Positions 1 through 64,000 of a stretch of 64,000 nt of DNA are shown here, piece after piece. Origin of the DNA: Gemmatimonadales bacterium. Lineage in GTDB: Bacteria > Gemmatimonadota > Gemmatimonadetes > Gemmatimonadales > GWC2-71-9. The position numbers and the translations under genes were made by a program. Every line of letters starts with the position of its first letter. Within the stretch, counting starts at the first letter, position 1. Where the stretch lies: positions 1 to 64,000 of the forward strand of contig JAHBVU010000012.1 in assembly GCA_019637315.1 (NCBI GenBank), in the 5' to 3' direction. The notes below the pieces were generated by a model. The model saw only the letters and a list, made by a program, of their open reading frames with translations, did not search any database and was not told where the DNA came from.

Positions 1-1156
1 GGTCTTCTTGTGTGCGGTAGGTCGCCTCGAGCGCCATCAGGGCGTTGGCCGCATCGAGATCCTCCCGCGGCGTCACCTGGTCGCGCACGCGACTGACACT
101 GTCGAGCACGTCAATGGCCGGAAAGTGCTTCTGCTGAGCCAGCTTCCGCGACAGGACGATATGCCCGTCCAGAATCGATCGGGCCGAGTCGGCCACCGGT
201 TCGTTGAAGTCATCGCCTTCGACCAGTACGGTATAGAGACCGGTGATCGAACCGTGCTTGCCGGTGCCGGCGCGTTCGAGCAGGCGCGGCAGCGCAGCGA
301 ACACCGAGGGTGGATATCCCTTGGTCGCGGGCGGCTCACCAATCGACAGGCCAACCTCGCGCCACGCCATCGCCACCCGGGTCACCGAGTCCATCATGAG
401 GAGGACGTCTTTGCCCTGGTCGCGGAAGTATTCAGCGACGGCCGTTGCGACCAGCGCGCCAGTGGCACGCACCACGGCCGCCTGGTCACTCGTGGCGACC
501 ACGACGACGCTTCGCTTGAGCCCATCGGGCCCGAGGTCACGCTCGATGAACTCCCGGACCTCCCGGCCGCGTTCGCCCAGCAGAGCAATCACGTTCACAT
601 CGGCCGAGGTCTGCCTGGCAATCATGCCCAGCGTGACGCTCTTCCCGACGCCGCTGCCGGCCATGATGCCGATACGCTGACCCCGGCCCACGGTCAGGAA
701 GCCGTCGATGGCACGCACACCGGTTGCGAGCGGCGTCGTGATCCGGCCTCGTTCGAGCGGATGAGGAGGATCGGCGTTGAGCGGGTACCGTGTCGTCAGA
801 CCAATCGGGCGGTCCGAGTCGATCGGCCGACCGAGACCATTGAGCACGCGACCGATCAGTCCGTCCCCGACCTCGGCGTAGAGCGAACGGCCCAGCGGTA
901 CGACTTCATCGCCCGGGTGGATGCCGTCGAGATCGCCGAGGGGCATCAGCATCACGCCGCGATCGTGAAACCCAACCACCTGCGCAAGGACGCCGGCATT
1001 GGCACCGATCAGGATGCGACACACCTCGCCGACGGCAACCTCGATCGAGGTGCCTTCGACGATCTGCCCGATGACCCGAGTCACCCGTCCGTGGACGGCG
1101 AACCGCGGGGTCTGGGCCAGCAGGTGGCCGAAATCAGTCGCCAATGATGCGTTCAT
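1..1156 (-). CDS. fliI: FliI, flagellar type III export ATPase (3' end outside window)
   Basis: ATPase of the flagellar type III export apparatus, acting at the cytoplasmic face with FliH. About 385 residues are readable on the minus strand before the window edge; full-length proteins are about 440. Visible motifs are a Walker A loop AGSGVGKS near residues 166-173, GERGREV near 194-200 and a Walker B-like LLMMDSVTR near 252-260, all typical of FliI/F1-beta-like ATPases. The ATG at 1156 lies inside the last codons of fliH (23-nt overlap), indicating translational coupling. It is the last visible gene of the flgB-to-fliI operon. The assignment is firm; only the C-terminal helical domain is missing. 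Confidence 0.96.
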   Translation of the reverse strand, partial: MNASLATDFGHLLAQTPRFAVHGRVTRVIGQIVEGTSIEVAVGEVCRILIGANAGVLAQVVGFHDRGVMLMPLGDLDGIHPGDEVVPLGRSLYAEVGDGLIGRVLNGLGRPIDSDRPIGLTTRYPLNADPPHPLERGRITTPLATGVRAIDGFLTVGRGQRIGIMAGSGVGKSVTLGMIARQTSADVNVIALLGERGREVREFIERDLGPDGLKRSVVVVATSDQAAVVRATGALVATAVAEYFRDQGKDVLLMMDSVTRVAMAWREVGLSIGEPPATKGYPPSVFAALPRLLERAGTGKHGSITGLYTVLVEGDDFNEPVADSARSILDGHIVLSRKLAQQKHFPAIDVLDSVSRVRDQVTPREDLDAANALMALEATYRTQED

Positions 1157-1760
1157 AGAGCGCCCGCAGGGCGGTATCGGCCCGGCCGTCGATGATTCGC
1201 TCCGGGCTGATCAAGTGAAAGCTGCCTCGTTCGAGCGCAGCATCCGCCACCCAATGAACCGGCAATGCTCGGCCATCGGGCTCGGTGAAGTCGAGGGTAG
1301 TGCCCAGCTGTTCGATGTCGGTCGGGTTGGCGTGAATCTCCACCGGCGATCCTGCCGGCAGCAGCGCGACCGCACGCCGGATCATCGGCTCGACCACCGA
1401 AGGGTCGGCCGCGACCTCGCGCTGCAACAACCAGCGGGCCGCAGCCAGGGCAATCGCGACACCGTTGTGCTCAGCACGCTGGGTCGCGGCATTGATCTCA
1501 CGCGCCAGCTCGGTGAGCAGACGGTTCAGCGTTTCACGACCTGGGGCCAGCTCGGCACGAGCATGGGCCAGCCCGGCAGCAAACCCCTCGTCGAATCCCC
1601 GAGCGCGCCCTTCCGCCACGGGGTCGACGGTCAGATCTTCGGACTCGCGATCGACCCCACTGCGGAGCTCCGAGCCCAGCTCGGGCAGGCCCCACTCGAC
1701 CGGACTCGGCTCGGCAGCAGCAACCGCCCAGACTCGAGCAACCGGATCAGAGGATGACAT
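1134..1760 (-). CDS. fliH: FliH, negative regulator/stator of the FliI ATPase
   Basis: About 208 residues. FliH dimers bind FliI and dock it to the export gate and C-ring. The visible sequence has an acidic N-terminus, an Ala/Arg/Glu-rich helical middle and a C-terminal part with PVEIHANPTDIEQL and LISPERIIDGRADTALRAL, in line with the FliH/YscL C-terminal domain. A GTG start at 1781 is possible, but the ATG at 1760 has a GGAG ribosome site six bases upstream and overlaps the fliG stop by only 14 nt, so I chose it. Position between fliG and fliI supports the call, since this family is weakly conserved in sequence. Confidence 0.88.
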   Translation of the reverse strand: MSSSDPVARVWAVAAAEPSPVEWGLPELGSELRSGVDRESEDLTVDPVAEGRARGFDEGFAAGLAHARAELAPGRETLNRLLTELAREINAATQRAEHNGVAIALAAARWLLQREVAADPSVVEPMIRRAVALLPAGSPVEIHANPTDIEQLGTTLDFTEPDGRALPVHWVADAALERGSFHLISPERIIDGRADTALRALYERIIGD

Positions 1761-2787
1761 CGTCGTCTCCACCACGACCACTGATCATGATCTCGCCCTG
1801 ATCCTCGAGCGACCGCATCACCTCGATGATCCTGGTATGCGCGCCTTCCACGTCCCGGACCTTGACCGGGCCGAGGTACTCCAGCTCCTCCTTGAGCGCG
1901 GCGGCCGCGCGTTCCGACATGTTCGCGAAGATGTGTTCTTTGAGCTCGTCGCTTGCCGCCTTGAGCGCCAGCGCAAGTTCCTTCCCGTCGATTTCGCGGA
2001 GCAGCCGCTGCATGGCGCGGCCATCCAGGAGGCGCAGATCCTCGAATACGAACATCAGGTTCTTGATCTGGGACGCCATCTCGGAGTTGCGCGAACCGAT
2101 GCCCTCCAGCAACACCTTCTCCAGCGTGCTGCCGGTCAGATTGAGGACCTTGGCGACGGCCGAAGGGCCGCCCGAGGTCGTCATCTCCTGGTTGAGGCTC
2201 AGGTCGGTCTTGTTGGCAAGACCGGTCTCGACCAGGGCCAGGATTTCCGGAGCAATCTTGTCCATCCGGGCAATGCGGTAGAGCACGTCGGCCGCGAGGT
2301 CGGATTCCATCGTGCTGATGACGTTGACCGACTGCCGCGCATCGAGATGCGCCAGGATCAGCGCGATGGTCTGCGGGTGCTCCCCGCGCAGCACGCTCAG
2401 CAGCAACTCGGGCGCGACCTTGCGCAGACGCTTGAGCCCGGTGTCGGTGATCTGCTCCTGGATCTTGTCGAGGATCGTCTTGGCTCGCTGCGGACCGATC
2501 GCCTTCTCGAGCAGTTCCTGGGCGACGATGAGCCCGCCCTGGGCGGCCGCATCGGCCGCCTGAAACACACCTCGGAACTCCCCGAGGACATGTTCGACTT
2601 CCGTCGGGTCAACCGAGGCCGTCAGGGCGATTTCCCGCGTCAGTTCCTCTACCTCCAGGGGCGTAAGCTGCCGGAGAATGTCCGCGGCCGCATCCTTCCC
2701 CAGGGTCAGGCAGAGCACTGCGGCCTTGCGCACGCCGGTCGCCCCGAGCGTCGGCGCGTCGCGCCGCTGGGCAAGGGCGGTACTCAT
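1747..2787 (-). CDS. fliG: FliG, flagellar motor switch protein
   Basis: 346 residues, the normal FliG length. Component of the C-ring that binds FliF with its N-terminus and generates torque through its C-terminal charged helix. Visible marks are the N-terminal KAAVLCLTLGKDAAADILRQ region, the middle-domain EHPQTIALILAHL motif near residue 135, typical of FliG, and the C-terminal RGGDDDVIL tail resembling RGGEEDVLV-type endings. The start lies 22 nt after the fliF stop. Its end overlaps fliH. Nothing unusual. Confidence 0.96.
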   Translation of the reverse strand: MSTALAQRRDAPTLGATGVRKAAVLCLTLGKDAAADILRQLTPLEVEELTREIALTASVDPTEVEHVLGEFRGVFQAADAAAQGGLIVAQELLEKAIGPQRAKTILDKIQEQITDTGLKRLRKVAPELLLSVLRGEHPQTIALILAHLDARQSVNVISTMESDLAADVLYRIARMDKIAPEILALVETGLANKTDLSLNQEMTTSGGPSAVAKVLNLTGSTLEKVLLEGIGSRNSEMASQIKNLMFVFEDLRLLDGRAMQRLLREIDGKELALALKAASDELKEHIFANMSERAAAALKEELEYLGPVKVRDVEGAHTRIIEVMRSLEDQGEIMISGRGGDDDVIL

Positions 2788-2809
2788 CGCGTCACCTCAG
2801 AGCCGCGCA

Positions 2810-4294
2810 TCAGGTCTTCCCTTCCGTCATCCACGCCCGCACCACCTGCGCCATCAGCTCGGGACGGTTGTTCGTTTCCTCAACCACTCGGTTCTTGAGC
2901 AGCACGGCTTCTGGCGTCGGACCGAGCGGAGGAACAGCCGCTTGAGCGACGGGCAGCTCCGCACCGCGCGGCGCTCCTGCTGCCCGGATTGGCTGCAACG
3001 CCTTGAGAGTCCGCAACGCAACCACCAGGAGCACAATGATCGCAATCAGACCAATGGCCGGACGACTGAAGCGCTCGAGCAGGCCAATCACATCGCGGGG
3101 CGGCGACGGAATCTCCGCCGGCACGACCGCCACCTCGAAAGGCACGGCTCGGACGGTGATGCGATCGCCCCGCGCACTGTCAAACCCGACCGCGTTCTTC
3201 ACCAGCGCTTCGACGTTGCCGAGCCGCTCCGCGATCGGAGCGCGCGACACGGTATCACCGTTCATGGCACGCTCATCGACCAGCACCGACACCGTGAGGC
3301 GAGTCAACCCGCCACCGGCCGTCAGAATCCGTTCCATGCGGCGCGAGTTCTGGTAGGTGTTGTTGACGATGGTCTGCGCACCGCCCCCGTCGGCCGTCGG
3401 CTCGGTTTCGCTCCGTCCTTCGGCTGCGAGGACCTGGCCGTCCGGATCGAACGACTCGATGGTCCGCTCGACCTGGTCGAAATTGAGGTCGGCGCCCACC
3501 TGGATCCTCGGGCGACCCAACCCGGCCACGGTCTCGAGCAGTCGCTCGGCCTTGCCCCCTAAGTAGGTTTCGAGGGCCTGCCGCATCTCGATCCGCTTAC
3601 CGGCGCCAATCCCGCCGGCAGACAGTTCTTCGGCAGCTCCGGAAAGAAGGCGACCCGACTCATCGGTCACGACCACGTTCTCGGGCGAGAGCCGGTCGAC
3701 GCTGTTACTCACCGTCGCGATGATCCCCTGTACGGCACCCGGAGCCAGCATCATTCCCGGACGCATGCGGAGCCGAACAGCCGCCTTGGCCGGTCGGTCG
3801 GTGCGACGCAGTGCGGTGGGTTCCGGAATCGTGAGATGGACGTCCGCGCGCTCGACACCGGTCGTACTGCCGATACTCTGCGCCAGTTCCCCTTCCAGCG
3901 CACGCTGGTAGGTCACTCGCTGAATGAAGTCGGTGGTGCCCCAGATATTCTGCTGATCGAGCAACTTGAAGCCCGGACGACCGCCGAGGGGAAGATCGGA
4001 TTTGGCGAGCAGCACTCGGGCGCGCGCGTAATCCTCCTTCGACACCATCACTTCCGAGCCCGAGGCAGTCAGCTTGTTGCGAATGCCGGCCTTGTCGAGC
4101 GCCTCCGTCATCTGAGCCGCTTCGCCGAGCCCAACGCCAGAGTACAAGGGCACCCAGGCCGGTTCCGAGGCCCAGATCCCGACCCCGATCACCGCGGCAA
4201 GGACGACGGTCAGGCCACCGAGCAACAGCATTCGGCTGGGACCGGGCATCCGCTGCACAGCGTTGCTGACTTGATGTACCAGATCGTTGGCCAT
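2810..4294 (-). CDS. fliF: FliF, flagellar MS-ring protein
   Basis: 494 residues, slightly shorter than enterobacterial FliF (about 550). Forms the inner-membrane MS ring. There is an N-terminal membrane helix (LLLGGLTVVLAAVIGVG), YscJ-type ring-building motifs (ALEGELAQSIGSTTGVERADVHL, seen as two overlapping parts near residues 130-152), a second membrane helix near residues 424-441 (AIGLIAIIVLLVVALRTL) and a C-terminal FliG-binding segment ending VVRAWMTEGKT. Its ATG directly abuts or overlaps the fliE stop at 4294. Confident call. Confidence 0.95.
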   Translation of the reverse strand: MANDLVHQVSNAVQRMPGPSRMLLLGGLTVVLAAVIGVGIWASEPAWVPLYSGVGLGEAAQMTEALDKAGIRNKLTASGSEVMVSKEDYARARVLLAKSDLPLGGRPGFKLLDQQNIWGTTDFIQRVTYQRALEGELAQSIGSTTGVERADVHLTIPEPTALRRTDRPAKAAVRLRMRPGMMLAPGAVQGIIATVSNSVDRLSPENVVVTDESGRLLSGAAEELSAGGIGAGKRIEMRQALETYLGGKAERLLETVAGLGRPRIQVGADLNFDQVERTIESFDPDGQVLAAEGRSETEPTADGGGAQTIVNNTYQNSRRMERILTAGGGLTRLTVSVLVDERAMNGDTVSRAPIAERLGNVEALVKNAVGFDSARGDRITVRAVPFEVAVVPAEIPSPPRDVIGLLERFSRPAIGLIAIIVLLVVALRTLKALQPIRAAGAPRGAELPVAQAAVPPLGPTPEAVLLKNRVVEETNNRPELMAQVVRAWMTEGKT

Positions 4295-4608
4295 TAGACC
4301 TGCATGTTCATAATGGTGCGGTACGCCTCAGACAGCTTGTTGCGTACTTCGACCAGAAGTTCGAGTGAGATGGCCGCTTCTTCGCTGGCCGCCATGACCT
4401 GGTGCAGCTCGACCGGCTCGCCGCGCAGGAACGCATTGATCACATCTTTGGCATCATTCTCGAGCGCCGACGTATCGTTGAGGGCGCGAGAAAAGAGGTC
4501 ACTGAACGAGGGCCCGTTGTCGTTGAGCGGAATCCCGCCATCGAGCGGAAAGCCACCCCCGGCCCGCTCGATGGGGCTGATCACGCGTGGTCCGATCGGC
4601 GCCGTCAT
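4294..4608 (-). CDS. fliE: FliE, MS-ring/rod junction protein
   Basis: 104 residues, the canonical FliE length. FliE links the MS ring to the proximal rod and is among the first axial proteins exported. The C-terminal half matches the family well: FLRGEPVELHQVMAASEEA followed by a helix ending RTIMNMQV, as in RDIMRMQV-type FliE endings. The N-terminal 40 residues are Gly/Pro-rich and variable. The gene starts 2 nt after the small orf upstream and overlaps the fliF start by one base. Confidence 0.93.
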   Translation of the reverse strand: MTAPIGPRVISPIERAGGGFPLDGGIPLNDNGPSFSDLFSRALNDTSALENDAKDVINAFLRGEPVELHQVMAASEEAAISLELLVEVRNKLSEAYRTIMNMQV

Positions 4609-4610
4609 GA

Positions 4611-4841
4611 TCAGGCCCGAAGGTCGATGCGCTGACCGAGCGCGGCAGGCGGGGTTGCCGATTCCGTCCGGGCGCCACGACCGTAGGTCACCGGGCCCAT
4701 CAACTCCAGCTCGGCGAAATAATTCCGCTCTTCGTTCGACAGCACCCGAGCGGCCGTATCGATCGGACTCGGGGTCTGCGGCCGCTGGACCGGAGTCCGC
4801 GAGATCAGTTCCGGCTGATAACCAAGACCATCAATGCGCAT
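4611..4841 (-). CDS. Small protein of unknown function between flgC and fliE
   Basis: 76 residues with no family that I recognise. It sits in the same orientation between flgC (stop 4862) and fliE (start 4608) with only 20 nt and 2 nt of spacing, so it is very probably translated from the flagellar operon. The middle segment LSNEERNYFAELELMG is amphipathic and probably helical; N- and C-termini are Pro/Arg-rich and likely disordered. No signal peptide or membrane segment is visible. Position suggests a rod- or export-related accessory protein, but that is inference from context only. Confidence 0.7.
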   Translation of the reverse strand: MRIDGLGYQPELISRTPVQRPQTPSPIDTAARVLSNEERNYFAELELMGPVTYGRGARTESATPPAALGQRIDLRA

Positions 4842-4861
4842 GAGTAGATCCGTAGGGGATG

Positions 4862-5287
4862 TCAGATATCGATGGCTCGGCGGAGCATCTGCTTCGCCGT
4901 CTGAAACGCCGAGAGGTTGGCTTCATGGAGGCGCCGTGCCAGCATGAGGTCGACCATTTCTGCGTTCATGTCCACGTTGGGATAGAAGACGTTGCCGTTC
5001 TCATCCGCGTCGGGATGAGCCGGATCATGAACCACACGGCCTTCGCGGTTGTCTTCGACCACCCGGAGGGTGATCTCGCCACTGCGCGGGTCGCGACTCG
5101 CAACAGCGACCTGTCGCTTGTAGGCGCCGCCCTCGGCCGTCCGGGTGGTTTCGGCGTTGCTGATGTTCTCGGCAATGATGTCGAGAAACTTCTGCTGCGT
5201 AGCCATGCCCTGCGCGCTGGTCGCCAGCGAGCGCATGAACTGCCGCACCGGGCGCGGCGTAACGGAAAAATCAGAGAACCTATCCAC
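4862..5287 (-). CDS. flgC: FlgC, proximal rod protein
   Basis: 141 residues from a GTG at 5287 that overlaps the flgB stop (GTGGATAG). This is the usual FlgC length. An open frame continues further upstream but only through flgB sequence. The N-terminal rod motif is present (IIAENISNAETTRTAEGG, compare IANANTTRT.EGGPYRRQ in FlgC), and the C-terminus has YPNVDMNAEMVDLMLARR and a final LRRAIDI helix. These N- and C-terminal helices pair in the rod. The start is inferred from length and coupling; an internal ATG at residue 18 is the alternative. Confidence 0.93.
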   Translation of the reverse strand: MDRFSDFSVTPRPVRQFMRSLATSAQGMATQQKFLDIIAENISNAETTRTAEGGAYKRQVAVASRDPRSGEITLRVVEDNREGRVVHDPAHPDADENGNVFYPNVDMNAEMVDLMLARRLHEANLSAFQTAKQMLRRAIDI

Positions 5288-5582
5288 GTCCGCCGCCGAT
5301 CGCGGACCGCAGCCGCTGATATGCCTCGCGCAGCAACTGCGCGTCGGCCTCGTACCGGATCTGGGTGTCGGCAAGCGACACCATCTCCCGCTGGATGTCG
5401 GCTTCGGTCTGCGCCGCTTTGGCCATCGCAGCCTGTGACGCATCGGTAAAGGCAGTCGTCGTGCTGGCCTGGAGCGCTTCGGCCACGCGCCGCCCGATAC
5501 CGCGCTGGGTTGCGCTCGCTTCCTCAAGCCCCCCACGCAGCTGCGCGGTGAGTGACGAGTTGTCGAAAAGTCCTCGGATCAT
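5280..5582 (-). CDS. flgB: FlgB-like proximal rod protein, divergent
   Basis: 100 residues, shorter than typical FlgB (about 110-138). The C-terminal part reads DIQREMVSLADTQIRYEADA, clearly the FlgB/FlgC C-terminal helix. The N-terminal half lacks the usual rod signature of the NIANADTPGY type; at that place it has RRVAEALQASTTTAFTDA. It is the first gene of the rod/MS-ring operon and overlaps flgC. Assignment rests on the C-terminal helix plus position directly before flgC and fliE. It may be a strongly diverged FlgB. Confidence 0.82.
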   Translation of the reverse strand: MIRGLFDNSSLTAQLRGGLEEASATQRGIGRRVAEALQASTTTAFTDASQAAMAKAAQTEADIQREMVSLADTQIRYEADAQLLREAYQRLRSAIGGGRG

Positions 5583-5799
5583 CGTTCGGCCCTCGCTGTC
5601 GACGGAATCCTGCCGGCACTCCTCCGGGCAAGCCGCATACCGAGGCCGTCGAGCCGGGTGTCAGGTAGGGGTCAACGCTACAAGCCATTCCACGTCAACA
5701 ACTTATGGTCGATGCAAAAACTTGCACCCCAACGCCTGTCGCCTGCGCGCTGGGGCCTGGCGGGAAGTTTCGACCGGCAGCAAATGCCGCCGGGTCCGT
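5583..5799 (-). promoter_or_regulatory. Leader region of the flgB operon with a TGCAA/TTGCA dyad
   Basis: This 217-nt gap between the activator gene and flgB should hold the flgB-operon promoter. The only clear element is a dyad TGCAA-N4-TTGCA at 5713-5726 within a locally AT-richer stretch (5690-5726). A GG/GC pair resembling a sigma-54 promoter is present on the minus strand, but the spacing between GG and GC is 11 instead of 10, so I do not call it. The dyad could be an activator site. Confidence 0.35.
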
Positions 5800-7221
5800 T
5801 TAGCGAGGTATGGTCTGCTTGGGGGTGTTGAGCTTGTTGCGGAGGGTCCGCTCGCTGATGCCGAGCAGCTTGGCAGCCCGAGTCCGATTGCCGCCGGTCG
5901 CTACCAGGGCCCGCTGAATCGTGGCAGCTTCGAGCTCCTCCAGATCCAGGCTGTCGGGCATCGCCGGCATTGCGACAGTCGGCCTGCCGTCGGAACTGGC
6001 CAACGGTGCCGGAGCGACGGGGACCGTTCGAGGCAGCGGTGTGCGCGACGGCGAACTGACCGCGTCATCGATGAATGCGTCGGCCTTGAGCATGCCGCCC
6101 CGGGACAGGATCACGGCGCGTTCGACCGCGTTGGATAGTTCGCGGATGTTGCCTGGCCAGCCGCGCTGCTGCAGCACCGCAATCGCCTCGGGAGCGACGC
6201 CGCTGACTTCGACACCCAGCTGCTGCGCCGCCCGCTTGACAAAGTGATTGATCAGCACCGGAATGTCTTCGAGCCGATCTCTGAGCGGGGGCATATGGAT
6301 GGGGACGACGTTGAGCCGGTAATAAAGGTCCTGCCTGAACTTCCCGGCTTCGGCCTCGGTACGAAGGTCCCGGTTCGTGGTGGCAATGAGCCGGACATCG
6401 ACTCGGATCGATTGATGACCGCCGACCCGCTCGAACTCCTGCTCCTGAATGACCCGAAGCAACTTGGCCTGGAGGTCGAGCCGCATCTCGGAAATTTCGT
6501 CGAGCAGCAGCGTGCCACCATGCGCTCGCTCGAAGGCCCCCTGAGTGCGCGCCGTGGCCCCGGTAAAGGCCCCCTTCTCATGCCCGAAGATGGCGCTCTC
6601 CACCAATCCCTCTGGCATGGCGGCACAATTGATCGTGATGAACGGTCGATCGCGACGTTGACTCTGCTCGTGAATGGCGCGGGCAACCAACTCCTTACCG
6701 GTTCCCGACTCACCCTGAATCAGCACCGTCGCGCGAGTCGGCGCCACCGTACCTACCACCTCGAGCACCCGCCGGATTGCCTGCCCGTCGCCCAGAATCT
6801 GCCGACGCCCGCGAAGGCCCGACAATTCCTGGCGGAACGTCTCGTTCTCTTTCCGGAGGCGAATCACCTCGAGCGCCTGGGTCACGGCGATTCGGAGTGT
6901 TTCCTGACGCACGGGCTTGGTGAGGTAGTCGATCGCGCCGCTTCGGAGCGACATGACCGCATGCTCCACCGAGGAGTATCCGGTCATGATGATGACCGGG
7001 ATCCCGTGTCCCTCCTTTTCCAGTTGCGACAGCAGGTCGAGACCCGTGGCGCTGGGCATCCGATAGTCCGAGATGATCAGCTCGAACTGCTGCCGACCAA
7101 CGGCCTTCATCGCTTCGTCGACGCTGTTTGCCAGGATCGGCGTATGACCAAGTTTCGTCAGCGCCGCCTCGAGAACGACGCCAACCGACGGCTCGTCATC
7201 GACGCACAGGATGGTTGCCAT
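5800..7221 (-). CDS. NtrC-family sigma-54-dependent response regulator (flagellar activator)
   Basis: 473 residues with three domains: receiver 1-120 with phospho-acceptor Asp52 in IISDYRMP and Lys102 in LTKPV; AAA+ domain about 140-370 with Walker A GESGTGKE (170-177) and the sigma-54 contact loop GAFTGA (217-222); and a C-terminal Fis-type helix-turn-helix (about 430-473, ATGGNRTRAAKLLGISERTL). Complete and intact, so it should activate sigma-54 promoters by ATP hydrolysis. Comparable to FlrC/FlgR-type flagellar activators. It lies between the rod operon and flgL and is divergent from flgL, whose upstream region carries a very good sigma-54 site. No cognate histidine kinase is in the window. 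Ribosome site GGAGGGGC precedes the ATG. Confidence 0.93.
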   Translation of the reverse strand: MATILCVDDEPSVGVVLEAALTKLGHTPILANSVDEAMKAVGRQQFELIISDYRMPSATGLDLLSQLEKEGHGIPVIIMTGYSSVEHAVMSLRSGAIDYLTKPVRQETLRIAVTQALEVIRLRKENETFRQELSGLRGRRQILGDGQAIRRVLEVVGTVAPTRATVLIQGESGTGKELVARAIHEQSQRRDRPFITINCAAMPEGLVESAIFGHEKGAFTGATARTQGAFERAHGGTLLLDEISEMRLDLQAKLLRVIQEQEFERVGGHQSIRVDVRLIATTNRDLRTEAEAGKFRQDLYYRLNVVPIHMPPLRDRLEDIPVLINHFVKRAAQQLGVEVSGVAPEAIAVLQQRGWPGNIRELSNAVERAVILSRGGMLKADAFIDDAVSSPSRTPLPRTVPVAPAPLASSDGRPTVAMPAMPDSLDLEELEAATIQRALVATGGNRTRAAKLLGISERTLRNKLNTPKQTIPR

Positions 7222-7235
7222 GCCCCTCCGTGGTG

Positions 7236-7251
7236 TGGCTCAAGGTTTGCA
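7236..7251 (+). promoter_or_regulatory. Predicted sigma-54 promoter of flgL
   Basis: TGGCTCAAGGTTTGCA on the plus strand. The GG (7237-7238) and GC (7249-7250) are separated by exactly 10 nt, and both TGGC and TTGCA core elements are intact. The expected start point is near 7262, about 58 nt before the flgL GTG. The adjacent divergent gene is a sigma-54 activator. Confidence 0.75.
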
Positions 7252-7267
7252 GCGTTCGGGCCGATAA
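7241..7267 (+). promoter_or_regulatory. Predicted sigma-28 (FliA) promoter of flgL, overlapping the sigma-54 site
   Basis: CAAGGTTT at 7241-7248, an 11-nt spacer, and GCCGATAA at 7260-7267. The sigma-28 consensus is TAAAGTTT-N11-GCCGATAA, so the -10 element is perfect, the spacing exact and the -35 has two mismatches. It shares bases 7241-7251 with the sigma-54 site. Confidence 0.65.
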
Positions 7268-7319
7268 TCGAATATAGTTAGTCCGCCCGAGGCGGGTCCA
7301 TCGGCGAGGAGCGAAGTAC

Positions 7320-8225
7320 GTGAGGATTACCAGCCTGGGGCAACGCGATCAGATGCTCCGCGACCTGCAGGGTAACTTGGCACGGATCGCCGAGTTACAA
7401 CATCAGGTGGCGACCGGGAAGCGCTTCGACCGGGTCGAACAGGACCCCATGGGAACTGCCCGGCTGCTCCTGGCCAGGCGGGACACCACCGCCATCGACC
7501 AGTACACCAAGAACGCGACGAATGCTCAACTCCGCCTCGGCGCTGAGGAAGCCGTTCTCAAGCAGGTCGACGAGTTGCTCCGCGAGGGTCGCGATTTCGC
7601 CCTCAGCTTTACCCGGGGTAACCCGCCGTACACGGCCGACCAGACCACCCAGCGACAGGCAGCCGTCGAGCACATCGACCGGCTTCTTGCCACCGCCGTA
7701 TCACTCGGGAACACCCGAATCGGCAACGAGTACATCCTGGCCGGGGGCCAGTCCCTGACTCCTCCGTTCGACGCAACCCCCGGAGCCACCCTGGGCGATT
7801 ACCAGGGTGATTCCAGCAAACGGAAGGTCGAGATCGCTCAAGGCGTTCAGATTGCGCCGAACCACACGGGTGACGAGTACCTGGCCCCGGCACTCCTGGC
7901 GCTCCGCGAACTCCGCGACGCCATCGACCCGGCCAACGGCCAAACCGAGGCTCAGGTCGACACCCGCGTGGCAGCGGTGTTCGACGCCAGCCAGGCGCTC
8001 CAGGTCTCCCGCACCGAGACGGCAACGACCGGGAACTACGTTGCCGCCACGCTGGCCAGAAACACCGTCGTGAAGAACGACCTGGTGAACGTCCAGTCGT
8101 CCATCCAGAAGATTCCGCTCGAGGAGTCGATTGCCTCGATTCTCTCGTTGCAGACGACCCTGCAGGCGTCCTACGCCGCCACCAGCCGCCTGATCAACCT
8201 GAGCCTGACCGACTACTTGCGGTAG
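7320..8225 (+). CDS. flgL: FlgL, hook-filament junction protein (HAP3)
   Basis: 301 residues, the normal FlgL length. Forms the second junction ring between hook and filament. The N-terminal helix is flagellin-like (QMLRDLQGNLARIAELQHQV, then TGKRFDRVEQDP). The motif IGNEYILAGGQSLTPPFDA, near residues 134-152, is characteristic of FlgL (consensus GxYIFAGxxTxxxPF). The C-terminal helix ends ATSRLINLSLTDYLR, compatible with coiled-coil packing against the N-terminus. Start is GTG at 7320 with GGAG upstream. It is transcribed alone, opposite to its neighbours, and no flgK precedes it here. Confidence 0.93.
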   Translation: MRITSLGQRDQMLRDLQGNLARIAELQHQVATGKRFDRVEQDPMGTARLLLARRDTTAIDQYTKNATNAQLRLGAEEAVLKQVDELLREGRDFALSFTRGNPPYTADQTTQRQAAVEHIDRLLATAVSLGNTRIGNEYILAGGQSLTPPFDATPGATLGDYQGDSSKRKVEIAQGVQIAPNHTGDEYLAPALLALRELRDAIDPANGQTEAQVDTRVAAVFDASQALQVSRTETATTGNYVAATLARNTVVKNDLVNVQSSIQKIPLEESIASILSLQTTLQASYAATSRLINLSLTDYLR

Positions 8226-8263
8226 ACCCCGCACCACCGCAGCCATCGCCACGGTAAACGACG

Positions 8264-8288
8264 ACGCCGCCCCGAATCAGGGCGGCGT
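8264..8288. terminator. Bidirectional hairpin between flgL and flaF
   Basis: ACGCCGCCC (8264-8272) pairs perfectly with GGGCGGCGT (8280-8288) around a 7-nt loop. It lies between the convergent ends of flgL and flaF. T-tracts are weak on both sides, so termination efficiency is uncertain. Confidence 0.6.
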
Positions 8289-8319
8289 TCTCGTTCTGGT
8301 CGGGCGTCGCGGCGTCTGT

Positions 8320-8706
8320 TCAGGCCGCCACCCCGGTCGGCGCAGCGGAAAGACCGGCCGCAACATTCCGGTTGATGTCGATCAGGACCCGGAGCTTGGC
8401 CGCCGTCGGGAACGCCATCACATCGAAGGTTCGCTTGTCGATGAACTCGATCAAATTGAGCAGCTGCACCTTGAGGTCGCGCGGCAGCGGATTGTCATCC
8501 GACGCCAGCTCGGTCTGAAAGAAGGTCCAAAGCCGCTGATTCAGCTTCAGGGCCTCGTCGAGACGACGCTCTCGGTCGGGAGCCTCCCACTGGTCTTGGA
8601 CTGCCTGGAGTGCCCGCGCGGCACGGAACAGCGCCGAGGCTTCGAGCTGGCGGCCGCTCGTGGAAACCTTTTCGACTGTGGCGTAGGCGTCAGCGATGCG
8701 CGACAT
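8320..8706 (-). CDS. flaF: FlaF, flagellin biosynthesis regulator
   Basis: 128 residues. FlaF is known mainly from Alphaproteobacteria, where it promotes flagellin synthesis or secretion in partnership with FlbT. The family pattern is clear: ALKLNQRLWTFFQTEL in the middle, NPLPRDLKVQLLNLIEFIDK next, then RTFDV and the signature IDINRNVAAGL near the C-terminus. The start overlaps the flbT stop by 17 nt. It is the last gene of the fliC-unknown-flbT-flaF group. Confident on family; the mechanism is not established outside Alphaproteobacteria. Confidence 0.93.
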   Translation of the reverse strand: MSRIADAYATVEKVSTSGRQLEASALFRAARALQAVQDQWEAPDRERRLDEALKLNQRLWTFFQTELASDDNPLPRDLKVQLLNLIEFIDKRTFDVMAFPTAAKLRVLIDINRNVAAGLSAAPTGVAA

Positions 8707-9085
8707 GACTGATGAGTTCCTCTTCGTAGGCGATCAGTTTGCGCCCCAGCTTGAGCGCTTGATAGTACTGCCCGGCGCCGATCCGATCGCTCATCTCGGT
8801 CAGGAGCGGCGCCATGCTGGGTGATGCTTCCAGGACTTCCCGCACGAGCTGCCAATAGAGCTTCTGGTGATCGGCTTCGTGCTCGCGGTCGACGTAGAGC
8901 AGCTGGATCGCAAAGTAGATCCGGCGGCAAGGACTCGTCGCCTCGTCGATCGAGAGCACTTCCTTGCCCCGAAGTATCGGCACATCATTCTCAATGATGA
9001 GCGCGCACCGGGAGTCACCATTCCGCACGACAGCATTGCCGACGATCAACCGCTCCCCGGCTTTGAGAGATACACGCAGTGGCAT
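8690..9085 (-). CDS. flbT: FlbT, flagellin mRNA regulator
   Basis: 131 residues. In Caulobacter FlbT acts post-transcriptionally on the 5' leader of flagellin mRNA. The N-terminus MPLRVSLKAGERLIVGNAVV, then RNGDSR, and the internal FAIQLLYVD segment match the FlbT family pattern (MPLKLSLKPGE, then a repeated YFAIQLLY-type helix). C-terminal helices about residues 85-128 are typical. It is 7 nt downstream of the unknown gene and overlaps flaF. A likely RNA target in this locus is the hairpin leader of fliC at 10604-10626. Confidence 0.93.
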   Translation of the reverse strand: MPLRVSLKAGERLIVGNAVVRNGDSRCALIIENDVPILRGKEVLSIDEATSPCRRIYFAIQLLYVDREHEADHQKLYWQLVREVLEASPSMAPLLTEMSDRIGAGQYYQALKLGRKLIAYEEELISHVAHR

Positions 9086-9092
9086 GAGGGCC

Positions 9093-9692
9093 TCAGGGAA
9101 AGCGACGAAGAAAACCGGCGCCAGATGCGCTCAGGCCGGCATCGATCTGCGCCAGCTCGCCCCCGGCGGCGCGACTGGTTGCCACGGCGATCGGGTCCGC
9201 CGGTGATGCGGCATCGGCGGCCAGCGCTGCCCGCGCTGCGCCGATCGTGCTCACGAGCGCACCAAGCTCCGCCACGGCCTGCTCAGCCTGTTCGGTCGAG
9301 GCATTCGGTGCGAGCGGCTGCAGTACCCCACTCGACTGCAGCGCTTCCAGTCGAGCCACTTCCGATGCGACACCGTTGAACTGACGGATCGCTTCCGCAC
9401 GGCGCGACTCGTTGACCGGATAGGGCGGATACAGCTTGACCTGCTCCAGGTTGAAGCGCAGCGTTTCGGCGTCACCTGCCACCCGACCGAGCTTCTGGTC
9501 GAGATGCCTGACGCGCGCCGCTTCCGTCCACGAGCCGCTCCGTGCGTGGCTGACGCCAAGCTGCGCCGTGGCGGCCTCCGCAGCGGACCTATCACCACCC
9601 TGTCGTCCGGTCTTGACCGGCGACGGCGCAATACCTTCCCATCGACCGGGAGTGGTCGATGCGAAGGTCGTGCGCACCTGGTCCGTTACCAT
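9093..9692 (-). CDS. Unknown protein encoded between fliC and flbT
   Basis: 199 residues from the ATG at 9692, which has GAGGTGA upstream; a GTG at 9701 is the alternative. No recognised domain. The N-terminal 55 residues are polar and Ser/Gly/Arg-rich. A helical stretch (LDQKLGRVAGDAETLRFNLEQ, seen as two overlapping parts) is followed by LYPPYPVNESRRAEAIRQF, and the C-terminus is Ala-rich helical with likely coiled coil. A Pro-Pro-x-Pro segment followed by a charged helix recalls small proteins seen near flagellins in some Alphaproteobacteria; this is a resemblance from memory, not a search. Location suggests a role in flagellin export, modification or regulation. Confidence 0.7.
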   Translation of the reverse strand: MVTDQVRTTFASTTPGRWEGIAPSPVKTGRQGGDRSAAEAATAQLGVSHARSGSWTEAARVRHLDQKLGRVAGDAETLRFNLEQVKLYPPYPVNESRRAEAIRQFNGVASEVARLEALQSSGVLQPLAPNASTEQAEQAVAELGALVSTIGAARAALAADAASPADPIAVATSRAAGGELAQIDAGLSASGAGFLRRFP

Positions 9693-9720
9693 GACAATCA
9701 CCTCACATCTGTGGGAGACT

Positions 9721-9746
9721 CAGGTGGGGAGGGGTCTCCCCACCTG
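9721..9746 (-). terminator. Strong hairpin directly after fliC
   Basis: CAGGTGGGGA (9721-9730) and TCCCCACCTG (9737-9746) form a perfect 10-bp stem with a 6-nt loop, 15 nt after the fliC stop. There is no T-tract downstream on the minus strand. It is more likely a partial terminator or a 3'-end stabiliser that lowers expression of the following genes relative to fliC than a full terminator. Confidence 0.55.
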
Positions 9747-9760
9747 AACCCCACCTGCCC

Positions 9761-10576
9761 TTAGAAGAGCCGGAGGATCGCCTGCTGGCTCTGGTTCGCC
9801 AGGCTCAAGGAGATCACACCGAGCTGCTGGCGCGTCTGCAGCGACAGCAGGTTGGCGCCTTCTTCGTTCTGGTCCGCAACCGTCAGCTTGTCGGCACCTT
9901 CCCGGAGGACGTTGCGCATCTGGTCCAGGAAGTTGTCGCGGATCGTCAGCTGGCTCGACACCGCACCGAGGGTCGCCGAATTGGTCCGCAGGGTCGACTG
10001 CGCTGCGTTGAGCTGGCTCACCGCTGCATCGAGGGCCGCGTCCGCCGTCCAGGTGCTGTCGGCAATCGCCGAAACCTCGAGACCGACGGTCGACGACGCG
10101 TCGAAGCCGTTGATCGAGATCTTCGAGCTGCCGTCCTCGTTGGTCTTGACGACGAGCTCGCTCGACGCGGCCAACAGGTTGGTGCCCTTGTACTTGGCGT
10201 CGATCGCCGCCTGGTCGATCTGCTTCAGGACTTCGTTGAACTGCGCAGCCAGGGTCGACCGGCCGGCCGTGGTGGCCGAACGCGCCGACTCGGCGAGACC
10301 CTTGGCGGTCTCGACCAGCTTCGAGATCGTCTCGATGCCCGCCGAAGCAGCCTTAATCGTCTGGATCGCCTCGCCAATCTCGTTCTTCCGGGCGCCAAGG
10401 TCATTGGCGCGGCCCCGAGCGTTCTGCGCCGCGAAGTACGCGGTGGCGTCGTCGATCGGGTTGTTGACCTTGAGGCCAGAGGCCAGCCGCTGCTGGGTGG
10501 TGCCGATCAGCGAGGCGGTGTTCTGGAGGGTCAGAAGGTTGGCACGAATGCCAGAGGTAAGTGACACGTCAGCCAT
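9761..10576 (-). CDS. fliC: FliC, short flagellin
   Basis: 271 residues. Filament subunit. Conserved terminal D0/D1 helices are visible: N-terminal ANLLTLQNTASLIGTTQQRL then ASGLKVNNPIDDATAYFAA, and C-terminal DEGANLL-like NEEGANLLSLQTRQQLGVIS ending SQQAILRLF. There is no variable D2/D3 insert; the centre (about 140-185) is Ser/Thr-rich and would be the exposed, glycosylatable part. Length and terminal sequences resemble alphaproteobacterial flagellins (about 270-280 residues). It is preceded by a sigma-28-like promoter and a leader hairpin, and the gene upstream is a TPR-glycosyltransferase. Confidence 0.96.
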   Translation of the reverse strand: MADVSLTSGIRANLLTLQNTASLIGTTQQRLASGLKVNNPIDDATAYFAAQNARGRANDLGARKNEIGEAIQTIKAASAGIETISKLVETAKGLAESARSATTAGRSTLAAQFNEVLKQIDQAAIDAKYKGTNLLAASSELVVKTNEDGSSKISINGFDASSTVGLEVSAIADSTWTADAALDAAVSQLNAAQSTLRTNSATLGAVSSQLTIRDNFLDQMRNVLREGADKLTVADQNEEGANLLSLQTRQQLGVISLSLANQSQQAILRLF

Positions 10577-10603
10577 GGGGACCCGCTCCTATCCTAGGGA
10601 TTC

Positions 10604-10626
10604 GGGGCGAGGCTTCTCCTCGCCCC
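10604..10626 (-). promoter_or_regulatory. Hairpin in the fliC 5' leader
   Basis: GGGGCGAGG (10604-10612) and CCTCGCCCC (10618-10626) form a perfect 9-bp stem with a 5-nt loop, 28 nt upstream of the fliC ATG and inside the predicted 100-nt leader. No T-tract follows. It could protect the mRNA or be the FlbT-responsive element. Confidence 0.55.
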
Positions 10627-10684
10627 CTGCGACCGACATCGGCACCGCCTACTGGCGGTCGGCCTTCGATCGGTACGTCCTTAG

Positions 10685-10712
10685 GTTTCGGCACCCCCCC
10701 TCAAAACCTTTA
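10685..10712 (-). promoter_or_regulatory. Predicted sigma-28 promoter of fliC
   Basis: Minus strand TAAA at 10712-10709, a 16-nt spacer, and GCCGAAAC at 10692-10685. Consensus is TAAA-N15-GCCGATAA. The TAA stop codon of the upstream glycosyltransferase is part of the -35 TAAA. Start point would be near 10678. Confidence 0.65.
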
Positions 10713-12551
10713 GCCCTGCCCCAGGAGCCCGGCCCGGATCTCGGCCATGATCCGGCCATGATCGGCCTCTCCCGGTCGGAGCGCAGCAACCCGGATCGAC
10801 GGGAACCAGGGTGATCGAGCCTCCCCGAACACGGTCCAGTCGCTGCCGCTGTCCACCTGCCAGGTCGGGCAACCCAGGGCCCCGGCCAGCGAGCTGACCG
10901 CCGTCGGCGCCGTTACCACGGCATCGAGATTCGCCAGCAGTCCCACAACCGACTCCAGGTCGTTCCGGAGGTCAGCATCGTTCCAGCGGTGGATCCGGCG
11001 GCCCCACTGCTTCTCGATCGCCTCCAACTCCGCTTCGCAGTCGTCATACTGCAGGTTGACCCAGCTAATGCCTGGGGTTTCGAGCAGCGACCGGAACGCC
11101 ACCAGCGGAGCGTACTGCTTCTGGCGGTCCGGGGTCACCAGGCCACTCCGCCAGCACAGTCCGACCCGCCGCCCCTCGCCCAACGATGCCAGGCGCGCAC
11201 GCCAAGTCTCGACCAGAGCCGGATCCGGGCGCAAAAACGCCCCGGATGCCGGAAACGCCCGGCGGGTCCGCCGCACCCAGCGCGGCAGACTCGCCAGGCC
11301 AACCTGCCAGTCGAAGTCGCCTGCCGGCGGTGCTGCCAGGTCATCGGCCACCACACGTACCCCAGGGAACGCCCTGGCGGTCAGCGACACCAGCCGCTCG
11401 CTGACTGCCACCGTGACCTGCGCACCTGCCTGGACCAGGTCCGGCAGACAGGTCAGAAAGAGGAGTTCATCGCCGATACCCTGCTCCCGCCAGACGAAGA
11501 TTCGCGCCCCGGCAAGCGATTCTCCCTGCCACGACGGCCAGGGCAAGGCACGCGGTTCCGGCCGCGCTGCGGTCGTCTGGTGACGCCACTCGTACTCATC
11601 CCAGCCTGCACCGAGAGCGCCGGAGGCCAGCAACGTGAACGACCGGTTCCACCGCGCCTGAGCCAGGGTCGGAGCCGCCGCGATAGCACGATTGTGCGCA
11701 GTCAGCCCTTCGGCCAGCCGCCCGCCGTCATGCAGCAGGTTGCCCAGAGTCGACCACGCCTCGGCATAGCCAGGATCGAGTTCCACCGCGCGCCTGAGAT
11801 CCTCCTCGGCACCGGACAGGTCGCCCAGCTCGCGCCGCGCGTTGGCCCGGTTGAGATAGGCGCCTGGACGACTCGGCGCGAGGCTCACTGCCCGGTCGGC
11901 AGCAGCCAGGGCGTGCTGGTACTGACCCAGCGCGGTCAAGACGGTTCCCAGGTTGGCATGCGCTTCGAAGAAGTCTGAATCGACCGAGACCGCCTGGGTA
12001 TAGGCGATGGCCGCGGCGTCGAACATTTCCTGCGATTGCAATCCGACGCCCAGATAGAAGAGTGCCGGTGCATCGACCGGATACTGGCCCAAGTGAATCA
12101 ACAGCTGCGTTACCGCCTCGGACCAGCGTCCGTCCGCCAGAGCAATCCGTCCGAGCGCCCTCGGAGCCCAGCGTGCCGGCAGGCCGAGACTGAGCAGCGA
12201 GCGGGCCCGCGCTGTCTCACCGTTGTCGAGCACGATGTCGGCAAGCGCGGCCGATGCTTCGGCCCGGTTCGGATCGAGGCGCAGGGCTTCTTCGAACGCC
12301 TCCTGCGCATCACTCCGTTGTCCCGCGTCGAGCAGGGCGAGCCCCAGATCTTCATGGTAGCCGGCCTCACCCGGTGCGCGGGCGGTCGCCTGGCCAATCA
12401 GCGCCAACTCGAGGTCGTGCTGGCCGAGCTGTCCCATCAATCGGCCCAGCCCGTGCAGCGCGCCAGGATCGTCCGGATTGCGACTCAACGCGGCGTGGTA
12501 CTCCTCGGCCAGCCGCGCCAGGGCCGGGTCCACCTGCTCTACAGTGCTCAC
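10710..12551 (-). CDS. TPR-glycosyltransferase E (FlmG-like), gene adjacent to fliC
   Basis: 613 residues from a GTG at 12551 that overlaps the preceding stop (GTGA), with AAAGGA upstream. About nine TPR-like units fill residues 1-310 (for example YHEDLGLALLDAGQRSDAQE and AHANLGTVLTALGQYQHALA). The C-terminal 300 residues are a GT-B-type domain related to heptosyltransferase-like enzymes, with WREQGIGDELLFLTC, VGLCWRSG, NLQYDDCEAEL and APTAVSSLAGA. This domain order matches Caulobacter FlmG, whose TPR arm binds flagellin and whose GT domain transfers pseudaminic acid. Last cistron of the glycosylation operon and only 134 nt from fliC. No signal peptide; cytoplasmic. Confidence 0.9.
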   Translation of the reverse strand: MSTVEQVDPALARLAEEYHAALSRNPDDPGALHGLGRLMGQLGQHDLELALIGQATARAPGEAGYHEDLGLALLDAGQRSDAQEAFEEALRLDPNRAEASAALADIVLDNGETARARSLLSLGLPARWAPRALGRIALADGRWSEAVTQLLIHLGQYPVDAPALFYLGVGLQSQEMFDAAAIAYTQAVSVDSDFFEAHANLGTVLTALGQYQHALAAADRAVSLAPSRPGAYLNRANARRELGDLSGAEEDLRRAVELDPGYAEAWSTLGNLLHDGGRLAEGLTAHNRAIAAAPTLAQARWNRSFTLLASGALGAGWDEYEWRHQTTAARPEPRALPWPSWQGESLAGARIFVWREQGIGDELLFLTCLPDLVQAGAQVTVAVSERLVSLTARAFPGVRVVADDLAAPPAGDFDWQVGLASLPRWVRRTRRAFPASGAFLRPDPALVETWRARLASLGEGRRVGLCWRSGLVTPDRQKQYAPLVAFRSLLETPGISWVNLQYDDCEAELEAIEKQWGRRIHRWNDADLRNDLESVVGLLANLDAVVTAPTAVSSLAGALGCPTWQVDSGSDWTVFGEARSPWFPSIRVAALRPGEADHGRIMAEIRAGLLGQG

Positions 12552-13324
12552 GATTCTGTCCTTTCCACGATCGACGCCGCCACCATGCGGCTCGGATCCC
12601 AAGTGTGTCCAGCCCCATCCCGCCGCATCTGTAATTCATCGGCTCGGCACCAGGCCACGATCTCCTGGTACGACCCGATCCGTTCTCCCAGCTCGAGCGC
12701 CTGATAGACTCGCCGGACGAACGCCAGATCATCCGCCGTATCGACCGTCCACCTCAGATCACTCGCATCAACCTCAGCCCGGACGCTCCGCACTCGGAAC
12801 GCCTCAGGGGCCTCGAGCCGTGCCGGGATCGTGACGTGCTCCCGCGCAGCTGCCGAGGTACCGATCCGATCCATCCGATCGAGCGCATCGCGGGTAAAGA
12901 CTTCGGTATCCAGGCCGCGGGGATAGCTCCGTTCGAGGACATTGGCGGCGTAGTCGCAGGAACCGCCGGCTCCGTCGAGCGCCGCAATCGTGGCATCGAT
13001 GACCGCAGGGTCGAGCAGGGGACAGTCCGCCGTCAGCCGAACGATTATCGCAGCCTTGGCCGCCTCGGCCGCGGCAACAAACCGGCCCAGCACATCGGAC
13101 TCCGAACCGCGAAAGACCGAAACCCCGTTGGTCTCACACCACCGGGCTATCGGATCGTCGGCCCGCCCGGTCGTGCATGCCACCCAGACGGCGTCGACCC
13201 GCCGTGCCGCCTGCGCACGCCGAACCACACGGTCGAGCATCGGTCTGCCGGCCAGGTCCATCAACACTTTGCCCGGAAGTCGCGACGACGTCATCCTGGC
13301 CTGAATGATCGCCACGACCGTCAT
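12548..13324 (-). CDS. SpsF-type cytidylyltransferase-like protein (second copy)
   Basis: 258 residues. Nucleotidyltransferase fold of the SpsF/CMP-sugar synthetase group. Visible marks are the N-terminal IIQARMTSSRLPGKVL (nucleotide-binding loop), FRGSESDVLGRF and RLTADCPLLDP around residue 95. Family members annotated as spore-coat polysaccharide protein F or acylneuraminate cytidylyltransferase activate nonulosonic acids with CTP or act as sugar nucleotidyltransferases. A paralogue lies at 18870-19616 next to pseI. Having two suggests either two activated sugars or a changed function for one. Overlaps both neighbours by 4 nt. Confidence 0.82.
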   Translation of the reverse strand: MTVVAIIQARMTSSRLPGKVLMDLAGRPMLDRVVRRAQAARRVDAVWVACTTGRADDPIARWCETNGVSVFRGSESDVLGRFVAAAEAAKAAIIVRLTADCPLLDPAVIDATIAALDGAGGSCDYAANVLERSYPRGLDTEVFTRDALDRMDRIGTSAAAREHVTIPARLEAPEAFRVRSVRAEVDASDLRWTVDTADDLAFVRRVYQALELGERIGSYQEIVAWCRADELQMRRDGAGHTWDPSRMVAASIVERTES

Positions 13325-14274
13325 GGTCTCTCCCAGGTTGCCACGTAGTACGGAGTCGGGACGGCGCCGAAACTGGTCTTGAAGTCACCGCGCGAAGGCG
13401 AGTTGAGCCCAACGGCATCGAGCGAAGTGAGACCGCGCGCCATGGCACGTTCGGCGCCGCTCAGAAACAGCAATGTGGAGACTCCGGTCGACCGGAAATC
13501 CGGATGGTTCGCCGCGACGAGGTAGTAAGCCGATGTCTCATCGAAGAGGTAGAGCACGGCCCCGGCCGCCGTACTATCGTGGTCATAGGCCACCAGCAGT
13601 TCGCCGAAACCATGCTCCAGCGCGGCCGCAGCGATTGAACGCAGCAACCGTCCCTCCCGATCACTGCGCACAATGCCCTGTCGATCGAAGGTGCGCCGAT
13701 GCAGGCCGTCGAGCAGGTCGAGATCGTTCGACACCTCGACCCGGAACCGAGCCGACGCCTTGCGGTACTCCTGGCGTCTGACCGTGCGAGATCCGGCCAG
13801 CACGCCATCGAGCCCGGCCACCGGGTCGAGCGCAATGATACCCGTGTAACGAACCTCGACCCGGAACTGGCCCAGCTCTGGTTCGTGATAGTGAAACCAG
13901 CTCAGCGCTCGGATATCCGTCAACGACGGGTGAAGGCACCAGGAAAGGCGCGCCTCTCCCGACAGCCCGTCGAGCAGGGCGCTCACGGCCTCGAGCTCAC
14001 GCCGAACCCGCCGGTGCGAGGCCTCGTCCGGACGGGACGGCAGGAGGATGCCCTGATAGAGACAGAACGGCACCGGGGCACGTACCACAACGCCAGCGTC
14101 GCGCAGCACCAGGGCGGCTGCCTCGGGAGCGTCGCCGCCGCCGGACGATCGAACCTCCCAGGTCAGATCCAGGGCGTCGAGCAGCTCGGCCCGGGAGAAA
14201 ACCGACCCTTGCGGCGAGCCCGCGACATACCGGTTCCAGGACGTCCGGTCGGTGGAGACGAGAGTCGTCGTCAT
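13321..14274 (-). CDS. GNAT/FemAB-like acyltransferase
   Basis: 317 residues. The C-terminal half has a GNAT-type layout: TVRRQEYRKASARFRVEV, LLVAYDHDSTAAGAVLYLF, then AYYLVAANHPDFRSTGVSTL and LDAVGLNSPSRGDFKTSFGA, close to the GNAT_6/FemAB pattern in which a K-x-x-F-G motif ends the fold. Such proteins N-acylate amino sugars or transfer amino acids to cell-envelope sugars. Within this operon it probably acylates a nonulosonic acid or its precursor; the acyl group cannot be read from sequence. Both ends overlap neighbours by 4 nt. Confidence 0.78.
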   Translation of the reverse strand: MTTTLVSTDRTSWNRYVAGSPQGSVFSRAELLDALDLTWEVRSSGGGDAPEAAALVLRDAGVVVRAPVPFCLYQGILLPSRPDEASHRRVRRELEAVSALLDGLSGEARLSWCLHPSLTDIRALSWFHYHEPELGQFRVEVRYTGIIALDPVAGLDGVLAGSRTVRRQEYRKASARFRVEVSNDLDLLDGLHRRTFDRQGIVRSDREGRLLRSIAAAALEHGFGELLVAYDHDSTAAGAVLYLFDETSAYYLVAANHPDFRSTGVSTLLFLSGAERAMARGLTSLDAVGLNSPSRGDFKTSFGAVPTPYYVATWERP

Positions 14275-14864
14275 CGGTAGACGAAGACCGCCACGTCGCA
14301 GCGCTCGTAGTGGTGCTCGATGCGAACCCGGCGTGAGAGCCGTCGGATGCAGAAGTCGAGCACGCGAGCCGGATCATGATAGGCCATGACCGGATCCGTG
14401 AAGTTGTGGTGCGACGAGAGGAAGTTGAATCCGAGTCCACGCTCCGCGTGATCCCAGGATCGCTCGACCAGCGCCTGCAGAAAGGCGGTCGGGTCCGGAA
14501 CGGCGTTGTTGAAGATCGCTGAGAGCAGTACGTAGTCGAACCGCCCTACGCGGCTGCCACTGAGAAGGTCCGCAACCTGGAACCGTGCGTCCGGGTATTT
14601 GGCGGCGGCGCATTCGACCATGTCGGGCACGACATCGACCCCGGTATAACGACTCCGCGGATACCGGGAGCGGAGATAGGGGTACAAGTCGGCCAGACCG
14701 CAGCCAACGTCGAGAACATCGGTTCCGTCGAGATCGGCAATCTCGAGCAGCTTGAGGAAGCGAAAGCGCTGACCTTCCGCGCTCATCTGCGTGGCGAGTG
14801 GCGCATCGCCGTGCTCGCGGAAGAGCGCGCCGTAGTGCGCGGTCAGGTCGGCAACTGTGTTCAT
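14271..14864 (-). CDS. Class I SAM-dependent methyltransferase
   Basis: 197 residues. Motif I is VLDVGCGLADLYPYL near residues 50-64, followed by GVDVVPDMV (motif II region) and FDYVLLSAIFNN (motif IV region). Cytoplasmic, no signal peptide. It is flanked by an aminotransferase and an acyltransferase in the glycosylation operon, so the likely substrate is a sugar or its N-acyl group, but regiochemistry is unknown. It is distinct in sequence from the other methylase at 18205-18873. Confidence 0.85.
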   Translation of the reverse strand: MNTVADLTAHYGALFREHGDAPLATQMSAEGQRFRFLKLLEIADLDGTDVLDVGCGLADLYPYLRSRYPRSRYTGVDVVPDMVECAAAKYPDARFQVADLLSGSRVGRFDYVLLSAIFNNAVPDPTAFLQALVERSWDHAERGLGFNFLSSHHNFTDPVMAYHDPARVLDFCIRRLSRRVRIEHHYERCDVAVFVYR

Positions 14865-16135
14865 ACGACCTCGAGTACGCCGGCGTGACGGAGGACCTTC
14901 TCGAACGCCAGCACAACATCATCGAGGTCGGCTCGGCTCACGCCAGCATGGCAGACCGTGAGATAGAGCAGTTCCTGCTCGTGCATCCGCTCCGCCACGG
15001 GGCAGAGCCCGTCGGGATAGCGGGCGGGTGCCCTGCCCTGCTGCCGAAACGGAAAACCGTCGCGACCCAGCGCGATACCCTGGCGGTACATCGGCTGGCG
15101 GTAGAGCGGTTCGACGTACCCGACATGAATCGGCACCCCTTCCGCCCGAACGGCCTCGGCAAAGCGGCCGCGGCTCAGTCCGGTGGCCTCTGCGTCGTAC
15201 TTGATGGCGTAGACGTAGTACCCGTGCCGCACACCCTCGCGCACGGTCGGGGGAGTCAGCCCGGTCAGGCCTCGCAGCTGCGCCGTCAGGTAGTCCGCAG
15301 CGTCGATCCGAGGCTGGACCAGGCCCTCGAGCTTGCGAAGCTGTTCGAGAGCAATGGCCGCTTCGATCTCGGTCATCCGATAGTTGAAACCAACCATGTT
15401 GACCAGGTCGTCATGCCCCTTGGCTTTGACGACGGCCTCCCCATGGTTGCGAATCAACTGCAGCCGTTCGGCCAGACGCGAATCGTCGGTGACAACAACG
15501 CCGCCCTCACCGCTGTGGATTGTCTTGTGATAATTGAGGCTGAAAACGCCCATATCAGCCAGGGTTCCCGCCCAGCGATTGCCCAGCCGGGCTCCCGGTG
15601 CCTGCGCAGTGTCTTCGATCAGGACGATCTCCCGACCTGCCGTGACCGTCCGCAACTCGTTCCATGCTGCCGGATGGCCGAAGAGATCGACACCGATAAC
15701 AGCGCGGGTCCGATCGGTCAGGAGACGGCGGACCGCCTCGGGGTCGAGGCAGAAGGTCTCGGGGTCGATGTCCGCAAAGACCGGTACCGCGCCATAGACG
15801 ATGGCCGCGGCAGCCGAGGCACTCATCGTATATGGAGTGACGATGACCTCGTCCCCAGGCCCCACCCCGGCCGCGCCAACCGCCGCGTAAAGCCCGGACG
15901 TGGCCGAGTTGACCGAGACGGCATGGCCCACCCCGAAATGATGGGCCCAGGCCGATTCCAGCGCCTGTACTCGCGGTCCACCGAAGAAGTCGGGGCCCCA
16001 GACACCCACGAACTGCGAGAGCACGCCGCTGTCGAGTACCTCGAGCACGGCACGCCGCTCCTCGGCCCCGATGGAGTTGTAGGTCGGAAAGGGGGCCGTC
16101 CGGATCGGAGTGCCACCCTGAATAGCCAGCTTCAT
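14861..16135 (-). CDS. DegT/DnrJ/EryC1-family sugar aminotransferase
   Basis: 424 residues, PLP-dependent fold type I. The PLP lysine is Lys204 in NYHKTIHSGEGG, and EDTAQAPGARLG near 174-185 carries the cofactor-contacting Asp. The N-terminus KLAIQGGTPIR resembles the AHBA-synthase/scyllo-inosose-aminotransferase branch. The likely reaction is transamination of a keto-sugar or keto-cyclitol. It differs from the PseC aminotransferase at 22057, so it may serve a second sugar pathway, or a modification made together with the oxidoreductase two genes upstream (17216-18208). 4-nt overlaps with both neighbours. Confidence 0.9.
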   Translation of the reverse strand: MKLAIQGGTPIRTAPFPTYNSIGAEERRAVLEVLDSGVLSQFVGVWGPDFFGGPRVQALESAWAHHFGVGHAVSVNSATSGLYAAVGAAGVGPGDEVIVTPYTMSASAAAAIVYGAVPVFADIDPETFCLDPEAVRRLLTDRTRAVIGVDLFGHPAAWNELRTVTAGREIVLIEDTAQAPGARLGNRWAGTLADMGVFSLNYHKTIHSGEGGVVVTDDSRLAERLQLIRNHGEAVVKAKGHDDLVNMVGFNYRMTEIEAAIALEQLRKLEGLVQPRIDAADYLTAQLRGLTGLTPPTVREGVRHGYYVYAIKYDAEATGLSRGRFAEAVRAEGVPIHVGYVEPLYRQPMYRQGIALGRDGFPFRQQGRAPARYPDGLCPVAERMHEQELLYLTVCHAGVSRADLDDVVLAFEKVLRHAGVLEVV

Positions 16136-17235
16136 GCATGCACCTCGGAAAGATCACGAGCTCCCATGTCAACAACGAGATTCAGCAGGCGCATCGCGGC
16201 ACCACTCGAGTGCAGGCGCAGCCGCTGGACCTCACGAGCCGACCCCAGATGCGCCGGTCGCGCCAGCACCCGATACAACGCCGGTCCGACTCCCGCGACA
16301 TCGACCACGCTCTCGCTCAAGCCCATCCGATTGCTCGGCACATTGTCGATCCCGACGAGGCCGGGCTGCACGCTGACGACCCGGAGGCCAAGCAGCCCGG
16401 CCTGGAGCAGCAGCGCACTGCTCATCCCCACCACCAGATCCGCAGCCAGTATCCATGAGAGCGGCTCGCCCTGATCCGCGCGACGCACCGAAACCTTGGG
16501 CGTCCCTTCCGGCAGTCGGGCCCCGCCCTCCTGCCGCGGGTGACTGCGAACCGCCAGAGTGATCCCATGACCCAGCCAATCCGCGACGCTGTCGACCCCG
16601 TCCCGCACCAGTGAGACGACCTGATCCTCGTCATAGCCGAGCCGGCTGCCGTACAAGGCCCGGATCGGCTGCGACGCAAACAGGACGAGCGTCGCCTTCC
16701 GGGGTACGCCCACCTGCTCACGAAAGGCCATCCTCGCGTCGCGATCGAACCCCTGCCCGTGCCTCAGCAACACCTCGTAGTGGGGATTGCCCGTGGCCAT
16801 GAGCCGCTCGGCCGGAAGTCCCTCCGCCACGGCTTCGGCAACCGCAACGTCATCCGGCACGGCAATCCGATCCGGCAGTATCAGGCGGCCGTCGCTGCCC
16901 AGAAAGCGGGCTGCGTAGTTCGACCAGAAGTCGACCACCGAGAGCACCGGCACGCCGGCCCGGCTGGCCGCCTCGATGTACTCGAGTTCGGGCGGCTGCT
17001 CGGCCCAGGAGGTCCCGGTCAAGAGCACCGTTGGATGCGCCAGGTCGATCATAACACCCGGCGTCATCTCCGAGAGCGGGCGATACGGCACGCCTTCTCG
17101 GCTCAGGACCTGCTGCGCAGGACCAGCGGCCCAGGTGCCGGCCAGCGTCTTCCGCTGCTCGAGCAGTTTGAGCACGGGCACGACTGCCTCCGCACCGCCG
17201 GCGTCGCCAAGAATGCTACCGACCGATAGTCGCAT
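16132..17235 (-). CDS. Putative GT-B-fold sugar enzyme (glycosyltransferase or epimerase-like)
   Basis: 367 residues from the ATG at 17235, preceded by GAGGAGGGGCGCC; an upstream start at 17259 is less likely. I do not recognise a specific family. The layout is GT-B-like: an N-terminal half starting LSVGSILGDAGGAEAVVPVL and a C-terminal half with LVLFASQPIRALYG, HGITLAVRSHPRQEGG and LAADLVVGMSSALLLQAGL, LRVVSVQP. This resembles NeuC-like epimerases, CDP-glycerol transferases and capsule-type transferases. It could be a glycosyltransferase acting on flagellin glycan, or an NDP-sugar-handling enzyme. Sits between a Gfo/Idh oxidoreductase and a DegT aminotransferase. Confidence 0.65.
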   Translation of the reverse strand: MRLSVGSILGDAGGAEAVVPVLKLLEQRKTLAGTWAAGPAQQVLSREGVPYRPLSEMTPGVMIDLAHPTVLLTGTSWAEQPPELEYIEAASRAGVPVLSVVDFWSNYAARFLGSDGRLILPDRIAVPDDVAVAEAVAEGLPAERLMATGNPHYEVLLRHGQGFDRDARMAFREQVGVPRKATLVLFASQPIRALYGSRLGYDEDQVVSLVRDGVDSVADWLGHGITLAVRSHPRQEGGARLPEGTPKVSVRRADQGEPLSWILAADLVVGMSSALLLQAGLLGLRVVSVQPGLVGIDNVPSNRMGLSESVVDVAGVGPALYRVLARPAHLGSAREVQRLRLHSSGAAMRLLNLVVDMGARDLSEVHA

Positions 17236-18208
17236 GGCGCCCCTCCTCAGCTTGCGCACCTGCCATCGCCTCCGCGGCCAACTGCAAGGCGGCCACGGCC
17301 GCAGCCGCCGTGCCCGCCGGCGGACGTCCGGTCCTCAAGGCCGTCAACAGATCGCGAACCGCGTGACCCAGCAGATCCGTGAGATCGCCGGCCGGGCAGT
17401 CGATCGGCACCAGATCGAAGAAGCCAGGAAACAGGCGGCTTGGCGACGAGGTCCACGCTTCGAAGCGCCCCCCCGACCCCGTCACGCGTACCCGACCGGC
17501 CGAGCCAAGCAGATCCAGCTCAAAGAGCGAGTAGTCGACCTCGCGTAATCCATGCAGCGAACCGATCGCGCCCGAAGCAAAGCGAAGCTCGGCGTCGATG
17601 GTGGCATCAGTTGCGCCCGGTTCGACGGCGCCATGACCTCGCACCTCCGTGATCTCGCCCGCCAGCCAGCGAGCCAGGTCCAGCCAATGCGTTCCGTTGT
17701 GCTTGATGCCGCGAACGTAGATGCCATCCACCCGGTGAATCGTGCCGATCGGAGCGGATTCCAGCCATGACGCCAACCGCCGGTAGCTTGGGGCATATCG
17801 ACGGCTGTAGTTGACGGCCAGAATGATGTCGCGCTCGTCCGCCATACGAACGAGACGCTCGGCCCGCTCGACGTCCATCGCAAGCGGCTTTTCCGCAAGA
17901 ACAGCACGAACCGAGGGAGCAGCCAGAACCTGCTCGAGCACATCGGCGTGCGTCGGATCGGGCGAGGCTACGCTCACGAGCTCGGGACGGGTGGCCTCGA
18001 GCATCGATGCAACGTCCAGGTAGAGAGCGTCGACCCCCCAGCGCGCTCCCGCCGATGCCAGCCGCGCCGCGTCGGGCTCGACCAGCGCAGCGAGCGTGAC
18101 GTCTCCCGCATCCCGCCAGGCAGCGGCATGCGACTGCGCTCCGGCGCCCGGAACACTCGTTCCGGCACCGATAAAACCGCAGCCGATCACCGCCGCCCGC
18201 ATACTCAC
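17216..18208 (-). CDS. Gfo/Idh/MocA-family oxidoreductase
   Basis: 330 residues. The N-terminal Rossmann fold starts AAVIGCGFIGAG; ASPDPTHADVLEQVL and the EKPLAMDVE motif (catalytic-site EKP, about residues 108-116) are diagnostic for the family. The C-terminal domain has NGTHWLDLARWLAGEI with the conserved His. NAD(P)-dependent oxidation of a sugar, sugar acid or cyclitol hydroxyl is expected. Paired with the DegT aminotransferase downstream, it could create an amino group by oxidation then transamination. It overlaps the next gene by 20 nt. Confidence 0.88.
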   Translation of the reverse strand: MSMRAAVIGCGFIGAGTSVPGAGAQSHAAAWRDAGDVTLAALVEPDAARLASAGARWGVDALYLDVASMLEATRPELVSVASPDPTHADVLEQVLAAPSVRAVLAEKPLAMDVERAERLVRMADERDIILAVNYSRRYAPSYRRLASWLESAPIGTIHRVDGIYVRGIKHNGTHWLDLARWLAGEITEVRGHGAVEPGATDATIDAELRFASGAIGSLHGLREVDYSLFELDLLGSAGRVRVTGSGGRFEAWTSSPSRLFPGFFDLVPIDCPAGDLTDLLGHAVRDLLTALRTGRPPAGTAAAAVAALQLAAEAMAGAQAEEGRHATIGR

Positions 18209-18873
18209 GCGCCCGCGCCCTTGTCGAACAGCACCACCTGATCCACCAGGCCAGGACCACCGGTCGACTCGCTGTACGGGTACAGCTGCCGCTCGACCTC
18301 ACGAAGCCCCGGCGCAACCTCGAGGTACCGACGCGCAAAGTCGGTCTTCCAGAGCAGGCCGCTCTGTCCGTGGTACGGGATCTCGACGGTCTCAGGCGCG
18401 TAGTACTCGTGACACAAGACATAGCGCCGGCTGACCCGGACGATCTCCGTAAGTGCACGGGGGAGGTCGTTCGGGTGAATGTGAATCAGCACCCCGTGCG
18501 TAAACACCAGATCGTAGGTCCCGTCTGCAAACGGCAGGGCAAAAGCATTGCCCTGATGAAAGTGACGATGCGGCGCCAGTTCCCGGGCACGCTCGATGGC
18601 GTAGCTCTGCGGCTCGAGGCCGTGCAGCTCGAGCCCGGCATTCGCCTTCTCCAGCAAACGGAGCTGGAGGCCGATGTTGCAGCCGACCTCGAGGACCCGG
18701 CCGCCGGGGAGCCGATCGGGCCCGACGAAGCGGCGGTAGATGCTCGATTTGCTGACGCCGAATTGCTCGGCGAACGCCGCATCCATCTCGTCCAGGGAGA
18801 GGGTGTTGCGGTCGGTGTATTCCTTCCCGAACCTCGAAGTCCAGGTTGACAACTGCGCAGTCGACGTGCTCAT
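18205..18873 (-). CDS. Pseudaminic-acid-biosynthesis-associated methylase
   Basis: 222 residues. SAM-binding motif I VLEVGCNIGLQLRLLE near residues 60-75. The N-terminal WTSRFGKEYTDRN and the internal GVSKSSIYRRFVGPDRLPGG fit the family of methylases found next to pse genes. The C-terminal region around KTDFARRYLEVAPGL is also typical. It presumably O- or N-methylates pseudaminic acid or its precursor. Neighbours are the SpsF-type cytidylyltransferase and the Gfo/Idh oxidoreductase, with 4-nt overlaps on both sides. Confidence 0.87.
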   Translation of the reverse strand: MSTSTAQLSTWTSRFGKEYTDRNTLSLDEMDAAFAEQFGVSKSSIYRRFVGPDRLPGGRVLEVGCNIGLQLRLLEKANAGLELHGLEPQSYAIERARELAPHRHFHQGNAFALPFADGTYDLVFTHGVLIHIHPNDLPRALTEIVRVSRRYVLCHEYYAPETVEIPYHGQSGLLWKTDFARRYLEVAPGLREVERQLYPYSESTGGPGLVDQVVLFDKGAGA

Positions 18874-19616
18874 GCAATCCTCTCGCGAACGGCCTTCTGC
18901 CGAACATGACTGTTGATGGTATGCAGCTCGGGATACCGGGCCAGCAGCGTCAGAATGTCGTGGAGCGCGAACCGGCGATCGATCGGATAGAGCTCCTGAT
19001 AGATCCGGGTCGCCAACTCGAAATCCTCGGACGTGTCGACCGTCAGGCGAAGCGACGCGGCGGAAGGGTCGAGGCCACTGGCCACGTTGAGCAGCCGGTA
19101 CTGATCCGGATGCTGGTAGATATAGAGCGAGACGTGCTCCCGATCATCGGGATCGTCCGTCTGCGCCGCAACGTCCGCCAGCACCGCGGTTGGAAAGACC
19201 TGGACGTCCATTCCCCTGGGATAGGTGGGCGAAAGGACGTTGGAGCAGTAGTCGACATCATTCGTAGCGAACGTCTGGATGACCTGGTCGATCACGCCAG
19301 GGTCGATCAACGGGCAATCCGCCGTCGTTTCGACGATCAACTCGGCCCCGGCCTCCGTTGCGGCGCCCAGCACTCGGGACAGCACGTCCTCTTCGCTGCC
19401 GCGATAGCAGCCCACGCCGAGTGCCTCGGCCAGCGCCACAATCGGCTCGTCCGCTTCATGGACCGTCGTGGCAACGACGATCTCGTCCGCCAGGCGCACC
19501 CGGCGGAGACGCTCGACCATCAGGGCCAGCATCGGCTGCCCGAGAATGGGGCGGAGCACTTTGCCTGGCAAGCGACTCGAGCGCATCCGTGCCTCGATCG
19601 TGATCACCGTTTTCAT
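18870..19616 (-). CDS. SpsF-type cytidylyltransferase, likely CMP-pseudaminic acid synthetase
   Basis: 248 residues, with the loop IEARMRSSRLPGKVLRPILG at the N-terminus, YRGSEEDVLSRVL and ETTADCPLIDPGV near residues 95-107. It directly follows pseI with a 4-nt overlap, where PseF normally stands, so the probable reaction is CTP plus pseudaminic acid to CMP-Pse. This is supported by position and fold, not by a diagnostic PseF motif. A second paralogue is at 12548-13324. Confidence 0.82.
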   Translation of the reverse strand: MKTVITIEARMRSSRLPGKVLRPILGQPMLALMVERLRRVRLADEIVVATTVHEADEPIVALAEALGVGCYRGSEEDVLSRVLGAATEAGAELIVETTADCPLIDPGVIDQVIQTFATNDVDYCSNVLSPTYPRGMDVQVFPTAVLADVAAQTDDPDDREHVSLYIYQHPDQYRLLNVASGLDPSAASLRLTVDTSEDFELATRIYQELYPIDRRFALHDILTLLARYPELHTINSHVRQKAVRERIA

Positions 19617-20680
19617 CGTGCCGCCTCCATCACTCCATCGACCAGTTCCCAGGACAACGGCGTCCCCCGCTCCACGTCGAACCGGGCACGCTGCCCGAGC
19701 ACCGCATCCCGATGGCGCGGTGCCAGCCCGAGCCCGGGACGGATCGAACGCACATTCTGCTCGGTAAACGGCGCTCCCTGCGGCACGTCCTCGACGACGT
19801 AAAGCGAGCGCCGGAAGGTGACGCTCCCCTCCTCCGCGACCCCAGCGCCGAAGGCCGGACGACCCAGCATCGCGCTGGCCCGACCGACCGCATCGGCAAG
19901 GGCGCGAAACTCGTCAGGTTCGAGGGAGAAGTGACTGTCCACTCCGCCCGCAGCGCGGTCCAGCGTGAAATGCTTCTCGATCATCACCGCGCCTTGAGCC
20001 ACCGCCACGATCGACGCGACGATGCCCATGCTGTGGTCGGACAATCCCACCGGACCGCCCGTCAGTTCTGCCAGCGCCGGGAGCGTGGTCAGATGCATCT
20101 CCGAGTCTGGCGCAGGGTAGCTGCTGGTGCAGCGCAGGCTGATCAGGTCGCGAACGCCGGCGTCACGGAGAATCGTGACCGCGCGGCGAATCTCAGCCTG
20201 GGTGGCCATCCCGGTGGAAAGCACAACCGGTTTCCCGGTCGCAGCCACCTCGCGGAGCAGCCCGTCATCAACCAGCTCGAACGACGCGACCTTGTACGCT
20301 GGAGCGCCGAGCCGTTGCAGCAGTTCCACGGCCGTACGGTCAAAGGGGGTCGAAAAGATCTCGAGGCCGATAGCCCTGGCCCCTTCGAACAGGCGCTCAT
20401 GCCAGTCCCACGGTGTATGCGCCTCCTGGTACAGATCGTAGAGGGTCCGCCCCGCCCAGGGGCCAGTACCTGGCACGACAAACTCCGGGCGAGTCGAACG
20501 AATCGTCAGCGTGTCAGCTGTGTAGGTCTGGAGCTTGATAGCGTGCGCACCCGCCTGCTTGGCGGCATGTACCGTTGCCAGCGCGCGGCCAAGATCGCCG
20601 TTGTGGTTGCCCGACAACTCGGCGACGAGGAAGCACGGGTGCCCGGCACCGACTGAGATGCTGCCGATCTGAATCGTCAT
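19613..20680 (-). CDS. pseI: PseI, pseudaminic acid synthase (NeuB family)
   Basis: 355 residues, normal for NeuB/PseI. Condenses the 6-deoxy-2,4-diacetamido sugar with phosphoenolpyruvate. The N-terminal TIM barrel contains FLVAELSGNHNGDLGRALA (residues about 17-35), KLQTYTADTLT and LSDHSMGIVASIVAVA, and the C-terminal SAF (antifreeze-like) domain covers about residues 290-350. AELSGNHN and LYDLYQEAHTPWDWH fit the PseI subgroup better than sialic-acid NeuB. Located between the acetyltransferase and the cytidylyltransferase, in pathway order. Confidence 0.94.
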   Translation of the reverse strand: MTIQIGSISVGAGHPCFLVAELSGNHNGDLGRALATVHAAKQAGAHAIKLQTYTADTLTIRSTRPEFVVPGTGPWAGRTLYDLYQEAHTPWDWHERLFEGARAIGLEIFSTPFDRTAVELLQRLGAPAYKVASFELVDDGLLREVAATGKPVVLSTGMATQAEIRRAVTILRDAGVRDLISLRCTSSYPAPDSEMHLTTLPALAELTGGPVGLSDHSMGIVASIVAVAQGAVMIEKHFTLDRAAGGVDSHFSLEPDEFRALADAVGRASAMLGRPAFGAGVAEEGSVTFRRSLYVVEDVPQGAPFTEQNVRSIRPGLGLAPRHRDAVLGQRARFDVERGTPLSWELVDGVMEAAR

Positions 20681-21141
20681 ACGCTTGCTACCCTTCGATC
20701 GGCAAACTGCCGACGACCCCCGACCGGCGTCAGCTCTTCCCAGCCAAGGAACTCGAACAAACGTGTCGACCGGGTGTTGGTCGTCGTGACTTCTGCCGTT
20801 AGCACAACTCCGGGATGCACGGCCCGCACCGCCTCCGCACCCTCGACCAGCAGGGCCCGGCCGTAGCCGCGGCCCCGCACTTCGGGTGCCACCACATAGC
20901 TCAGGACCGAGGTCCGCCAGCCGTCCTGGCTTTCGAACCGGATCGAGCCAACCGGCTGCTCGTTGGGGTTCTCGCCGATGTAGATCAGCGCCGATGGCGA
21001 CCCCAGGCGACGATCGAACCAGTCGATGTGACCGGCCCAGTCGATCACCGGACGCGCTCCGGACGCCTCGCGCGTTACCGCGTCATTGGCCCAGAGCCAC
21101 AAGGCATATGCATCGGCACGTTCCGCGCTACGAAGTCGCAT
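20677..21141 (-). CDS. pseH: GNAT acetyltransferase, PseH-like
   Basis: 154 residues, single GNAT domain. Visible motif A is YVVAPEVRGRGYGRALLVEG (residues about 81-100) with the acetyl-CoA-binding R-G-x-G-x-G/A pattern, and ANTRS-like NTRSTRLFEFLGW follows. In the pse pathway PseH acetylates N4 of the amino-sugar nucleotide after PseC. Its position between pseG and pseI makes that role likely; the N-terminal LRSAERADAYALWLWANDA also resembles PseH and PglD-associated GNATs. The gene overlaps pseG by 14 nt. Confidence 0.8.
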   Translation of the reverse strand: MRLRSAERADAYALWLWANDAVTREASGARPVIDWAGHIDWFDRRLGSPSALIYIGENPNEQPVGSIRFESQDGWRTSVLSYVVAPEVRGRGYGRALLVEGAEAVRAVHPGVVLTAEVTTTNTRSTRLFEFLGWEELTPVGGRRQFADRRVASV

Positions 21142-22057
21142 GGACCGCTCCCTTCGACGTCAACAGTTCGATCAACCGGCCGACCACCCGATCGGTGCCG
21201 TCAGCCACAGCCGGAAGCGGGCTGGGCACTGCCAGCAGCGACCGAAGCTGGTGAGCCAGGAACTCTGCATCGACCAGCAGCGTATTGATGCCCGGAATCG
21301 CTGCGTCCCGCCCCCACCGGTAGACCAGGCGCTGGTTGTCGGCTGTCATGAGCAGGATGACGGGAATGCCAACCGCCGCTGCCTCCCAGACCGTTGTGCC
21401 GGCCGCCACCAGCAATTGCCGCGCATTCGGCACTTCGGCCCAGAGACGGTCGGCGGATATTCTGCGCCAGCGTGGCGGCGCCCAGTCTCCCGTGGCAACG
21501 AAATCCTCGCTATCCAGCAAGGCGTCGAGCCGATACATCGACTCCACGAGCACCTGACTCGGCACGCCTCCCCCGAGGGTAACGAGAATCTCGGTTTGCC
21601 CGGCACTCGCCCACCTCGGCAGGCCTTCGCGAATCGCCAGGTAGTCAACACCCGCCAGCACGACGGCAGGGCTGTTCACGTACATGGACGCCGATCCGTA
21701 GGCGTTCGGATTCCAAACGACGTCGAATCCACGAGGCAGGTCGCCATCCGCCGTGTCGTCGACGAGAACCCGCAAGCCGTACCCCGACCGCTTCGACCAG
21801 GCAAACCGCGTCGCGGCGTCGTAGCTGTCCACGACGACGACATCGGAGGCAAGGTCGGCGCCGTCGTCCGAGGCTTCGATACCGAGGCCGCGATATCGCT
21901 CCTGCACGAAATCGAGCTCGATGGCGCCGATCACAACGGCTCGTCCTCCCCGCCGCTTCCAGGCCGCAGCAAGCGTCCCCAGTCGCATAGCATGTCCCGC
22001 GCCTGACCGGCCGGTTGCTTCCGTGACGAGGACCAGGGTCCGATCGGCGGCAGTCAT
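21128..22057 (-). CDS. pseG: PseG, UDP-2,4-diacetamido-2,4,6-trideoxy-altropyranose hydrolase
   Basis: About 309 residues, starting at an ATG that overlaps the pseC stop (TGATG); a GTG three bases earlier is also possible. Removes UDP from the pathway intermediate. The N-terminal GRSGAGHAMRLGTLA matches the PseG/MurG-like G-x-GHxMR loop, with the His expected in catalysis; VVVDSYDAATRF and the C-terminal VAAGTTVWEAAAVGIPVILL match the GT-B nucleotide-binding half. Standing between pseC and the acetyltransferase supports the call. Confidence 0.92.
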   Translation of the reverse strand: MTAADRTLVLVTEATGRSGAGHAMRLGTLAAAWKRRGGRAVVIGAIELDFVQERYRGLGIEASDDGADLASDVVVVDSYDAATRFAWSKRSGYGLRVLVDDTADGDLPRGFDVVWNPNAYGSASMYVNSPAVVLAGVDYLAIREGLPRWASAGQTEILVTLGGGVPSQVLVESMYRLDALLDSEDFVATGDWAPPRWRRISADRLWAEVPNARQLLVAAGTTVWEAAAVGIPVILLMTADNQRLVYRWGRDAAIPGINTLLVDAEFLAHQLRSLLAVPSPLPAVADGTDRVVGRLIELLTSKGAVHATS

Positions 22058-23223
22058 CACGCTGCGGCCTCGGTCTGGACCGCCGACTCCACGGCGGTCA
22101 CGACGCGATCGACGTCTGCTTCCGTCATCGCCGGGAAGAGTGGCAGCGTCAGGGCAGACCCGTAGTACGACTCGGCCCCCGGGAGCGCCATCCGGCTGAA
22201 CCCGCGCTGTCGATAGAAGGGCTGGTGATAGACCGGGATATAGTGCACATTGGCGCCGACTCCCTGGCGTACCAGCTCTTCGTACACCCGGCGCCGACGA
22301 TCCGGCGGAACCCGGACCACGAACAGATGATGCGCACCGATCGACCCCGCAGGCCGCCTGAGGGGCGTGACATCGTCGATACCAGCCAGCCGGTTCTCAT
22401 ACCAAGCCGCGACCGCCCGCCGACGCTCGATCCACTCGGGCAGCCGTGCCAGCTGCGACATGCCCAACGCGCTCTGAAAATCAGTCAGGCGGTAGTTGAA
22501 GCCGAGTTCGTGCTGCTCATAGTACCAAGGCCCCTCCGCCGCACCGACCTCGCTTGGTTCGCGCGTGATGCCGTGGGTTCGGAACCGCTTGAGGCGACGA
22601 TACAGGGCTGGGTCGTTCGTCGTGACGGCCCCTCCTTCCCCTGTCGTCATCTGCTTGACCGGGTGGAAGCTGAAGCAGCACATCAGGCTGTGAGCACACT
22701 CCCCAACCCGATACTCCTGCCCATCGGTCGCGCGGTACCTTGCGCCAATGGCATGGGCAGCATCCTCGATCACCACCCAGCCTCGCGCCTGACCAATGGC
22801 ACTCAGCGCCTCGACTGGAGCCACCTCGCCGCCAAAGTGAACGGGAACGACGGCCGCCGTCTGCGGCTCGGCCCGATCGTCGGTCGAGTCGGGATCGATC
22901 AGGCCGGTTGCCGGATCGACATCGGCAAAGGCCACGTGCCCACCGAGATAGAGCGCGGCATTGGCAGTTGCGACAAAGGTGATCGGGCTGGTCAGAACGT
23001 TCCGGCCAGGGCCGATCTCGGCGGCTGCATAGGCTGCGTGCAGCGCCGCTGTTCCGCTGTTGAACGCAACCGCATACTCGGCACCGGTATACTCCGCCAA
23101 GGCCTGCTCGAATCGCTCGACCAGCGGTCCCTGCGTAATGTGCGACGCTCGCAACGCCTCCGTCACGGCCGCAATGTCCGCGTCAGAGATCTGGTGCCGG
23201 CCATAGGGAAGGAATCCGCTCAT
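22057..23223 (-). CDS. pseC: PseC, UDP-4-amino-4,6-dideoxy-N-acetyl-altrosamine transaminase
   Basis: 388 residues from the ATG at 23223. PLP-dependent DegT-family aminotransferase; Lys190 in FSFHPVKQMTTGEGG is the Schiff-base lysine. The N-terminal FLPYGRHQISDADI and the SGTAALHAAYAA segment are typical of PseC. Open frame extends upstream, but only into pseB; the ATG at the pseB stop gives the expected length. Acts after PseB to aminate C4. The start shares one base with the pseB stop codon. Confidence 0.95.
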   Translation of the reverse strand: MSGFLPYGRHQISDADIAAVTEALRASHITQGPLVERFEQALAEYTGAEYAVAFNSGTAALHAAYAAAEIGPGRNVLTSPITFVATANAALYLGGHVAFADVDPATGLIDPDSTDDRAEPQTAAVVPVHFGGEVAPVEALSAIGQARGWVVIEDAAHAIGARYRATDGQEYRVGECAHSLMCCFSFHPVKQMTTGEGGAVTTNDPALYRRLKRFRTHGITREPSEVGAAEGPWYYEQHELGFNYRLTDFQSALGMSQLARLPEWIERRRAVAAWYENRLAGIDDVTPLRRPAGSIGAHHLFVVRVPPDRRRRVYEELVRQGVGANVHYIPVYHQPFYRQRGFSRMALPGAESYYGSALTLPLFPAMTEADVDRVVTAVESAVQTEAAA

Positions 23224-24203
23224 CAGTCGAGCCCGAGGGATCCGAGCAAGTCGCGCACTTCGGTGACGCCGAGCCGCTCGGGATTGGTGTCGCTTCGATA
23301 CTCGAACCCCTCCGGAACGATGGTTCCGGAACTCGTCACGGCATCGTCCCACCACGACTGCTGCGGCTGGAGAACGTAGTGTGACCCCATGTCGACGGTG
23401 CGCCGGGCATCGTCTTCGCTGATCATCAGCTCATGAAGCTTCTCACCCGGCCGAATGCCGATCACCTCGGTCCGGCACTGGGGCGCCAGCGCCTCGACCA
23501 GCGTCATGATGTCGGTCGAGGGGATCTTGGGCACGAAGAGCTCACCACCATGCATCCGCCGCAGGGAGTCGAGCACGAAAGCAACCCCTTGCTCGAGGGT
23601 GATCCAGAATCGCGTCATCCGCGGATCGGTAATCGGCAGCACACCGTTGCGGCGTGCCTTGAGGAAGAACGGCACCACCGAGCCGCGGCTCCCGACCACA
23701 TTGCCGTACCGCACCACGCTCATCATCGGTCCGCGACCGGCTGCATACGCGTTGGCGGCGATAAAGAGCTTGTCGGAGCAGAGCTTGGTTGCGCCGTAGA
23801 GGTTTGCCGGGTTCGCGGCTTTGTCGGTCGAAAGCGCAATCACCTTCTCGACGCCCGTGTTGAGCGCGGCCTCGATGACATTCTGACCGCCGAGCACGTT
23901 GGTCTTGATGCACTCGAAGGGATTGTACTCCGCAGCAGGGACCTGCTTGAGCGCCGCCGCGTGCACTACTACCTGCACGCCGGACATGGCTCGCTGGAGC
24001 CGCGGAAGATCACGAACGTCGCCCAGGAAGAACCGAATCCGCTTGTCGCGGATCTGCTCAGCCATCTCATACTGCTTCAGTTCGTCGCGACTGTAGACGA
24101 TGACGCGGCGCGGCTCGTACCGCTCGAGCACCGTCTTGACGAAGGCGCGTCCGAACGAACCAGTACCACCCGTAATGAGGATCGATTGACCTTCGAGAAA
24201 CAT
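23223..24203 (-). CDS. pseB: PseB, UDP-GlcNAc 4,6-dehydratase (inverting)
   Basis: 326 residues from the ATG at 24203, preceded by GGAAGGGC. Short-chain dehydrogenase fold: NAD-binding GGTGSFG at 12-18, catalytic Tyr136/Lys140 in YGATK, and STDKAANPANLYG, which is characteristic of PseB/FlaA1. First committed enzyme of pseudaminic acid synthesis. Its ATG lies two bases after the stop of glycosyltransferase D, continuing the operon. Intact, with all catalytic residues visible. Confidence 0.96.
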   Translation of the reverse strand: MFLEGQSILITGGTGSFGRAFVKTVLERYEPRRVIVYSRDELKQYEMAEQIRDKRIRFFLGDVRDLPRLQRAMSGVQVVVHAAALKQVPAAEYNPFECIKTNVLGGQNVIEAALNTGVEKVIALSTDKAANPANLYGATKLCSDKLFIAANAYAAGRGPMMSVVRYGNVVGSRGSVVPFFLKARRNGVLPITDPRMTRFWITLEQGVAFVLDSLRRMHGGELFVPKIPSTDIMTLVEALAPQCRTEVIGIRPGEKLHELMISEDDARRTVDMGSHYVLQPQQSWWDDAVTSSGTIVPEGFEYRSDTNPERLGVTEVRDLLGSLGLD

Positions 24204-24205
24204 GG

Positions 24206-25717
24206 TTATGCCCTTCCGGTGTCCGAAGCCACGACCTCGCGGCTTCTGCGGATAGTCAGTTCCTGCTCGATCCGGCGACAGACCGGACCCCAGTCGTTTG
24301 TTCCGTACTCGCGTGCAAAGGCGCGGATGGCCGGGAGCCACGGTGATCGCGGCTCTCCGAACAGCGTCCAGTCGGTACCGGCGTCGAGCTGCCAGGTCTC
24401 CGTCCCGATCGCTCCCGCCAGAGAACTCACGGCGGTAGGAGCCGTGATGACGAGATCGAGATGCCAGACAAGCGCTGCGACGGCTTCGAAATCGTCTTTG
24501 AGATCCACACCGGCCCACCGATGGATCCGAATTCCGAGCTGCGCTTCCACGCTCTCCAACTCGGCACGACAGTCGTCGTACTGGAGATTGACAAACTCGA
24601 CTCCGGGAACCCGGAGCACCGGGGCGAGATCGAGCAGCGTCGGGTAGTAGCGACGGCGTTCGCCGGTATTCAGTCCGCTTCGCCAGCAGAGACCCACCCG
24701 AAGCGGCCCGCTGAGCGCCCGCAGTCGCTCGGTCCAGCCGGCGATCTGCGCCGGCGCGGGAACCAGCTGACTCCAACGGGGACGGAAGGCAGCGCGAGAA
24801 GCACGAAGACGTCCGGGCAGGTCACCGAGCGGTGCCTGATAGTCGAACGCCTCCGTACCCCACTCGCCATGGGCCACGACCTCGACGTCCGGCAGCGATC
24901 GGGCATAGAGGCTGACCAGCCTGCGATCGACCGCGAGCGTCACCGACGCTCCCGCATCGACCAGATCCGGTACACAGGTCGCAAACAGAATCTCATCGCC
25001 AACGCCCTGCTCGCCCCACCCGAGAATCCGTTTGCCTTCGAGCGACTCTCCTTGCCAATGTGCCCAAGGCAGCGCCGTCGGCCCAGGCAGTCCGGCGCGC
25101 GCCCAGCGGTGTGCATACCCCGACCAGCCTTCCGGCAGGCGACCATCGGCCAACTCGACCAGGCCGAGGTTCCAGCTGGCCTCAGCCCAGTCAGGCTTGA
25201 GCTGGATGGCGCGCTGCAGCGAGGTTCGGGCATCCGTCAGGCGACCGAGCTCACGCTGCACGTTGCCCAGATTGAGCCAGACGTCGGCCGCCTGGGGCGC
25301 TGCGTCCGCCGCTTCGGCAAACGCGGCACCGGCGGCCACCAGCTGCCCCTGCTTGCGGAGCACATTGCCGATATTGAACAACGCAGTGCCGCGCAAGGTG
25401 CCGCCGAGTTCCACCGCCCGGCGGTACGCGGCGATCGCAGGCTCGAGCTGGCCCAGACCTTCGCGTGAGACACCGAGGTGGAGCCACGCGTCGGCCGCCG
25501 AGGGGCGCAGTTGCGCGGCAGCCTCGAACGCCAGCGCGGCCCCGGCAAGATCCTGCTGAGCGCGGAGCAAGTGCCCCAAGTTGAAATGGGCTGCTGCGTG
25601 CCGCGGATCCGAGGCGATGGTCCGCTGGTACGCCGCAATAGCGCGCTGGACGTCGCCCGATCGCTGCGCGGCAAGGCCGCGATCGAAGTCGGTCAGTGCC
25701 GGGACTGCCGCAATCAT
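24206..25717 (-). CDS. TPR-glycosyltransferase D (FlmG-like)
   Basis: 503 residues, ATG overlapping the preceding stop (ATGA). About five TPR-like units occupy residues 1-190 (for example AHFNLGHLLRAQQDLAGAAL). The GT domain follows, with GWGEQGVGDEILFATC, VGLCWRSG, NLQYDDCRAELESVE and APTAVSSLAGA. The first motif differs from the other four copies: GWGEQG instead of WREQG, so the conserved Arg is replaced by Gly. All else in the domain is preserved. Directly precedes pseB. Likely to glycosylate flagellin or another axial protein; specificity unknown. Confidence 0.88.
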   Translation of the reverse strand: MIAAVPALTDFDRGLAAQRSGDVQRAIAAYQRTIASDPRHAAAHFNLGHLLRAQQDLAGAALAFEAAAQLRPSAADAWLHLGVSREGLGQLEPAIAAYRRAVELGGTLRGTALFNIGNVLRKQGQLVAAGAAFAEAADAAPQAADVWLNLGNVQRELGRLTDARTSLQRAIQLKPDWAEASWNLGLVELADGRLPEGWSGYAHRWARAGLPGPTALPWAHWQGESLEGKRILGWGEQGVGDEILFATCVPDLVDAGASVTLAVDRRLVSLYARSLPDVEVVAHGEWGTEAFDYQAPLGDLPGRLRASRAAFRPRWSQLVPAPAQIAGWTERLRALSGPLRVGLCWRSGLNTGERRRYYPTLLDLAPVLRVPGVEFVNLQYDDCRAELESVEAQLGIRIHRWAGVDLKDDFEAVAALVWHLDLVITAPTAVSSLAGAIGTETWQLDAGTDWTLFGEPRSPWLPAIRAFAREYGTNDWGPVCRRIEQELTIRRSREVVASDTGRA

Positions 25718-27642
25718 GGCATTCGCTCCGATTCAGCCTGAACCCACCCGTCGAGCTCGGACGCGAGGTCGTTCAGCACCGGCTGCCAGTCCCGCCCCGG
25801 CGGGCGACGCACCAACTTGAGCGACGGCCACCAGGGCGAGCGATCCCGTCCGAAGACAGTCCAGTCGTTTCCTCCGTCCGTCTGCCAGGTACGAACTCCG
25901 CTCGCCCCAGCCAGCGACGAGACAGCCGTTGGGGCGGTGACCACGGCGTCGAGCGATGCCAGCAAGCCGACGACGCTCTCCAGGTCTTGCTTGAGGTCTT
26001 CCGCCGGCCAGCAGTGCACTCGTACCTCATGGGCCTGTTCGATCTCAGCGATCTCAGCCGCGCAGTCGTCATACTGAAGATTGATCCAGTTCACACCTCG
26101 AACTCGCCAGACCGGCGCCCACGCAGCCAGCGGAGCGTAGTGCCGCTGCCGTTCGGCGGTGAGCAGTCCGCTGCGCCAGCAAATACCAACCTTTGGCCCG
26201 GCTGGGAGCGAGGCCAGTCGTTCTGCCCACCGTTCGACCAGGTCCTGGCGCGGACGGAGGTAGGCACCGTTACCCGCGAAGGCCTCATGTGAACGGCGCC
26301 AGAAGCGCGGCAGGCTTCCCATCGGGACGTGACAATCGAATGGGCCGGCAGTGGCAATCGAGACGCGCCCGTCAGGAATGACCCGCACCGTCGGGAAGGC
26401 ACGCTCGACCAGCGAGACCAGCCTCGGCGAGACCGCGACCGTCACCTGCGCGCCCGCTCGGACCACGTCGTCGAGGCAGGTCAGGAACATCAGTTCGTCG
26501 CCCAGGCCCTGTTCCCGCCAGATCAGCATCCGCTTGCCGTCAGGATCCTCGCCCTGGTACGCCGGCCATGGATAGGTCCGGTATTCGGCGGGACGGGTAC
26601 TCGCCCGCCAGCGCCACTCATACTCGTCCCAGCCAGCGGGAAGATCGCCACGACCGATCAGGGCCAGCGATCGGTTCCATCGGGTATCCGGCCGCTCGGC
26701 GTCGCGCGCCATCGCCTGATCGTGCAACTGAACCGCAAGCGCAAAATCGCCGCGCTCTGCTGCCAGACTTCCCATGGCCGTCAATGGTTCCGGACCATCC
26801 GACAGTGCGGCGGCACGCAAGAAGTAGTGCTGGGCTTCGTCGAGCCGCCCTGCGGCCTGCAACGCTGTGCCGCCGTTGAGCCACCCGTCGGCCTGCCGGG
26901 GCGCCGCCGCCACCGCGCGGGCCTGAAGGGCAATGGCGTCGTCGATCCGATCGAGTTTGAGGTAGAGCACGCCAAGATTTGTGAGCACGTCGGCGTCGTT
27001 CGGCGCGGCTGCCAGCGCCCGCTGGTATGCCAGTGCTGCCTCCTCATGGCGCCCTGCAAGCTGAGCAACAACACCGAGGTTCTTATGGGCAAGGGACAGC
27101 TCGGGAGCAATGCCGGCCGCGGTCCGGTATCGGGCGGCGGCTTCATCGAGTCGCCCGGCGGCACGCAACGCGTTCCCGAGATTGAGCTGCGCCAGCGGCG
27201 ATCGCGGATCTTTGATGACGGCCGTTTCCAGGACGTCGACGGCCTCGGCAATCTCACCGCGGTCGAGTCGCACCAAACCCAGATTGATCCAGGCGTCCGT
27301 ATAGCCCGGCTCGAGCCGGGTTGCGGTCGTGAGTTCCCGCAAGGCGCCGTCGAGATCACCGAGACCACGCAGCACATGCCCGTAGTTCGAGCGATACTCG
27401 GCCACCTTGGGGCGCAAAGCCACCACGCGTTCGAAATGGGACGCCGCCTCGCTAAGGTGCGCGTCGGCGAGCAGCAGCAGACCAAGCAGGTGATGCGCGT
27501 CCGCATTCGAAGGCTCGGCGGCCAGCACCTGGCTGTAGCACGAGGCAGCCGCTTTCGATCGCCCGGCGCGGTGGTGAGCCAGCCCGTCGTGCAGCTGCTG
27601 CCGGACCGCCCCGGCACGCTGGGTTCGAACGGCGCCGCTCAT
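25714..27642 (-). CDS. TPR-glycosyltransferase C (FlmG-like)
   Basis: 642 residues; the ATG at 27642 overlaps the stop of copy B (ATGA), which I prefer over longer upstream starts. About ten TPR-like units span residues 1-340 (examples ADAHHLLGLLLLADAHLSEA, VLTNLGVLYLKLDRIDDAIA). The catalytic domain has IWREQGLGDELMFLTC, VGICWRSG, NLQYDDCAAEIAEIE and APTAVSSLAGA, then DWTVFGRDRSPWWPSL. Cytoplasmic. Tandem member of the four-copy block A-B-C-D. Confidence 0.88.
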   Translation of the reverse strand: MSGAVRTQRAGAVRQQLHDGLAHHRAGRSKAAASCYSQVLAAEPSNADAHHLLGLLLLADAHLSEAASHFERVVALRPKVAEYRSNYGHVLRGLGDLDGALRELTTATRLEPGYTDAWINLGLVRLDRGEIAEAVDVLETAVIKDPRSPLAQLNLGNALRAAGRLDEAAARYRTAAGIAPELSLAHKNLGVVAQLAGRHEEAALAYQRALAAAPNDADVLTNLGVLYLKLDRIDDAIALQARAVAAAPRQADGWLNGGTALQAAGRLDEAQHYFLRAAALSDGPEPLTAMGSLAAERGDFALAVQLHDQAMARDAERPDTRWNRSLALIGRGDLPAGWDEYEWRWRASTRPAEYRTYPWPAYQGEDPDGKRMLIWREQGLGDELMFLTCLDDVVRAGAQVTVAVSPRLVSLVERAFPTVRVIPDGRVSIATAGPFDCHVPMGSLPRFWRRSHEAFAGNGAYLRPRQDLVERWAERLASLPAGPKVGICWRSGLLTAERQRHYAPLAAWAPVWRVRGVNWINLQYDDCAAEIAEIEQAHEVRVHCWPAEDLKQDLESVVGLLASLDAVVTAPTAVSSLAGASGVRTWQTDGGNDWTVFGRDRSPWWPSLKLVRRPPGRDWQPVLNDLASELDGWVQAESERMP

Positions 27643-29042
27643 GCGACACCGTCCTCGACGCGACGCGCATCGAGCTCCATGGCGGCACGGCGCAGCACCG
27701 GCAGCCAGTCGGCGGATCCAAAGGTCCGACGAATCAGCCGGATACTCGGAAACCACGGCGATCGATCCTCACCATGCGCCGTCCAGTCGAGGCCGTTGTC
27801 GATCTGCCACGTCGACACGCCGGCAGCGCCGGCCAGCGAACTCACCGCAGTCGGGGCGGTGACCACCGCATCCAGATTCCAGATCAGACCGAGGACGCTC
27901 TCCAGGTCGTTCTTGAGGTCCTCGCCATCCCATCGGTGGATCGTGATCCCATGCTGCGCCTCCGCTGCCGTCAGCTCGGCCTGGCAGTCGTCGTACTGGA
28001 GATTGATCCAGTGAATCCCTGGTGTCGTCAGAATCGGTCCCCACTCTTCGAGGCGGCTGTAGGTGCGCGAACGCTCTTCGGTCATCATCCCGCTGCGCCA
28101 GCAGATGCCGACCTTGAGGCCGGGGCCGAGCTCGTCGAGCCGGGTCGACCAGCGGGTTGCATGCGCCGAATCCGGCGTCAGAAACTTGCTCTGCAGCGGG
28201 AAGGCATCGCGATTCTTACGCAGGTACCGCGGCAAGGTGCCGAGAGGCACGTGGAAATCGTACTCACCGTCGCCCCAGGCGCCGTCATCGACGACCGTCA
28301 CGCCGGGAAAGGCCCGGGTCAGCATCCCGACCAGACGGGGCGACACCGCCAGCGTCACCTCCGCACCGGCCGCGACGAGATCCCGCAGGCAGGTCGCAAA
28401 GAGGAGCTCGTCTCCCAATCCCTGCTCCCGCCAAACCAGAATTCGCTTCGCGGCCACCGGCTCGCCCGCCCAGAGGGGCCAAGGGAATCGCGTGGCGGGC
28501 TCGACGCCGAGTTGGGCCCACCGCTGCTCGTACTGGGTCCACCCTGGCCCGAAACTGCCCCCGGCCAGCAGTGCCGTCGCCAGGTTCCATTGGGCCCCGC
28601 TGTGCTCCGGCTCCATCTCCAGCACGGCACGGTAACTTTCCGCGGCTTCCGAAAACTCGCCCAGCGCCAGCAGCGCATTGGCCAGGTTGTAGCGCGGGCG
28701 CGCATCGGCGCCGACACACTCCACCGCACGACGGTACATGGCCACCGCTTCCTGATGCCGCTCGAGCCGCTCCAGCATGGCTCCCAGATTGAGCCAGGCA
28801 TCGCCCGCGGTCGGCCGCAGCCGCACGGCGCTCTCGAAGCAGGCAACCGCCCCCTCGTAGTCGCGATCCTCGCGCAGGAGCTGGCCCAGATTGAAGTGCG
28901 CGGGCGCCAGGCCGGGGTTGATGCGAATCGTCTTCCGGTAGGCTGCCATGGCACGGACGCGGTCGCCCGCCTGCTGCGCTGCAATGCCGCGGCGCAGCAC
29001 GTCCATACCCGGCACCAGTGCTGCACCCTGTAATCCGATCAT
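27639..29042 (-). CDS. TPR-glycosyltransferase B (FlmG-like), shortest copy
   Basis: 467 residues from the ATG at 29042, which overlaps the stop of copy A (ATGA). Only four to five TPR-like units (residues 1-165, such as AHFNLGQLLREDRDYEGAVA) precede the GT domain with VWREQGLGDELLFATC, VGICWRSG, NLQYDDCQAELTAAE, APTAVSSLAGA and DWTAHGEDRSPWFPSI. The short arm suggests a different partner or a restricted reach on the same partner. Sequence near 27911 (ending tggaggtcctcgcc-like block) is nearly identical to copy A near 29311, evidence of recent duplication or gene conversion. Confidence 0.88.
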   Translation of the reverse strand: MIGLQGAALVPGMDVLRRGIAAQQAGDRVRAMAAYRKTIRINPGLAPAHFNLGQLLREDRDYEGAVACFESAVRLRPTAGDAWLNLGAMLERLERHQEAVAMYRRAVECVGADARPRYNLANALLALGEFSEAAESYRAVLEMEPEHSGAQWNLATALLAGGSFGPGWTQYEQRWAQLGVEPATRFPWPLWAGEPVAAKRILVWREQGLGDELLFATCLRDLVAAGAEVTLAVSPRLVGMLTRAFPGVTVVDDGAWGDGEYDFHVPLGTLPRYLRKNRDAFPLQSKFLTPDSAHATRWSTRLDELGPGLKVGICWRSGMMTEERSRTYSRLEEWGPILTTPGIHWINLQYDDCQAELTAAEAQHGITIHRWDGEDLKNDLESVLGLIWNLDAVVTAPTAVSSLAGAAGVSTWQIDNGLDWTAHGEDRSPWFPSIRLIRRTFGSADWLPVLRRAAMELDARRVEDGVA

Positions 29043-31405
29043 CGACCGTTCTCCTGCCCCATCGAGATCCACTCGCCAAGCCGGGCCGCCAAGCGTCGAA
29101 CAGCCGACTCCCAGGTCGCCTCTCCCGGTCGCTTCCGCTCCAGCCGGATGCTGGGCCACCAGGGCGATCGATCCGCCCCGAAGACGGTCCAGTCACTTCC
29201 GCTGTCGAGCTGCCACGTCGGGATACCCGTCGCCCCCGCGAGCGAACTCACGGCGGTAGGCGCGCTCACCACCGCATCGAGCTGACTCAAGAGGCCCACG
29301 ACGCTCTCCAGATCATTCTTGAGGTCCTCGCCGTTCCAGCGGTGCACCCGAACCCCCGTTGCCGCCTCGATGGCGGCCAGCTCGGCTTCGCAATCGTCGT
29401 ACTGCAGATTGATCCAGGTCACGCCCGGCACGCGCCAGAGCGAACCCCATTCCTCGGCCGGGGCGTAATACCGGCGCCGCTCCGGTGTCACCAGACCGCT
29501 CCGCCAGCAGATCCCGACCTTGCGATCGCCACCCAGGGCATCGAACCTGGCCCGCCACCGAGCTGCCTGCTCAGCCGTCGGGGAGAGGAAAACGCCAGAG
29601 CTACGGAAGCTGTCCCGCGACCGCCGCCACCAGCGCGGCAAGCTGCCCAGAGGCAGCTGCCCATCGAGGGACTCGAGCTCGCTCAGTACACCCGGTCCGT
29701 CGGCAACGATCTCCGCTTCTGGAAAGGCCCGGCTCACCAGCGACACCAGCCGGGGGCTGACCACGAGGGTCACTCGTGCGCCGGCCGCAATCAGGTCGGG
29801 CACGCAAGTCAGAAAAAGCAGTTCGTCGCCCAGGCCCTGCTCCCGCCACACCAGCAAGCGACGCCCGGCAACCTCGGAACCACCCTGCCAGACCGGGACC
29901 TTGGGAAGTTCGGGCACTCGCGGGGTATCGCCCTCACGCCAGCGCCATTCGTAACCGTCCCAGCCCCGCGCGAGATCGCCCCTCCCCAGTCGTGCCAAGG
30001 CGAGGTTCCAAACGGCTTCGCCGTAGTTCGGACGAATCCGCAGCGCCTGCTCGTATCCGGCAATCGCCTCGTCATACCGCCCGGCTTCGCGCCAGGCGTT
30101 GCCCAGGTTGTAGGCGGCCTCGGCATAGTCCGGTCGCAACTGCAGCGCCTCGTGATAGCAGACGACGGCGCGAGCCGTCTCGCCCCGCGCCTTGAGCGCG
30201 TTGCCCAGTCCAAGGCGGGAATCGGCTTGCTCAGGATCCAGCGACACGGCACCTTCGAGCGCCGCGACCGCCGCATCGATCTCACCCGCAGCAAGCAGGA
30301 TGTTGCCGAGATTCGTTGCGATGCGCGCCGAGTCTGGGGCAAGGCTGGCGGCGCGCCGCAGATCGGCGACAGCCTCATCGTATTGCCCCAGGTGTCGATA
30401 AACGCCGCCGCGGGTCGACAGCAGGTCCGCATGGTCTGGCGCCACTCGGAGCCCGTCGGTCAGCGCGGCGAGTGCCAGCTCGAGCGCACCCTGGGCCTGA
30501 TAGATGACTCCCAGATGCAAATGGGCTTGCGCGGCAGAGGGTCGGACGACCCGAGCGGTCTCGAACGCCTCGCGCGCCTCATCGAGCCGTCCCAGGGCTT
30601 GCAGCGCAATGCCCAGATTGATCACCGCTTCGTAATGCGCCGGCTCGAGGAGCAGCGCCTGTCGATAGGTCTCGACGGCGCCGCTCAGATCGCCGGCGGC
30701 GGAGAGTGCCGTACCCAGGTTCGAGTAGGCCTCGACCAGGGTCGGCTTCAGTTCGATGGCGCGCCGATAGGCGCTGACGGCCTCATCGAGACGGTCGGTC
30801 GCCTGCAGCAGCGAACCGAGATCGGAATAGGCTTCGGCAAAATCGGGCTTCAGTTCGATCGAGGTCCTGAGCGCGCGCTCGGCTTCACCGTGCCGCTCGA
30901 GCGCGTGGAGCGCAGCTCCTCGCGTGGCGTGCGCCTCCGCGAAGCCAGGATCGAGTGCAAGGGCACGATCATAGGCCCGGACCGCGCCGCGCGGCTCGCC
31001 CAGCAACCGGCGCGCCGTGCCAAGGTGGAGGTGCGCATGCGGAGCAGCCGGGCGCAGCAGCACCGCGCGTTCGAACGCTGCCCGCGCCCGATCGACCTGT
31101 CCGGTCGCCTGCAGGGCCAGACCAAGATTGATGACGAAGTCGGGCGCCCGCGGATCGAGCGCCACCGCCTGCTCGAGCAATGATACGGCCACCGTGTGTT
31201 TCCCGGCCTGGTGTGCCAGGACCCCGCTCAGATGCAGCGCATCGGGCTGCCGCGGATCCAGGGACAGGACCGCCTGATAACAGGTCAGCGCACGACTGAA
31301 CTCGCCCCGCTGGTGGTAGGCGAGCCCCTGGCGCAGCAACTGTCGCAAATCCTGAGATGAGCCTGGCAGCCCGAGTTCGACCCCTGGCAGTACATCAGTG
31401 TCCAT
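29039..31405 (-). CDS. TPR-glycosyltransferase A (FlmG-like), longest copy, first gene of the operon
   Basis: 788 residues from the ATG at 31405, which has GGGA six bases upstream; an ATG at 31420 and longer frames lack a ribosome site. Roughly thirteen TPR-like units cover residues 20-470 (for example AYSDLGSLLQATDRLDEAVS and AYSNLGTALSAAGDLSGAVE). The GT domain follows with VWREQGLGDELLFLTC, VGICWRSG, NLQYDDCEAELAAIE, APTAVSSLAGA and DWTVFGADRSPWWPSI. The TPR array forms long coding repeats but no CRISPR. Predicted promoter: sigma-54 site at 31560-31576. Confidence 0.9.
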   Translation of the reverse strand: MDTDVLPGVELGLPGSSQDLRQLLRQGLAYHQRGEFSRALTCYQAVLSLDPRQPDALHLSGVLAHQAGKHTVAVSLLEQAVALDPRAPDFVINLGLALQATGQVDRARAAFERAVLLRPAAPHAHLHLGTARRLLGEPRGAVRAYDRALALDPGFAEAHATRGAALHALERHGEAERALRTSIELKPDFAEAYSDLGSLLQATDRLDEAVSAYRRAIELKPTLVEAYSNLGTALSAAGDLSGAVETYRQALLLEPAHYEAVINLGIALQALGRLDEAREAFETARVVRPSAAQAHLHLGVIYQAQGALELALAALTDGLRVAPDHADLLSTRGGVYRHLGQYDEAVADLRRAASLAPDSARIATNLGNILLAAGEIDAAVAALEGAVSLDPEQADSRLGLGNALKARGETARAVVCYHEALQLRPDYAEAAYNLGNAWREAGRYDEAIAGYEQALRIRPNYGEAVWNLALARLGRGDLARGWDGYEWRWREGDTPRVPELPKVPVWQGGSEVAGRRLLVWREQGLGDELLFLTCVPDLIAAGARVTLVVSPRLVSLVSRAFPEAEIVADGPGVLSELESLDGQLPLGSLPRWWRRSRDSFRSSGVFLSPTAEQAARWRARFDALGGDRKVGICWRSGLVTPERRRYYAPAEEWGSLWRVPGVTWINLQYDDCEAELAAIEAATGVRVHRWNGEDLKNDLESVVGLLSQLDAVVSAPTAVSSLAGATGIPTWQLDSGSDWTVFGADRSPWWPSIRLERKRPGEATWESAVRRLAARLGEWISMGQENGR

Positions 31406-31559
31406 AGCGTTCCCGTGCATCGCGTCAGTCGATCGGCAGAGGGGAGACGGATTCAGGCGCATCCAGCCGCTGCTCGATCGTTTGTGCCGATCTCGAGCCG
31501 AGACCGGTCCGATCGACGAGGCATGATTTGCCGGGTTCCCCGTCGGTAGGAGCAGGAGG

Positions 31560-31576
31560 GGCAAGAGGGGGGCCAA
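31560..31576 (-). promoter_or_regulatory. Predicted sigma-54 promoter of the glycosylation operon
   Basis: Minus strand TTGGCCCCCCTCTTGC reading from 31576 down to 31561. GG and GC are separated by exactly 10 nt, and TTGGC and TTGC core elements are intact. Start point would be near 31549, giving a leader of about 144 nt before the ATG at 31405. Confidence 0.65.
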
Positions 31577-31770
31577 GGCAGCAAAAGCGACCATATCATG
31601 GCCAGGCCCTAAGTTCATATGACATTGACTGGCAACGACTTACGGTCACTATCGCGGGGGCTGTTCCGACCGGGTTTACCGATCGGTCTGGCGACGACGC
31701 CGGGGAGAAATCGACCGGACCTTTCTTCCCGGGCACAGAGCGTGCACTCCTGACGCGCGGAACCCGGACT

Positions 31771-31797
31771 TAAGTTTTCCGGGCAACCCGCCGATAC
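31771..31797 (+). promoter_or_regulatory. Predicted sigma-28 promoter of flgM
   Basis: TAAGTTTT at 31771-31778, an 11-nt spacer and GCCGATAC at 31790-31797. Relative to TAAAGTTT-N11-GCCGATAA there are two -35 mismatches, one -10 mismatch and exact spacing. About 57 nt separate the expected start point from the flgM ATG. Confidence 0.78.
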
Positions 31798-31860
31798 CCT
31801 CCTGAGTCGGGGGAATCGGTAGGGGAATCAGCTCCCGTCTGACGAGGAGAACAGGCTCGA

Positions 31861-32196
31861 ATGGCGATCAACCCAGCGGCACCACAAGGCCCGCGACGAG
31901 GAACCGACCCCGCCGCGCTCGAAGCGAATCGCGCCCAGGAAGCCCGGCGCCCTGGATCCGGCAATCCGGAGCCCGGAGCAGCCGAGTCGACCAAACCGCG
32001 TCCCGATTCGGTCGACCTCTCGTCTGACGCGCGTGCTCTGGCGGAGCAGCAGGAAGTCCGCAACGCCAAGTCGTCCTTGCCGACCGACCGTCTCAAGGAG
32101 ATTGGCGAGCGCCTGGCATCCGGGTTCTACGATCAGCCCGAAGTGATCGAGTCGGTGGCGCGCCGAGTCTCGACCGACCCCGAGTTCCGCGGTTGA
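31861..32196 (+). CDS. flgM: FlgM, anti-sigma-28 factor
   Basis: 111 residues. FlgM holds sigma-28 (FliA) until the hook is complete and is then exported. The N-terminal 50 residues are Pro/Gly/Arg-rich and disordered. The C-terminal sigma-binding part is clear: DSVDLSSDARAL near 50-61 and LPTDRLKEIGERLASGFYDQ, then PEVIESVARRV, matching the FlgM pattern (D-x-V-x-L-S ... Y-x-x-x-x-x-x-A-x-x-[IL]). Preceded by a sigma-28-type promoter, as in other flgM autoregulation loops. No sigma-28 gene itself lies in this window. Confidence 0.9.
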   Translation: MAINPAAPQGPRRGTDPAALEANRAQEARRPGSGNPEPGAAESTKPRPDSVDLSSDARALAEQQEVRNAKSSLPTDRLKEIGERLASGFYDQPEVIESVARRVSTDPEFRG

Positions 32197-32203
32197 GCGC
32201 GTC

Positions 32204-32623
32204 GTGACGGCTCAACCGGCGCGGGAATCCGCATCGCTTCCGACCGTCCTTCTCGTTGACGACGACGAGATGGTCTGTCGGAGCGTGGCGCGTTTTCTGG
32301 GGAGAGCTGGCTTCGACGTGACCGTGACCCATTCGGGCCACGACGCGCTGGAGTGGGTCCGGTCCCGCCACTTCGATGCCGTCGTGACCGACCACAACAT
32401 GCCCGTCATGAACGGCATCGAGCTGATCGAGGAACTGGTCCGCCGAAATCCCGAGCTCCGGGGGCACATCTTTCTGACCAGTGGCGACCTCGACATCCTG
32501 AGGCACGACGCCTTCCTGAAGAGCACCGGATCGCGGGGGCTCGAAAAGCCGTTTCAGGTGGCAGAGCTCGCGTCCACCCTCCGCAGCACCCTCGGCCTGG
32601 CCCCCGCCCCCCCGAACAACTGA
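32204..32623 (+). CDS. CheY-like single-domain response regulator
   Basis: 139 residues with a GTG start 7 nt after the flgM stop. A receiver domain only: acidic pocket VDDDE (18-22), phospho-acceptor Asp63 in VVTDHNMP, Thr/Ser in FLTSGD and Lys in LEKPF. The spacing implies cotranscription with flgM from the sigma-28 promoter. The N-terminal 12 residues and C-terminal APAPPNN tail are extra. It might modulate the motor or the flagellar transcription cascade; without a nearby kinase the input is unknown. Confidence 0.88.
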   Translation: MTAQPARESASLPTVLLVDDDEMVCRSVARFLGRAGFDVTVTHSGHDALEWVRSRHFDAVVTDHNMPVMNGIELIEELVRRNPELRGHIFLTSGDLDILRHDAFLKSTGSRGLEKPFQVAELASTLRSTLGLAPAPPNN

Positions 32624-32628
32624 ATCGA

Positions 32629-33522
32629 TCAGGGCTGCAGGTCTGACCGGTAGGTTGTCAGGAACTGCAGCAGCGTGACTGCATCCGTGAGCGACGTCGT
32701 CGCATAGCGAACGGTGTGCGCATCATGCCGTGTCACGCCAGGCAAAAGCGCTGCGACCTCCGCCGGCAGGTAACTCTTATAGGTAATGTCGAGGGTGTAC
32801 GGCCCCCGGACCACGAACGGCTTGATCTGCCGCAGCCGCTCGATTGCCGCCTTTGCCTTGGTACGAATCAGCTCCTGCCCGGCTTGCGGCGTCATGGTCT
32901 CTGCCGAATGGAAGCCAAGCGACCGCTTGACCACCGCACCCTCGACATTGGGAACCAGTTGCTGCACCTCGGCAACGGCCGCGTCATCACCGGAGACGAG
33001 CACGACCGGCACACCGAACATCCCCGCCACCGCCGCATTGAGGCTCGACTCGGACTGGGGGACGCCGTTCAGCGTCACCGCGGCCAGGGTCGCACTCGAC
33101 AGCGTATGCGCCCGGACCCCTTTCGGGTTGGTGGTTGCCGAGTGGTAGCCGATGAACATGACGGCGCTGATGGACGAGTCGATCCCCGCAACCATGGAGT
33201 ACTGCCGAGGCGAGCCTCGGATGATCCGCACATCGGGAGGGAATCGGTCGATCAGCAGGTTCTGCATGTTGCCATGCGAGTCGGCAACCAGGAACTCCGT
33301 CGCGCCCCCGGCCCGGGCACCCTCGATGGCCGCCAGCGCCTCGGCCGTCATGAACTCGCGAAAGCGTTGGTACTCGAACCCGGTCGGCCCGAGCTGCTCT
33401 CCCGTAGCAACGCCGGTGATGCCTTCCATGTCGACGGAGATGAGAACCTTGATCGGTCGCTGGGCATCGAGAGCCCCGGCGCCGATTCCCAGACACAGCG
33501 CAGCCAGCATCCATCGCGTCAT
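32629..33522 (-). CDS. M55-family (DppA-like) D-aminopeptidase with signal peptide
   Basis: 297 residues from the ATG at 33522. The N-terminal RWMLAALCLGIGAGALDAQ is a signal peptide. The mature part begins ISVDMEGITGV, the DppA metal-ligand motif (Asp and Glu), followed by VADSHGNMQNL and FIGYHSATTNPKG, which carry further metal-site residues. DppA cleaves D-amino-acid peptides; the classic Bacillus enzyme is cytoplasmic, while here export is predicted. It is the last gene on the minus strand of a region that also holds a D-amino-acid dehydrogenase. Overlaps none of its neighbours. Confidence 0.88.
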   Translation of the reverse strand: MTRWMLAALCLGIGAGALDAQRPIKVLISVDMEGITGVATGEQLGPTGFEYQRFREFMTAEALAAIEGARAGGATEFLVADSHGNMQNLLIDRFPPDVRIIRGSPRQYSMVAGIDSSISAVMFIGYHSATTNPKGVRAHTLSSATLAAVTLNGVPQSESSLNAAVAGMFGVPVVLVSGDDAAVAEVQQLVPNVEGAVVKRSLGFHSAETMTPQAGQELIRTKAKAAIERLRQIKPFVVRGPYTLDITYKSYLPAEVAALLPGVTRHDAHTVRYATTSLTDAVTLLQFLTTYRSDLQP

Positions 33523-33596
33523 CGTATTGTCTCCTCTGGTTCCGGTATGCCCCGGTCCCGTCGTTGAGTAACCATGCTCGGCCCTGCCCGTGCGGC

Positions 33597-34754
33597 TCAC
33601 GGGCGACCGTCGAAATACCGTACCGTGGCATCGACGAGCACATCGATCACGGGCTCGAGCGTTGCCACCTCGACATACTCGTTCTTCTCATGGAATCCGG
33701 CTCCCCGCGGCCCGAAAGTTACCGTCGGAATCCCACCCTCACCGAGGTATACGTTGCCGTCGGTAATCACCAGCGCCCCGCCAAGTCGCGGGGCGGCTCC
33801 GAGACGGGCCCGGTACGCGGCCTCGAAGGCCGCCACGCCCGGATCTGCCGGATCGAGTTCGAACGGCTCGTAGGACGGTGGCGCAGCCTCAACGGTTACG
33901 GTCGACTCGAGCCCCAACCCTGCAATCAAGCTTCGCAGTTCCTCGAGTGCCTTGACCTGGGTTTCGCCGGGAGCCAGCAGCCGTGTAATGATGATCTCGC
34001 ACCGCTCCGGGACGATGACCGAATACTCGCGGTACCCGCCATCGATCTTCAGGGTCGAGTAGTTCATCGGCCCGATCAGACGATGCGAACCGAGTGGCAA
34101 ACGGTCGAGCGCCGCGACGATCCGGGCCGCATCATGCACCGCGTTGATGCCGCGATCGGGCGAAAGCAACGCGTGAGAGGTTCGCCCCGTAACCACGACC
34201 CGGTAGAGGATCTTACCGGGCTGCGCAATCGGAACGACCAGGTCGGTTGCGTCCGGCCCGCCATAGAAGCTCTCGGTCAGAAACATCAGGTCGCTCTTGC
34301 CCAGCGGCGTCTCCAACAGCGCACGGGAGCCGGTTCCGAACGCCTCCTCGTCAACCGTGGCGGCGAAGGCGAGGGTGCCGAGTCGGCTTGCGAGCGTCCG
34401 GTCCTGAATCAATCGACGGAAGGCATGGAAAGCGCACGCCACACCCGACTTCATGTCGAGCGCACCCAGCCCGTAGAGCCTGCCGTCGCGCTCCACCGGA
34501 TCCAGCGGGTCCGTTTCCCACCCTTCAGCTGCATCGACCGTATCGAGGTGACCCGTGAAGGTCACCAGCCCGGACTTCGGTCCGGCTTTGACGAGGACGT
34601 AGACGTTGGGCCGCCCTGGAGCGACTTCCTGCCAGACCGGCTCCAACCCGATGCCTCGGATCTCGTCAGCCACCAGCTGCGCAAGGGGTCCTTCGACCGG
34701 CAGTCGCGAATCGACCTGCACCATCCGCTTCGTAAGGGAAAGAACGTCGCTCAT
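33597..34754 (-). CDS. M20-family metallopeptidase (ArgE/DapE-like)
   Basis: 385 residues, no signal peptide. Metal-binding motifs are visible: TGHLDTVDAAEGW (His-x-Asp, about 68-80), GLGALDMKSGVACAFHA (second Asp), VDEEAFGTGS (catalytic Glu and metal Glu) and a C-terminal FGPRGAGFHEKNEYV with the last His. The dimerisation domain lies between about 190 and 290. Members hydrolyse N-acyl-amino acids or small peptides. Located between the DppA-like enzyme and a sarcosine-oxidase-like flavoprotein. Confidence 0.9.
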   Translation of the reverse strand: MSDVLSLTKRMVQVDSRLPVEGPLAQLVADEIRGIGLEPVWQEVAPGRPNVYVLVKAGPKSGLVTFTGHLDTVDAAEGWETDPLDPVERDGRLYGLGALDMKSGVACAFHAFRRLIQDRTLASRLGTLAFAATVDEEAFGTGSRALLETPLGKSDLMFLTESFYGGPDATDLVVPIAQPGKILYRVVVTGRTSHALLSPDRGINAVHDAARIVAALDRLPLGSHRLIGPMNYSTLKIDGGYREYSVIVPERCEIIITRLLAPGETQVKALEELRSLIAGLGLESTVTVEAAPPSYEPFELDPADPGVAAFEAAYRARLGAAPRLGGALVITDGNVYLGEGGIPTVTFGPRGAGFHEKNEYVEVATLEPVIDVLVDATVRYFDGRP

Positions 34755-34823
34755 GCCAAACCTTGAGGGAAGTAACGAGGGGCAGCCATGGCCGCGGAAT
34801 ATACCGGCGCGCGAGAGCGTCTT

Positions 34824-35972
34824 CTAGCTTCCGGAGCTCCGACTGAACGACCGATCGATCCGGAAGTGGCTGATGTCGGCCGCCGTCTCGCCCCGCGTAA
34901 TCAGATCGGCGAGAATTTCCCCGATGGCGGGCGCGAACTTGAACCCGTGACCGGAGCACGGGCTGGCCACCACGACGCGCCGGTCATCGGGATGGAAATC
35001 GAGAATGAAGTCCTCGTCAGGCGTGTTCGTATAGAGGCAAACCCCGCTTCGCAGGGCCGGTCCAAGCAGGCCCGGAAACGTCTGATCCACGATCACCCGA
35101 ACGGCGCGCTCGTCGGCCTCGTGCACGGTTCGATCGACCGTGTCGGGATCGACCGCCGTCCCTTCATGATGGATGGCCACCTTGAATCCGTGACCCTGAT
35201 CCGGAAAGCCGTAGATCGAGCGCCCGGGTGACCACTCCCAGAGGAAGATCGGGCATTGGCCCAGCTCGAACCACGCCTTCGACGCCTTGGGCTCGAACCA
35301 GAACAGCACTTGCCGGTTGGGCGCCAGCGGCAGCGTACGCTTGGGCAGACTCTTCGCCATCCAGGCGCCCGCCGCAAGGATCAGACGGTCGGCCGTGTAA
35401 CGCCCCTGCGTCGTCGTCACCGTGATCCGCTCACCAGTCTCCCAGTCGAGCACCGGTTCGTTGTAGTGCAGCAGAGCCCCAGCCCCCCGGGCAACAGCCA
35501 GCGCCGATTCGATCGCGTCCTCCGGCATCAGTGACCCGGCCCGCGGTTCGTACACCGCCACCTGGTTCTGCAGCAGATGGAAGGCCGGAAACCGCTCCGC
35601 AACCTGCGCAGCCTCCAGCAACTCCGCCTGCAAGCCGAACTGCTCCGCGCTGGCCATGGCTCCAGCGACGATGTAGCCGCTGCGATCGCCGATCAGGAGG
35701 CCGCCCGTCGTCGTCAGCACCGAGCGGCCGGCCAGCCGCTCGAGATCAGCCCACAACCCGTAGGCACGCTGCACGATCGGAACGTAGAACCGCTGTTCGG
35801 AATAGCATTCGCGAATGATGCGGCTGAGCCCGGTCGAAGACCCATTCGCATGAGGCGGCGCAAACCGGTCGAAACCGATGACCCGGAGCCCCCGAGCACT
35901 CGCCTGCCATGCCGCCATGCTGCCCATGGCCCCGAGCCCTGCGATCGCCACGTCGTAGTGCGGTGTACCCAT
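34824..35972 (-). CDS. Sarcosine oxidase/N-methyl-tryptophan oxidase-like flavoenzyme
   Basis: 382 residues, the length of monomeric sarcosine oxidase. N-terminal FAD-binding Rossmann motif VAIAGLGAMGSMAAWQ with RFAPPHANGSSTGLSR, typical of the MSOX/SolA group. Cys339 in SPCSGHGFKF is the residue that covalently binds FAD in this family and is conserved. Predicted to oxidise N-methyl amino acids or secondary amino acids with O2, giving H2O2. Cytoplasmic. Divergent from the MBL hydrolase gene next to it. Confidence 0.9.
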   Translation of the reverse strand: MGTPHYDVAIAGLGAMGSMAAWQASARGLRVIGFDRFAPPHANGSSTGLSRIIRECYSEQRFYVPIVQRAYGLWADLERLAGRSVLTTTGGLLIGDRSGYIVAGAMASAEQFGLQAELLEAAQVAERFPAFHLLQNQVAVYEPRAGSLMPEDAIESALAVARGAGALLHYNEPVLDWETGERITVTTTQGRYTADRLILAAGAWMAKSLPKRTLPLAPNRQVLFWFEPKASKAWFELGQCPIFLWEWSPGRSIYGFPDQGHGFKVAIHHEGTAVDPDTVDRTVHEADERAVRVIVDQTFPGLLGPALRSGVCLYTNTPDEDFILDFHPDDRRVVVASPCSGHGFKFAPAIGEILADLITRGETAADISHFRIDRSFSRSSGS

Positions 35973-36013
35973 CGTGTCCCCGGGGTCGCGTTCCGGCCCG
36001 TTAGATTGTCAGA

Positions 36014-36934
36014 ATGTCATTTCATGATACGACCATCGATGTGCGGCACCAGGACCGGCAGCAGTACGTCGCCGTCGAATTACTGCTGACCGCAGCCGGC
36101 CCGGTCTTGCTCGATACTGGGCCGGGCTCGACCCTCGACACGCTCGAAGCCGGACTTGCCGCGGCCGGTACCCGAGTCGAGGCCCTTCACGCAATTCTGC
36201 TCTCGCACATCCACTTCGATCATGCCGGCGCCACCGGTCTGCTGGTCGAGCGCAACCCAAACCTGACGGTGTACGTCCACGAACGGGGCGCCCGCCACCT
36301 GGCCGACCCCGCCAAGCTGGTCGCGAGTGCCACCCGCATCTACGGCGACCGGATGGACAGCCTCTGGGGTCGCTTCCTGCCCATGCCGTCAGCCAACCTC
36401 CGGCCCCTGACCGGCGGCGAAACCGTTCGGCTCGGCGACCGCGAATTCACCGTCGCCGCCACGCCGGGCCACGCGTCGCACCATGTCAGCTACTACGAGG
36501 CAGCCACAGGCACCGCCTACGTCGGCGATACCGGTGGCCTGCGGGTCCCGGCGCTGCCTGTCACCCTTCCCGTGACGCCGCCGCCGGATTTCGACCTGGA
36601 AGCGTGGCTGGCCAGCCTCGACACGATCGCCAGCTGGGCACCAAAACGGCTCTTCTGCACCCATTACGGCTTCAGCAACGACGTCCCTGCCCACCTGGCG
36701 GATCTGCGCCGCGGCCTGGTGCACTGGGCCACACTCGCGCGAGAGCTGCTGTCCCAGGACCTGACGGACCAGGCCCGAGCCGACCAGTTTCATCACGCCA
36801 TCCTGGCCGGCCTCGAAGGGAAGGCCTCGTCAGAGGCAATTGCCGGGTTCTCGTCGTTTGCCGACTTCCGGGCCAGTTATCACGGCATTGCCCGCTACTG
36901 GCAGAAAAGGCTGGAAGGCTCGGCGACAGCCTGA
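36014..36934 (+). CDS. MBL-fold metal-dependent hydrolase
   Basis: 306 residues. The metallo-beta-lactamase motif LLSHIHFDHAGATG (H-x-H-x-D-H, about 63-76) is intact, with a further His in TPGHASHHVS (about 154-163), Asp in VGDTGGLRVP and a late FCTHYGF His. About 90 C-terminal residues form a helical extension. Substrate unknown; general glyoxalase-like or ester/lactone hydrolase. Start is ATG at 36014, divergent from the sarcosine oxidase gene with 41 nt between them. Confidence 0.88.
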   Translation: MSFHDTTIDVRHQDRQQYVAVELLLTAAGPVLLDTGPGSTLDTLEAGLAAAGTRVEALHAILLSHIHFDHAGATGLLVERNPNLTVYVHERGARHLADPAKLVASATRIYGDRMDSLWGRFLPMPSANLRPLTGGETVRLGDREFTVAATPGHASHHVSYYEAATGTAYVGDTGGLRVPALPVTLPVTPPPDFDLEAWLASLDTIASWAPKRLFCTHYGFSNDVPAHLADLRRGLVHWATLARELLSQDLTDQARADQFHHAILAGLEGKASSEAIAGFSSFADFRASYHGIARYWQKRLEGSATA

Positions 36935-36953
36935 AGCGACCAATCCGGCTTGC

Positions 36954-38204
36954 TCACCAATTGAAGCGCCCCGGATCGAAGGGTGCCAGCGAATCAGGCG
37001 CCGAATTCCCGGTCATGGCGTCGGCCATGACATTACCGGTCACCGGTGCCAGCGTAATGCCCAGCATGGCATGTCCGGTGGCGAGGTAGACGTTCCGGAA
37101 GCCCGGAACCAGCCCGAGCATCGGCAATCCGTCAGGAGTCAGCGGCCGCATCCCGACCCATTCCGTCCCGATCCCCGGATCGATCTTGGCCGAGAGATAG
37201 CGATCGATACCTTTGCGAATGCCCCGAACCCGGCGCGCATCGAAATAGGTGTTGATGCCGGAGAGCTCCATCGTGCCGGCAAACCGCACGGCGTCACCAT
37301 CGAAGGGCGTCACCCCGATTCGGGCCTCACCCAGGTAAAGCGGACGCGTCAGCTGCGGTGCGGCGCCACCGTTGACGGTAATGCTGTAGCCCTTGCCCGC
37401 CTGCACCGGAAGCGAGCGCCCAAACGGCTCGAGCACCTGCCCGGACCAGGCACCTGCTGCAACCAGGACCTCATCCGCCGTCATGTTGCCGGCCGAGGTT
37501 TCGACGCCGGTCACCCGATCACCGCTCACCACAGCACCGCGCACCTCGACCCCGGTCCGCACCTCGACGCCGAGTTCCTCGAGACGCTGCACGTAACCGG
37601 TGGTCAGGGTTTCCGGCCGGATGTGATACTCCTCTTTGACGAGAAAGCCCCCATGGATCTCCTCTGACAACCCGGGTTCGAGCTGACGCAACTCACGACC
37701 GGAAATCGGCGACGGTACGACGTAGCCGTAGCGCTGGTAATAGTCGAACTCGTGCAGCGTGTTCTGGAGGTATTGCTCGCCCATGAAGACGAAGAGCAAA
37801 CCCTGCCGATGCAGCTCGAACTTGACGCCGTCGGCCTCGAGCGCGTCAAATGCCTTCAAGGTCGTGCTGTTGAGCTCGGCCATGAGGGTGAGGCCGCGCA
37901 GAAAGTCTTGGCGATTGCAGTAGCGCCAGAATCGCCACAGCCAACGGGCCAGCCGAGGGGCCGCCGTGGGAGCGATGTAGAGCGGGCTGTCGCTCCGCAA
38001 CATCCACTTGAGCGAGGTCCAGGTCAGCCCGGGTGCCGGAATCGGCGCCGAGATGGACGGCGTGATCCAGCCGGCATTCCCCTTGGAGGCGCCCTCGCCC
38101 GGCAACCCCTTATCGATCACAAGGACATCGCGACCCCGCTGACGCAATGCATATGCGCAGGCCAACCCGATCGCGCCCGCCCCCACCACAATGGTTCGTT
38201 TCAT
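36954..38204 (-). CDS. FAD-dependent D-amino acid dehydrogenase (DadA-like)
   Basis: 416 residues. N-terminal TIVVGAGAIGLACAYALRQR is the FAD-binding Rossmann motif; GEGASKGNAGWITPSISAP, then PGLTWTSLKWML and SPLYI, matches DadA (the family reads STS..NAG...P...). C-terminal YLATGHAMLGITLAPVTG binds the flavin. Deaminates D-amino acids to keto acids, passing electrons to the respiratory chain in DadA proteins. With the DppA-like D-aminopeptidase 3.4 kb away it suggests use of D-amino-acid peptides such as those from peptidoglycan. Confidence 0.88.
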   Translation of the reverse strand: MKRTIVVGAGAIGLACAYALRQRGRDVLVIDKGLPGEGASKGNAGWITPSISAPIPAPGLTWTSLKWMLRSDSPLYIAPTAAPRLARWLWRFWRYCNRQDFLRGLTLMAELNSTTLKAFDALEADGVKFELHRQGLLFVFMGEQYLQNTLHEFDYYQRYGYVVPSPISGRELRQLEPGLSEEIHGGFLVKEEYHIRPETLTTGYVQRLEELGVEVRTGVEVRGAVVSGDRVTGVETSAGNMTADEVLVAAGAWSGQVLEPFGRSLPVQAGKGYSITVNGGAAPQLTRPLYLGEARIGVTPFDGDAVRFAGTMELSGINTYFDARRVRGIRKGIDRYLSAKIDPGIGTEWVGMRPLTPDGLPMLGLVPGFRNVYLATGHAMLGITLAPVTGNVMADAMTGNSAPDSLAPFDPGRFNW

Positions 38205-38234
38205 ACCTGTTCCGTTCCGTCGTCAGTGCGACGG

Positions 38235-40319
38235 CTATCGCTTGAGATGGCGATTGAAAAAGTCGAGCGTCGCACGATAGATCCTGGACCAGTTGTCGAA
38301 CGTCAGGAAGTCGTGCACATCGTCCGGAAAGACCAGCGTTTCCGGCTCGATCCCCTGATCGCGAAGCGCAGCAACCAGGCGAATCGACTCGTTGAACTTG
38401 ACGTTGCGGTCGTCGTCACCATGAATGATGAGGACCGGCGAGCGCCAGGTATCGACCCACCGGAGCGGCGAGGAATCGAACGCCAGCTGCGTGGCGCGTG
38501 GATCCTCGAGCGGGTTGTAGCTGGGATTGAAGTTGTGAATGCCCTCGTTCCAGTCGTGCACCCCGTGAATGTCGACGCCCGCCTTGTACAGGTCCGACGC
38601 CTTCGCGAGCCCCATGGCCGTCAGGTAGCCGCCGTACGAACCGCCCCAGAGGCCGATCCGGTTGCCGTCGACATCAGCCCGGCCTCGCAGATAGAGGCCG
38701 GCACCCATCACGTCGTTGAACTCGGTCGCTCCGGTTGCGCCGAAGTTGTCCGCCTCACGGAACTTCATGCCATATCCGGTGCCGCTCCGGAAGTTGGCCG
38801 ACAGCACCACATAGCCGTGCTGCGCCAGCCACTGATTCATGGCGTAGGCCCCGGCATAGTACCCCATGTAATGAAAGCCGAGCAGCATCTGACGCCGAGA
38901 GCCACCGTGAAAGAAGGCAACCGCAGGCCGCTTCTCACCGGGCTTGAGATCGGGCGGCAAGAACAACTGCGCGTGGATCTGCATCCCATCGGCCGACGTG
39001 TAGATCACCTGCTGGGGTTCGACCAGGCGGCTCGACGGGAAGCTGGCAGGAATCGATCCCGGCGCCAGCGGCCGGATCTTGCCATCGATCAGCACTGCCG
39101 CGTGCGATGGGGTCCGCGCATCGGAATGCAGAAACGCCACGGTCCGCCCATCGGCCAGCGGCTCCGGGGCCCACTCGATGCTTGCTTCGCTGCGCCAAAC
39201 CGGCTCCGGCGCTCCCCCGCTCACACGGACGCGGTAGAGATCGCGCCGATCGATGTTGCCGATGTTGGTGTTGTAGTAGACCGACTGCCGATCGGGCGAG
39301 AGCGTGGCATACTCGACTTCCCCAACCCCGGGTGTCAGGTGGGTCGGCTCGCCACCCCGAGCGGGAATCGAGTAGAGCTGGGCCCAGTCGTTGCGCTCCC
39401 ACAGGAAGACCAGACGATCGCCGGCCCCCCACATGAGCCCCGGACCAGTCGGACTCCGGAAGACGCTGCCGTCGCCCTCTGCTGCGGTCCAGACCTTCCG
39501 GGCAGTACCCGTCCCCACCTCGCTGACCCAGATCGACCAGGGCCGCGCCGACCGGATCGCTCCAAAGAGCGGAATCCGGATTCCCGCCGGAATCCGCACG
39601 AACGCGAGTTGCTTCCCGTCCGGCGACCACGCCGCGTGTCCGTCTCGGTCGTAGCTCGGCTCGATCCACCGGAGCGAGCGCGCCCCAAAATCGTAGACCC
39701 CGACAAAAGAATGGGTCCCTCGCCCGCTGGTAAACGCCAGCTTCGACCCGTCAGGCGAGAAGCGCAGCGTGCCGGCCCCACCCCGGGCCTTGAACAGCTC
39801 CGCCGCTCCAGGCGCCGCCGCGCCGACCTGCGCTGTCCAGACCTGGCCGCGGGAGACATACACCACCCGATCGCCCGTCGGCGACATCACCAGCCCTGAC
39901 CCGACCCCAACTCGGACCGGCTCGCCGCCCGCCACCGCCATCCGCCAGACGGCTTGCTCCTGACCCCGCGGATCACTGGTCGGATTGGGAATCTCACCCT
40001 GACGATTCGCCGCCCCGCCGCGCACATAGAACACGGTTCGACCATCCGGCGACACCACCACCTCGCCAATCGCCTGACCGTCATCGGCCGTGTACCGGGT
40101 CAGCTGCCGGCCGGTGAACTGCGGGCCGGTCGCCACCCAAACGTTCCGCACCCCCCGGGTGTTGTGCACCCACGCGATCGTCGCGCCCCCGGAGGTCAAG
40201 TTCTCGGCAAAGGGCGCCGCAATCAGATCTTCAATGGTAAATGGCGCCTGCTGCGCATAACCTGGGGCCGCCAGCGCCGTCGCAATAAGAGCCGTCGCGG
40301 TCAGAATCCGCATTCTCAT
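38235..40319 (-). CDS. Secreted S9-family (prolyl oligopeptidase-like) peptidase
   Basis: 694 residues from ATG 40319 with GGGAGGAG nine bases upstream; signal peptide ILTATALIATALAAPGYAQ. The N-terminal beta-propeller covers about residues 30-430, with repeated WD-like segments such as FSPDGSKLAFTSG and WSPDGKQLAFVR. The alpha/beta hydrolase domain holds Ser561 in GGSYGG, Asp near 635 in HGDDDRNV and His669 in DDVHDF. The family cleaves oligopeptides after particular residues; specificity is not readable. Divergent from an MFS transporter. Confidence 0.92.
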   Translation of the reverse strand: MRMRILTATALIATALAAPGYAQQAPFTIEDLIAAPFAENLTSGGATIAWVHNTRGVRNVWVATGPQFTGRQLTRYTADDGQAIGEVVVSPDGRTVFYVRGGAANRQGEIPNPTSDPRGQEQAVWRMAVAGGEPVRVGVGSGLVMSPTGDRVVYVSRGQVWTAQVGAAAPGAAELFKARGGAGTLRFSPDGSKLAFTSGRGTHSFVGVYDFGARSLRWIEPSYDRDGHAAWSPDGKQLAFVRIPAGIRIPLFGAIRSARPWSIWVSEVGTGTARKVWTAAEGDGSVFRSPTGPGLMWGAGDRLVFLWERNDWAQLYSIPARGGEPTHLTPGVGEVEYATLSPDRQSVYYNTNIGNIDRRDLYRVRVSGGAPEPVWRSEASIEWAPEPLADGRTVAFLHSDARTPSHAAVLIDGKIRPLAPGSIPASFPSSRLVEPQQVIYTSADGMQIHAQLFLPPDLKPGEKRPAVAFFHGGSRRQMLLGFHYMGYYAGAYAMNQWLAQHGYVVLSANFRSGTGYGMKFREADNFGATGATEFNDVMGAGLYLRGRADVDGNRIGLWGGSYGGYLTAMGLAKASDLYKAGVDIHGVHDWNEGIHNFNPSYNPLEDPRATQLAFDSSPLRWVDTWRSPVLIIHGDDDRNVKFNESIRLVAALRDQGIEPETLVFPDDVHDFLTFDNWSRIYRATLDFFNRHLKR

Positions 40320-40435
40320 ATTCTCACTCTCCTCCCGAAGCATGGGCGACGGCATTGCCAGGTCGCCATCCGGCCTTCACTATAGTGCATCACCGGCCAG
40401 TGTTTCGACCTGACCCGAAACCAACAATCCCGCTC

Positions 40436-41680
40436 ATGACAACTTCGGTCCCGCAAACCAGGGTGCTGGTCGGCCTGCTCGCGCTCTTGAGCCTGATCGG
40501 CTACATGCTGCGCTCCAACATCACCGTCGCCCAGGAGCTGATGGTCCCCGACCTCGGCCTCTCCATGGCGGATATGGGCCTGATTACCGGGCTCGGGTTT
40601 CAGCTCGCCTACGCCCTCTTCCAGGTTCCGGCCGGGGTGCTCGGCGACCGCTTCGGGGCCAAGCCGATTCTCGGCATCTCGATGCTCGGCATGGGCATCG
40701 CCTCCCTGGCATCGGGCCTGGTCGGCGCCGCGGGAGGTGCCTTGATCCTGCTGTTTGCCGCACGTTCGCTGCTCGGCGTTGCGCAGGCGGCCGTCTATCC
40801 GGTCGGCGCGATGGCCATTCGGCAGCGGGTACCCAGCCAGCATCAAACCACCGCCACCGCGATCTTCATCTCAGCGGCACTGCTCGGCTCGGCGCTTGCT
40901 CCGCTTACCCTGGCCCCGCTCACGGCCGCCGCCGGCTGGCGCCCCGTCTTTCTGGTGAGCGGCCTGATCGGACTGCTCGGCGCCGCCGCCTGGTTTGCCT
41001 TTGCCCCAGCCATCCCGCGTCCTGCGGCCGTGACGAGGCTCGGTACGCAGATGCGGAATGCCCTGGCGCTCTTTCGGGACCGCGACGTCGTCCTGCTGTC
41101 CCTCGCCTACCTGCTCCACTCCGCGGTCTTTTTCGTCTTCATCTTTTGGTTCTTCCGCTACCTCATCGACGCCCGCGGCATGAGCCTGCTGGGCAGCGGT
41201 GTCTGGGGCAGCATTCCGCCGCTCACCGCGTTCCTGCTTGCGCCGGTCGGCGGGATGCTCGCCGACCGGCTCGGCCGTCGCTATCCCACCGGGCGAGCCC
41301 GACGCTACGTCGCCGTCGGCTGCCTCCTCACCGCCGCGCTGCTGGTGCTCCTCGGCGCCAACCTGAGCGATCCCGTCGTCGCAATCGCGGCGCTCTCCCT
41401 TTCCGTCGCCGCCATCAACGCGGCCGAAGGACCCTTCTGGGTCACCATCACCGCGCTGGGCGGGAGCGCACCCGGCGCCGCAGCAGGAGTCCTCAACCTG
41501 ATGGGCAACCTCGGCGGAGTCGTGTCCATCTGGGCCGTTCCCCACATGCGAGACGCCCTCGGCTGGACTGCCCTGCTCGCGGTCTGGGCCGGCGTGGCCG
41601 GCGTGGCCGCCCTGCTCTGGCTCCTGGTGCGCGTCGACCGCACCAACCAGCCTAACGTCGAGGCGCCGGCGGGGCCTTGA
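40436..41680 (+). CDS. MFS transporter
   Basis: 414 residues from the ATG at 40436. About 12 membrane segments. The first inter-helix loop is GVLGDRFGAKPILGISM, the MFS motif A (G-x-x-x-D-R-x-G-x-K/R), repeated in the second half as GMLADRLGRR. It resembles the anion:cation symporter and nitrate/sugar-acid porter groups, but the substrate is not evident. It stands beside secreted peptidases and amino-acid oxidases and may import the products. Its 3' end overlaps the convergent S12 hydrolase by 29 nt. Confidence 0.9.
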   Translation: MTTSVPQTRVLVGLLALLSLIGYMLRSNITVAQELMVPDLGLSMADMGLITGLGFQLAYALFQVPAGVLGDRFGAKPILGISMLGMGIASLASGLVGAAGGALILLFAARSLLGVAQAAVYPVGAMAIRQRVPSQHQTTATAIFISAALLGSALAPLTLAPLTAAAGWRPVFLVSGLIGLLGAAAWFAFAPAIPRPAAVTRLGTQMRNALALFRDRDVVLLSLAYLLHSAVFFVFIFWFFRYLIDARGMSLLGSGVWGSIPPLTAFLLAPVGGMLADRLGRRYPTGRARRYVAVGCLLTAALLVLLGANLSDPVVAIAALSLSVAAINAAEGPFWVTITALGGSAPGAAAGVLNLMGNLGGVVSIWAVPHMRDALGWTALLAVWAGVAGVAALLWLLVRVDRTNQPNVEAPAGP

Positions 41681-43064
41681 CGAAGGCCACGTTCTGAGTG
41701 CGAGCCGCGCTCAATCGAAAGCCCGTAACCTGCCCCCGACGGTCACGGTCAGCATCGATCCGGACCCAGCCGACCATGAAGGCGTCCGGACCAATCGGCC
41801 GCCACTGCACCGGGTCACCCCAGCGGGTTCGTGCGGTGACGGTATCGCCTCGCGCCTCGACCACGGTCCAGGTATCGAGCTCGTCGCTGACGTAACGCCC
41901 CACGTACGCCGCAGCCTGCCGGGCAGTAATCGGTACCGTCTCGGGCTGCGCGGGCGGACCCGACGGCGACGCCTCAGGGGCAGGTCCCAGCTTACCAGCC
42001 AGATAGAGATCGGCGACCTGATTCGTCAGCGCCGTCGGATTGGCCGAGCCATCGTTGCACAGCACAGCCACCGTCAGCCGTTCCGATGGAAAGCGGACCA
42101 GATTGGTGCGAAAGCCGAACATCGCGCCACCATGCGCGACGGTCGCGAGCCCGCGATAGGTTCCGGGCACCAGGCCGAAGGCATAGGTGGCCTTGGCGCT
42201 GTCCAGCCCGCCTGGAGTCTGCACCCGGTCGATCAGCGCTTGCCCACCGCCCAGCCGGTTCTGATAGAAGTTGTTGTCCCACTGCAGCAGGTCGTCGATC
42301 GAGGAGAGGAGTCCGCCGTCGCCTACCAGCGCATAACTCGAGCGGATGGCACGGTATCCCTCCGCACGGCGATCGTAGCTCTCCGCTCTGCCGGGAACGA
42401 TCACGCTGTTGTCATCATGAAAGTGGGTGCGCCGCATGCCGAGCGGCCCGAACATCTTGGCCTCCGCATACTGCCGCAGCGACATGCCCGTCGCCCGCTT
42501 GACGATCTCGGCCATCAGGATGTAGCCGGAGTTCGAGTACGAGTATCGGGACCCGGGCGCAAAGTCGAGCGAGCGCTGCCGGGAGATCAACTCGATAGCC
42601 GCCTCCTGCGGGATCTCGTCGGTAAAAGGCCGCCCCGACAAGCTCCAGAGACCGAGATAGTCGCGAATCCCGCTGGTATGGTGGACCAGGTGGCGGACCC
42701 GGATCGGATCCGTGTACGCCGGGAGCTCCGGAACCCACTTCCGCACCGGATCCTCGAGGGAGATCCCGCCCTCCTCAGCCAGCAACGCGATGGCAAAAGC
42801 CGCAAACTGCTTGGACACGGACGCGAGGTAAAACACCGTCGAAGGAGTAATCGGAACGCCGTGATTCAGGTCGGCCATTCCGTAGCCCCGGCTGTAGGCA
42901 ATTCGACCGTCCTGAAAAACCCCCAGGGCACAGCCGGGGGTGGTCGTATGATCATGCCGGGCAAAGATTGCGTCGACCGCCTTGGGATCGGGCCCCTTCC
43001 CCTGGGCGCTCAGTGCCCCTCCAGCAGCAAACAGGCCCAGCAGGCTCGTGGCGAGGAGCTTCAT
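41652..43064 (-). CDS. Secreted S12-family serine hydrolase (beta-lactamase/DD-peptidase-like)
   Basis: 470 residues from the ATG at 43064; signal peptide KLLATSLLGLFAAGGALSAQ. Class C-type motifs are Ser82-x-x-Lys85 in ASVSKQF, Tyr-x-Asn in YSYSNSGY and HGGAMFG, equivalent to the KTG box. A C-terminal extension of about 100 residues (after about 370) is a separate beta-rich domain. Could be an esterase, D-aminopeptidase or carboxypeptidase. It is divergent from and paralogous to the gene at 43169. Its 3' end overlaps the MFS gene. Confidence 0.9.
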   Translation of the reverse strand: MKLLATSLLGLFAAGGALSAQGKGPDPKAVDAIFARHDHTTTPGCALGVFQDGRIAYSRGYGMADLNHGVPITPSTVFYLASVSKQFAAFAIALLAEEGGISLEDPVRKWVPELPAYTDPIRVRHLVHHTSGIRDYLGLWSLSGRPFTDEIPQEAAIELISRQRSLDFAPGSRYSYSNSGYILMAEIVKRATGMSLRQYAEAKMFGPLGMRRTHFHDDNSVIVPGRAESYDRRAEGYRAIRSSYALVGDGGLLSSIDDLLQWDNNFYQNRLGGGQALIDRVQTPGGLDSAKATYAFGLVPGTYRGLATVAHGGAMFGFRTNLVRFPSERLTVAVLCNDGSANPTALTNQVADLYLAGKLGPAPEASPSGPPAQPETVPITARQAAAYVGRYVSDELDTWTVVEARGDTVTARTRWGDPVQWRPIGPDAFMVGWVRIDADRDRRGQVTGFRLSAARTQNVAFVKAPPAPRR

Positions 43065-43168
43065 GCGAATCTCGGCGGGATTTGAGGTTGGTATACAATA
43101 ACGAATCCAAAAGGCTAAGTTCAAGGCAAGCTTCCGGTACATCCTTGCCAATTCACCGAGGTTTTCCG

Positions 43169-44629
43169 ATGCGCCTGCGCCTCTTCCTGCTCTTCCTTGC
43201 TGTCGTTGCCGTTGCCCCGGGGGCAGCGGCCCAGGGAACCGACCGTTTTGCCCCGGTTCGGGCCACGATCAAGCGGATCCTGGACTCCACCGGCACCCCG
43301 TCGATTGCCGTGGCCGTTTCCAAGGACGGCAAGGTCATCTGGGAGGAGGGGTTCGGCTGGGCCAACCGGGAAAAGCGGATTCCGGCGACCCAGCACACCA
43401 TGTATTCCCTGGCTTCGATTTCCAAGCCAATCACGGCAACGGCACTGATGGTCCTGGTCGACCGCGGCATCGTCGCCCTGGACAAGCCGGCCAATGACTA
43501 CCTGGGCGTCGGCAAGATCACCAGCCTCGCCGGCGACGCCTCGGGAGCGACCGTGGCCCGGGTGCTGAGCCACACGGCCGGCCTGCCGCTCCACTATCGG
43601 TTCTTCTACAACAACCTGCCCTACGGCGCCCCGTCCATGGACGAGGCAATCGGCCGCTACGGCAGTACGGTCTTTCCCCCGGGACAGATCTACGAGTATT
43701 CGAATCTGGGCTACGGCATCATCGACCACATCGTGGAGCGGATGGGCGGCCAGACCTACGCCGATTTCATGCGCAACGAGGTCTTCCTGCCCCTCGGCCT
43801 GACCCATACCACGATCGACATCGGTCCCGGCCTCGAGGAGTACGCCGCCGAGCGATACGACGGTCGGGGTCGCCCGGTGCCGTTCTACGCTTTCGACCAC
43901 GCTGGCGCATCTGCGGTGTACTCGAGTGCGCACGACCTGGTGCGCTTCGGGATGTTCCATCTCAAGAACAAGCTTCCCGGCCAGCGCCAGATCCTCAAGC
44001 CGGAAACGATCGACCTGATGCAGCGCCCGATTGCCCCGGCCAACTACGGTCTGGGCTGGAACACCAGCAGCGATCGGGGCCACCGCCGTTTCTCGCACAC
44101 CGGCGGCATGCCCGGGGTCTCGACCGTCCTCCACATGTACCCGGATCAGAACGTCACCATCACCGTGCTGACCAACGCCGGGCCGAGCGGACTGATCGCG
44201 CAGGAAATCGCGGCCGTGATGCTCCCCGGCTACGCCGATTCGCTCAAGGCGCAGCGCGCTCAGGCAACTCAGCCGCCGCGGCGTGACTTCACCCCGTCCT
44301 CCGATCTCGTGGGCGAATGGACCGGGACGCTGCGCACCTGGCAGCGAACGGTGCCACTCCGTCTGCTGATCAAGCCCGATGGTGACGTCCACGTCTGGCT
44401 GGCCTCGCAGCCCCGCGCCATTCTCAACAACGTGTGGTTCAACAACGGGCGGCTCTCGGGGCGGTTTGCGGGCACGATCCCGACGGACGACGCTCAGCTC
44501 TGGCGTCATGACGTGCTGCTCGGCCTGCTCCACGGCAATGGAACGCTGCGCGGCCAGGCAAGCGCCATGTCGACCGACGAACTCAATATGGGATCGATTG
44601 CGTCGTACGTGGACCTGCGAAAGAACTGA
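43169..44629 (+). CDS. Secreted S12-family serine hydrolase, paralogue
   Basis: 486 residues from the ATG at 43169; signal peptide RLFLLFLAVVAVAPGAAAQ. Catalytic Ser83-x-x-Lys86 in SISKPIT, Tyr-x-Asn in YEYSNLGYG and HTGGMPG are intact. The C-terminal 120 residues make an extra beta domain (EWTGTLRTWQRTVPLRLLIK). Followed by a strong intrinsic terminator, so the transcript ends here. The 105-nt gap to its divergent paralogue holds both promoters. Confidence 0.91.
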   Translation: MRLRLFLLFLAVVAVAPGAAAQGTDRFAPVRATIKRILDSTGTPSIAVAVSKDGKVIWEEGFGWANREKRIPATQHTMYSLASISKPITATALMVLVDRGIVALDKPANDYLGVGKITSLAGDASGATVARVLSHTAGLPLHYRFFYNNLPYGAPSMDEAIGRYGSTVFPPGQIYEYSNLGYGIIDHIVERMGGQTYADFMRNEVFLPLGLTHTTIDIGPGLEEYAAERYDGRGRPVPFYAFDHAGASAVYSSAHDLVRFGMFHLKNKLPGQRQILKPETIDLMQRPIAPANYGLGWNTSSDRGHRRFSHTGGMPGVSTVLHMYPDQNVTITVLTNAGPSGLIAQEIAAVMLPGYADSLKAQRAQATQPPRRDFTPSSDLVGEWTGTLRTWQRTVPLRLLIKPDGDVHVWLASQPRAILNNVWFNNGRLSGRFAGTIPTDDAQLWRHDVLLGLLHGNGTLRGQASAMSTDELNMGSIASYVDLRKN

Positions 44630-44647
44630 GCTTTGGAGCGCACGAAA

Positions 44648-44691
44648 GGCGGGCGGCGAGCCAATCCTGCTCACCGCCCGCCCTTTGTTTT
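44648..44691 (+). terminator. Intrinsic terminator after the S12 hydrolase
   Basis: Hairpin with arms GGCGGGCGG and CCGCCCGCC plus an inner GAGC/GCTC pair (one mismatch), loop of 7 nt, followed by TTTGTTTT at 44684-44691. On the plus strand this is a strong Rho-independent terminator. Confidence 0.9.
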
Positions 44692-44707
44692 GGCAGATCC
44701 GCAGCCG

Positions 44708-45202
44708 CTACCGGCGCGGGAAACGTTCCCGATAGATGTCGACGAACTGACCGGCCAGCTCCCGCGCCGCAAAGCGCAGCGCTTCATCGAGCTCCGCGCG
44801 TTCCACGATGTTGGATCGCGACGGGCCTTGCCAGATTACCGTCCAGGCAGGCACCCGTCCGAACTGGTCCCGGTAGCCGAGTTCCAGATTCATCACAAAA
44901 CCGACGCCGAACCGGGCCCGCCCCGCCCCGGTGGCGAGCCGCACATCGAGCCGCAACACGCAGCAATCGTCGGCCCGTGGATCGGAGAGCTCGTACAGCA
45001 CATCGGCACGACGAAGTTCCTGGCGAATCACCTCTTCGAGCAGCCGCGCCGAGCGGCCGTTGTCGCCCGCGCCGGCCACGTCGGCACGAACCGACAGCGA
45101 TTGCAGCTCCTCGACAGCGTCGCGGGAATAGTTGATCTGCGCCTGCAGCAGGCCGGGACCCGCCAGGCAGGCGACCAGCCCGAAAATCAGTCGCGTACCC
45201 AT
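44708..45202 (-). CDS. Secreted protein of unknown function
   Basis: 164 residues from the ATG at 45202, with signal peptide TRLIFGLVACLAGPGLLQAQ. No known domain. The mature part is a single alpha/beta-looking domain with a Cys-Cys pair (DDCCVLRLDVRL) and a C-terminal amphipathic helix (LRFAARELAGQFVDIYRERF). Ends before the terminator of the convergent S12 gene. It resembles short periplasmic proteins in peptidase-rich regions, nothing more specific. Confidence 0.7.
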   Translation of the reverse strand: MGTRLIFGLVACLAGPGLLQAQINYSRDAVEELQSLSVRADVAGAGDNGRSARLLEEVIRQELRRADVLYELSDPRADDCCVLRLDVRLATGAGRARFGVGFVMNLELGYRDQFGRVPAWTVIWQGPSRSNIVERAELDEALRFAARELAGQFVDIYRERFPRR

Positions 45203-45234
45203 ACCCCAAGTATCGGTAGAAACCGGCCTCACGG

Positions 45235-46656
45235 TTAGCGGATGCCTACCAGGCCGTTGACCGACTCGATCAGTTTGGCCGAGTCGTAGCCGACGCCGTC
45301 CTTGAACACGGTGACGACCCGCCGGATGGCAGTCGGATCGGCGGTCGGATCGCCCCGAATCACAACGAGATCGGCGACCTTGCCGCGCGCAATGGTCCCG
45401 AGCTCGGCGTCGACACCCAGAACCTTGGCCCCGTTGGCTGACATGATCCGGATCGCATCGACCGGCTTGAACCCGGCTTCGACCAGGAGTTCGTAGTTCC
45501 GCTGATCGCCGTAGCCGGGCAGCGCGCCGCCGTTGCCCGTCGGGTCGACCCCTGCCGCGAGCAAGCCGCCGGCGTTGACGAATGCCACCTCGTAGGCCAT
45601 GGCTTTGCGGAGGCTCGCCTCGGTGCGCCCCTGCCCAGGTTGTTTGGCAATCCGCTCGCGGGCATCCAGATACTCGCGCTTGACGTCCGGGCTCATCGCG
45701 TCAAGAACCCGTTGTTCGAGCGGCGGACGACTGGGAACCGAGATCTCCATGACCGCGAGGGTCGAGGTCATCGGCACCGCCTTGTCGATCAGCGCCTTGA
45801 AGGTCGCCTGAGCCGCCGGGCCCTGGGGGTCGAAGTCTCCCATCAAGGCAACGTTGCGCCCCGGGCAGCGATCAGGCTGCTTGGCCGGATCGTATTCGAA
45901 GTTGGCCAGCAGGCCGTGCTCGAGTGCATCGATGCCCGCCTCGACGGCCTCCTTGTAGCCGACCGAGCAAAGATGCCCGGTGACTTTGACGCCCCGAGCA
46001 TGCGCCGCCTGCGCAACCGCACGCAGGTTCTCTCGGCTGATTTCGGTGTAGACCTTGAACCAGGTGGCGCCCTCATCGGCCCAGTAGTCGACCACCCGCT
46101 TGGCCTGCTCCGGCGTGGTGATGTGCTTTCGCTCGACCACCTGATCGGGACCGGTGATGTACGGCCCGCTCACATGCATCCGGGGGCCCGGTACCTCGCC
46201 CGCCTCGATCTGGCGCTTGAGCGAAATCTCCGCGTACGGCACGATGCTGCCGGTGGTGCGGATCGTGGTTACCCCGGAAGCGAGGTAGAGGCGTGGCGCG
46301 CTGACCGACAGCTGCGCACGACGACCTGCCGAGGTGGTGTAGAAGGTATGGTTGTGCATCCCGACCAGACCCGGAATGACCGTATGCCCCGCGAGGTCGA
46401 GGACCCGGGCTCCGGTCGGAATCGTGACCGAGCCGCTCGGACCGACCGCGCTGATGCGGCCATCGGCAATCAGGACGGTCTGATCGGTTGCCGCCGGGGC
46501 ACCGGTGCCGTCGACGACGCGCACTCGCGTCAGGGCAACCACCGGCGCATCGACTGATACGAAGGCGCGAGTCGTCTCGGACAGAGAGGGCCGGCTTTGG
46601 GCCAGCAGAGGCGCGGCCACACCAAAGGCGGACGCAGCCAGGAAAAGGCGGATCAT
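45235..46656 (-). CDS. Secreted amidohydrolase (imidazolonepropionase/dipeptidase-like)
   Basis: 473 residues from the ATG at 46656, with signal peptide IRLFLAASAFGVAAPLLAQ. Metal-binding His-x-His in VIPGLVGMHNHTFY (about 130), His in GVKVTGHLCSVG and ALEHGLLANF, and Asp in LLAAGVDPTGNGG. These are the amidohydrolase-superfamily ligands. The nearest types are secreted imidazolonepropionase-like and Xaa-Pro or Xaa-Arg dipeptidases. Substrate cannot be settled; a peptide is suggested by context. Confidence 0.88.
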   Translation of the reverse strand: MIRLFLAASAFGVAAPLLAQSRPSLSETTRAFVSVDAPVVALTRVRVVDGTGAPAATDQTVLIADGRISAVGPSGSVTIPTGARVLDLAGHTVIPGLVGMHNHTFYTTSAGRRAQLSVSAPRLYLASGVTTIRTTGSIVPYAEISLKRQIEAGEVPGPRMHVSGPYITGPDQVVERKHITTPEQAKRVVDYWADEGATWFKVYTEISRENLRAVAQAAHARGVKVTGHLCSVGYKEAVEAGIDALEHGLLANFEYDPAKQPDRCPGRNVALMGDFDPQGPAAQATFKALIDKAVPMTSTLAVMEISVPSRPPLEQRVLDAMSPDVKREYLDARERIAKQPGQGRTEASLRKAMAYEVAFVNAGGLLAAGVDPTGNGGALPGYGDQRNYELLVEAGFKPVDAIRIMSANGAKVLGVDAELGTIARGKVADLVVIRGDPTADPTAIRRVVTVFKDGVGYDSAKLIESVNGLVGIR

Positions 46657-46762
46657 GGATCTCTCGCTCGGGAGGGGTCCCCGGAAACCTAGAACACCTC
46701 TGGCCGAGGGCAACCGGCACCGCGCGGCGGCGGGGCACCGGTCGTGTGCCAACGACCCGGCT

Positions 46763-49009
46763 CTAAAGAATACCGTCCAGGTACAGGTCGAACCGCCACC
46801 CGGTCGGCGAGCGAAGGCCACGGGCCAGGTCCGCACGAATCAAGCCGTCGAGAAAGCTCGCCCCCACCCCCGCGCTCAGCAGCGGGCGACCCGACCAGAA
46901 CTCGGCGCGCTGTCCCGCCCAGCCGATGTCGCTGAACAGCGACAGGCGCACGGCCGGAAAGCTGTTGGCCACTTCGGCCCGACCGGTCCAGAAGGATGGC
47001 CCTGCCATCACACCGCCGTCATAGCCCCGCAGGGTGACCGGCCCGCCGAGGTAGAACCAGCTCTGCACCGGCGAGGTGCCTTCCGTCGTGCCCGCCGACA
47101 GAGAGGCTCCGAACGCAAGCGGGCCCCGCGGCGTGACCCAGCTGCGGAGCGTGACCGATCCGCGCCCGAACTTGTAGTCGCCGGTGGCACCCTCGACGAA
47201 GGCTTCTCCGCTCACGCCGACCTGACGGGACAATGCTCGCGACCCGCGGGCCCTGAGGCTGCCACCGAACTGATCCGCTCGATCGGCGACAATATTGGGC
47301 TGGTACGCGGCCTCGGAACCGAGCAGATGGCGAATCGAGAAGTCGGTTTCGACCCTGGCAACCCGCTGCCGCTCATAATAGACTCGGCTCTCGAGCCAGC
47401 CTGCACCAACCGTCTGGGTCGCTTCGACCCCCTCGGTGCGGAAGAACTGACCGTCATCCCGGTGCGTGAACAGGCCCGCCAGGCTGTTCATGACGCCGAA
47501 CGGCCGAGTCTCGGGGTTGGCGGCGGCCAGGCGGCGATAGACGGCGATCCTGCTGTGATCGCCGATCGTCGATCCCGTGCTGACGCCCACCTCGGCATTG
47601 AGCCACCCGTCGGCCACGCCGATCCGTGCGCGGCCATCGACTGCCAGCTTGCCGAAGTCCGCCCGCGCCGCGACGCCGAGAGACACGGCCTCGATACGGT
47701 TGAAGCGGGCATGGCGAAGCAACTCGGTTGCTCCGTAGGGCAGTTCGAGCCGCGCGGCCCAAGGCGGACCGGGTAGGCGACCGATCGAGGCGGCCAGCCC
47801 GCGCAGCTCGTCGTCGCTGATCAGGTCGCCCATCGAGAGAATTGGCTCGCCGAGCGCAGGGCTGTTGATCAGCTGGAGCGTATCGTCAGGCACCGCAACG
47901 ACCAGCACCGAGTCGTCGGTAAAGCGATGGCGGCAGTCGGCCACCTTCTGCCGATACGCCCGGCGTCCCTCTTCGGATCGCATCGAGCGATCGTCGCGGG
48001 CCTCATCGATGCACTCCCGCACGACGCGGCGCACGCTGTCGGCATGGGCGCGCCGTGTCGCGGAGTCGATCGGGATCCCCGCAGCTGTCGTGTCGGGCTG
48101 GCGCCGGGTTCCGGCCGGCCGGAAGGTACTGGCCGGATCCGGGGGCGTGCCGCCTTCGACCTCATAGTCGGTGTAGACCTGCTCCATCCGAATCGGCATG
48201 TTGAGCCACGAGCCCATGGTGCCGACCGCATCGATGGCGGCGTAGCGCAGCATCCACCAGCGCTCCTCGTACAGCCCGTACTCCAGGGTGACGTACTTGA
48301 CCTCGCCCTTCGGATTGACCCAGCGGGGCACGTCCTCACGGTCTTCGGCCGAGATGTCCCGACGAAACTCGAAAGGGCGGGCCGGGCGAAAGATCATGCG
48401 CACCAGGCCGTGGGTGTCGCCATCGAACCAGAGCGCGCCCGACATCAGCCGCCAGTCGGAGCGGCGGGGTATGACCTTGAGTTCGAGCAGGCGGATTCGC
48501 TTGCCGGATGGAAGCGCGATGACGGTGGAGTCGCCCATGGCAAAGCGGTAGTCGTGCTCGCCGCCCTCGCGCAGCGGATAGATGAACCCCTCGTCGTCCT
48601 CGCCTAACCCGGCAAAGCGCAGCACATCCTCGGCTGGATTGATGACGAGTTCCCGAAGCCCGCTCTGCAGGTCCTCCGGGACTTGGTCGCCGCGCAGCGC
48701 GATCGGGACTCCCTGCCGGGCTCCGACGACCTCGATCCGGCTCGGCCGGTCGCGGTACCATTCGATGTTGGCCGCGAGTTCCTGGCGGAACAACATCCGA
48801 TCGCGCCCGACGGCCCGCACCCCCACCCCGATTCGCTGCGACACACTTGCTCGGTAGGACGTGACCAGTCGCTCGTTGCGATCCCGGGCCGCGCGGGCCC
48901 TCGACACCAACTCCGCAGTTGCGGCGTCGGCATAGCTGTCGGCGGGAAGGCCGGCGCGAACGGTGTCTTGAACCAGGAGGACGGACAGGAGGGCAACCGC
49001 AGCGAGCAT
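46763..49009 (-). CDS. BamA/TamA-like outer-membrane protein
   Basis: 748 residues with a short N-terminal signal sequence. The C-terminal 350 residues look like a 16-strand barrel of the BamA/FhaC type, with the lid-loop signature FYLGGPVTLRGYDGG (about 635) and a final strand WRFDLYLDGIL ending in Leu rather than Phe. The N-terminal 250 residues are not clear POTRA repeats; RFAMGDSTVIALPSGKRI and ALWFDGDTHGLVRMIF recall LolA/DUF5686-type beta domains. Function in export or outer-membrane assembly is possible. Monocistronic; no chaperone gene nearby. Confidence 0.78.
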   Translation of the reverse strand: MLAAVALLSVLLVQDTVRAGLPADSYADAATAELVSRARAARDRNERLVTSYRASVSQRIGVGVRAVGRDRMLFRQELAANIEWYRDRPSRIEVVGARQGVPIALRGDQVPEDLQSGLRELVINPAEDVLRFAGLGEDDEGFIYPLREGGEHDYRFAMGDSTVIALPSGKRIRLLELKVIPRRSDWRLMSGALWFDGDTHGLVRMIFRPARPFEFRRDISAEDREDVPRWVNPKGEVKYVTLEYGLYEERWWMLRYAAIDAVGTMGSWLNMPIRMEQVYTDYEVEGGTPPDPASTFRPAGTRRQPDTTAAGIPIDSATRRAHADSVRRVVRECIDEARDDRSMRSEEGRRAYRQKVADCRHRFTDDSVLVVAVPDDTLQLINSPALGEPILSMGDLISDDELRGLAASIGRLPGPPWAARLELPYGATELLRHARFNRIEAVSLGVAARADFGKLAVDGRARIGVADGWLNAEVGVSTGSTIGDHSRIAVYRRLAAANPETRPFGVMNSLAGLFTHRDDGQFFRTEGVEATQTVGAGWLESRVYYERQRVARVETDFSIRHLLGSEAAYQPNIVADRADQFGGSLRARGSRALSRQVGVSGEAFVEGATGDYKFGRGSVTLRSWVTPRGPLAFGASLSAGTTEGTSPVQSWFYLGGPVTLRGYDGGVMAGPSFWTGRAEVANSFPAVRLSLFSDIGWAGQRAEFWSGRPLLSAGVGASFLDGLIRADLARGLRSPTGWRFDLYLDGIL

Positions 49010-49076
49010 CGTTCAATTCCGGCAGAGACCCCACCCATACGGTCGGGGCCCCTCCCGGGTTTCGTTTCGAAACAGG

Positions 49077-51278
49077 TTATCTCACCTCGAAAACCGCCAT
49101 CATCCCCGACTCCATGTGCTCGGCAATGTGGCAGTGCATCATCCATCGGCCGGGGTTCGACATTTCCACCAGCAGGTCGACCGTACCGCCCACCGGAATC
49201 AATGCCGTGTCCTTCCAGACCAGATTGGTGCTGGGCACGTCATTGTGCGTCAGGATCAGAAAACGCTGACCATGCAGATGGATCGGGTGCGACATCGGGT
49301 GCAGCGAGGTACGGTCGTTGCCGATCCGGATCTTGACCAGGTCGCCGACTCGGAACCTCCAGTCGACCGCCATGTTCTCGTTGCCGGTCTTGGCATCCCG
49401 AAGCACCCACTCGACCTGCTTGGCCGTCGGCAGCCAGTCCATCATCGGCATGGTGCCGGCCCACTCCACGGGGTGCGAATACATCACATCGCGCCGCAGC
49501 ATCTGGAGCAACCCGAATGGCAACTCGCCCAGTCGCAAGGTGAGCAGAATCTCGCGATCCGGCGCCCTGTTGATCCAGGCCCGATAGGGGGCGACCTCGG
49601 TCACGACATCACGATTGGTCCGAAGGGTGCGATACTCCCGGTCGTAGCTCGGCGTGGCGGGCGCGCCGGCGACCCGGATCACACCCAGGGTATCGTGCTC
49701 GGGAAAGAAGACCCCAATGTTGTGGTCGATCCCCTGCACCTGGTTCATCATCGGGTACTCGCCGGCCTTCGGAAACCGGACATCGACGATGTATCGCTGG
49801 GCCGGCGCAATCGGCACACTCTCGGTCCAGCTTTCCCGCTCGTACCGTCCGACATCCGCCCCGACCAGCTTCATGGTCGCGCCCGGAATGGTCCAGTTGA
49901 AGGTGCGGGTATTGGACGCGTTGGTGAGGTAGAAACGAACGATCTCGCCGGGACGAGCCTCGAAGCGATAGTTGGTCTCGCCGTTGACGAGGAAGATGTT
50001 GCCGAAGCGGCCCATCAGGGCATGCGTCGCATGCTCCGCACCGAACGGCACCAGCCCCTGATCGCCGAGCAGGAGGTCATCGAGCAGCAGGGTTTCTTCC
50101 CGATGCGCCGGGCCGAACGCGTCGGGGCGCTTGGGATGCACCAGGATGTTGCCGTAGAGCCCCAGATCCTGCTGAATGTCCTCCCGGAAATGGGAGTGGT
50201 ACCAGTAGATCCCCGCGTCTTTGAAGTGAACCCGGTAGAGATACTCGCCCCCGACCGGCACCGGATCCTGGGTAACACCCGGCACGCCATCGCTGCGGTT
50301 TTCCAACCGGATTCCATGCCAGTGGACGGCGCTCGGCTGATCGAGCGCGTTGCGGAACCGCACCATGACCGTGGCATTCTCGGCCACCTGCAACAGCGGA
50401 CCGGGATACTGCCCGTTATAGGCAAACATCACCAGCGTCCTGCCGTTGATGGTCCGCCGAACCAGCGAGGCCGTCATGACCAGGGTGTCGCCATCGGCGA
50501 GCTTGAGCAATTCCCGCGGCCGTGCTTCAGGCAGCAAGCGGGCATTCAGTCCAGTGCCCGGGAGGTAGGGTGTCGCGGGAGGCACCAGTTCATCGACGCC
50601 GGGCATCGGCATCATCGGGAGGCGCGGATTCTCGGGAGGCATGAACCACTGCGCCGGCGGCACGGTATCGCCCCCGACCGCGTGGCCGTGGCCGTGCGCG
50701 CCATGGCCGTGGTGCACCATCGAGGATGAGTCGGGCGTGCCGGCCAGCATCATCATCGAATGCTGCTGCATCCGGATACTCGGTGACATTCCGCGCAGCA
50801 CCAGCCGACCGGATCGCTCGGTCACGTCGCCCGACGCTTCGGCGGTGATGAAGACCAGGAATTTGTCGTCATCGATCTCGCCGATCGGGGTCCGTCCGTT
50901 CCTGACCACACCCACCTTGCGCATCGGATCGAGCGAGGGCGGCGTAACCCATGCCACGTAGGCCGTGTACGGACCAAGTGACGACGGCGGGGGCAGGTTC
51001 TCGATCACGACGGTGGCGTCGTACCGCTGATTACCCGCCGCCGTCACCACCACATCATAGGGAGAGTCCGGACGGCCCAGTTCGACCACACCTTTGACGT
51101 CGGGCACGTCGGGACGAGGAATCAGGTCGAGGCAGTAGAGATCGGTGCTGGGACGCAGCCCGACCGAAGCATCCTCATCACACAGCGGGCGGGGAGCCGG
51201 CGCCGCCACCCCGCCAAGAGCCAGAACACAGCTACCGAGCACAACAGCGCGCAACCATCGTCGGGGCCTGCCGATCAT
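49077..51278 (-). CDS. Secreted multicopper oxidase with an extra N-terminal domain
   Basis: 733 residues, signal peptide near VVLGSCVLALGGVAAPAP. All four copper motifs are visible: HWHG, YWYHSH, HPIHLHG near 664-670 and HCHIAEHMESGM near 715-726 (type 1 ligand Met). About 250 residues precede the first cupredoxin domain and include a Met/His-rich stretch, MQQHSMMM and MVHHGHGAHGHGHAVGG (about 185-205), that could bind copper. Family roles are cuprous, ferrous or phenolic oxidation. No other copper-homeostasis gene is close. Confidence 0.92.
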   Translation of the reverse strand: MIGRPRRWLRAVVLGSCVLALGGVAAPAPRPLCDEDASVGLRPSTDLYCLDLIPRPDVPDVKGVVELGRPDSPYDVVVTAAGNQRYDATVVIENLPPPSSLGPYTAYVAWVTPPSLDPMRKVGVVRNGRTPIGEIDDDKFLVFITAEASGDVTERSGRLVLRGMSPSIRMQQHSMMMLAGTPDSSSMVHHGHGAHGHGHAVGGDTVPPAQWFMPPENPRLPMMPMPGVDELVPPATPYLPGTGLNARLLPEARPRELLKLADGDTLVMTASLVRRTINGRTLVMFAYNGQYPGPLLQVAENATVMVRFRNALDQPSAVHWHGIRLENRSDGVPGVTQDPVPVGGEYLYRVHFKDAGIYWYHSHFREDIQQDLGLYGNILVHPKRPDAFGPAHREETLLLDDLLLGDQGLVPFGAEHATHALMGRFGNIFLVNGETNYRFEARPGEIVRFYLTNASNTRTFNWTIPGATMKLVGADVGRYERESWTESVPIAPAQRYIVDVRFPKAGEYPMMNQVQGIDHNIGVFFPEHDTLGVIRVAGAPATPSYDREYRTLRTNRDVVTEVAPYRAWINRAPDREILLTLRLGELPFGLLQMLRRDVMYSHPVEWAGTMPMMDWLPTAKQVEWVLRDAKTGNENMAVDWRFRVGDLVKIRIGNDRTSLHPMSHPIHLHGQRFLILTHNDVPSTNLVWKDTALIPVGGTVDLLVEMSNPGRWMMHCHIAEHMESGMMAVFEVR

Positions 51279-51311
51279 CTCACACTCCGGTCGAACGTCG
51301 TCAAACGAGCC

Positions 51312-51869
51312 TCACGGCGCTCGATTGAGGTACTTGGCGGGAATCGGGTTGCTGCCCGTCTCGCTGTCCCAGAAGATGGAGACGATGTAGTACCGCGTCC
51401 CATCAGTCAGCATTTGAATGCTGTTGATACCGCGCGAGAACGGCTTGGGGTCCTCCAGCGTCCGCTTCGAGTCGTAGCTGCTGAAGGCGTGAACTACGTT
51501 GCCAAACCGTTCTTCGACGCGCCCGATTTCTCGCTCGAAGAACCCACTCTCCTCCAGCCGTTTACCGGCGACTGCGGCATACTCTTCCGGCGACCAGATC
51601 GACGCAATTCGGCCCTTGCCCTGCTGGTCGCGGCCAGTCGGAATCAAACGTGCCCCCGGCGCAAAGAGCGAGCGGAAACGATCCCAATCGCGCACCTGGC
51701 CGGCCGGCCCCGAGATCACGTCATAGAGGGCCTTGATGATGGCATCGACCGATTCGACATCCCCGGTCTTAGCCGGCGGCGGAGGCGGGGCAGCCTGCCC
51801 AAAGCTGGCACCCGGTGCCAGGGTGGCCAAGGCCCCCGCCGCCATCAGCGAATAGAGAAAGGCTCTCAT
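51312..51869 (-). CDS. Secreted SnoaL/NTF2-like protein (hypothetical)
   Basis: 185 residues with signal peptide RAFLYSLMAAGALATLAPGASFGQ and a Pro-rich linker (AAPPPPPAK). VESVDAIIKALYDVISGPAG, FRSLFAPGARLIPTGRD, VVHAFSSYDSKRT and YYIVSIFWDSE fit the DUF4440/SnoaL-like cone fold. No catalytic residues can be assigned. Function unknown; such proteins bind small molecules. Starts 136 nt from the divergent plsC gene. Confidence 0.75.
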   Translation of the reverse strand: MRAFLYSLMAAGALATLAPGASFGQAAPPPPPAKTGDVESVDAIIKALYDVISGPAGQVRDWDRFRSLFAPGARLIPTGRDQQGKGRIASIWSPEEYAAVAGKRLEESGFFEREIGRVEERFGNVVHAFSSYDSKRTLEDPKPFSRGINSIQMLTDGTRYYIVSIFWDSETGSNPIPAKYLNRAP

Positions 51870-52005
51870 CGGTTTCGTCGCTCCTCACAGACCGGGAAGT
51901 CGCCCGCAGCACTCTGCCGCAGGACGCCGGCGCAATCTGCCGAGTTCCGCGACGGGACGCCAGAGCCAGTCCACTGTTATTCTTCAGGCCTCCGAACTAT
52001 CCCCG

Positions 52006-52893
52006 GTGACAGCCATTCGTACCGACGTCCGCGACGAAATTCTCGGCCTCGAGCCCGGCAGTCTGTGGGCCCGGTTTCGCCAGCCTGGAGGCGGGCGGGC
52101 GTTGCTCCGCCTGGTTGGCGCAGCCGCCTGGACGGTGCTGCTGCTGCCGGTGCTGATCGTGGGGATGGCGATTGCGAGCCCGCGGGCGGTCTGGCGTCGG
52201 CGCGCTCGCAATCGGATCGTCCGGCTTTGGGCTCGGGGCCTCGCCTGGATTGCCGGGATGCGGATTCAGGTCCTCGGCCCCCCGCCCGCCCCCCCCTTCT
52301 TCCTGGTGGCCAACCATGTCAGCTACGTCGACATCCTGCTCTTGCTCGCTACCACCGAGACGACCGTCTTCGTCGCCAAGCGCGAACTCGCGGCCTGGCC
52401 ATTCCTGGGCTACCTGACGCGCCTGGTTGGGACGATTTACCTCGATCGGGCCAGCCGCCGCGATGCGCGGCGGGCGGTGGCCGCGCTGGACCATTGCACC
52501 CGGTCGGGCGACGGCGCGATTGCCTTTCCCGAAGGCACCAGCTCCGACGGCGCCACGGTCTATCCGATGAAAGCCGCGCTGTTCGAGTGGGCCGCCGCCG
52601 ACGCCCGGCCCGTCCGCACCGCTACGATCTACTACCAGACCGCGGTGGATGCGCCGCCAGCGCGAACGGCGATCTGCTGGTGGGGAACCGCGCCCTTCCT
52701 GCCCCACCTGATCGACCTCTGCCGGCTGCGCGGCTTTGCCGGCACGGTACATTTCCACCATCACCCGATCGTCGGGGCCGATCGCGCGGAACTCGCCAGT
52801 CGCGCACGTGACCGGATCGCTGAACACTTCGTTCCCCACGTTGAATCACTCTCCTCATCGGAAAGCGTCCGGTATGTCCACTCCTCGCCGTGA
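52006..52893 (+). CDS. PlsC-type 1-acylglycerol-3-phosphate acyltransferase
   Basis: 295 residues from a GTG. Acyltransferase motif I NHVSYVD at 103-109 (H-x4-D) and motif III FPEGTSS at 174-180 are complete; one or two membrane helices precede (LLRLVGAAAWTVLLLPVLIV). Transfers acyl chains to lysophosphatidic acid or a related lipid. The 3' end overlaps the next plus-strand gene by 20 nt, indicating coupling. Confidence 0.9.
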   Translation: MTAIRTDVRDEILGLEPGSLWARFRQPGGGRALLRLVGAAAWTVLLLPVLIVGMAIASPRAVWRRRARNRIVRLWARGLAWIAGMRIQVLGPPPAPPFFLVANHVSYVDILLLLATTETTVFVAKRELAAWPFLGYLTRLVGTIYLDRASRRDARRAVAALDHCTRSGDGAIAFPEGTSSDGATVYPMKAALFEWAAADARPVRTATIYYQTAVDAPPARTAICWWGTAPFLPHLIDLCRLRGFAGTVHFHHHPIVGADRAELASRARDRIAEHFVPHVESLSSSESVRYVHSSP

Positions 52894-53536
52894 ATTCCTC
52901 GAGCGCCTGGCGGCTGGTGCCGCATTGACCGTCGGCCTGGGCGGCCTCGACCCCGACGCAGTCCAGGCACAGACCGCCCAGAATACGACCTGGGACACGC
53001 GCTGGCCGGATCGAATCAAGGGCTCGCATCGAGCGGTGTTTGATGCCTCGGAACTCGAAGGCGGCGCGGGCGTGCTGCGCGCCATCATTTGGCGGATGCA
53101 GTACATGGCAACACTGGGCATCGACGGCTCAGACCTCACGGCCGTTGCCGTCATCCGCCATTCAGCCATTCCGCTCGCGATGAGCCAGGCATTCTGGGAT
53201 CGCTACCAGCTTGGGAAGAAGCTCAAACTTAAAGATGCTTCGACCCAGAAGGTCTCCAACGTCAATCCAATCCTGCTGCCAGACGATCGCCTGCCGCCGA
53301 CCTGGAAGGGCTTGAACCTGGACGGCCTGTTCGCGACCGGAGGGCTCGCCCTCGCGTGCGACCTCGCGCTCGGCTCGCTGATTTCGATCGTGGCCAAAGA
53401 GGACAAGCTGGAGCGCCCCGAGGCTCGCGCTCGGGTCGTCGAGTCGATTTACCCGGGCGTCATCCTGCAACCGTCCGGTGTCTTCGCCGTCATTCGTGCC
53501 CAGGAAGCAGGCTGCCAGTACATCCGCTCGGCCTGA
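52874..53536 (+). CDS. Tat-exported DsrE-like protein
   Basis: 220 residues from the ATG at 52874. TPRREFLERLAAGAALTVG is a twin-arginine signal with RREF and a hydrophobic core. The mature part has TAVAVIRHSAIPLAMSQAFWD (family-typical V-x-R-H-x-A-x-P-x-A-x-x-D-x-x-W pattern) and a later FATGGLALACDLALGSL with a Cys near the DsrE active-site place, plus a late AGCQYI. DsrE proteins handle sulfur; here the role is unknown. It overlaps plsC and ends at a strong bidirectional terminator. Confidence 0.8.
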   Translation: MSTPRREFLERLAAGAALTVGLGGLDPDAVQAQTAQNTTWDTRWPDRIKGSHRAVFDASELEGGAGVLRAIIWRMQYMATLGIDGSDLTAVAVIRHSAIPLAMSQAFWDRYQLGKKLKLKDASTQKVSNVNPILLPDDRLPPTWKGLNLDGLFATGGLALACDLALGSLISIVAKEDKLERPEARARVVESIYPGVILQPSGVFAVIRAQEAGCQYIRSA

Positions 53537-53556
53537 CCGCCAGCCCTGGATACGAA

Positions 53557-53589
53557 ACGGGGGACCCGGCGGTTGGCCGGGTCCCCCGT
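53557..53589. terminator. Perfect 14-bp bidirectional terminator hairpin
   Basis: ACGGGGGACCCGGC (53557-53570) pairs without mismatch with GCCGGGTCCCCCGT (53576-53589), loop 5 nt, between the convergent DsrE-like and beta-lactamase-like genes. No T-tract longer than three follows on either strand, but the stem is very stable. Confidence 0.75.
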
Positions 53590-53606
53590 CGCGTTTGCAC
53601 CCTCGG

Positions 53607-54614
53607 TCAGCGGCCGGGATTGAAGAGAAAGAAGTCGTACGCGGCGCGCGCCGCCTGCGCAATCGCGCGCTCCTGGGCCGGTGTATCGCGCGTCGAGCGC
53701 TTGACGAAGGCGCTGACCACGACATGCCCGGCGTTGTTCGGCAGTTCGATGATCCCGACATCCGCCGCGACACCCAGCCCGAGTGTTCCCGTCTTGTGGG
53801 CGACTCGTACGTCGGGGGGCAGCAACCCCTTGATCCGGGCGGCCCCGGTTTCGCAGCGATACATGATGTCGAGCAGCAGCGCCGTGCTCGCCGGACTGAG
53901 CGCCTCACCCTTGAAGACCTTCCGCAGCAGCGCCGTCATCCCTTCCGGCGTCGCCGTATCGCGCTTATCGGCATAGAACCGGTCGACCGCCGCCTTCCGT
54001 TCCTCCTCGGTTTGCGGCCGAGGCAACGTTCGGAAGAGGTCGCGGCTCCACTCCCCCTCCGGGGGCAGACCGGTGATTCCAACGGCATCGGCAATGAGAT
54101 TGAGTGTCGGACGGTCGGCCGACACGCCACGCACACCAAGTGCGGCCATTCGGGCATTGACCCGTTCACCGCCCCCTACGACCCGAAACAGAACGTCGGT
54201 AGCGGCATTGTCGCTGATCAGCATCATCAGCTCGAGCAGGTTGCGAATCGAGAGCGCAACGCCCGGGGCACCGAAGAGTCGGGTCAACGTGCCGCTGCCG
54301 GGGTGCATGTCACTCGCTTCGAGCGCAATCATGCTGTCGAGCCGGATCCGCCCCTGATCGACCTGATGGAGCAGCTCTACCGCGAGAGGAACCTTGACCG
54401 CACTGGCCATCGGAAAGTGATCACCGGCGCCTACCATGATCTCACGCCCGGTTTCGATGTGATGAATGCCGACACCGAGCACACCACCTGAGATCGGCGC
54501 GACCCGCTCGATCTCGGCTTTGAGGAGATCGAGTCGGCCATCTTGAGCAACGACGGGCGCGGCGACAGTGCCAAGGGCAACGGCCACGCCAACGGTCCGA
54601 AGGAGGGTCCGCAT
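53607..54614 (-). CDS. Class A beta-lactamase-like serine hydrolase
   Basis: 335 residues, signal peptide TLLRTVGVAVALGTVAAPVVAQ. Motifs are Ser71-x-x-Lys74 (SAVK), SDN at 134-136 and KTG at 274-276, all intact. The omega-loop segment that normally reads E-x-x-L-N is RPTLN at 168-172, so the place of the general base Glu166 is occupied by Arg. Glu is the usual deacylating residue of class A enzymes, so the protein may be a weak beta-lactamase, an acylated sensor or a DD-peptidase-like enzyme. About 25 residues longer than TEM-type enzymes. Confidence 0.85.
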   Translation of the reverse strand: MRTLLRTVGVAVALGTVAAPVVAQDGRLDLLKAEIERVAPISGGVLGVGIHHIETGREIMVGAGDHFPMASAVKVPLAVELLHQVDQGRIRLDSMIALEASDMHPGSGTLTRLFGAPGVALSIRNLLELMMLISDNAATDVLFRVVGGGERVNARMAALGVRGVSADRPTLNLIADAVGITGLPPEGEWSRDLFRTLPRPQTEEERKAAVDRFYADKRDTATPEGMTALLRKVFKGEALSPASTALLLDIMYRCETGAARIKGLLPPDVRVAHKTGTLGLGVAADVGIIELPNNAGHVVVSAFVKRSTRDTPAQERAIAQAARAAYDFFLFNPGR

Positions 54615-54687
54615 ACGGGGCTTCCTTTGAGAAGGGATCGGAGAATCGACACTGCGGTCGAGCGGTGCCGAATAGTAACCTCCGTCC

Positions 54688-57078
54688 CTACGGCGTCACG
54701 AACAGCGTGGCCCAGTCTCGGCCCTGCCGCGCCACCGCCTTGAGATGCAGCAACCCGGCCGTCGCATCGAAGAAGTAGCGATCACCACTGCTGGCATCGA
54801 GTTCCGCCAGCGAGGCTGCGGCCGGGATGGTGGTCGTGGTGCTGTAATCCCGATAGACCCGGATGCCAGCTCCCAGGTAGGGTAGCGACACACGCACCCA
54901 GTCACCCGGTGCGAGTCCGTTGGCATAGACCTGAGGCTTGGTGGGCAGCGCCGTCCGGTACACCACGCGATAGCTTCGACGCGCGGGCACCGTGGCCGAG
55001 ACGTGGTACGCCTGGCCCGGCACCCCGATGTAGCCCGTGGTAGCGCCGTCGTCGCGAACCAGATCGAGCGGTGCGACGGCCGCCTGATCCGCCGACCGGA
55101 GCCGAATGTTGACGTAGGGTCCGGTGCACACGTGGGCGTTCCAGCTCGCATCGAGCCGGCAACCCGGGGTGACCATGACATTGGCGCGTGAAACGACGGT
55201 CTGACCGGCCACTCCGGTCAGACTGCCATCCGAATCGAGCACGACCGACGCTTTGTCGCCGTCTTTGTCGTCACGGGGATTCTCGAAGAAGAGCCGGTTG
55301 GCGTTCACAAATGCCAGCTGCGTACCGAAGTTGCGGGGATTGACCGGAAAACCATTGGCTCGATTGTAGCCCAGCGCGCTCATATAGTTCGAGCCGCTCG
55401 GCATGAAGTTGACGAAGGTGACTCGCTCCGCTCCGACTCGGCCATCATAGAACTCGTAGCCCCGGACCGGGAAGTTGGCCGTGAAGGCGGTGGCCGAGTT
55501 GTCGGTGCGACCGACGATCAGGGCCGACTCCAGGAAGGACTCGCTCGATGCAAAGGTAGCGCCGATATGATTGTCACTCAGCACCGCACCGGTCAGCTTG
55601 TGACCGGTTCCCCGAAGCCAGACCGCCCGGCCCGTATGCTTGTAGCCGACGAAGTTTCGAAACACGGTCGTGACCACGGCGGAGCTCGTGTTGCCTGGCG
55701 TCTCGCGGGCGGTGTGATGCGCCGTTTCGACGGTACCGTCTGGCCTCGGGCCGTGATCGACGTTGAGACCCGTGTTACGGTTCGAGTGCGCCACATTGTC
55801 CGAGAATTCGCCGAGCGGGGTCTGCCGCGGCAAGGCCGGATGACCGGACGAGAGCCCAGTTGGTGAAACCGGCAACGCGAACCAAAAGCCGAAGCCACGG
55901 GACCCCGCCGCGACGTTTCTACGGAATACGTTGTCAGGGTTGGTGATCCAGAACGTCGCCGGGTCGTTGTCGGACGGCAGCACCCGGTCGGCCGGCTCCG
56001 GCCGGCGCGTCACGAGCCCCAGGTTGTCTTCCAGGACGTTGCCAGTCTCGGCGCCGTCTTCCAGAAAGAAGGCGTGGCCCAGGTTGTCGTAGCAGATATT
56101 GCGGGAAACCTTCAGATCCTGCGTGCCATGAATCGTGAGGCAGCGATTGAAGGTCTTCCAGACGCTGTTGTTCCGGAAGTACTGTCCGTCGACCGAGCCT
56201 GCCATGTGCCAGTGCATCGGGTAACGGGCGAGCTTGCCCCTCTGACCCATCCGGGTGAACTCAACGCCCTGGACCCTGGCCTGGGCGCCGGCATTGACGA
56301 CGACCTGTCCCCCCGACCCGGTTGCCAGACTGGTCGAGTCTCCCTGAATGACGATGTTGCGGCTGAGCAGCCCGACCTCGCCGCGCTGATCGACCGACCG
56401 GCCCTCGATCTGCTGGACCACCCCCCAATGACGGTATCGAAGGGCAGGCTGGAACGTCACGGTGTTGCCCTGCACAGCGGTGATGACAACCTCTTCCGCC
56501 TGGAAGGGATCGAAATCGGTCGATGCCAGAACGATCCGGTCGCCGGCCCGCCAGTCGAAGGTACCGGCCAACTGCAGCTGCGTTACGCCCGGTTCCGCCG
56601 TAGCACTCAGTTTGGTCCAGGTCGTCCGCAGCTCCCCATGCAGATCTAGGGTTCCGCTCAGCACCGCGAGCACACGACCGCCCATACCCTGCACGTCCTC
56701 GGTATCGGAGCCGGTCAACGTGATGGCAGCCCGATGGGTGTAGGGCGCATCCGCGGTGCCGATTCTGAGCCCGCCGCGCACGACGATCCAGTCCGCCGTC
56801 AGATTGAGATCCTGGCCGTCGAAGTGCAGCTGGCCGTCGATCGTCAGGCTGCGCAGCGCAGGGGGAGAAACGTCGAGCACCACCACCCGGTCGGCGGGAA
56901 TCGTCACCGACTCGCCGAGCACCGGGACCCGGTTGCCGGGCCAGATCGACGCGTCGGACCACCGGAGGGCACCCGCGGGTGAGCCGGGCGGTGGTTCCAT
57001 GTGCTCGCGTTCGGTTACACAGGCACCCGTCAGGGTGACGAGGAGGACGGCGTGACGAACAGGGGATGACCGAACCAT
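54688..57078 (-). CDS. G8-domain, beta-helix lipoprotein (CEMIP/TMEM2-like)
   Basis: 796 residues. The N-terminus VLLVTLTGACVTE has a lipobox (LTGAC), so it should be a lipoprotein. A G8 domain follows (about 38-160: LRWSDASIWPGNRVPVLGES, VTIPADRVVVLDVS, then YTHRAAITLTGS), named for eight conserved glycines in vertebrate CEMIP/TMEM2 and fibrocystin. Downstream are right-handed beta-helix repeats (MHWHMAGSVDGQYFRNNSVW, NRCLTIHGTQDLKVSRNICY) with His/Asp-rich turns. CEMIP relatives depolymerise hyaluronan; a polysaccharide substrate is plausible here but unproven. No polysaccharide-utilisation partners are adjacent. Confidence 0.85.
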   Translation of the reverse strand: MVRSSPVRHAVLLVTLTGACVTEREHMEPPPGSPAGALRWSDASIWPGNRVPVLGESVTIPADRVVVLDVSPPALRSLTIDGQLHFDGQDLNLTADWIVVRGGLRIGTADAPYTHRAAITLTGSDTEDVQGMGGRVLAVLSGTLDLHGELRTTWTKLSATAEPGVTQLQLAGTFDWRAGDRIVLASTDFDPFQAEEVVITAVQGNTVTFQPALRYRHWGVVQQIEGRSVDQRGEVGLLSRNIVIQGDSTSLATGSGGQVVVNAGAQARVQGVEFTRMGQRGKLARYPMHWHMAGSVDGQYFRNNSVWKTFNRCLTIHGTQDLKVSRNICYDNLGHAFFLEDGAETGNVLEDNLGLVTRRPEPADRVLPSDNDPATFWITNPDNVFRRNVAAGSRGFGFWFALPVSPTGLSSGHPALPRQTPLGEFSDNVAHSNRNTGLNVDHGPRPDGTVETAHHTARETPGNTSSAVVTTVFRNFVGYKHTGRAVWLRGTGHKLTGAVLSDNHIGATFASSESFLESALIVGRTDNSATAFTANFPVRGYEFYDGRVGAERVTFVNFMPSGSNYMSALGYNRANGFPVNPRNFGTQLAFVNANRLFFENPRDDKDGDKASVVLDSDGSLTGVAGQTVVSRANVMVTPGCRLDASWNAHVCTGPYVNIRLRSADQAAVAPLDLVRDDGATTGYIGVPGQAYHVSATVPARRSYRVVYRTALPTKPQVYANGLAPGDWVRVSLPYLGAGIRVYRDYSTTTTIPAAASLAELDASSGDRYFFDATAGLLHLKAVARQGRDWATLFVTP

Positions 57079-57518
57079 CGACCACTCCGGCTCACGAACA
57101 ATGTCAGACCGGAATCGCGCTCAGCGAGGAGACTCGATTCCGACAGTTGGGATCCAGACCCGTCGGAGTGGTCGCACGTTTTGCGCCGCCCCGTTACCAG
57201 GACAGCGGTTGCAGTCGACGAGCTAGGCCGGGCTTCCCGAGCGGCTATCCGCGCAATCCTTCGCAGCCCGGACCTCATTCTGGCGTCCCGACAGCAGCGT
57301 CTCGGTCTCTGACTCGATCGGCGCCCACCAGGCATATAGCACGATGCGAGGCCGCTCCGGGCGGGAGCCACCGCGCGCCAGCGTCGGCAACTCAAACGGC
57401 AGGGGGATGGAGGTCATTTGCGAAGTCCTTGGTGAATGTCTACGTTCCAGACAACCGACCCCCCTCATCACCCCGTCGTGACTGCTATCGCTCCTCGTTT
57501 CGTGGCATTGTTGCCGGC
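57079..57518. other. Divergent intergenic region between the G8 lipoprotein and the BTAD regulator
   Basis: 440 nt with divergent promoters presumed but none that I can pin down. It may contain one small minus-strand gene (57223-57417); apart from that I see no clear repeat or RNA. Confidence 0.5.
57223..57417 (-). CDS. Possible small protein of unknown function
   Basis: 64 codons from an ATG at 57417 with AAGGA eight bases upstream. No known domain. It has an initial SIPLPFELPTLARGG segment and one hydrophobic patch (RIVLYAWWAPI). The only support is the ribosome site and codon use similar to its neighbours, and it could be chance. Confidence 0.3.
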   Translation of the reverse strand: MTSIPLPFELPTLARGGSRPERPRIVLYAWWAPIESETETLLSGRQNEVRAAKDCADSRSGSPA

Positions 57519-60128
57519 ATGATCGAGCTTCGCACCCTGGGTGCGGTCGACCTTCGTTCTTCGGACGGGGCCGAGCTTCGCGCCGTCCTGCAGCAGCCCA
57601 AGCGGCTGGCCCTGCTGGTCTATCTGGCGTCAGCCAAGCCCGGCAAACTGATCCGTCGCGATTCGCTTCTGGCCCTGTTCTGGCCCGAGCTCGACCAGGA
57701 CCACGCCCGGGCCGCCCTGCGTCGGGCCCTCTACTTTCTCCGTCAGGCCGGCGGCCCCGACCTGATCGTCAGCCGAGGTGACGAGGAAGTCGGGGTTGCT
57801 GCCGACCGGATCTGGTGCGATGCCAACGCCTTCGACCTGGCGGTCGACGAGAACCAGTTGGAGCGCGCGCTGGAGACCTACCGGGGAGACTTTCTCGACG
57901 GCTTCTACGTGCAGGGTGCACCAGAGGCCGAAGCGTGGCTCGACCGAGAGCGGATCCGCCGACGGTATGATGCGGCGTTGGCCTCCTGGCAGCTGGCTCG
58001 GGCCGCCCTGCCCGATCTGTCGGCGGCGGCCCGGTGGGCTCAACGGGCCATCGAACTTGCCCCCCAGGACGAGGACGCCATCCTTGCCTACCTGCTGGAA
58101 CTGGAGCGCCGGGGCGAACGGAGCCTCGCCCTCCGCCTCTATTCCCAGGCTGCCGAACGGATTCAGACCGAACTCGGTACGGCACCGCATACGAAGCTGA
58201 CGACCGCTGCCGACCGGATCCGCAATGCCGGACCGGTCGCCGTTGTCGCAACCGCTCGCGACGAATGGCTGGTGGCCGTCTGCCCCTTCGTGGTCCGCGG
58301 GGACCCCGGGTTCGCCTATCTCGCCGAGGGCATGGTCGACCTGCTCAGTACCAAACTCGATGGCACCGGCGCCCTCCGGACCACCGACCCCCGCACCGTG
58401 CTCCAACTGGCCGGCCCCACGGCGTCGACCGGAGCCGACCTCGCCACCGGAGCGCGGATCGCCGAGCAGCTGAGCGCCGGCTTGTTCGTCATCGGCACCA
58501 TCGTGGAGAGCGGTGGGCGCCTGGAAGCCAGCGTCGGGCTGCACCAGGCGGATCGAACCCTGCGCGCCCGGGTCGAGGGCCGCACCGAAACCGAAAGCGG
58601 GCTCTTCGATCTCGTCGACGAGCTGATCCGTCGTCTGGTGGCCGACTTCGACCAGTCCGCCGCCGGTCGGTTGAGCCGGCTCGCTGCCCTGACGACCAGT
58701 TCGCTTCCGGCGTTGCGCGCCTACCTGCAGGGCGAACACGAGTTCCGGCTAGGGCGACACCTCCAGGCGCTCGACCTGTTCCGTCGTTCCACGGGGGAAG
58801 ATCCCTCGTTTGCGCTGGCCTACTATCGATTGGCCTCTTCTCTTGCCGCGAATGCGCTGATCGGCCCGGCGCGGCAGGCCTCTGCCGACGCCTATCGGCA
58901 CCGCGATCGCCTGTCGGATCACGACCGCCTGCTGCTCGAGGCCCAGCACGCCTGGCTCCATGGTCACACCGGCGAGGCTGAGCGTCGGTATGTCAGCCTT
59001 ACCATGGCGTTTCCCGAGCACGTCGAGCCCTGGTACCTGCTCGGCGATCTGCTGCTCCACGCCAATCCATACCGAGGCCGCTCGATTGTCGAAGCGCGGG
59101 AACCGCTGGAACGTGCGCTCCGAATCGACAGCGCGCACATCGGCGCCCTGACCCAGCTGGCTCGCCTTGCCGCTCTCGAAGGCCGGCGCGAGGACCTCGC
59201 GCGACTGGTCGACCGCGCCCTCGAGTTGAGCCCCACCGCCGATCAGGCCTTGGGGCTCGATGTGCTCCGGGCCTTTGCCCTCGGATCGCCTGCGGAGCAG
59301 CAGGCCGTGGTCGAGGCCGTTGCACGAGCATCGGGACTCGTGATTGCGAGGGCGTTTACCGATATCACGCTTTATGTTCGCGACCTGGCGGGTGCCGAGC
59401 GCCTGGCCGCCGCGGTGCTGCCTGCGGCCCGGTCGAACGATTTTGCCGCGCTGGGCAACATCATCCTGGCCCATCTCGAGCTCGCGCTGGGCCGCGACGA
59501 CGCCGTGACAGCCCGCCTGGCGACGGCGAGCAGGCTCGAACCGGTCTGGGGTTTGGAACTGCGGGCCTACTTTGCGGCTCTGCCGTTTGCGGATACGGGG
59601 AAAGAGGCTCGCGACCAGCTCGAAGCCGAGCTGCAGTCCTGGAACGCGGACGGTCTGCCAGCAAGCATTGCGCCGCCATTCGTGTTTCACGACGGGCTGC
59701 ATCCGCATCTGCGCAGCTATCTTCTTGGCCTGCTTGCTGCGCGTCGCAAGGACGCCGCGGCCGTGCGCCTCGCGGCAGAGACGCTCTCCGAGCTGGCGGT
59801 GCCGGCCGGCGCCGAGGCCATGACGGAACAGTTGGGGCGAACGCTCGATGCCCTGGCGTGGCGTCTCGAAGGCCGGCCCGGCGACGCGCTGGCCGCACTG
59901 GAACGCCTCAAAACGGATGTCTGGTTCCAGTACGCCGTCGGCTCACCGTTCTTTGCGGGAACCTATCAGCGTTTTCTGCGCGCCGAGCTGCTCGAGCAGG
60001 TCGGGCGCGTCGATGAGGCGATCCGATGGTGGGAGACGATTGCCCAGCGCTCGCCGTTCGAATTGGCTTTTGCCCCGGCCGCTGCCAGCCGTATCCGGCA
60101 GGCTGCCTCACCCCAGGTGTCATCATGA
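57519..60128 (+). CDS. BTAD-type transcriptional regulator with TPR extension
   Basis: 869 residues from the ATG at 57519; longer frames run into upstream noncoding sequence. Residues 1-95 are an OmpR-like winged helix (IELRTLGAVDLRSSDGAELR, then LLVYLASAKPGKLIRRDSLLALFWP). About 100-240 is the BTAD helical domain (ALETYRGDFLDGFYVQGAPE). About 250-360 resembles the TolB/adenylate-cyclase-associated segment (CPFVVRGDPGFAYLAEGMVD). The rest is TPR-like repeats. This domain order is common in Gemmatimonadota and Actinobacteria. It overlaps the following lipoprotein (ATGA). The regulon cannot be read. Confidence 0.9.
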   Translation: MIELRTLGAVDLRSSDGAELRAVLQQPKRLALLVYLASAKPGKLIRRDSLLALFWPELDQDHARAALRRALYFLRQAGGPDLIVSRGDEEVGVAADRIWCDANAFDLAVDENQLERALETYRGDFLDGFYVQGAPEAEAWLDRERIRRRYDAALASWQLARAALPDLSAAARWAQRAIELAPQDEDAILAYLLELERRGERSLALRLYSQAAERIQTELGTAPHTKLTTAADRIRNAGPVAVVATARDEWLVAVCPFVVRGDPGFAYLAEGMVDLLSTKLDGTGALRTTDPRTVLQLAGPTASTGADLATGARIAEQLSAGLFVIGTIVESGGRLEASVGLHQADRTLRARVEGRTETESGLFDLVDELIRRLVADFDQSAAGRLSRLAALTTSSLPALRAYLQGEHEFRLGRHLQALDLFRRSTGEDPSFALAYYRLASSLAANALIGPARQASADAYRHRDRLSDHDRLLLEAQHAWLHGHTGEAERRYVSLTMAFPEHVEPWYLLGDLLLHANPYRGRSIVEAREPLERALRIDSAHIGALTQLARLAALEGRREDLARLVDRALELSPTADQALGLDVLRAFALGSPAEQQAVVEAVARASGLVIARAFTDITLYVRDLAGAERLAAAVLPAARSNDFAALGNIILAHLELALGRDDAVTARLATASRLEPVWGLELRAYFAALPFADTGKEARDQLEAELQSWNADGLPASIAPPFVFHDGLHPHLRSYLLGLLAARRKDAAAVRLAAETLSELAVPAGAEAMTEQLGRTLDALAWRLEGRPGDALAALERLKTDVWFQYAVGSPFFAGTYQRFLRAELLEQVGRVDEAIRWWETIAQRSPFELAFAPAAASRIRQAASPQVSS

Positions 60129-60487
60129 GAGCAATCATGCAACGCACGACGGCCAGCCTCCTGATCGTCGCTATGCTGAGCGGATGCGCGGGCTGGCGCG
60201 CACAGAACGCGCCGGTCACCGAGGTCGTGGCCCGAAATCCTGATGCGGTCCGGGTCAGTACGGCAGACTCGTCCGGCATCGTGGTGTTCAGTCCACGAAT
60301 TCAGAACGACACGCTGACCGGGTTTCCGACAGACCTCGCAATCCAGCGGGTCACCGTGCCCGTCAGTGAGATCACCGGCGTCGCGACCCGGTACAAGCAC
60401 ATCGGCAAGACGCTCCTGGCCGGGATCGCGATCGTGGGCGGCATTGCGGTGTACGGACTGCTCCAGAGCCTCAACGGGGTCCGGTAG
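60125..60487 (+). CDS. Small lipoprotein cotranscribed with the BTAD regulator
   Basis: 120 residues. Starts at ATG 60125, overlapping the regulator stop; ATG 60137 is the alternative. Signal peptide ends with VAMLSGCAG, a clear lipobox. A beta-rich middle part (VRVSTADSSGIVVFSPRIQN, then TVPVSEITGVATRYKHIG) precedes a C-terminal hydrophobic helix TLLAGIAIVGGIAVYGLLQ. It resembles short SH3-like lipoproteins found with BTAD regulators; function unknown. Confidence 0.75.
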   Translation: MRAIMQRTTASLLIVAMLSGCAGWRAQNAPVTEVVARNPDAVRVSTADSSGIVVFSPRIQNDTLTGFPTDLAIQRVTVPVSEITGVATRYKHIGKTLLAGIAIVGGIAVYGLLQSLNGVR

Positions 60488-60497
60488 CCGGGCGCCG

Positions 60498-63164
60498 TCA
60501 GCGAGCGTCTCCCGAGCGGAGCACGCTGGCGGGGTCGACAGCCAGCGCGCGACGAATCGGGCCCAGACAGGCGACCACCGCAGCGAGCAGCACCGCCGCG
60601 GCAGCTCCCATCATGCTCAACGGGTCGGCAACCCCGACTTCGAACAGAAACCCGCGAACCGCTCCGCCAAGCAGCGGCACCAGAAGCGCACCAATCGCCA
60701 GCCCGGCGGCCACCGGAGTCAACGCGTGGCCAAACGCTCCCCCGGCGACGCGAATCCGAGACGCGCCAAGCGCCAGGCGAACCCCGATATCGCGGGTGCG
60801 GCCGAGCACAATGAAGCCCACGACGCCAAACAACCCGACCGAGGCCAGGACCAGGGCAGCAACCGCAAAGGCGCTGAGGCCAATCGCGCGGAGCCGGGCG
60901 GGCGACAGGGCGTCACTCAGGAGCGCCGAGTAAGGCACGCCGCTGAAGGGCAGGTCAGGCTCGAGCCGCGCCAGCAGATCGCGCGCGGCGTTGAGGATCG
61001 GTGCGGGGGCGCCGCGGATCTGGACCACGGCGCTCACCAGTCGATACTGCGGTCGCTGCGCCAGGGGAAAGTAGACCGCAGCAGCGGCCGAAGCGCCCGG
61101 CCCGTCGTGACGCACGTTCCCCACGACCCCGACAATGGAGGCCCAGCCTTCGCCAAGCGACTGGTCCATCCCCGGCATCCTGACCTGCCGACCGATCGGA
61201 TCGCCCGGCGTGAGGTAGGCGGCAACGAACGCCTCGTTCACGATGGCGACGGGAGCCCCTGCTTTGCGGTCCTCAACAGCGAATTCCCGCCCGCCTGCCA
61301 AGGGTACTCCCAGCGCGCCAAAAAGACCTGGACCGGCAATCCGGTAGTCGGCGACCGCGCCCGATCCGTTCAGGGCGGAGGGATGGCCCTGAATCTCGAC
61401 CGTGCCGTTCGATGATCCGCTCCCCATCGGGACGGCCGTGGCAAGCGCTACGGTGGTGACTCCCGGTATCGCGGCAAGCTCCTGGCGGATCGCCTCGAAC
61501 AGCTGCTCCCGACGGTCGAGCTCGGCGTAGGGCGATCCTGCATCCGAAGGAAGCGGCAACGGAATCACCAGTCGGTCCGTCATCTCGAACCCGAGCGACT
61601 GATCGAGCATCCGCGAGAGACTGCTGCTCAGCAACCCGGCGCCGACCAGCAGCACGAAGGTCACCGCCACTTCGACGCCGAGCAGGCCTTGCAACGCGCG
61701 GTTGGGACCCACGATCCGGCTGCTGCCTCGCTCTGCCGTGCCGCGCTCGACCGCGCGAGCCGCCCAGAGCGCGGGCAGCACGCCGGCGAGGATACCTACG
61801 CCGACGATCAAGGCCACCACGAACACGAGGAAGGTGAGGTCGACCGGGACCGTGCGGACGAAGGGCAGCAGACTCGCGACGGAACCGAGGAGGATCGGCC
61901 TGACGGCAAGCCAGACGAGCAGACCTATCGCCGCCCCCACCACCGTCAGCACCAGGCTTTCGACTACAAACCTGCGGATCAGATCATGAGGCGTGGCCCC
62001 CATGGTGCGAATCATGACGAGCTCGTTGCGGCGTTTGGCAGCGCGAGCCAGCAGCAGCGCGGTCAGGTTCAGCACGGCCACCACCAGCAGAAGGCCAACG
62101 GCACCCTGCAGCAGCTGCAGGACGCGAGGCGATTGACCGAGCAGCGCATTTCGGATCGGCTCGGCCCGGGCGCCGTCCGCGAGAAACGGGCTGGCCGGTT
62201 CGCCGCTGACGATCGACCGCGTGAGGGCCGAGAGGGACTGGGTTGCCGCCTCGATCGTGACGCCCGGACGCAGGCGGCCGAGCACACGCCAGTTGTGGCC
62301 AGTCCGGCTCAGGTCCATCGCGAGCATCGGCTCGATCGGCACCCACGCCTGCGCACCGACCGGAAAATCCATCCGGCCAGGCATGACGCCCACGACGGTC
62401 GCGCTCGTTCCGTCGATCCGGACCACGGTCCCGATCACATCCGGGTCGGCCCCGAACCGGCGCCGCCAGAGGCGCTCGGACAGCACCACGGCAGGGGCAC
62501 CCCCCTCGACCGCTTCCTCCGTCGTGAACCAGCGACCGAGCATCGGATCGATGCCCAGAACCGCGCTCAGCTCTTGCGACGCGACCGCCACCAGCATCGT
62601 TTCGGGCGTACCATGACCGGTCAGCACTCGTCCCCACACCTGGTAGCCCGCCAGCTGGGTAAAATCAGGCGCCTCGCGCTGCCAATCCCTGAGGTTGGCG
62701 CCCGCGACCTGCATCGGGCTTCCCTGCCTGGTCTCGACCACGGTGACGATTCGGTCGACGTCCCGGTACGGCAACGGGTGAAAGAAAGCCGCGTTCAGGA
62801 TCCCAAACACGGCCACGTTGGCACCAACACCGAGAGCCACAACGACGAGGCCGACCGCTGTGAACCAGGGGTCGTGCCGAAAGCCGCGCAGAGCGAGCCG
62901 GGTGTCGCGCCCCCACCGACCCGCCCATTCCCGCAACCGGGCGCGACGCTCGCCGCGGTGATCGATGGCAGCCACCTGCCGGGCCAGCCGGCGACGATCG
63001 CCCAACTCTGCCGCCGCCCGACGAGCCGCCTGGTCGGGCGTCAGACCCTGGCGCATCAGCTCCTCCTCCGCCATGGCGCGGTGCAGCTCGAGCTCAGCCT
63101 CGACATCCGCCTCGACTCGACTCCTGCCGGTCGCCAGGCGAAACAGGGAACGCAAACCAGCCAT
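60498..63164 (-). CDS. ADOP-family ABC transporter permease
   Basis: 888 residues. The N-terminal region VEADVEAELELHRAMAEEEL and LTPDQAARRAAAELGD is the cytoplasmic ADOP N-domain. Two MacB-periplasmic-core plus FtsX repeats follow, each with four membrane helices in total, for example WFTAVGLVVVALGVGANVAV, LLLVVAVLNLTALLLARAAK and IGVRLALGASRIRVAGG near the C-terminus. Signature PMLGRWFTTEE and VNEAFVAAYLTPGDPIGRQV belong to this family. Its ATPase gene is not visible. The PadR gene lies 9 nt upstream, so the two form one operon. Confidence 0.93.
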   Translation of the reverse strand: MAGLRSLFRLATGRSRVEADVEAELELHRAMAEEELMRQGLTPDQAARRAAAELGDRRRLARQVAAIDHRGERRARLREWAGRWGRDTRLALRGFRHDPWFTAVGLVVVALGVGANVAVFGILNAAFFHPLPYRDVDRIVTVVETRQGSPMQVAGANLRDWQREAPDFTQLAGYQVWGRVLTGHGTPETMLVAVASQELSAVLGIDPMLGRWFTTEEAVEGGAPAVVLSERLWRRRFGADPDVIGTVVRIDGTSATVVGVMPGRMDFPVGAQAWVPIEPMLAMDLSRTGHNWRVLGRLRPGVTIEAATQSLSALTRSIVSGEPASPFLADGARAEPIRNALLGQSPRVLQLLQGAVGLLLVVAVLNLTALLLARAAKRRNELVMIRTMGATPHDLIRRFVVESLVLTVVGAAIGLLVWLAVRPILLGSVASLLPFVRTVPVDLTFLVFVVALIVGVGILAGVLPALWAARAVERGTAERGSSRIVGPNRALQGLLGVEVAVTFVLLVGAGLLSSSLSRMLDQSLGFEMTDRLVIPLPLPSDAGSPYAELDRREQLFEAIRQELAAIPGVTTVALATAVPMGSGSSNGTVEIQGHPSALNGSGAVADYRIAGPGLFGALGVPLAGGREFAVEDRKAGAPVAIVNEAFVAAYLTPGDPIGRQVRMPGMDQSLGEGWASIVGVVGNVRHDGPGASAAAAVYFPLAQRPQYRLVSAVVQIRGAPAPILNAARDLLARLEPDLPFSGVPYSALLSDALSPARLRAIGLSAFAVAALVLASVGLFGVVGFIVLGRTRDIGVRLALGASRIRVAGGAFGHALTPVAAGLAIGALLVPLLGGAVRGFLFEVGVADPLSMMGAAAAVLLAAVVACLGPIRRALAVDPASVLRSGDAR

Positions 63165-63173
63165 GATGCCTCC

Positions 63174-63509
63174 TCAAACTTTGGCAGCTGCGAGGATCTT
63201 CCCCACCGCCGCCACGTAACGGCGCCAATCGGCGTCCTGAGCCTGGAGCTGCTTTCGACCGAGCCGGGTCAGGCGATAGTACTTGGCCCGACGGCGGTGC
63301 TCGGTCACGGCCCACTCGGCGTCCAGCCATCCGCGCTGTTCCATCCGGTGGAGAGCCGGGTACAGCGCACCTTGCTCGATCGTGAGGGCCTGGTCGGTGG
63401 TGTCCCGAATCCAGCGAGAGACCTCGAACCCGTGGCGCGGGCCCCAGGTCAGAGCCTTCAGAATCAGGAAATCGAGGGTGCCCTGCATCAATTCAACGGA
63501 ACCAGCCAT
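63174..63509 (-). CDS. PadR-family transcriptional repressor
   Basis: 111 residues, a single winged helix followed by a dimerisation helix. MQGTLDFLILKALTWGPRHG, EQGALYPALHRMEQRGWLDA and KYYRLTRLGRKQLQAQ are typical of PadR. The pair PadR plus ADOP permease is widespread in Acidobacteria and Gemmatimonadota. Upstream lies a dyad CCTAA-N5-TTAGG (63544-63558) that overlaps a TTGACC -35-like element and is the candidate autoregulatory operator. Confidence 0.92.
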   Translation of the reverse strand: MAGSVELMQGTLDFLILKALTWGPRHGFEVSRWIRDTTDQALTIEQGALYPALHRMEQRGWLDAEWAVTEHRRRAKYYRLTRLGRKQLQAQDADWRRYVAAVGKILAAAKV

Positions 63510-63543
63510 GGGTGCTCCCGAGGACGTTACCTCAATCTCTTAG

Positions 63544-63562
63544 CCTAAGCGATTTAGGTCAA
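63544..63562 (-). promoter_or_regulatory. Promoter and candidate operator of padR
   Basis: Inverted repeat CCTAA-GCGAT-TTAGG at 63544-63558 on either strand, adjoining TTGACC (minus strand, 63562-63557), a good -35 hexamer. A matching -10 is weak. Located 35 nt upstream of the PadR start. Confidence 0.5.
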
Positions 63563-63573
63563 TGGCACACAAG

Positions 63574-63614
63574 AAAGCCGCCGTACCAGGTCAGATCCCG
63601 GCAAGGCGGCATTC
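63574..63614 (-). terminator. Possible terminator of the penicillin-acylase gene
   Basis: Minus-strand GCCGCC and GGCGGC arms separated by a 22-nt interval that can itself pair, followed by TTTCTT. It lies 15-55 nt after the acylase stop at 63630. The long loop lowers confidence. Confidence 0.45.
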
Positions 63615-63629
63615 GTTGCAATCGCGAGC

Positions 63630-64000
63630 TCAGTTGCCCTGACAGCTCCGCCCTGCCGCTGTCCGGCACAGCTCGACGACTTTGAGTGTCGGATCCGCTT
63701 CAATGTCCGTCCGATCGAACAGGATCGGCTTCGATTCCTTGCGGGAAAAGAGCAGCGTCTGGTCCGCGTGGTGGCGCGAGTCGGGGTTGTTCGACTGCGA
63801 GGACGCGAGGAGCGACCGCCCAACCGGACCCCGATCCGTGAACTGTACCCACGCCACGTAGCTGGTGGCGTGCACGATGGTGTTCCAGCCCTTCCCCGGC
63901 ACCCATCCCGACCCGTTCAGGACGAGGTTGTACTGTCCCGTCTGAGCCGGGCCACCGGGAATCGGGATCCGCTGACCGGCTCGCTCTTCGATCTGGTAGT
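63630..64000 (-). CDS. Penicillin-acylase/acylhomoserine-lactone-acylase family protein, C-terminal end only
   Basis: About 122 C-terminal residues run off the window with no start. SLLASSQSNNPDSRHHADQT followed by LLFSRKESKPILFDR matches the end of the S45 Ntn-hydrolase beta subunit (consensus S-x-Q-S-x-x-P-x-S-x-H-x-x-D-Q). The preceding SGWVPGKGWNTIVHATSYVA also fits. The N-terminal serine of the mature beta chain lies outside. Family members hydrolyse acyl-amide bonds of penicillins or N-acylhomoserine lactones; which one cannot be told. The gene is transcribed leftward, with a possible terminator after the stop. Confidence 0.8.
   Translation of the reverse strand, partial: YQIEERAGQRIPIPGGPAQTGQYNLVLNGSGWVPGKGWNTIVHATSYVAWVQFTDRGPVGRSLLASSQSNNPDSRHHADQTLLFSRKESKPILFDRTDIEADPTLKVVELCRTAAGRSCQGN

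Follow-up and report, generated by a model that had tools for sequence, protein, structure and literature searches.

Can one short stretch of DNA upstream of a flagellar gene be read by two unrelated sigma factors? The question is raised by flgL in a 64,000-nucleotide stretch of a Gemmatimonadales genome (GCA_019637315.1, contig JAHBVU010000012.1, positions 1 to 64,000; hereafter the window), where a preliminary description placed overlapping sigma-54 and sigma-28 promoters at 7236-7267. On the sequence comparisons below, we consider it moderately probable that flgL has a real double promoter, in which a sigma-54 site is superimposed on an ancestral sigma-28 site and the two would be used early and late by mutually exclusive polymerases.

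Layout of the flgL upstream region

The flgL gene, encoding the hook-filament junction protein (HAP3), occupies 7320-8225 (+) and was identified with NCBIfam TIGR02550 (144.6 bits, cut-off 127.2). Its start at 7320 (+) is separated by a 98-bp intergenic gap from the start, at 7221 (-), of a divergent gene (5800-7221, -) encoding an NtrC-type response regulator. This protein contains receiver, sigma-54 AAA+ and Fis-type HTH domains (Pfam PF00072, PF00158, PF02954), with an intact Asp52, a Walker A motif at residue 170 and GAFTGA at residue 217, confirming the earlier identification of the divergent gene as a sigma-54 activator with an intact GAFTGA loop. It scores below the NCBIfam cut-offs of both FlbD (374.8 of 750 bits) and FlgR (314.7 of 750 bits). 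The genome (3.91 Mb, 36 contigs) harbors one copy of RpoN (PF04552) and also encodes FliA (234.9 bits, cut-off 189.6). Across the family, rpoN is present in 91 of 102 genomes, flagellated or not, and flgL in 10; the presence of RpoN is therefore permissive rather than diagnostic of the flgL promoter, and co-occurrence of rpoN with flagella was discarded as evidence because rpoN is found almost everywhere in the family.

The sigma-54-type match TGGCTCAAGGTTTGCA lies at 7236-7251 (+), with the -24 GG at 7237-7238 and the -12 GC at 7249-7250, giving a predicted start at about 7262. Sites were assigned to this class when GG and GC stood exactly 10 bases apart in a sequence near TGGCACG-N4-TTGCW, as at 7236-7251. 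The sigma-28 match extends over 7241-7267 (+) and consists of CAAGGTTT (7241-7248), an 11-nt spacer and the -10 element GCCGATAA (7260-7267), with a predicted start at about 7274. Its -35 box, taken as CTCAAGGTTT (7239-7248, +), fits the CT[CA]AAG of flgL promoters throughout the phylum, and the arrangement CTCAAGGTTT-N11-GCCGATAA is covered by the sigma-28 definition used here, namely a -35 of [CT]T[CA]AAG or TAAAGTTT, a spacer of about 11 nt and a -10 of GCCGATAA. The sigma-28 -35 box sits within the -24/-12 region of the sigma-54 site (TGGCTCAAGGTTTGC, 7236-7250). Re-reading of the sequence found the bases, spacings and coordinates of both matches as originally reported, and the two predicted starts are only about 12 nt apart, making "nearly the same start point" a reasonable description.

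A further feature, missed by the preliminary description, is a possible sigma-70-type promoter of the activator (TGGACC-18-TATATT, 7271-7300, -), which was found by a consensus scan, has a weak -35 and probably overlaps the flgL promoter stretch on the opposite strand. Its TATATT and 18-nt spacing are retained in three congeners, and the whole element overlaps the flgL start region. Within the 18-nt spacer lies an inverted repeat that is conserved in part. The flgL leader was also considered as the site of a conserved RNA hairpin, an idea that was rejected, as the region has no compensatory pairs and folds no better than shuffled sequences.

A sigma-28 promoter of the type common in the phylum

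With at most one mismatch, the pattern NAANNTTT-N11-GCCGATAA has six matches in the genome and none in the reversed control, and the flgL site is its sole exact match. In a survey of flgL upstream regions at 89 Gemmatimonadota loci, most promoters are sigma-28-only and follow the form CT[CA]AAG, 14-15 nt, NCCGATA. The sigma-28 regulon is also evident elsewhere in the window, as sigma-28 promoters precede the flagellin gene (9761-10576, -; Pfam Flagellin_N and Flagellin_C) at 10686-10712 (-; TAAAGGTTT-N11-GCCGAAA) and a FlgM-like anti-sigma-28 gene (31861-32196, +) at 31769-31797 (+; CTTAAGTTTT-N11-GCCGATAC, a match to the sigma-28 pattern), the latter gene being a weak assignment (TIGR03824, 24.5 bits, below the cut-off of 40.75). 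The sole exact genome match, the empty control, the phylum-wide promoter type and its use at the flagellin and FlgM-like genes together make it near certain that the sigma-28 half of the flgL promoter is real. A looser scan of six genomes for TCAAG-N13-18-CCGATA was set aside: matches were several-fold more frequent than in the control, yet most were not evident flagellar promoters, and the genome without flgL scored like the others.

Several neighboring features were recorded alongside these promoters. A receiver-only response regulator gene (32204-32623) begins a few bases after the FlgM-like gene and is, given this short gap, probably on one sigma-28 transcript with it. Genes for FlaF and FlbT of the Alphaproteobacterial type lie beside the flagellin gene (8320-9085, 9761-10576). 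FliD, tried as a comparison gene, was dropped because it went undetected in the genus: FliD_N had zero matches in its flagellated genomes, while FliD is present in G062, a genome of another genus of the same family. A different filament module may have taken the place of the original one, perhaps by transfer.

Constraint beyond the sigma-28 pattern

The sigma-54 motif alone is uninformative, since its core, TGGCNCN5TTGCW, has 14 matches in the 3.91-Mb genome versus 19 in the reversed control, and genome-wide counts were accordingly rejected as evidence, being at chance level. At the genome density, the 98-bp gap should contain about 2e-4 matches to the core on its sense strand. Conservation is more telling. 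The activator and flgL are likewise paired in three congeners (identities of 77-83% for the activator and 60-66% for FlgL), giving four species with a readable flgL promoter, all from one clade; in a fifth flagellated congener, G005, the contig breaks off within flgL. Across the four species TGGCTCAAGGTTTGC (7236-7250) is identical at 15 of 15 positions, is followed by CGATAATC and has a single occurrence in each genome. Four-fold degenerate sites are invariant in the same four species at a rate of only 21%, for flgL and the activator gene alike, so that an identical block of 15 bases is a strong sign of constraint. Downstream, the congeners read GTCGATAA at the -10 element, with CGATAA invariant, and one of them has a spacer shorter by one base; the "perfect -10 and exact spacing" originally attributed to the sigma-28 site thus hold for the window species but not for its congeners.

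Whether sigma-28 recognition alone could account for this constraint is the central issue. The best-surviving alternative, which we regard as unlikely though it deserves serious weight, is that flgL has an ordinary sigma-28 promoter only, that GG and GC reflect an extended -35 preference of the genus's FliA or shared ancestry, and that RpoN is unused. Sigma-28 is the common promoter type at flgL, phylum-wide and in the remaining genera of the family; this reading also fits the chance-level density of the sigma-54 motif, and CTCAAG is preceded by G in 26 of 34 sigma-28 flgL promoters from 18 other genera. In those same 34 promoters, however, GG occurs in the -24 register in five cases and GC in the -12 register in three, and the two never occur together. 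Four sigma-28 flagellin promoters of the genus, including the one in the window as an internal control without the sigma-54 GC, point in the same direction: CT[CA]AAG-N-TTT and GCCGA are retained, whereas the GG position reads GG, GG, CG and AA (GG in 2/4) and GC is found in 0/4. The outer T, the G and the downstream GC therefore lie outside the sigma-28 pattern seen elsewhere, yet they do not vary at flgL, whereas most neutral sites do, and sigma-28 alone leaves the conserved GG and GC unexplained.

The positions that discriminate are few, because TTT and one G of the 15-mer are favored by sigma-28 in the genus too. Those strictly specific to sigma-54 are T, G, G, C and possibly a fifth, and their chance invariance at the neutral rate is about 0.002. 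The evidence that conservation of T, G and GC in the flgL promoter reflects sigma-54 specificity is consequently good but not overwhelming. The letter-for-letter retention of the block in four species favors a real early/late double switch over a fortuitous match.

Sigma-54 sites at flgL across the phylum

Canonical sigma-54 sites (TGGCAYG-N4-NTGC) are found at about -55 to -90 of flgL in the genera g49, g51, g59 and g70. The loci with canonical sites are L110, L114, L116, L118, L119, L120, L121, L122, L125, L126 and L130-L132. Some members of g51 and g59 carry an extra CCGATAC about 50 bp upstream, whose -35 is often poor, making a tandem arrangement of sigma-54 and sigma-28-like sites in these genera less certain. 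Some flgL genes of g49 and g70 possess a sigma-54 site without a clear sigma-28 site, suggesting that sigma-54 can provide a productive flgL promoter in this phylum. These genes weigh against a second alternative, in which the sigma-54 polymerase acts mainly as a roadblock that silences flgL until the basal body is in place and productive transcription comes from sigma-28 only. The geometry of the site would allow this, as a closed sigma-54 complex would cover the sigma-28 -35 box, and we nevertheless judge it quite improbable.

The double promoter that we favor appears confined to one genus, in that sigma-54 and sigma-28 elements within one block occur only in the window's genus among the 89 flgL loci. 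In a tree of FlgL proteins, the group with canonical sigma-54 sites, which belongs to another family, forms one clade (100/100) apart from the window's genus (100/100). Within the window's family, the flgL promoters that could be read in further genera (g20, g30, g35) are sigma-28-only, and the sigma-54 motif is not retained in g20. The flgL site of G062, GTGCTCAAGGTTTCG, shares the sigma-28 box CTCAAGGTTT and differs at four bases from the sigma-54-competent version. The simplest history suggested by these patterns is that sigma-54 was gained twice independently at flgL in the phylum.

Other probable sigma-54 flagellar promoters and the divergent activator

A sigma-54-type promoter, CGGTATGCGGCTTGCC at 5627-5642 (-), lies directly behind the activator gene and precedes the flgB-flgC-fliE-fliF-fliG-fliH cluster. 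Its GG-N10-GC arrangement (GGTAYGNNGYTTGC) is present in 5/5 genomes, another genus included, in poorly conserved surroundings. Upstream of fliL, TGGTAYG-N4-TTGC is found in four species (14870-14885, -, in locus L105). These conserved sites make it very likely that sigma-54 serves flagellar genes in the genus. The -24 half of the flgL site, TGGCTCA, differs from the TGGTAYG of flgB and fliL. The flgB and fliL sites, summarized as GGTAYG-N4-TTGC, suggest that Gemmatimonadota have a sigma-54 regulon for flagellar genes. The two overlapping flgL promoters originally proposed are thus supported unequally, the sigma-28 promoter strongly and the sigma-54 promoter through conservation, internal controls and the other sigma-54 flagellar promoters of the genus.

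Control of the flgL sigma-54 site by the divergent activator is plausible, as the activator gene lies directly upstream of the flgB operon with its conserved sigma-54 site and stays paired with flgL in five genomes. Alignment of the flgB and flgL regions showed no common conserved dyad that could serve as an enhancer for the activator, and a shared operator palindrome upstream of flgB was rejected, since the one present in the window is not preserved in the congeners. The idea that the 15-mer is a sigma-28 -35 box plus an operator, or a leader element of the divergent activator mRNA, with no sigma-54 promoter, is the least probable of the alternatives: a start from TATATT (7276-7271) would place the 15-mer in the activator transcript leader and the divergent layout suits autoregulation, but the block exactly matches the GG-N10-GC register and the TGGC/TTGC bases, occurs once per genome and is absent before flgB and fliL, which have clear sigma-54 sites.

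The flgK gene is located away from flgL, as part of the large set of clustered flagellar genes on contig C13. Given this distance, flgL would need an early promoter of its own. The start of the window (contig C12, fliE-F-G-H) and the end of C13 (fliJ-fliK-flgD-flgE) look adjacent across an assembly gap, and joining them would give one very long flagellar cluster with flgK at its end.

Proposed early and late use of the double promoter

We infer the early/late timing and the polymerase competition from the geometry of the site and from known flagellar hierarchies. In the favored double-promoter model, the divergent activator would be active during building of the hook-basal body, and sigma-54 polymerase would start flgL transcription at about 7262, so that early FlgL production would coincide with expression of the flgB and fliL operons. 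Export of FlgM would then free FliA, and sigma-28 polymerase would start flgL at about 7274, supplying FlgL alongside flagellin. Because their footprints overlap, the sigma-54 and sigma-28 holoenzymes should exclude each other, and an idle sigma-54 polymerase may delay sigma-28 use of the flgL promoter. With the putative sigma-70-like promoter of the activator on overlapping DNA, competition may involve as many as three polymerases.

In E. coli and Salmonella, dual class 2 and class 3 transcription of flgKL is established (PMC4183435), and the arrangement proposed here would resemble it in that a hook-associated gene is first expressed along with the hook-basal-body genes and later from a FliA promoter. 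The FliA site of E. coli flgKL, TCAAG...GCCGATAAT, is very similar to that of the window (PMC4183435). Unlike in the window, the early transcript in these species is read-through from the far-upstream, FlhDC-dependent flgB operon, no sigma-54 is involved and promoter bases are not shared (PMC4183435). Pseudomonas aeruginosa has 43 RpoN/FliA direct crosstalk genes, which are under both factors (PMC4362757); that case is reported as an overlap of regulons, and a common 15-bp element or flgL was not found there (PMC4362757). As in Vibrio, Campylobacter and Helicobacter, an NtrC-type activator and RpoN would drive middle genes before FliA and FlgM control late genes (PMC3930126); in the passages of that review considered, flgL and overlapping promoters go unmentioned, whereas here one gene would have both promoters at one site (PMC3930126). 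The window also resembles the Caulobacter FlbD system in placing an NtrC-type activator near flagellar genes and in encoding FlaF and FlbT (PMC3930126). It differs in that its activator is below the FlbD cut-off, and in that late genes of Caulobacter are not described as FliA-dependent in that review (PMC3930126). In the literature searched, neither an overlap of sigma-54 and sigma-28 promoters at flgL nor any work on Gemmatimonadota flagellar promoters was found, which is not proof that none exists.

If the sigma-54 half is silent, the flgL site is an ordinary FliA promoter. The broader reading, drawn from the comparisons above, is that one 15-bp sequence is read by two unrelated sigma families and that flgL came twice independently under sigma-54, here through few substitutions over an inherited sigma-28 -35 box, producing a stable, selected and mutually exclusive early/late switch; we rate its chances as even. 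Middle-to-late flagellar control and the evolution of sigma specificity have usually been studied with separate promoters. At flgL, Gemmatimonadota offer a natural series of putative promoter states, comprising sigma-28 only, sigma-54 only, sigma-54 with an upstream sigma-28-like site, and the fully overlapped form. This series makes the gain of a second sigma factor at an existing promoter directly testable, and likewise the competition of sigma-54 with the sigma-70 family for shared bases.
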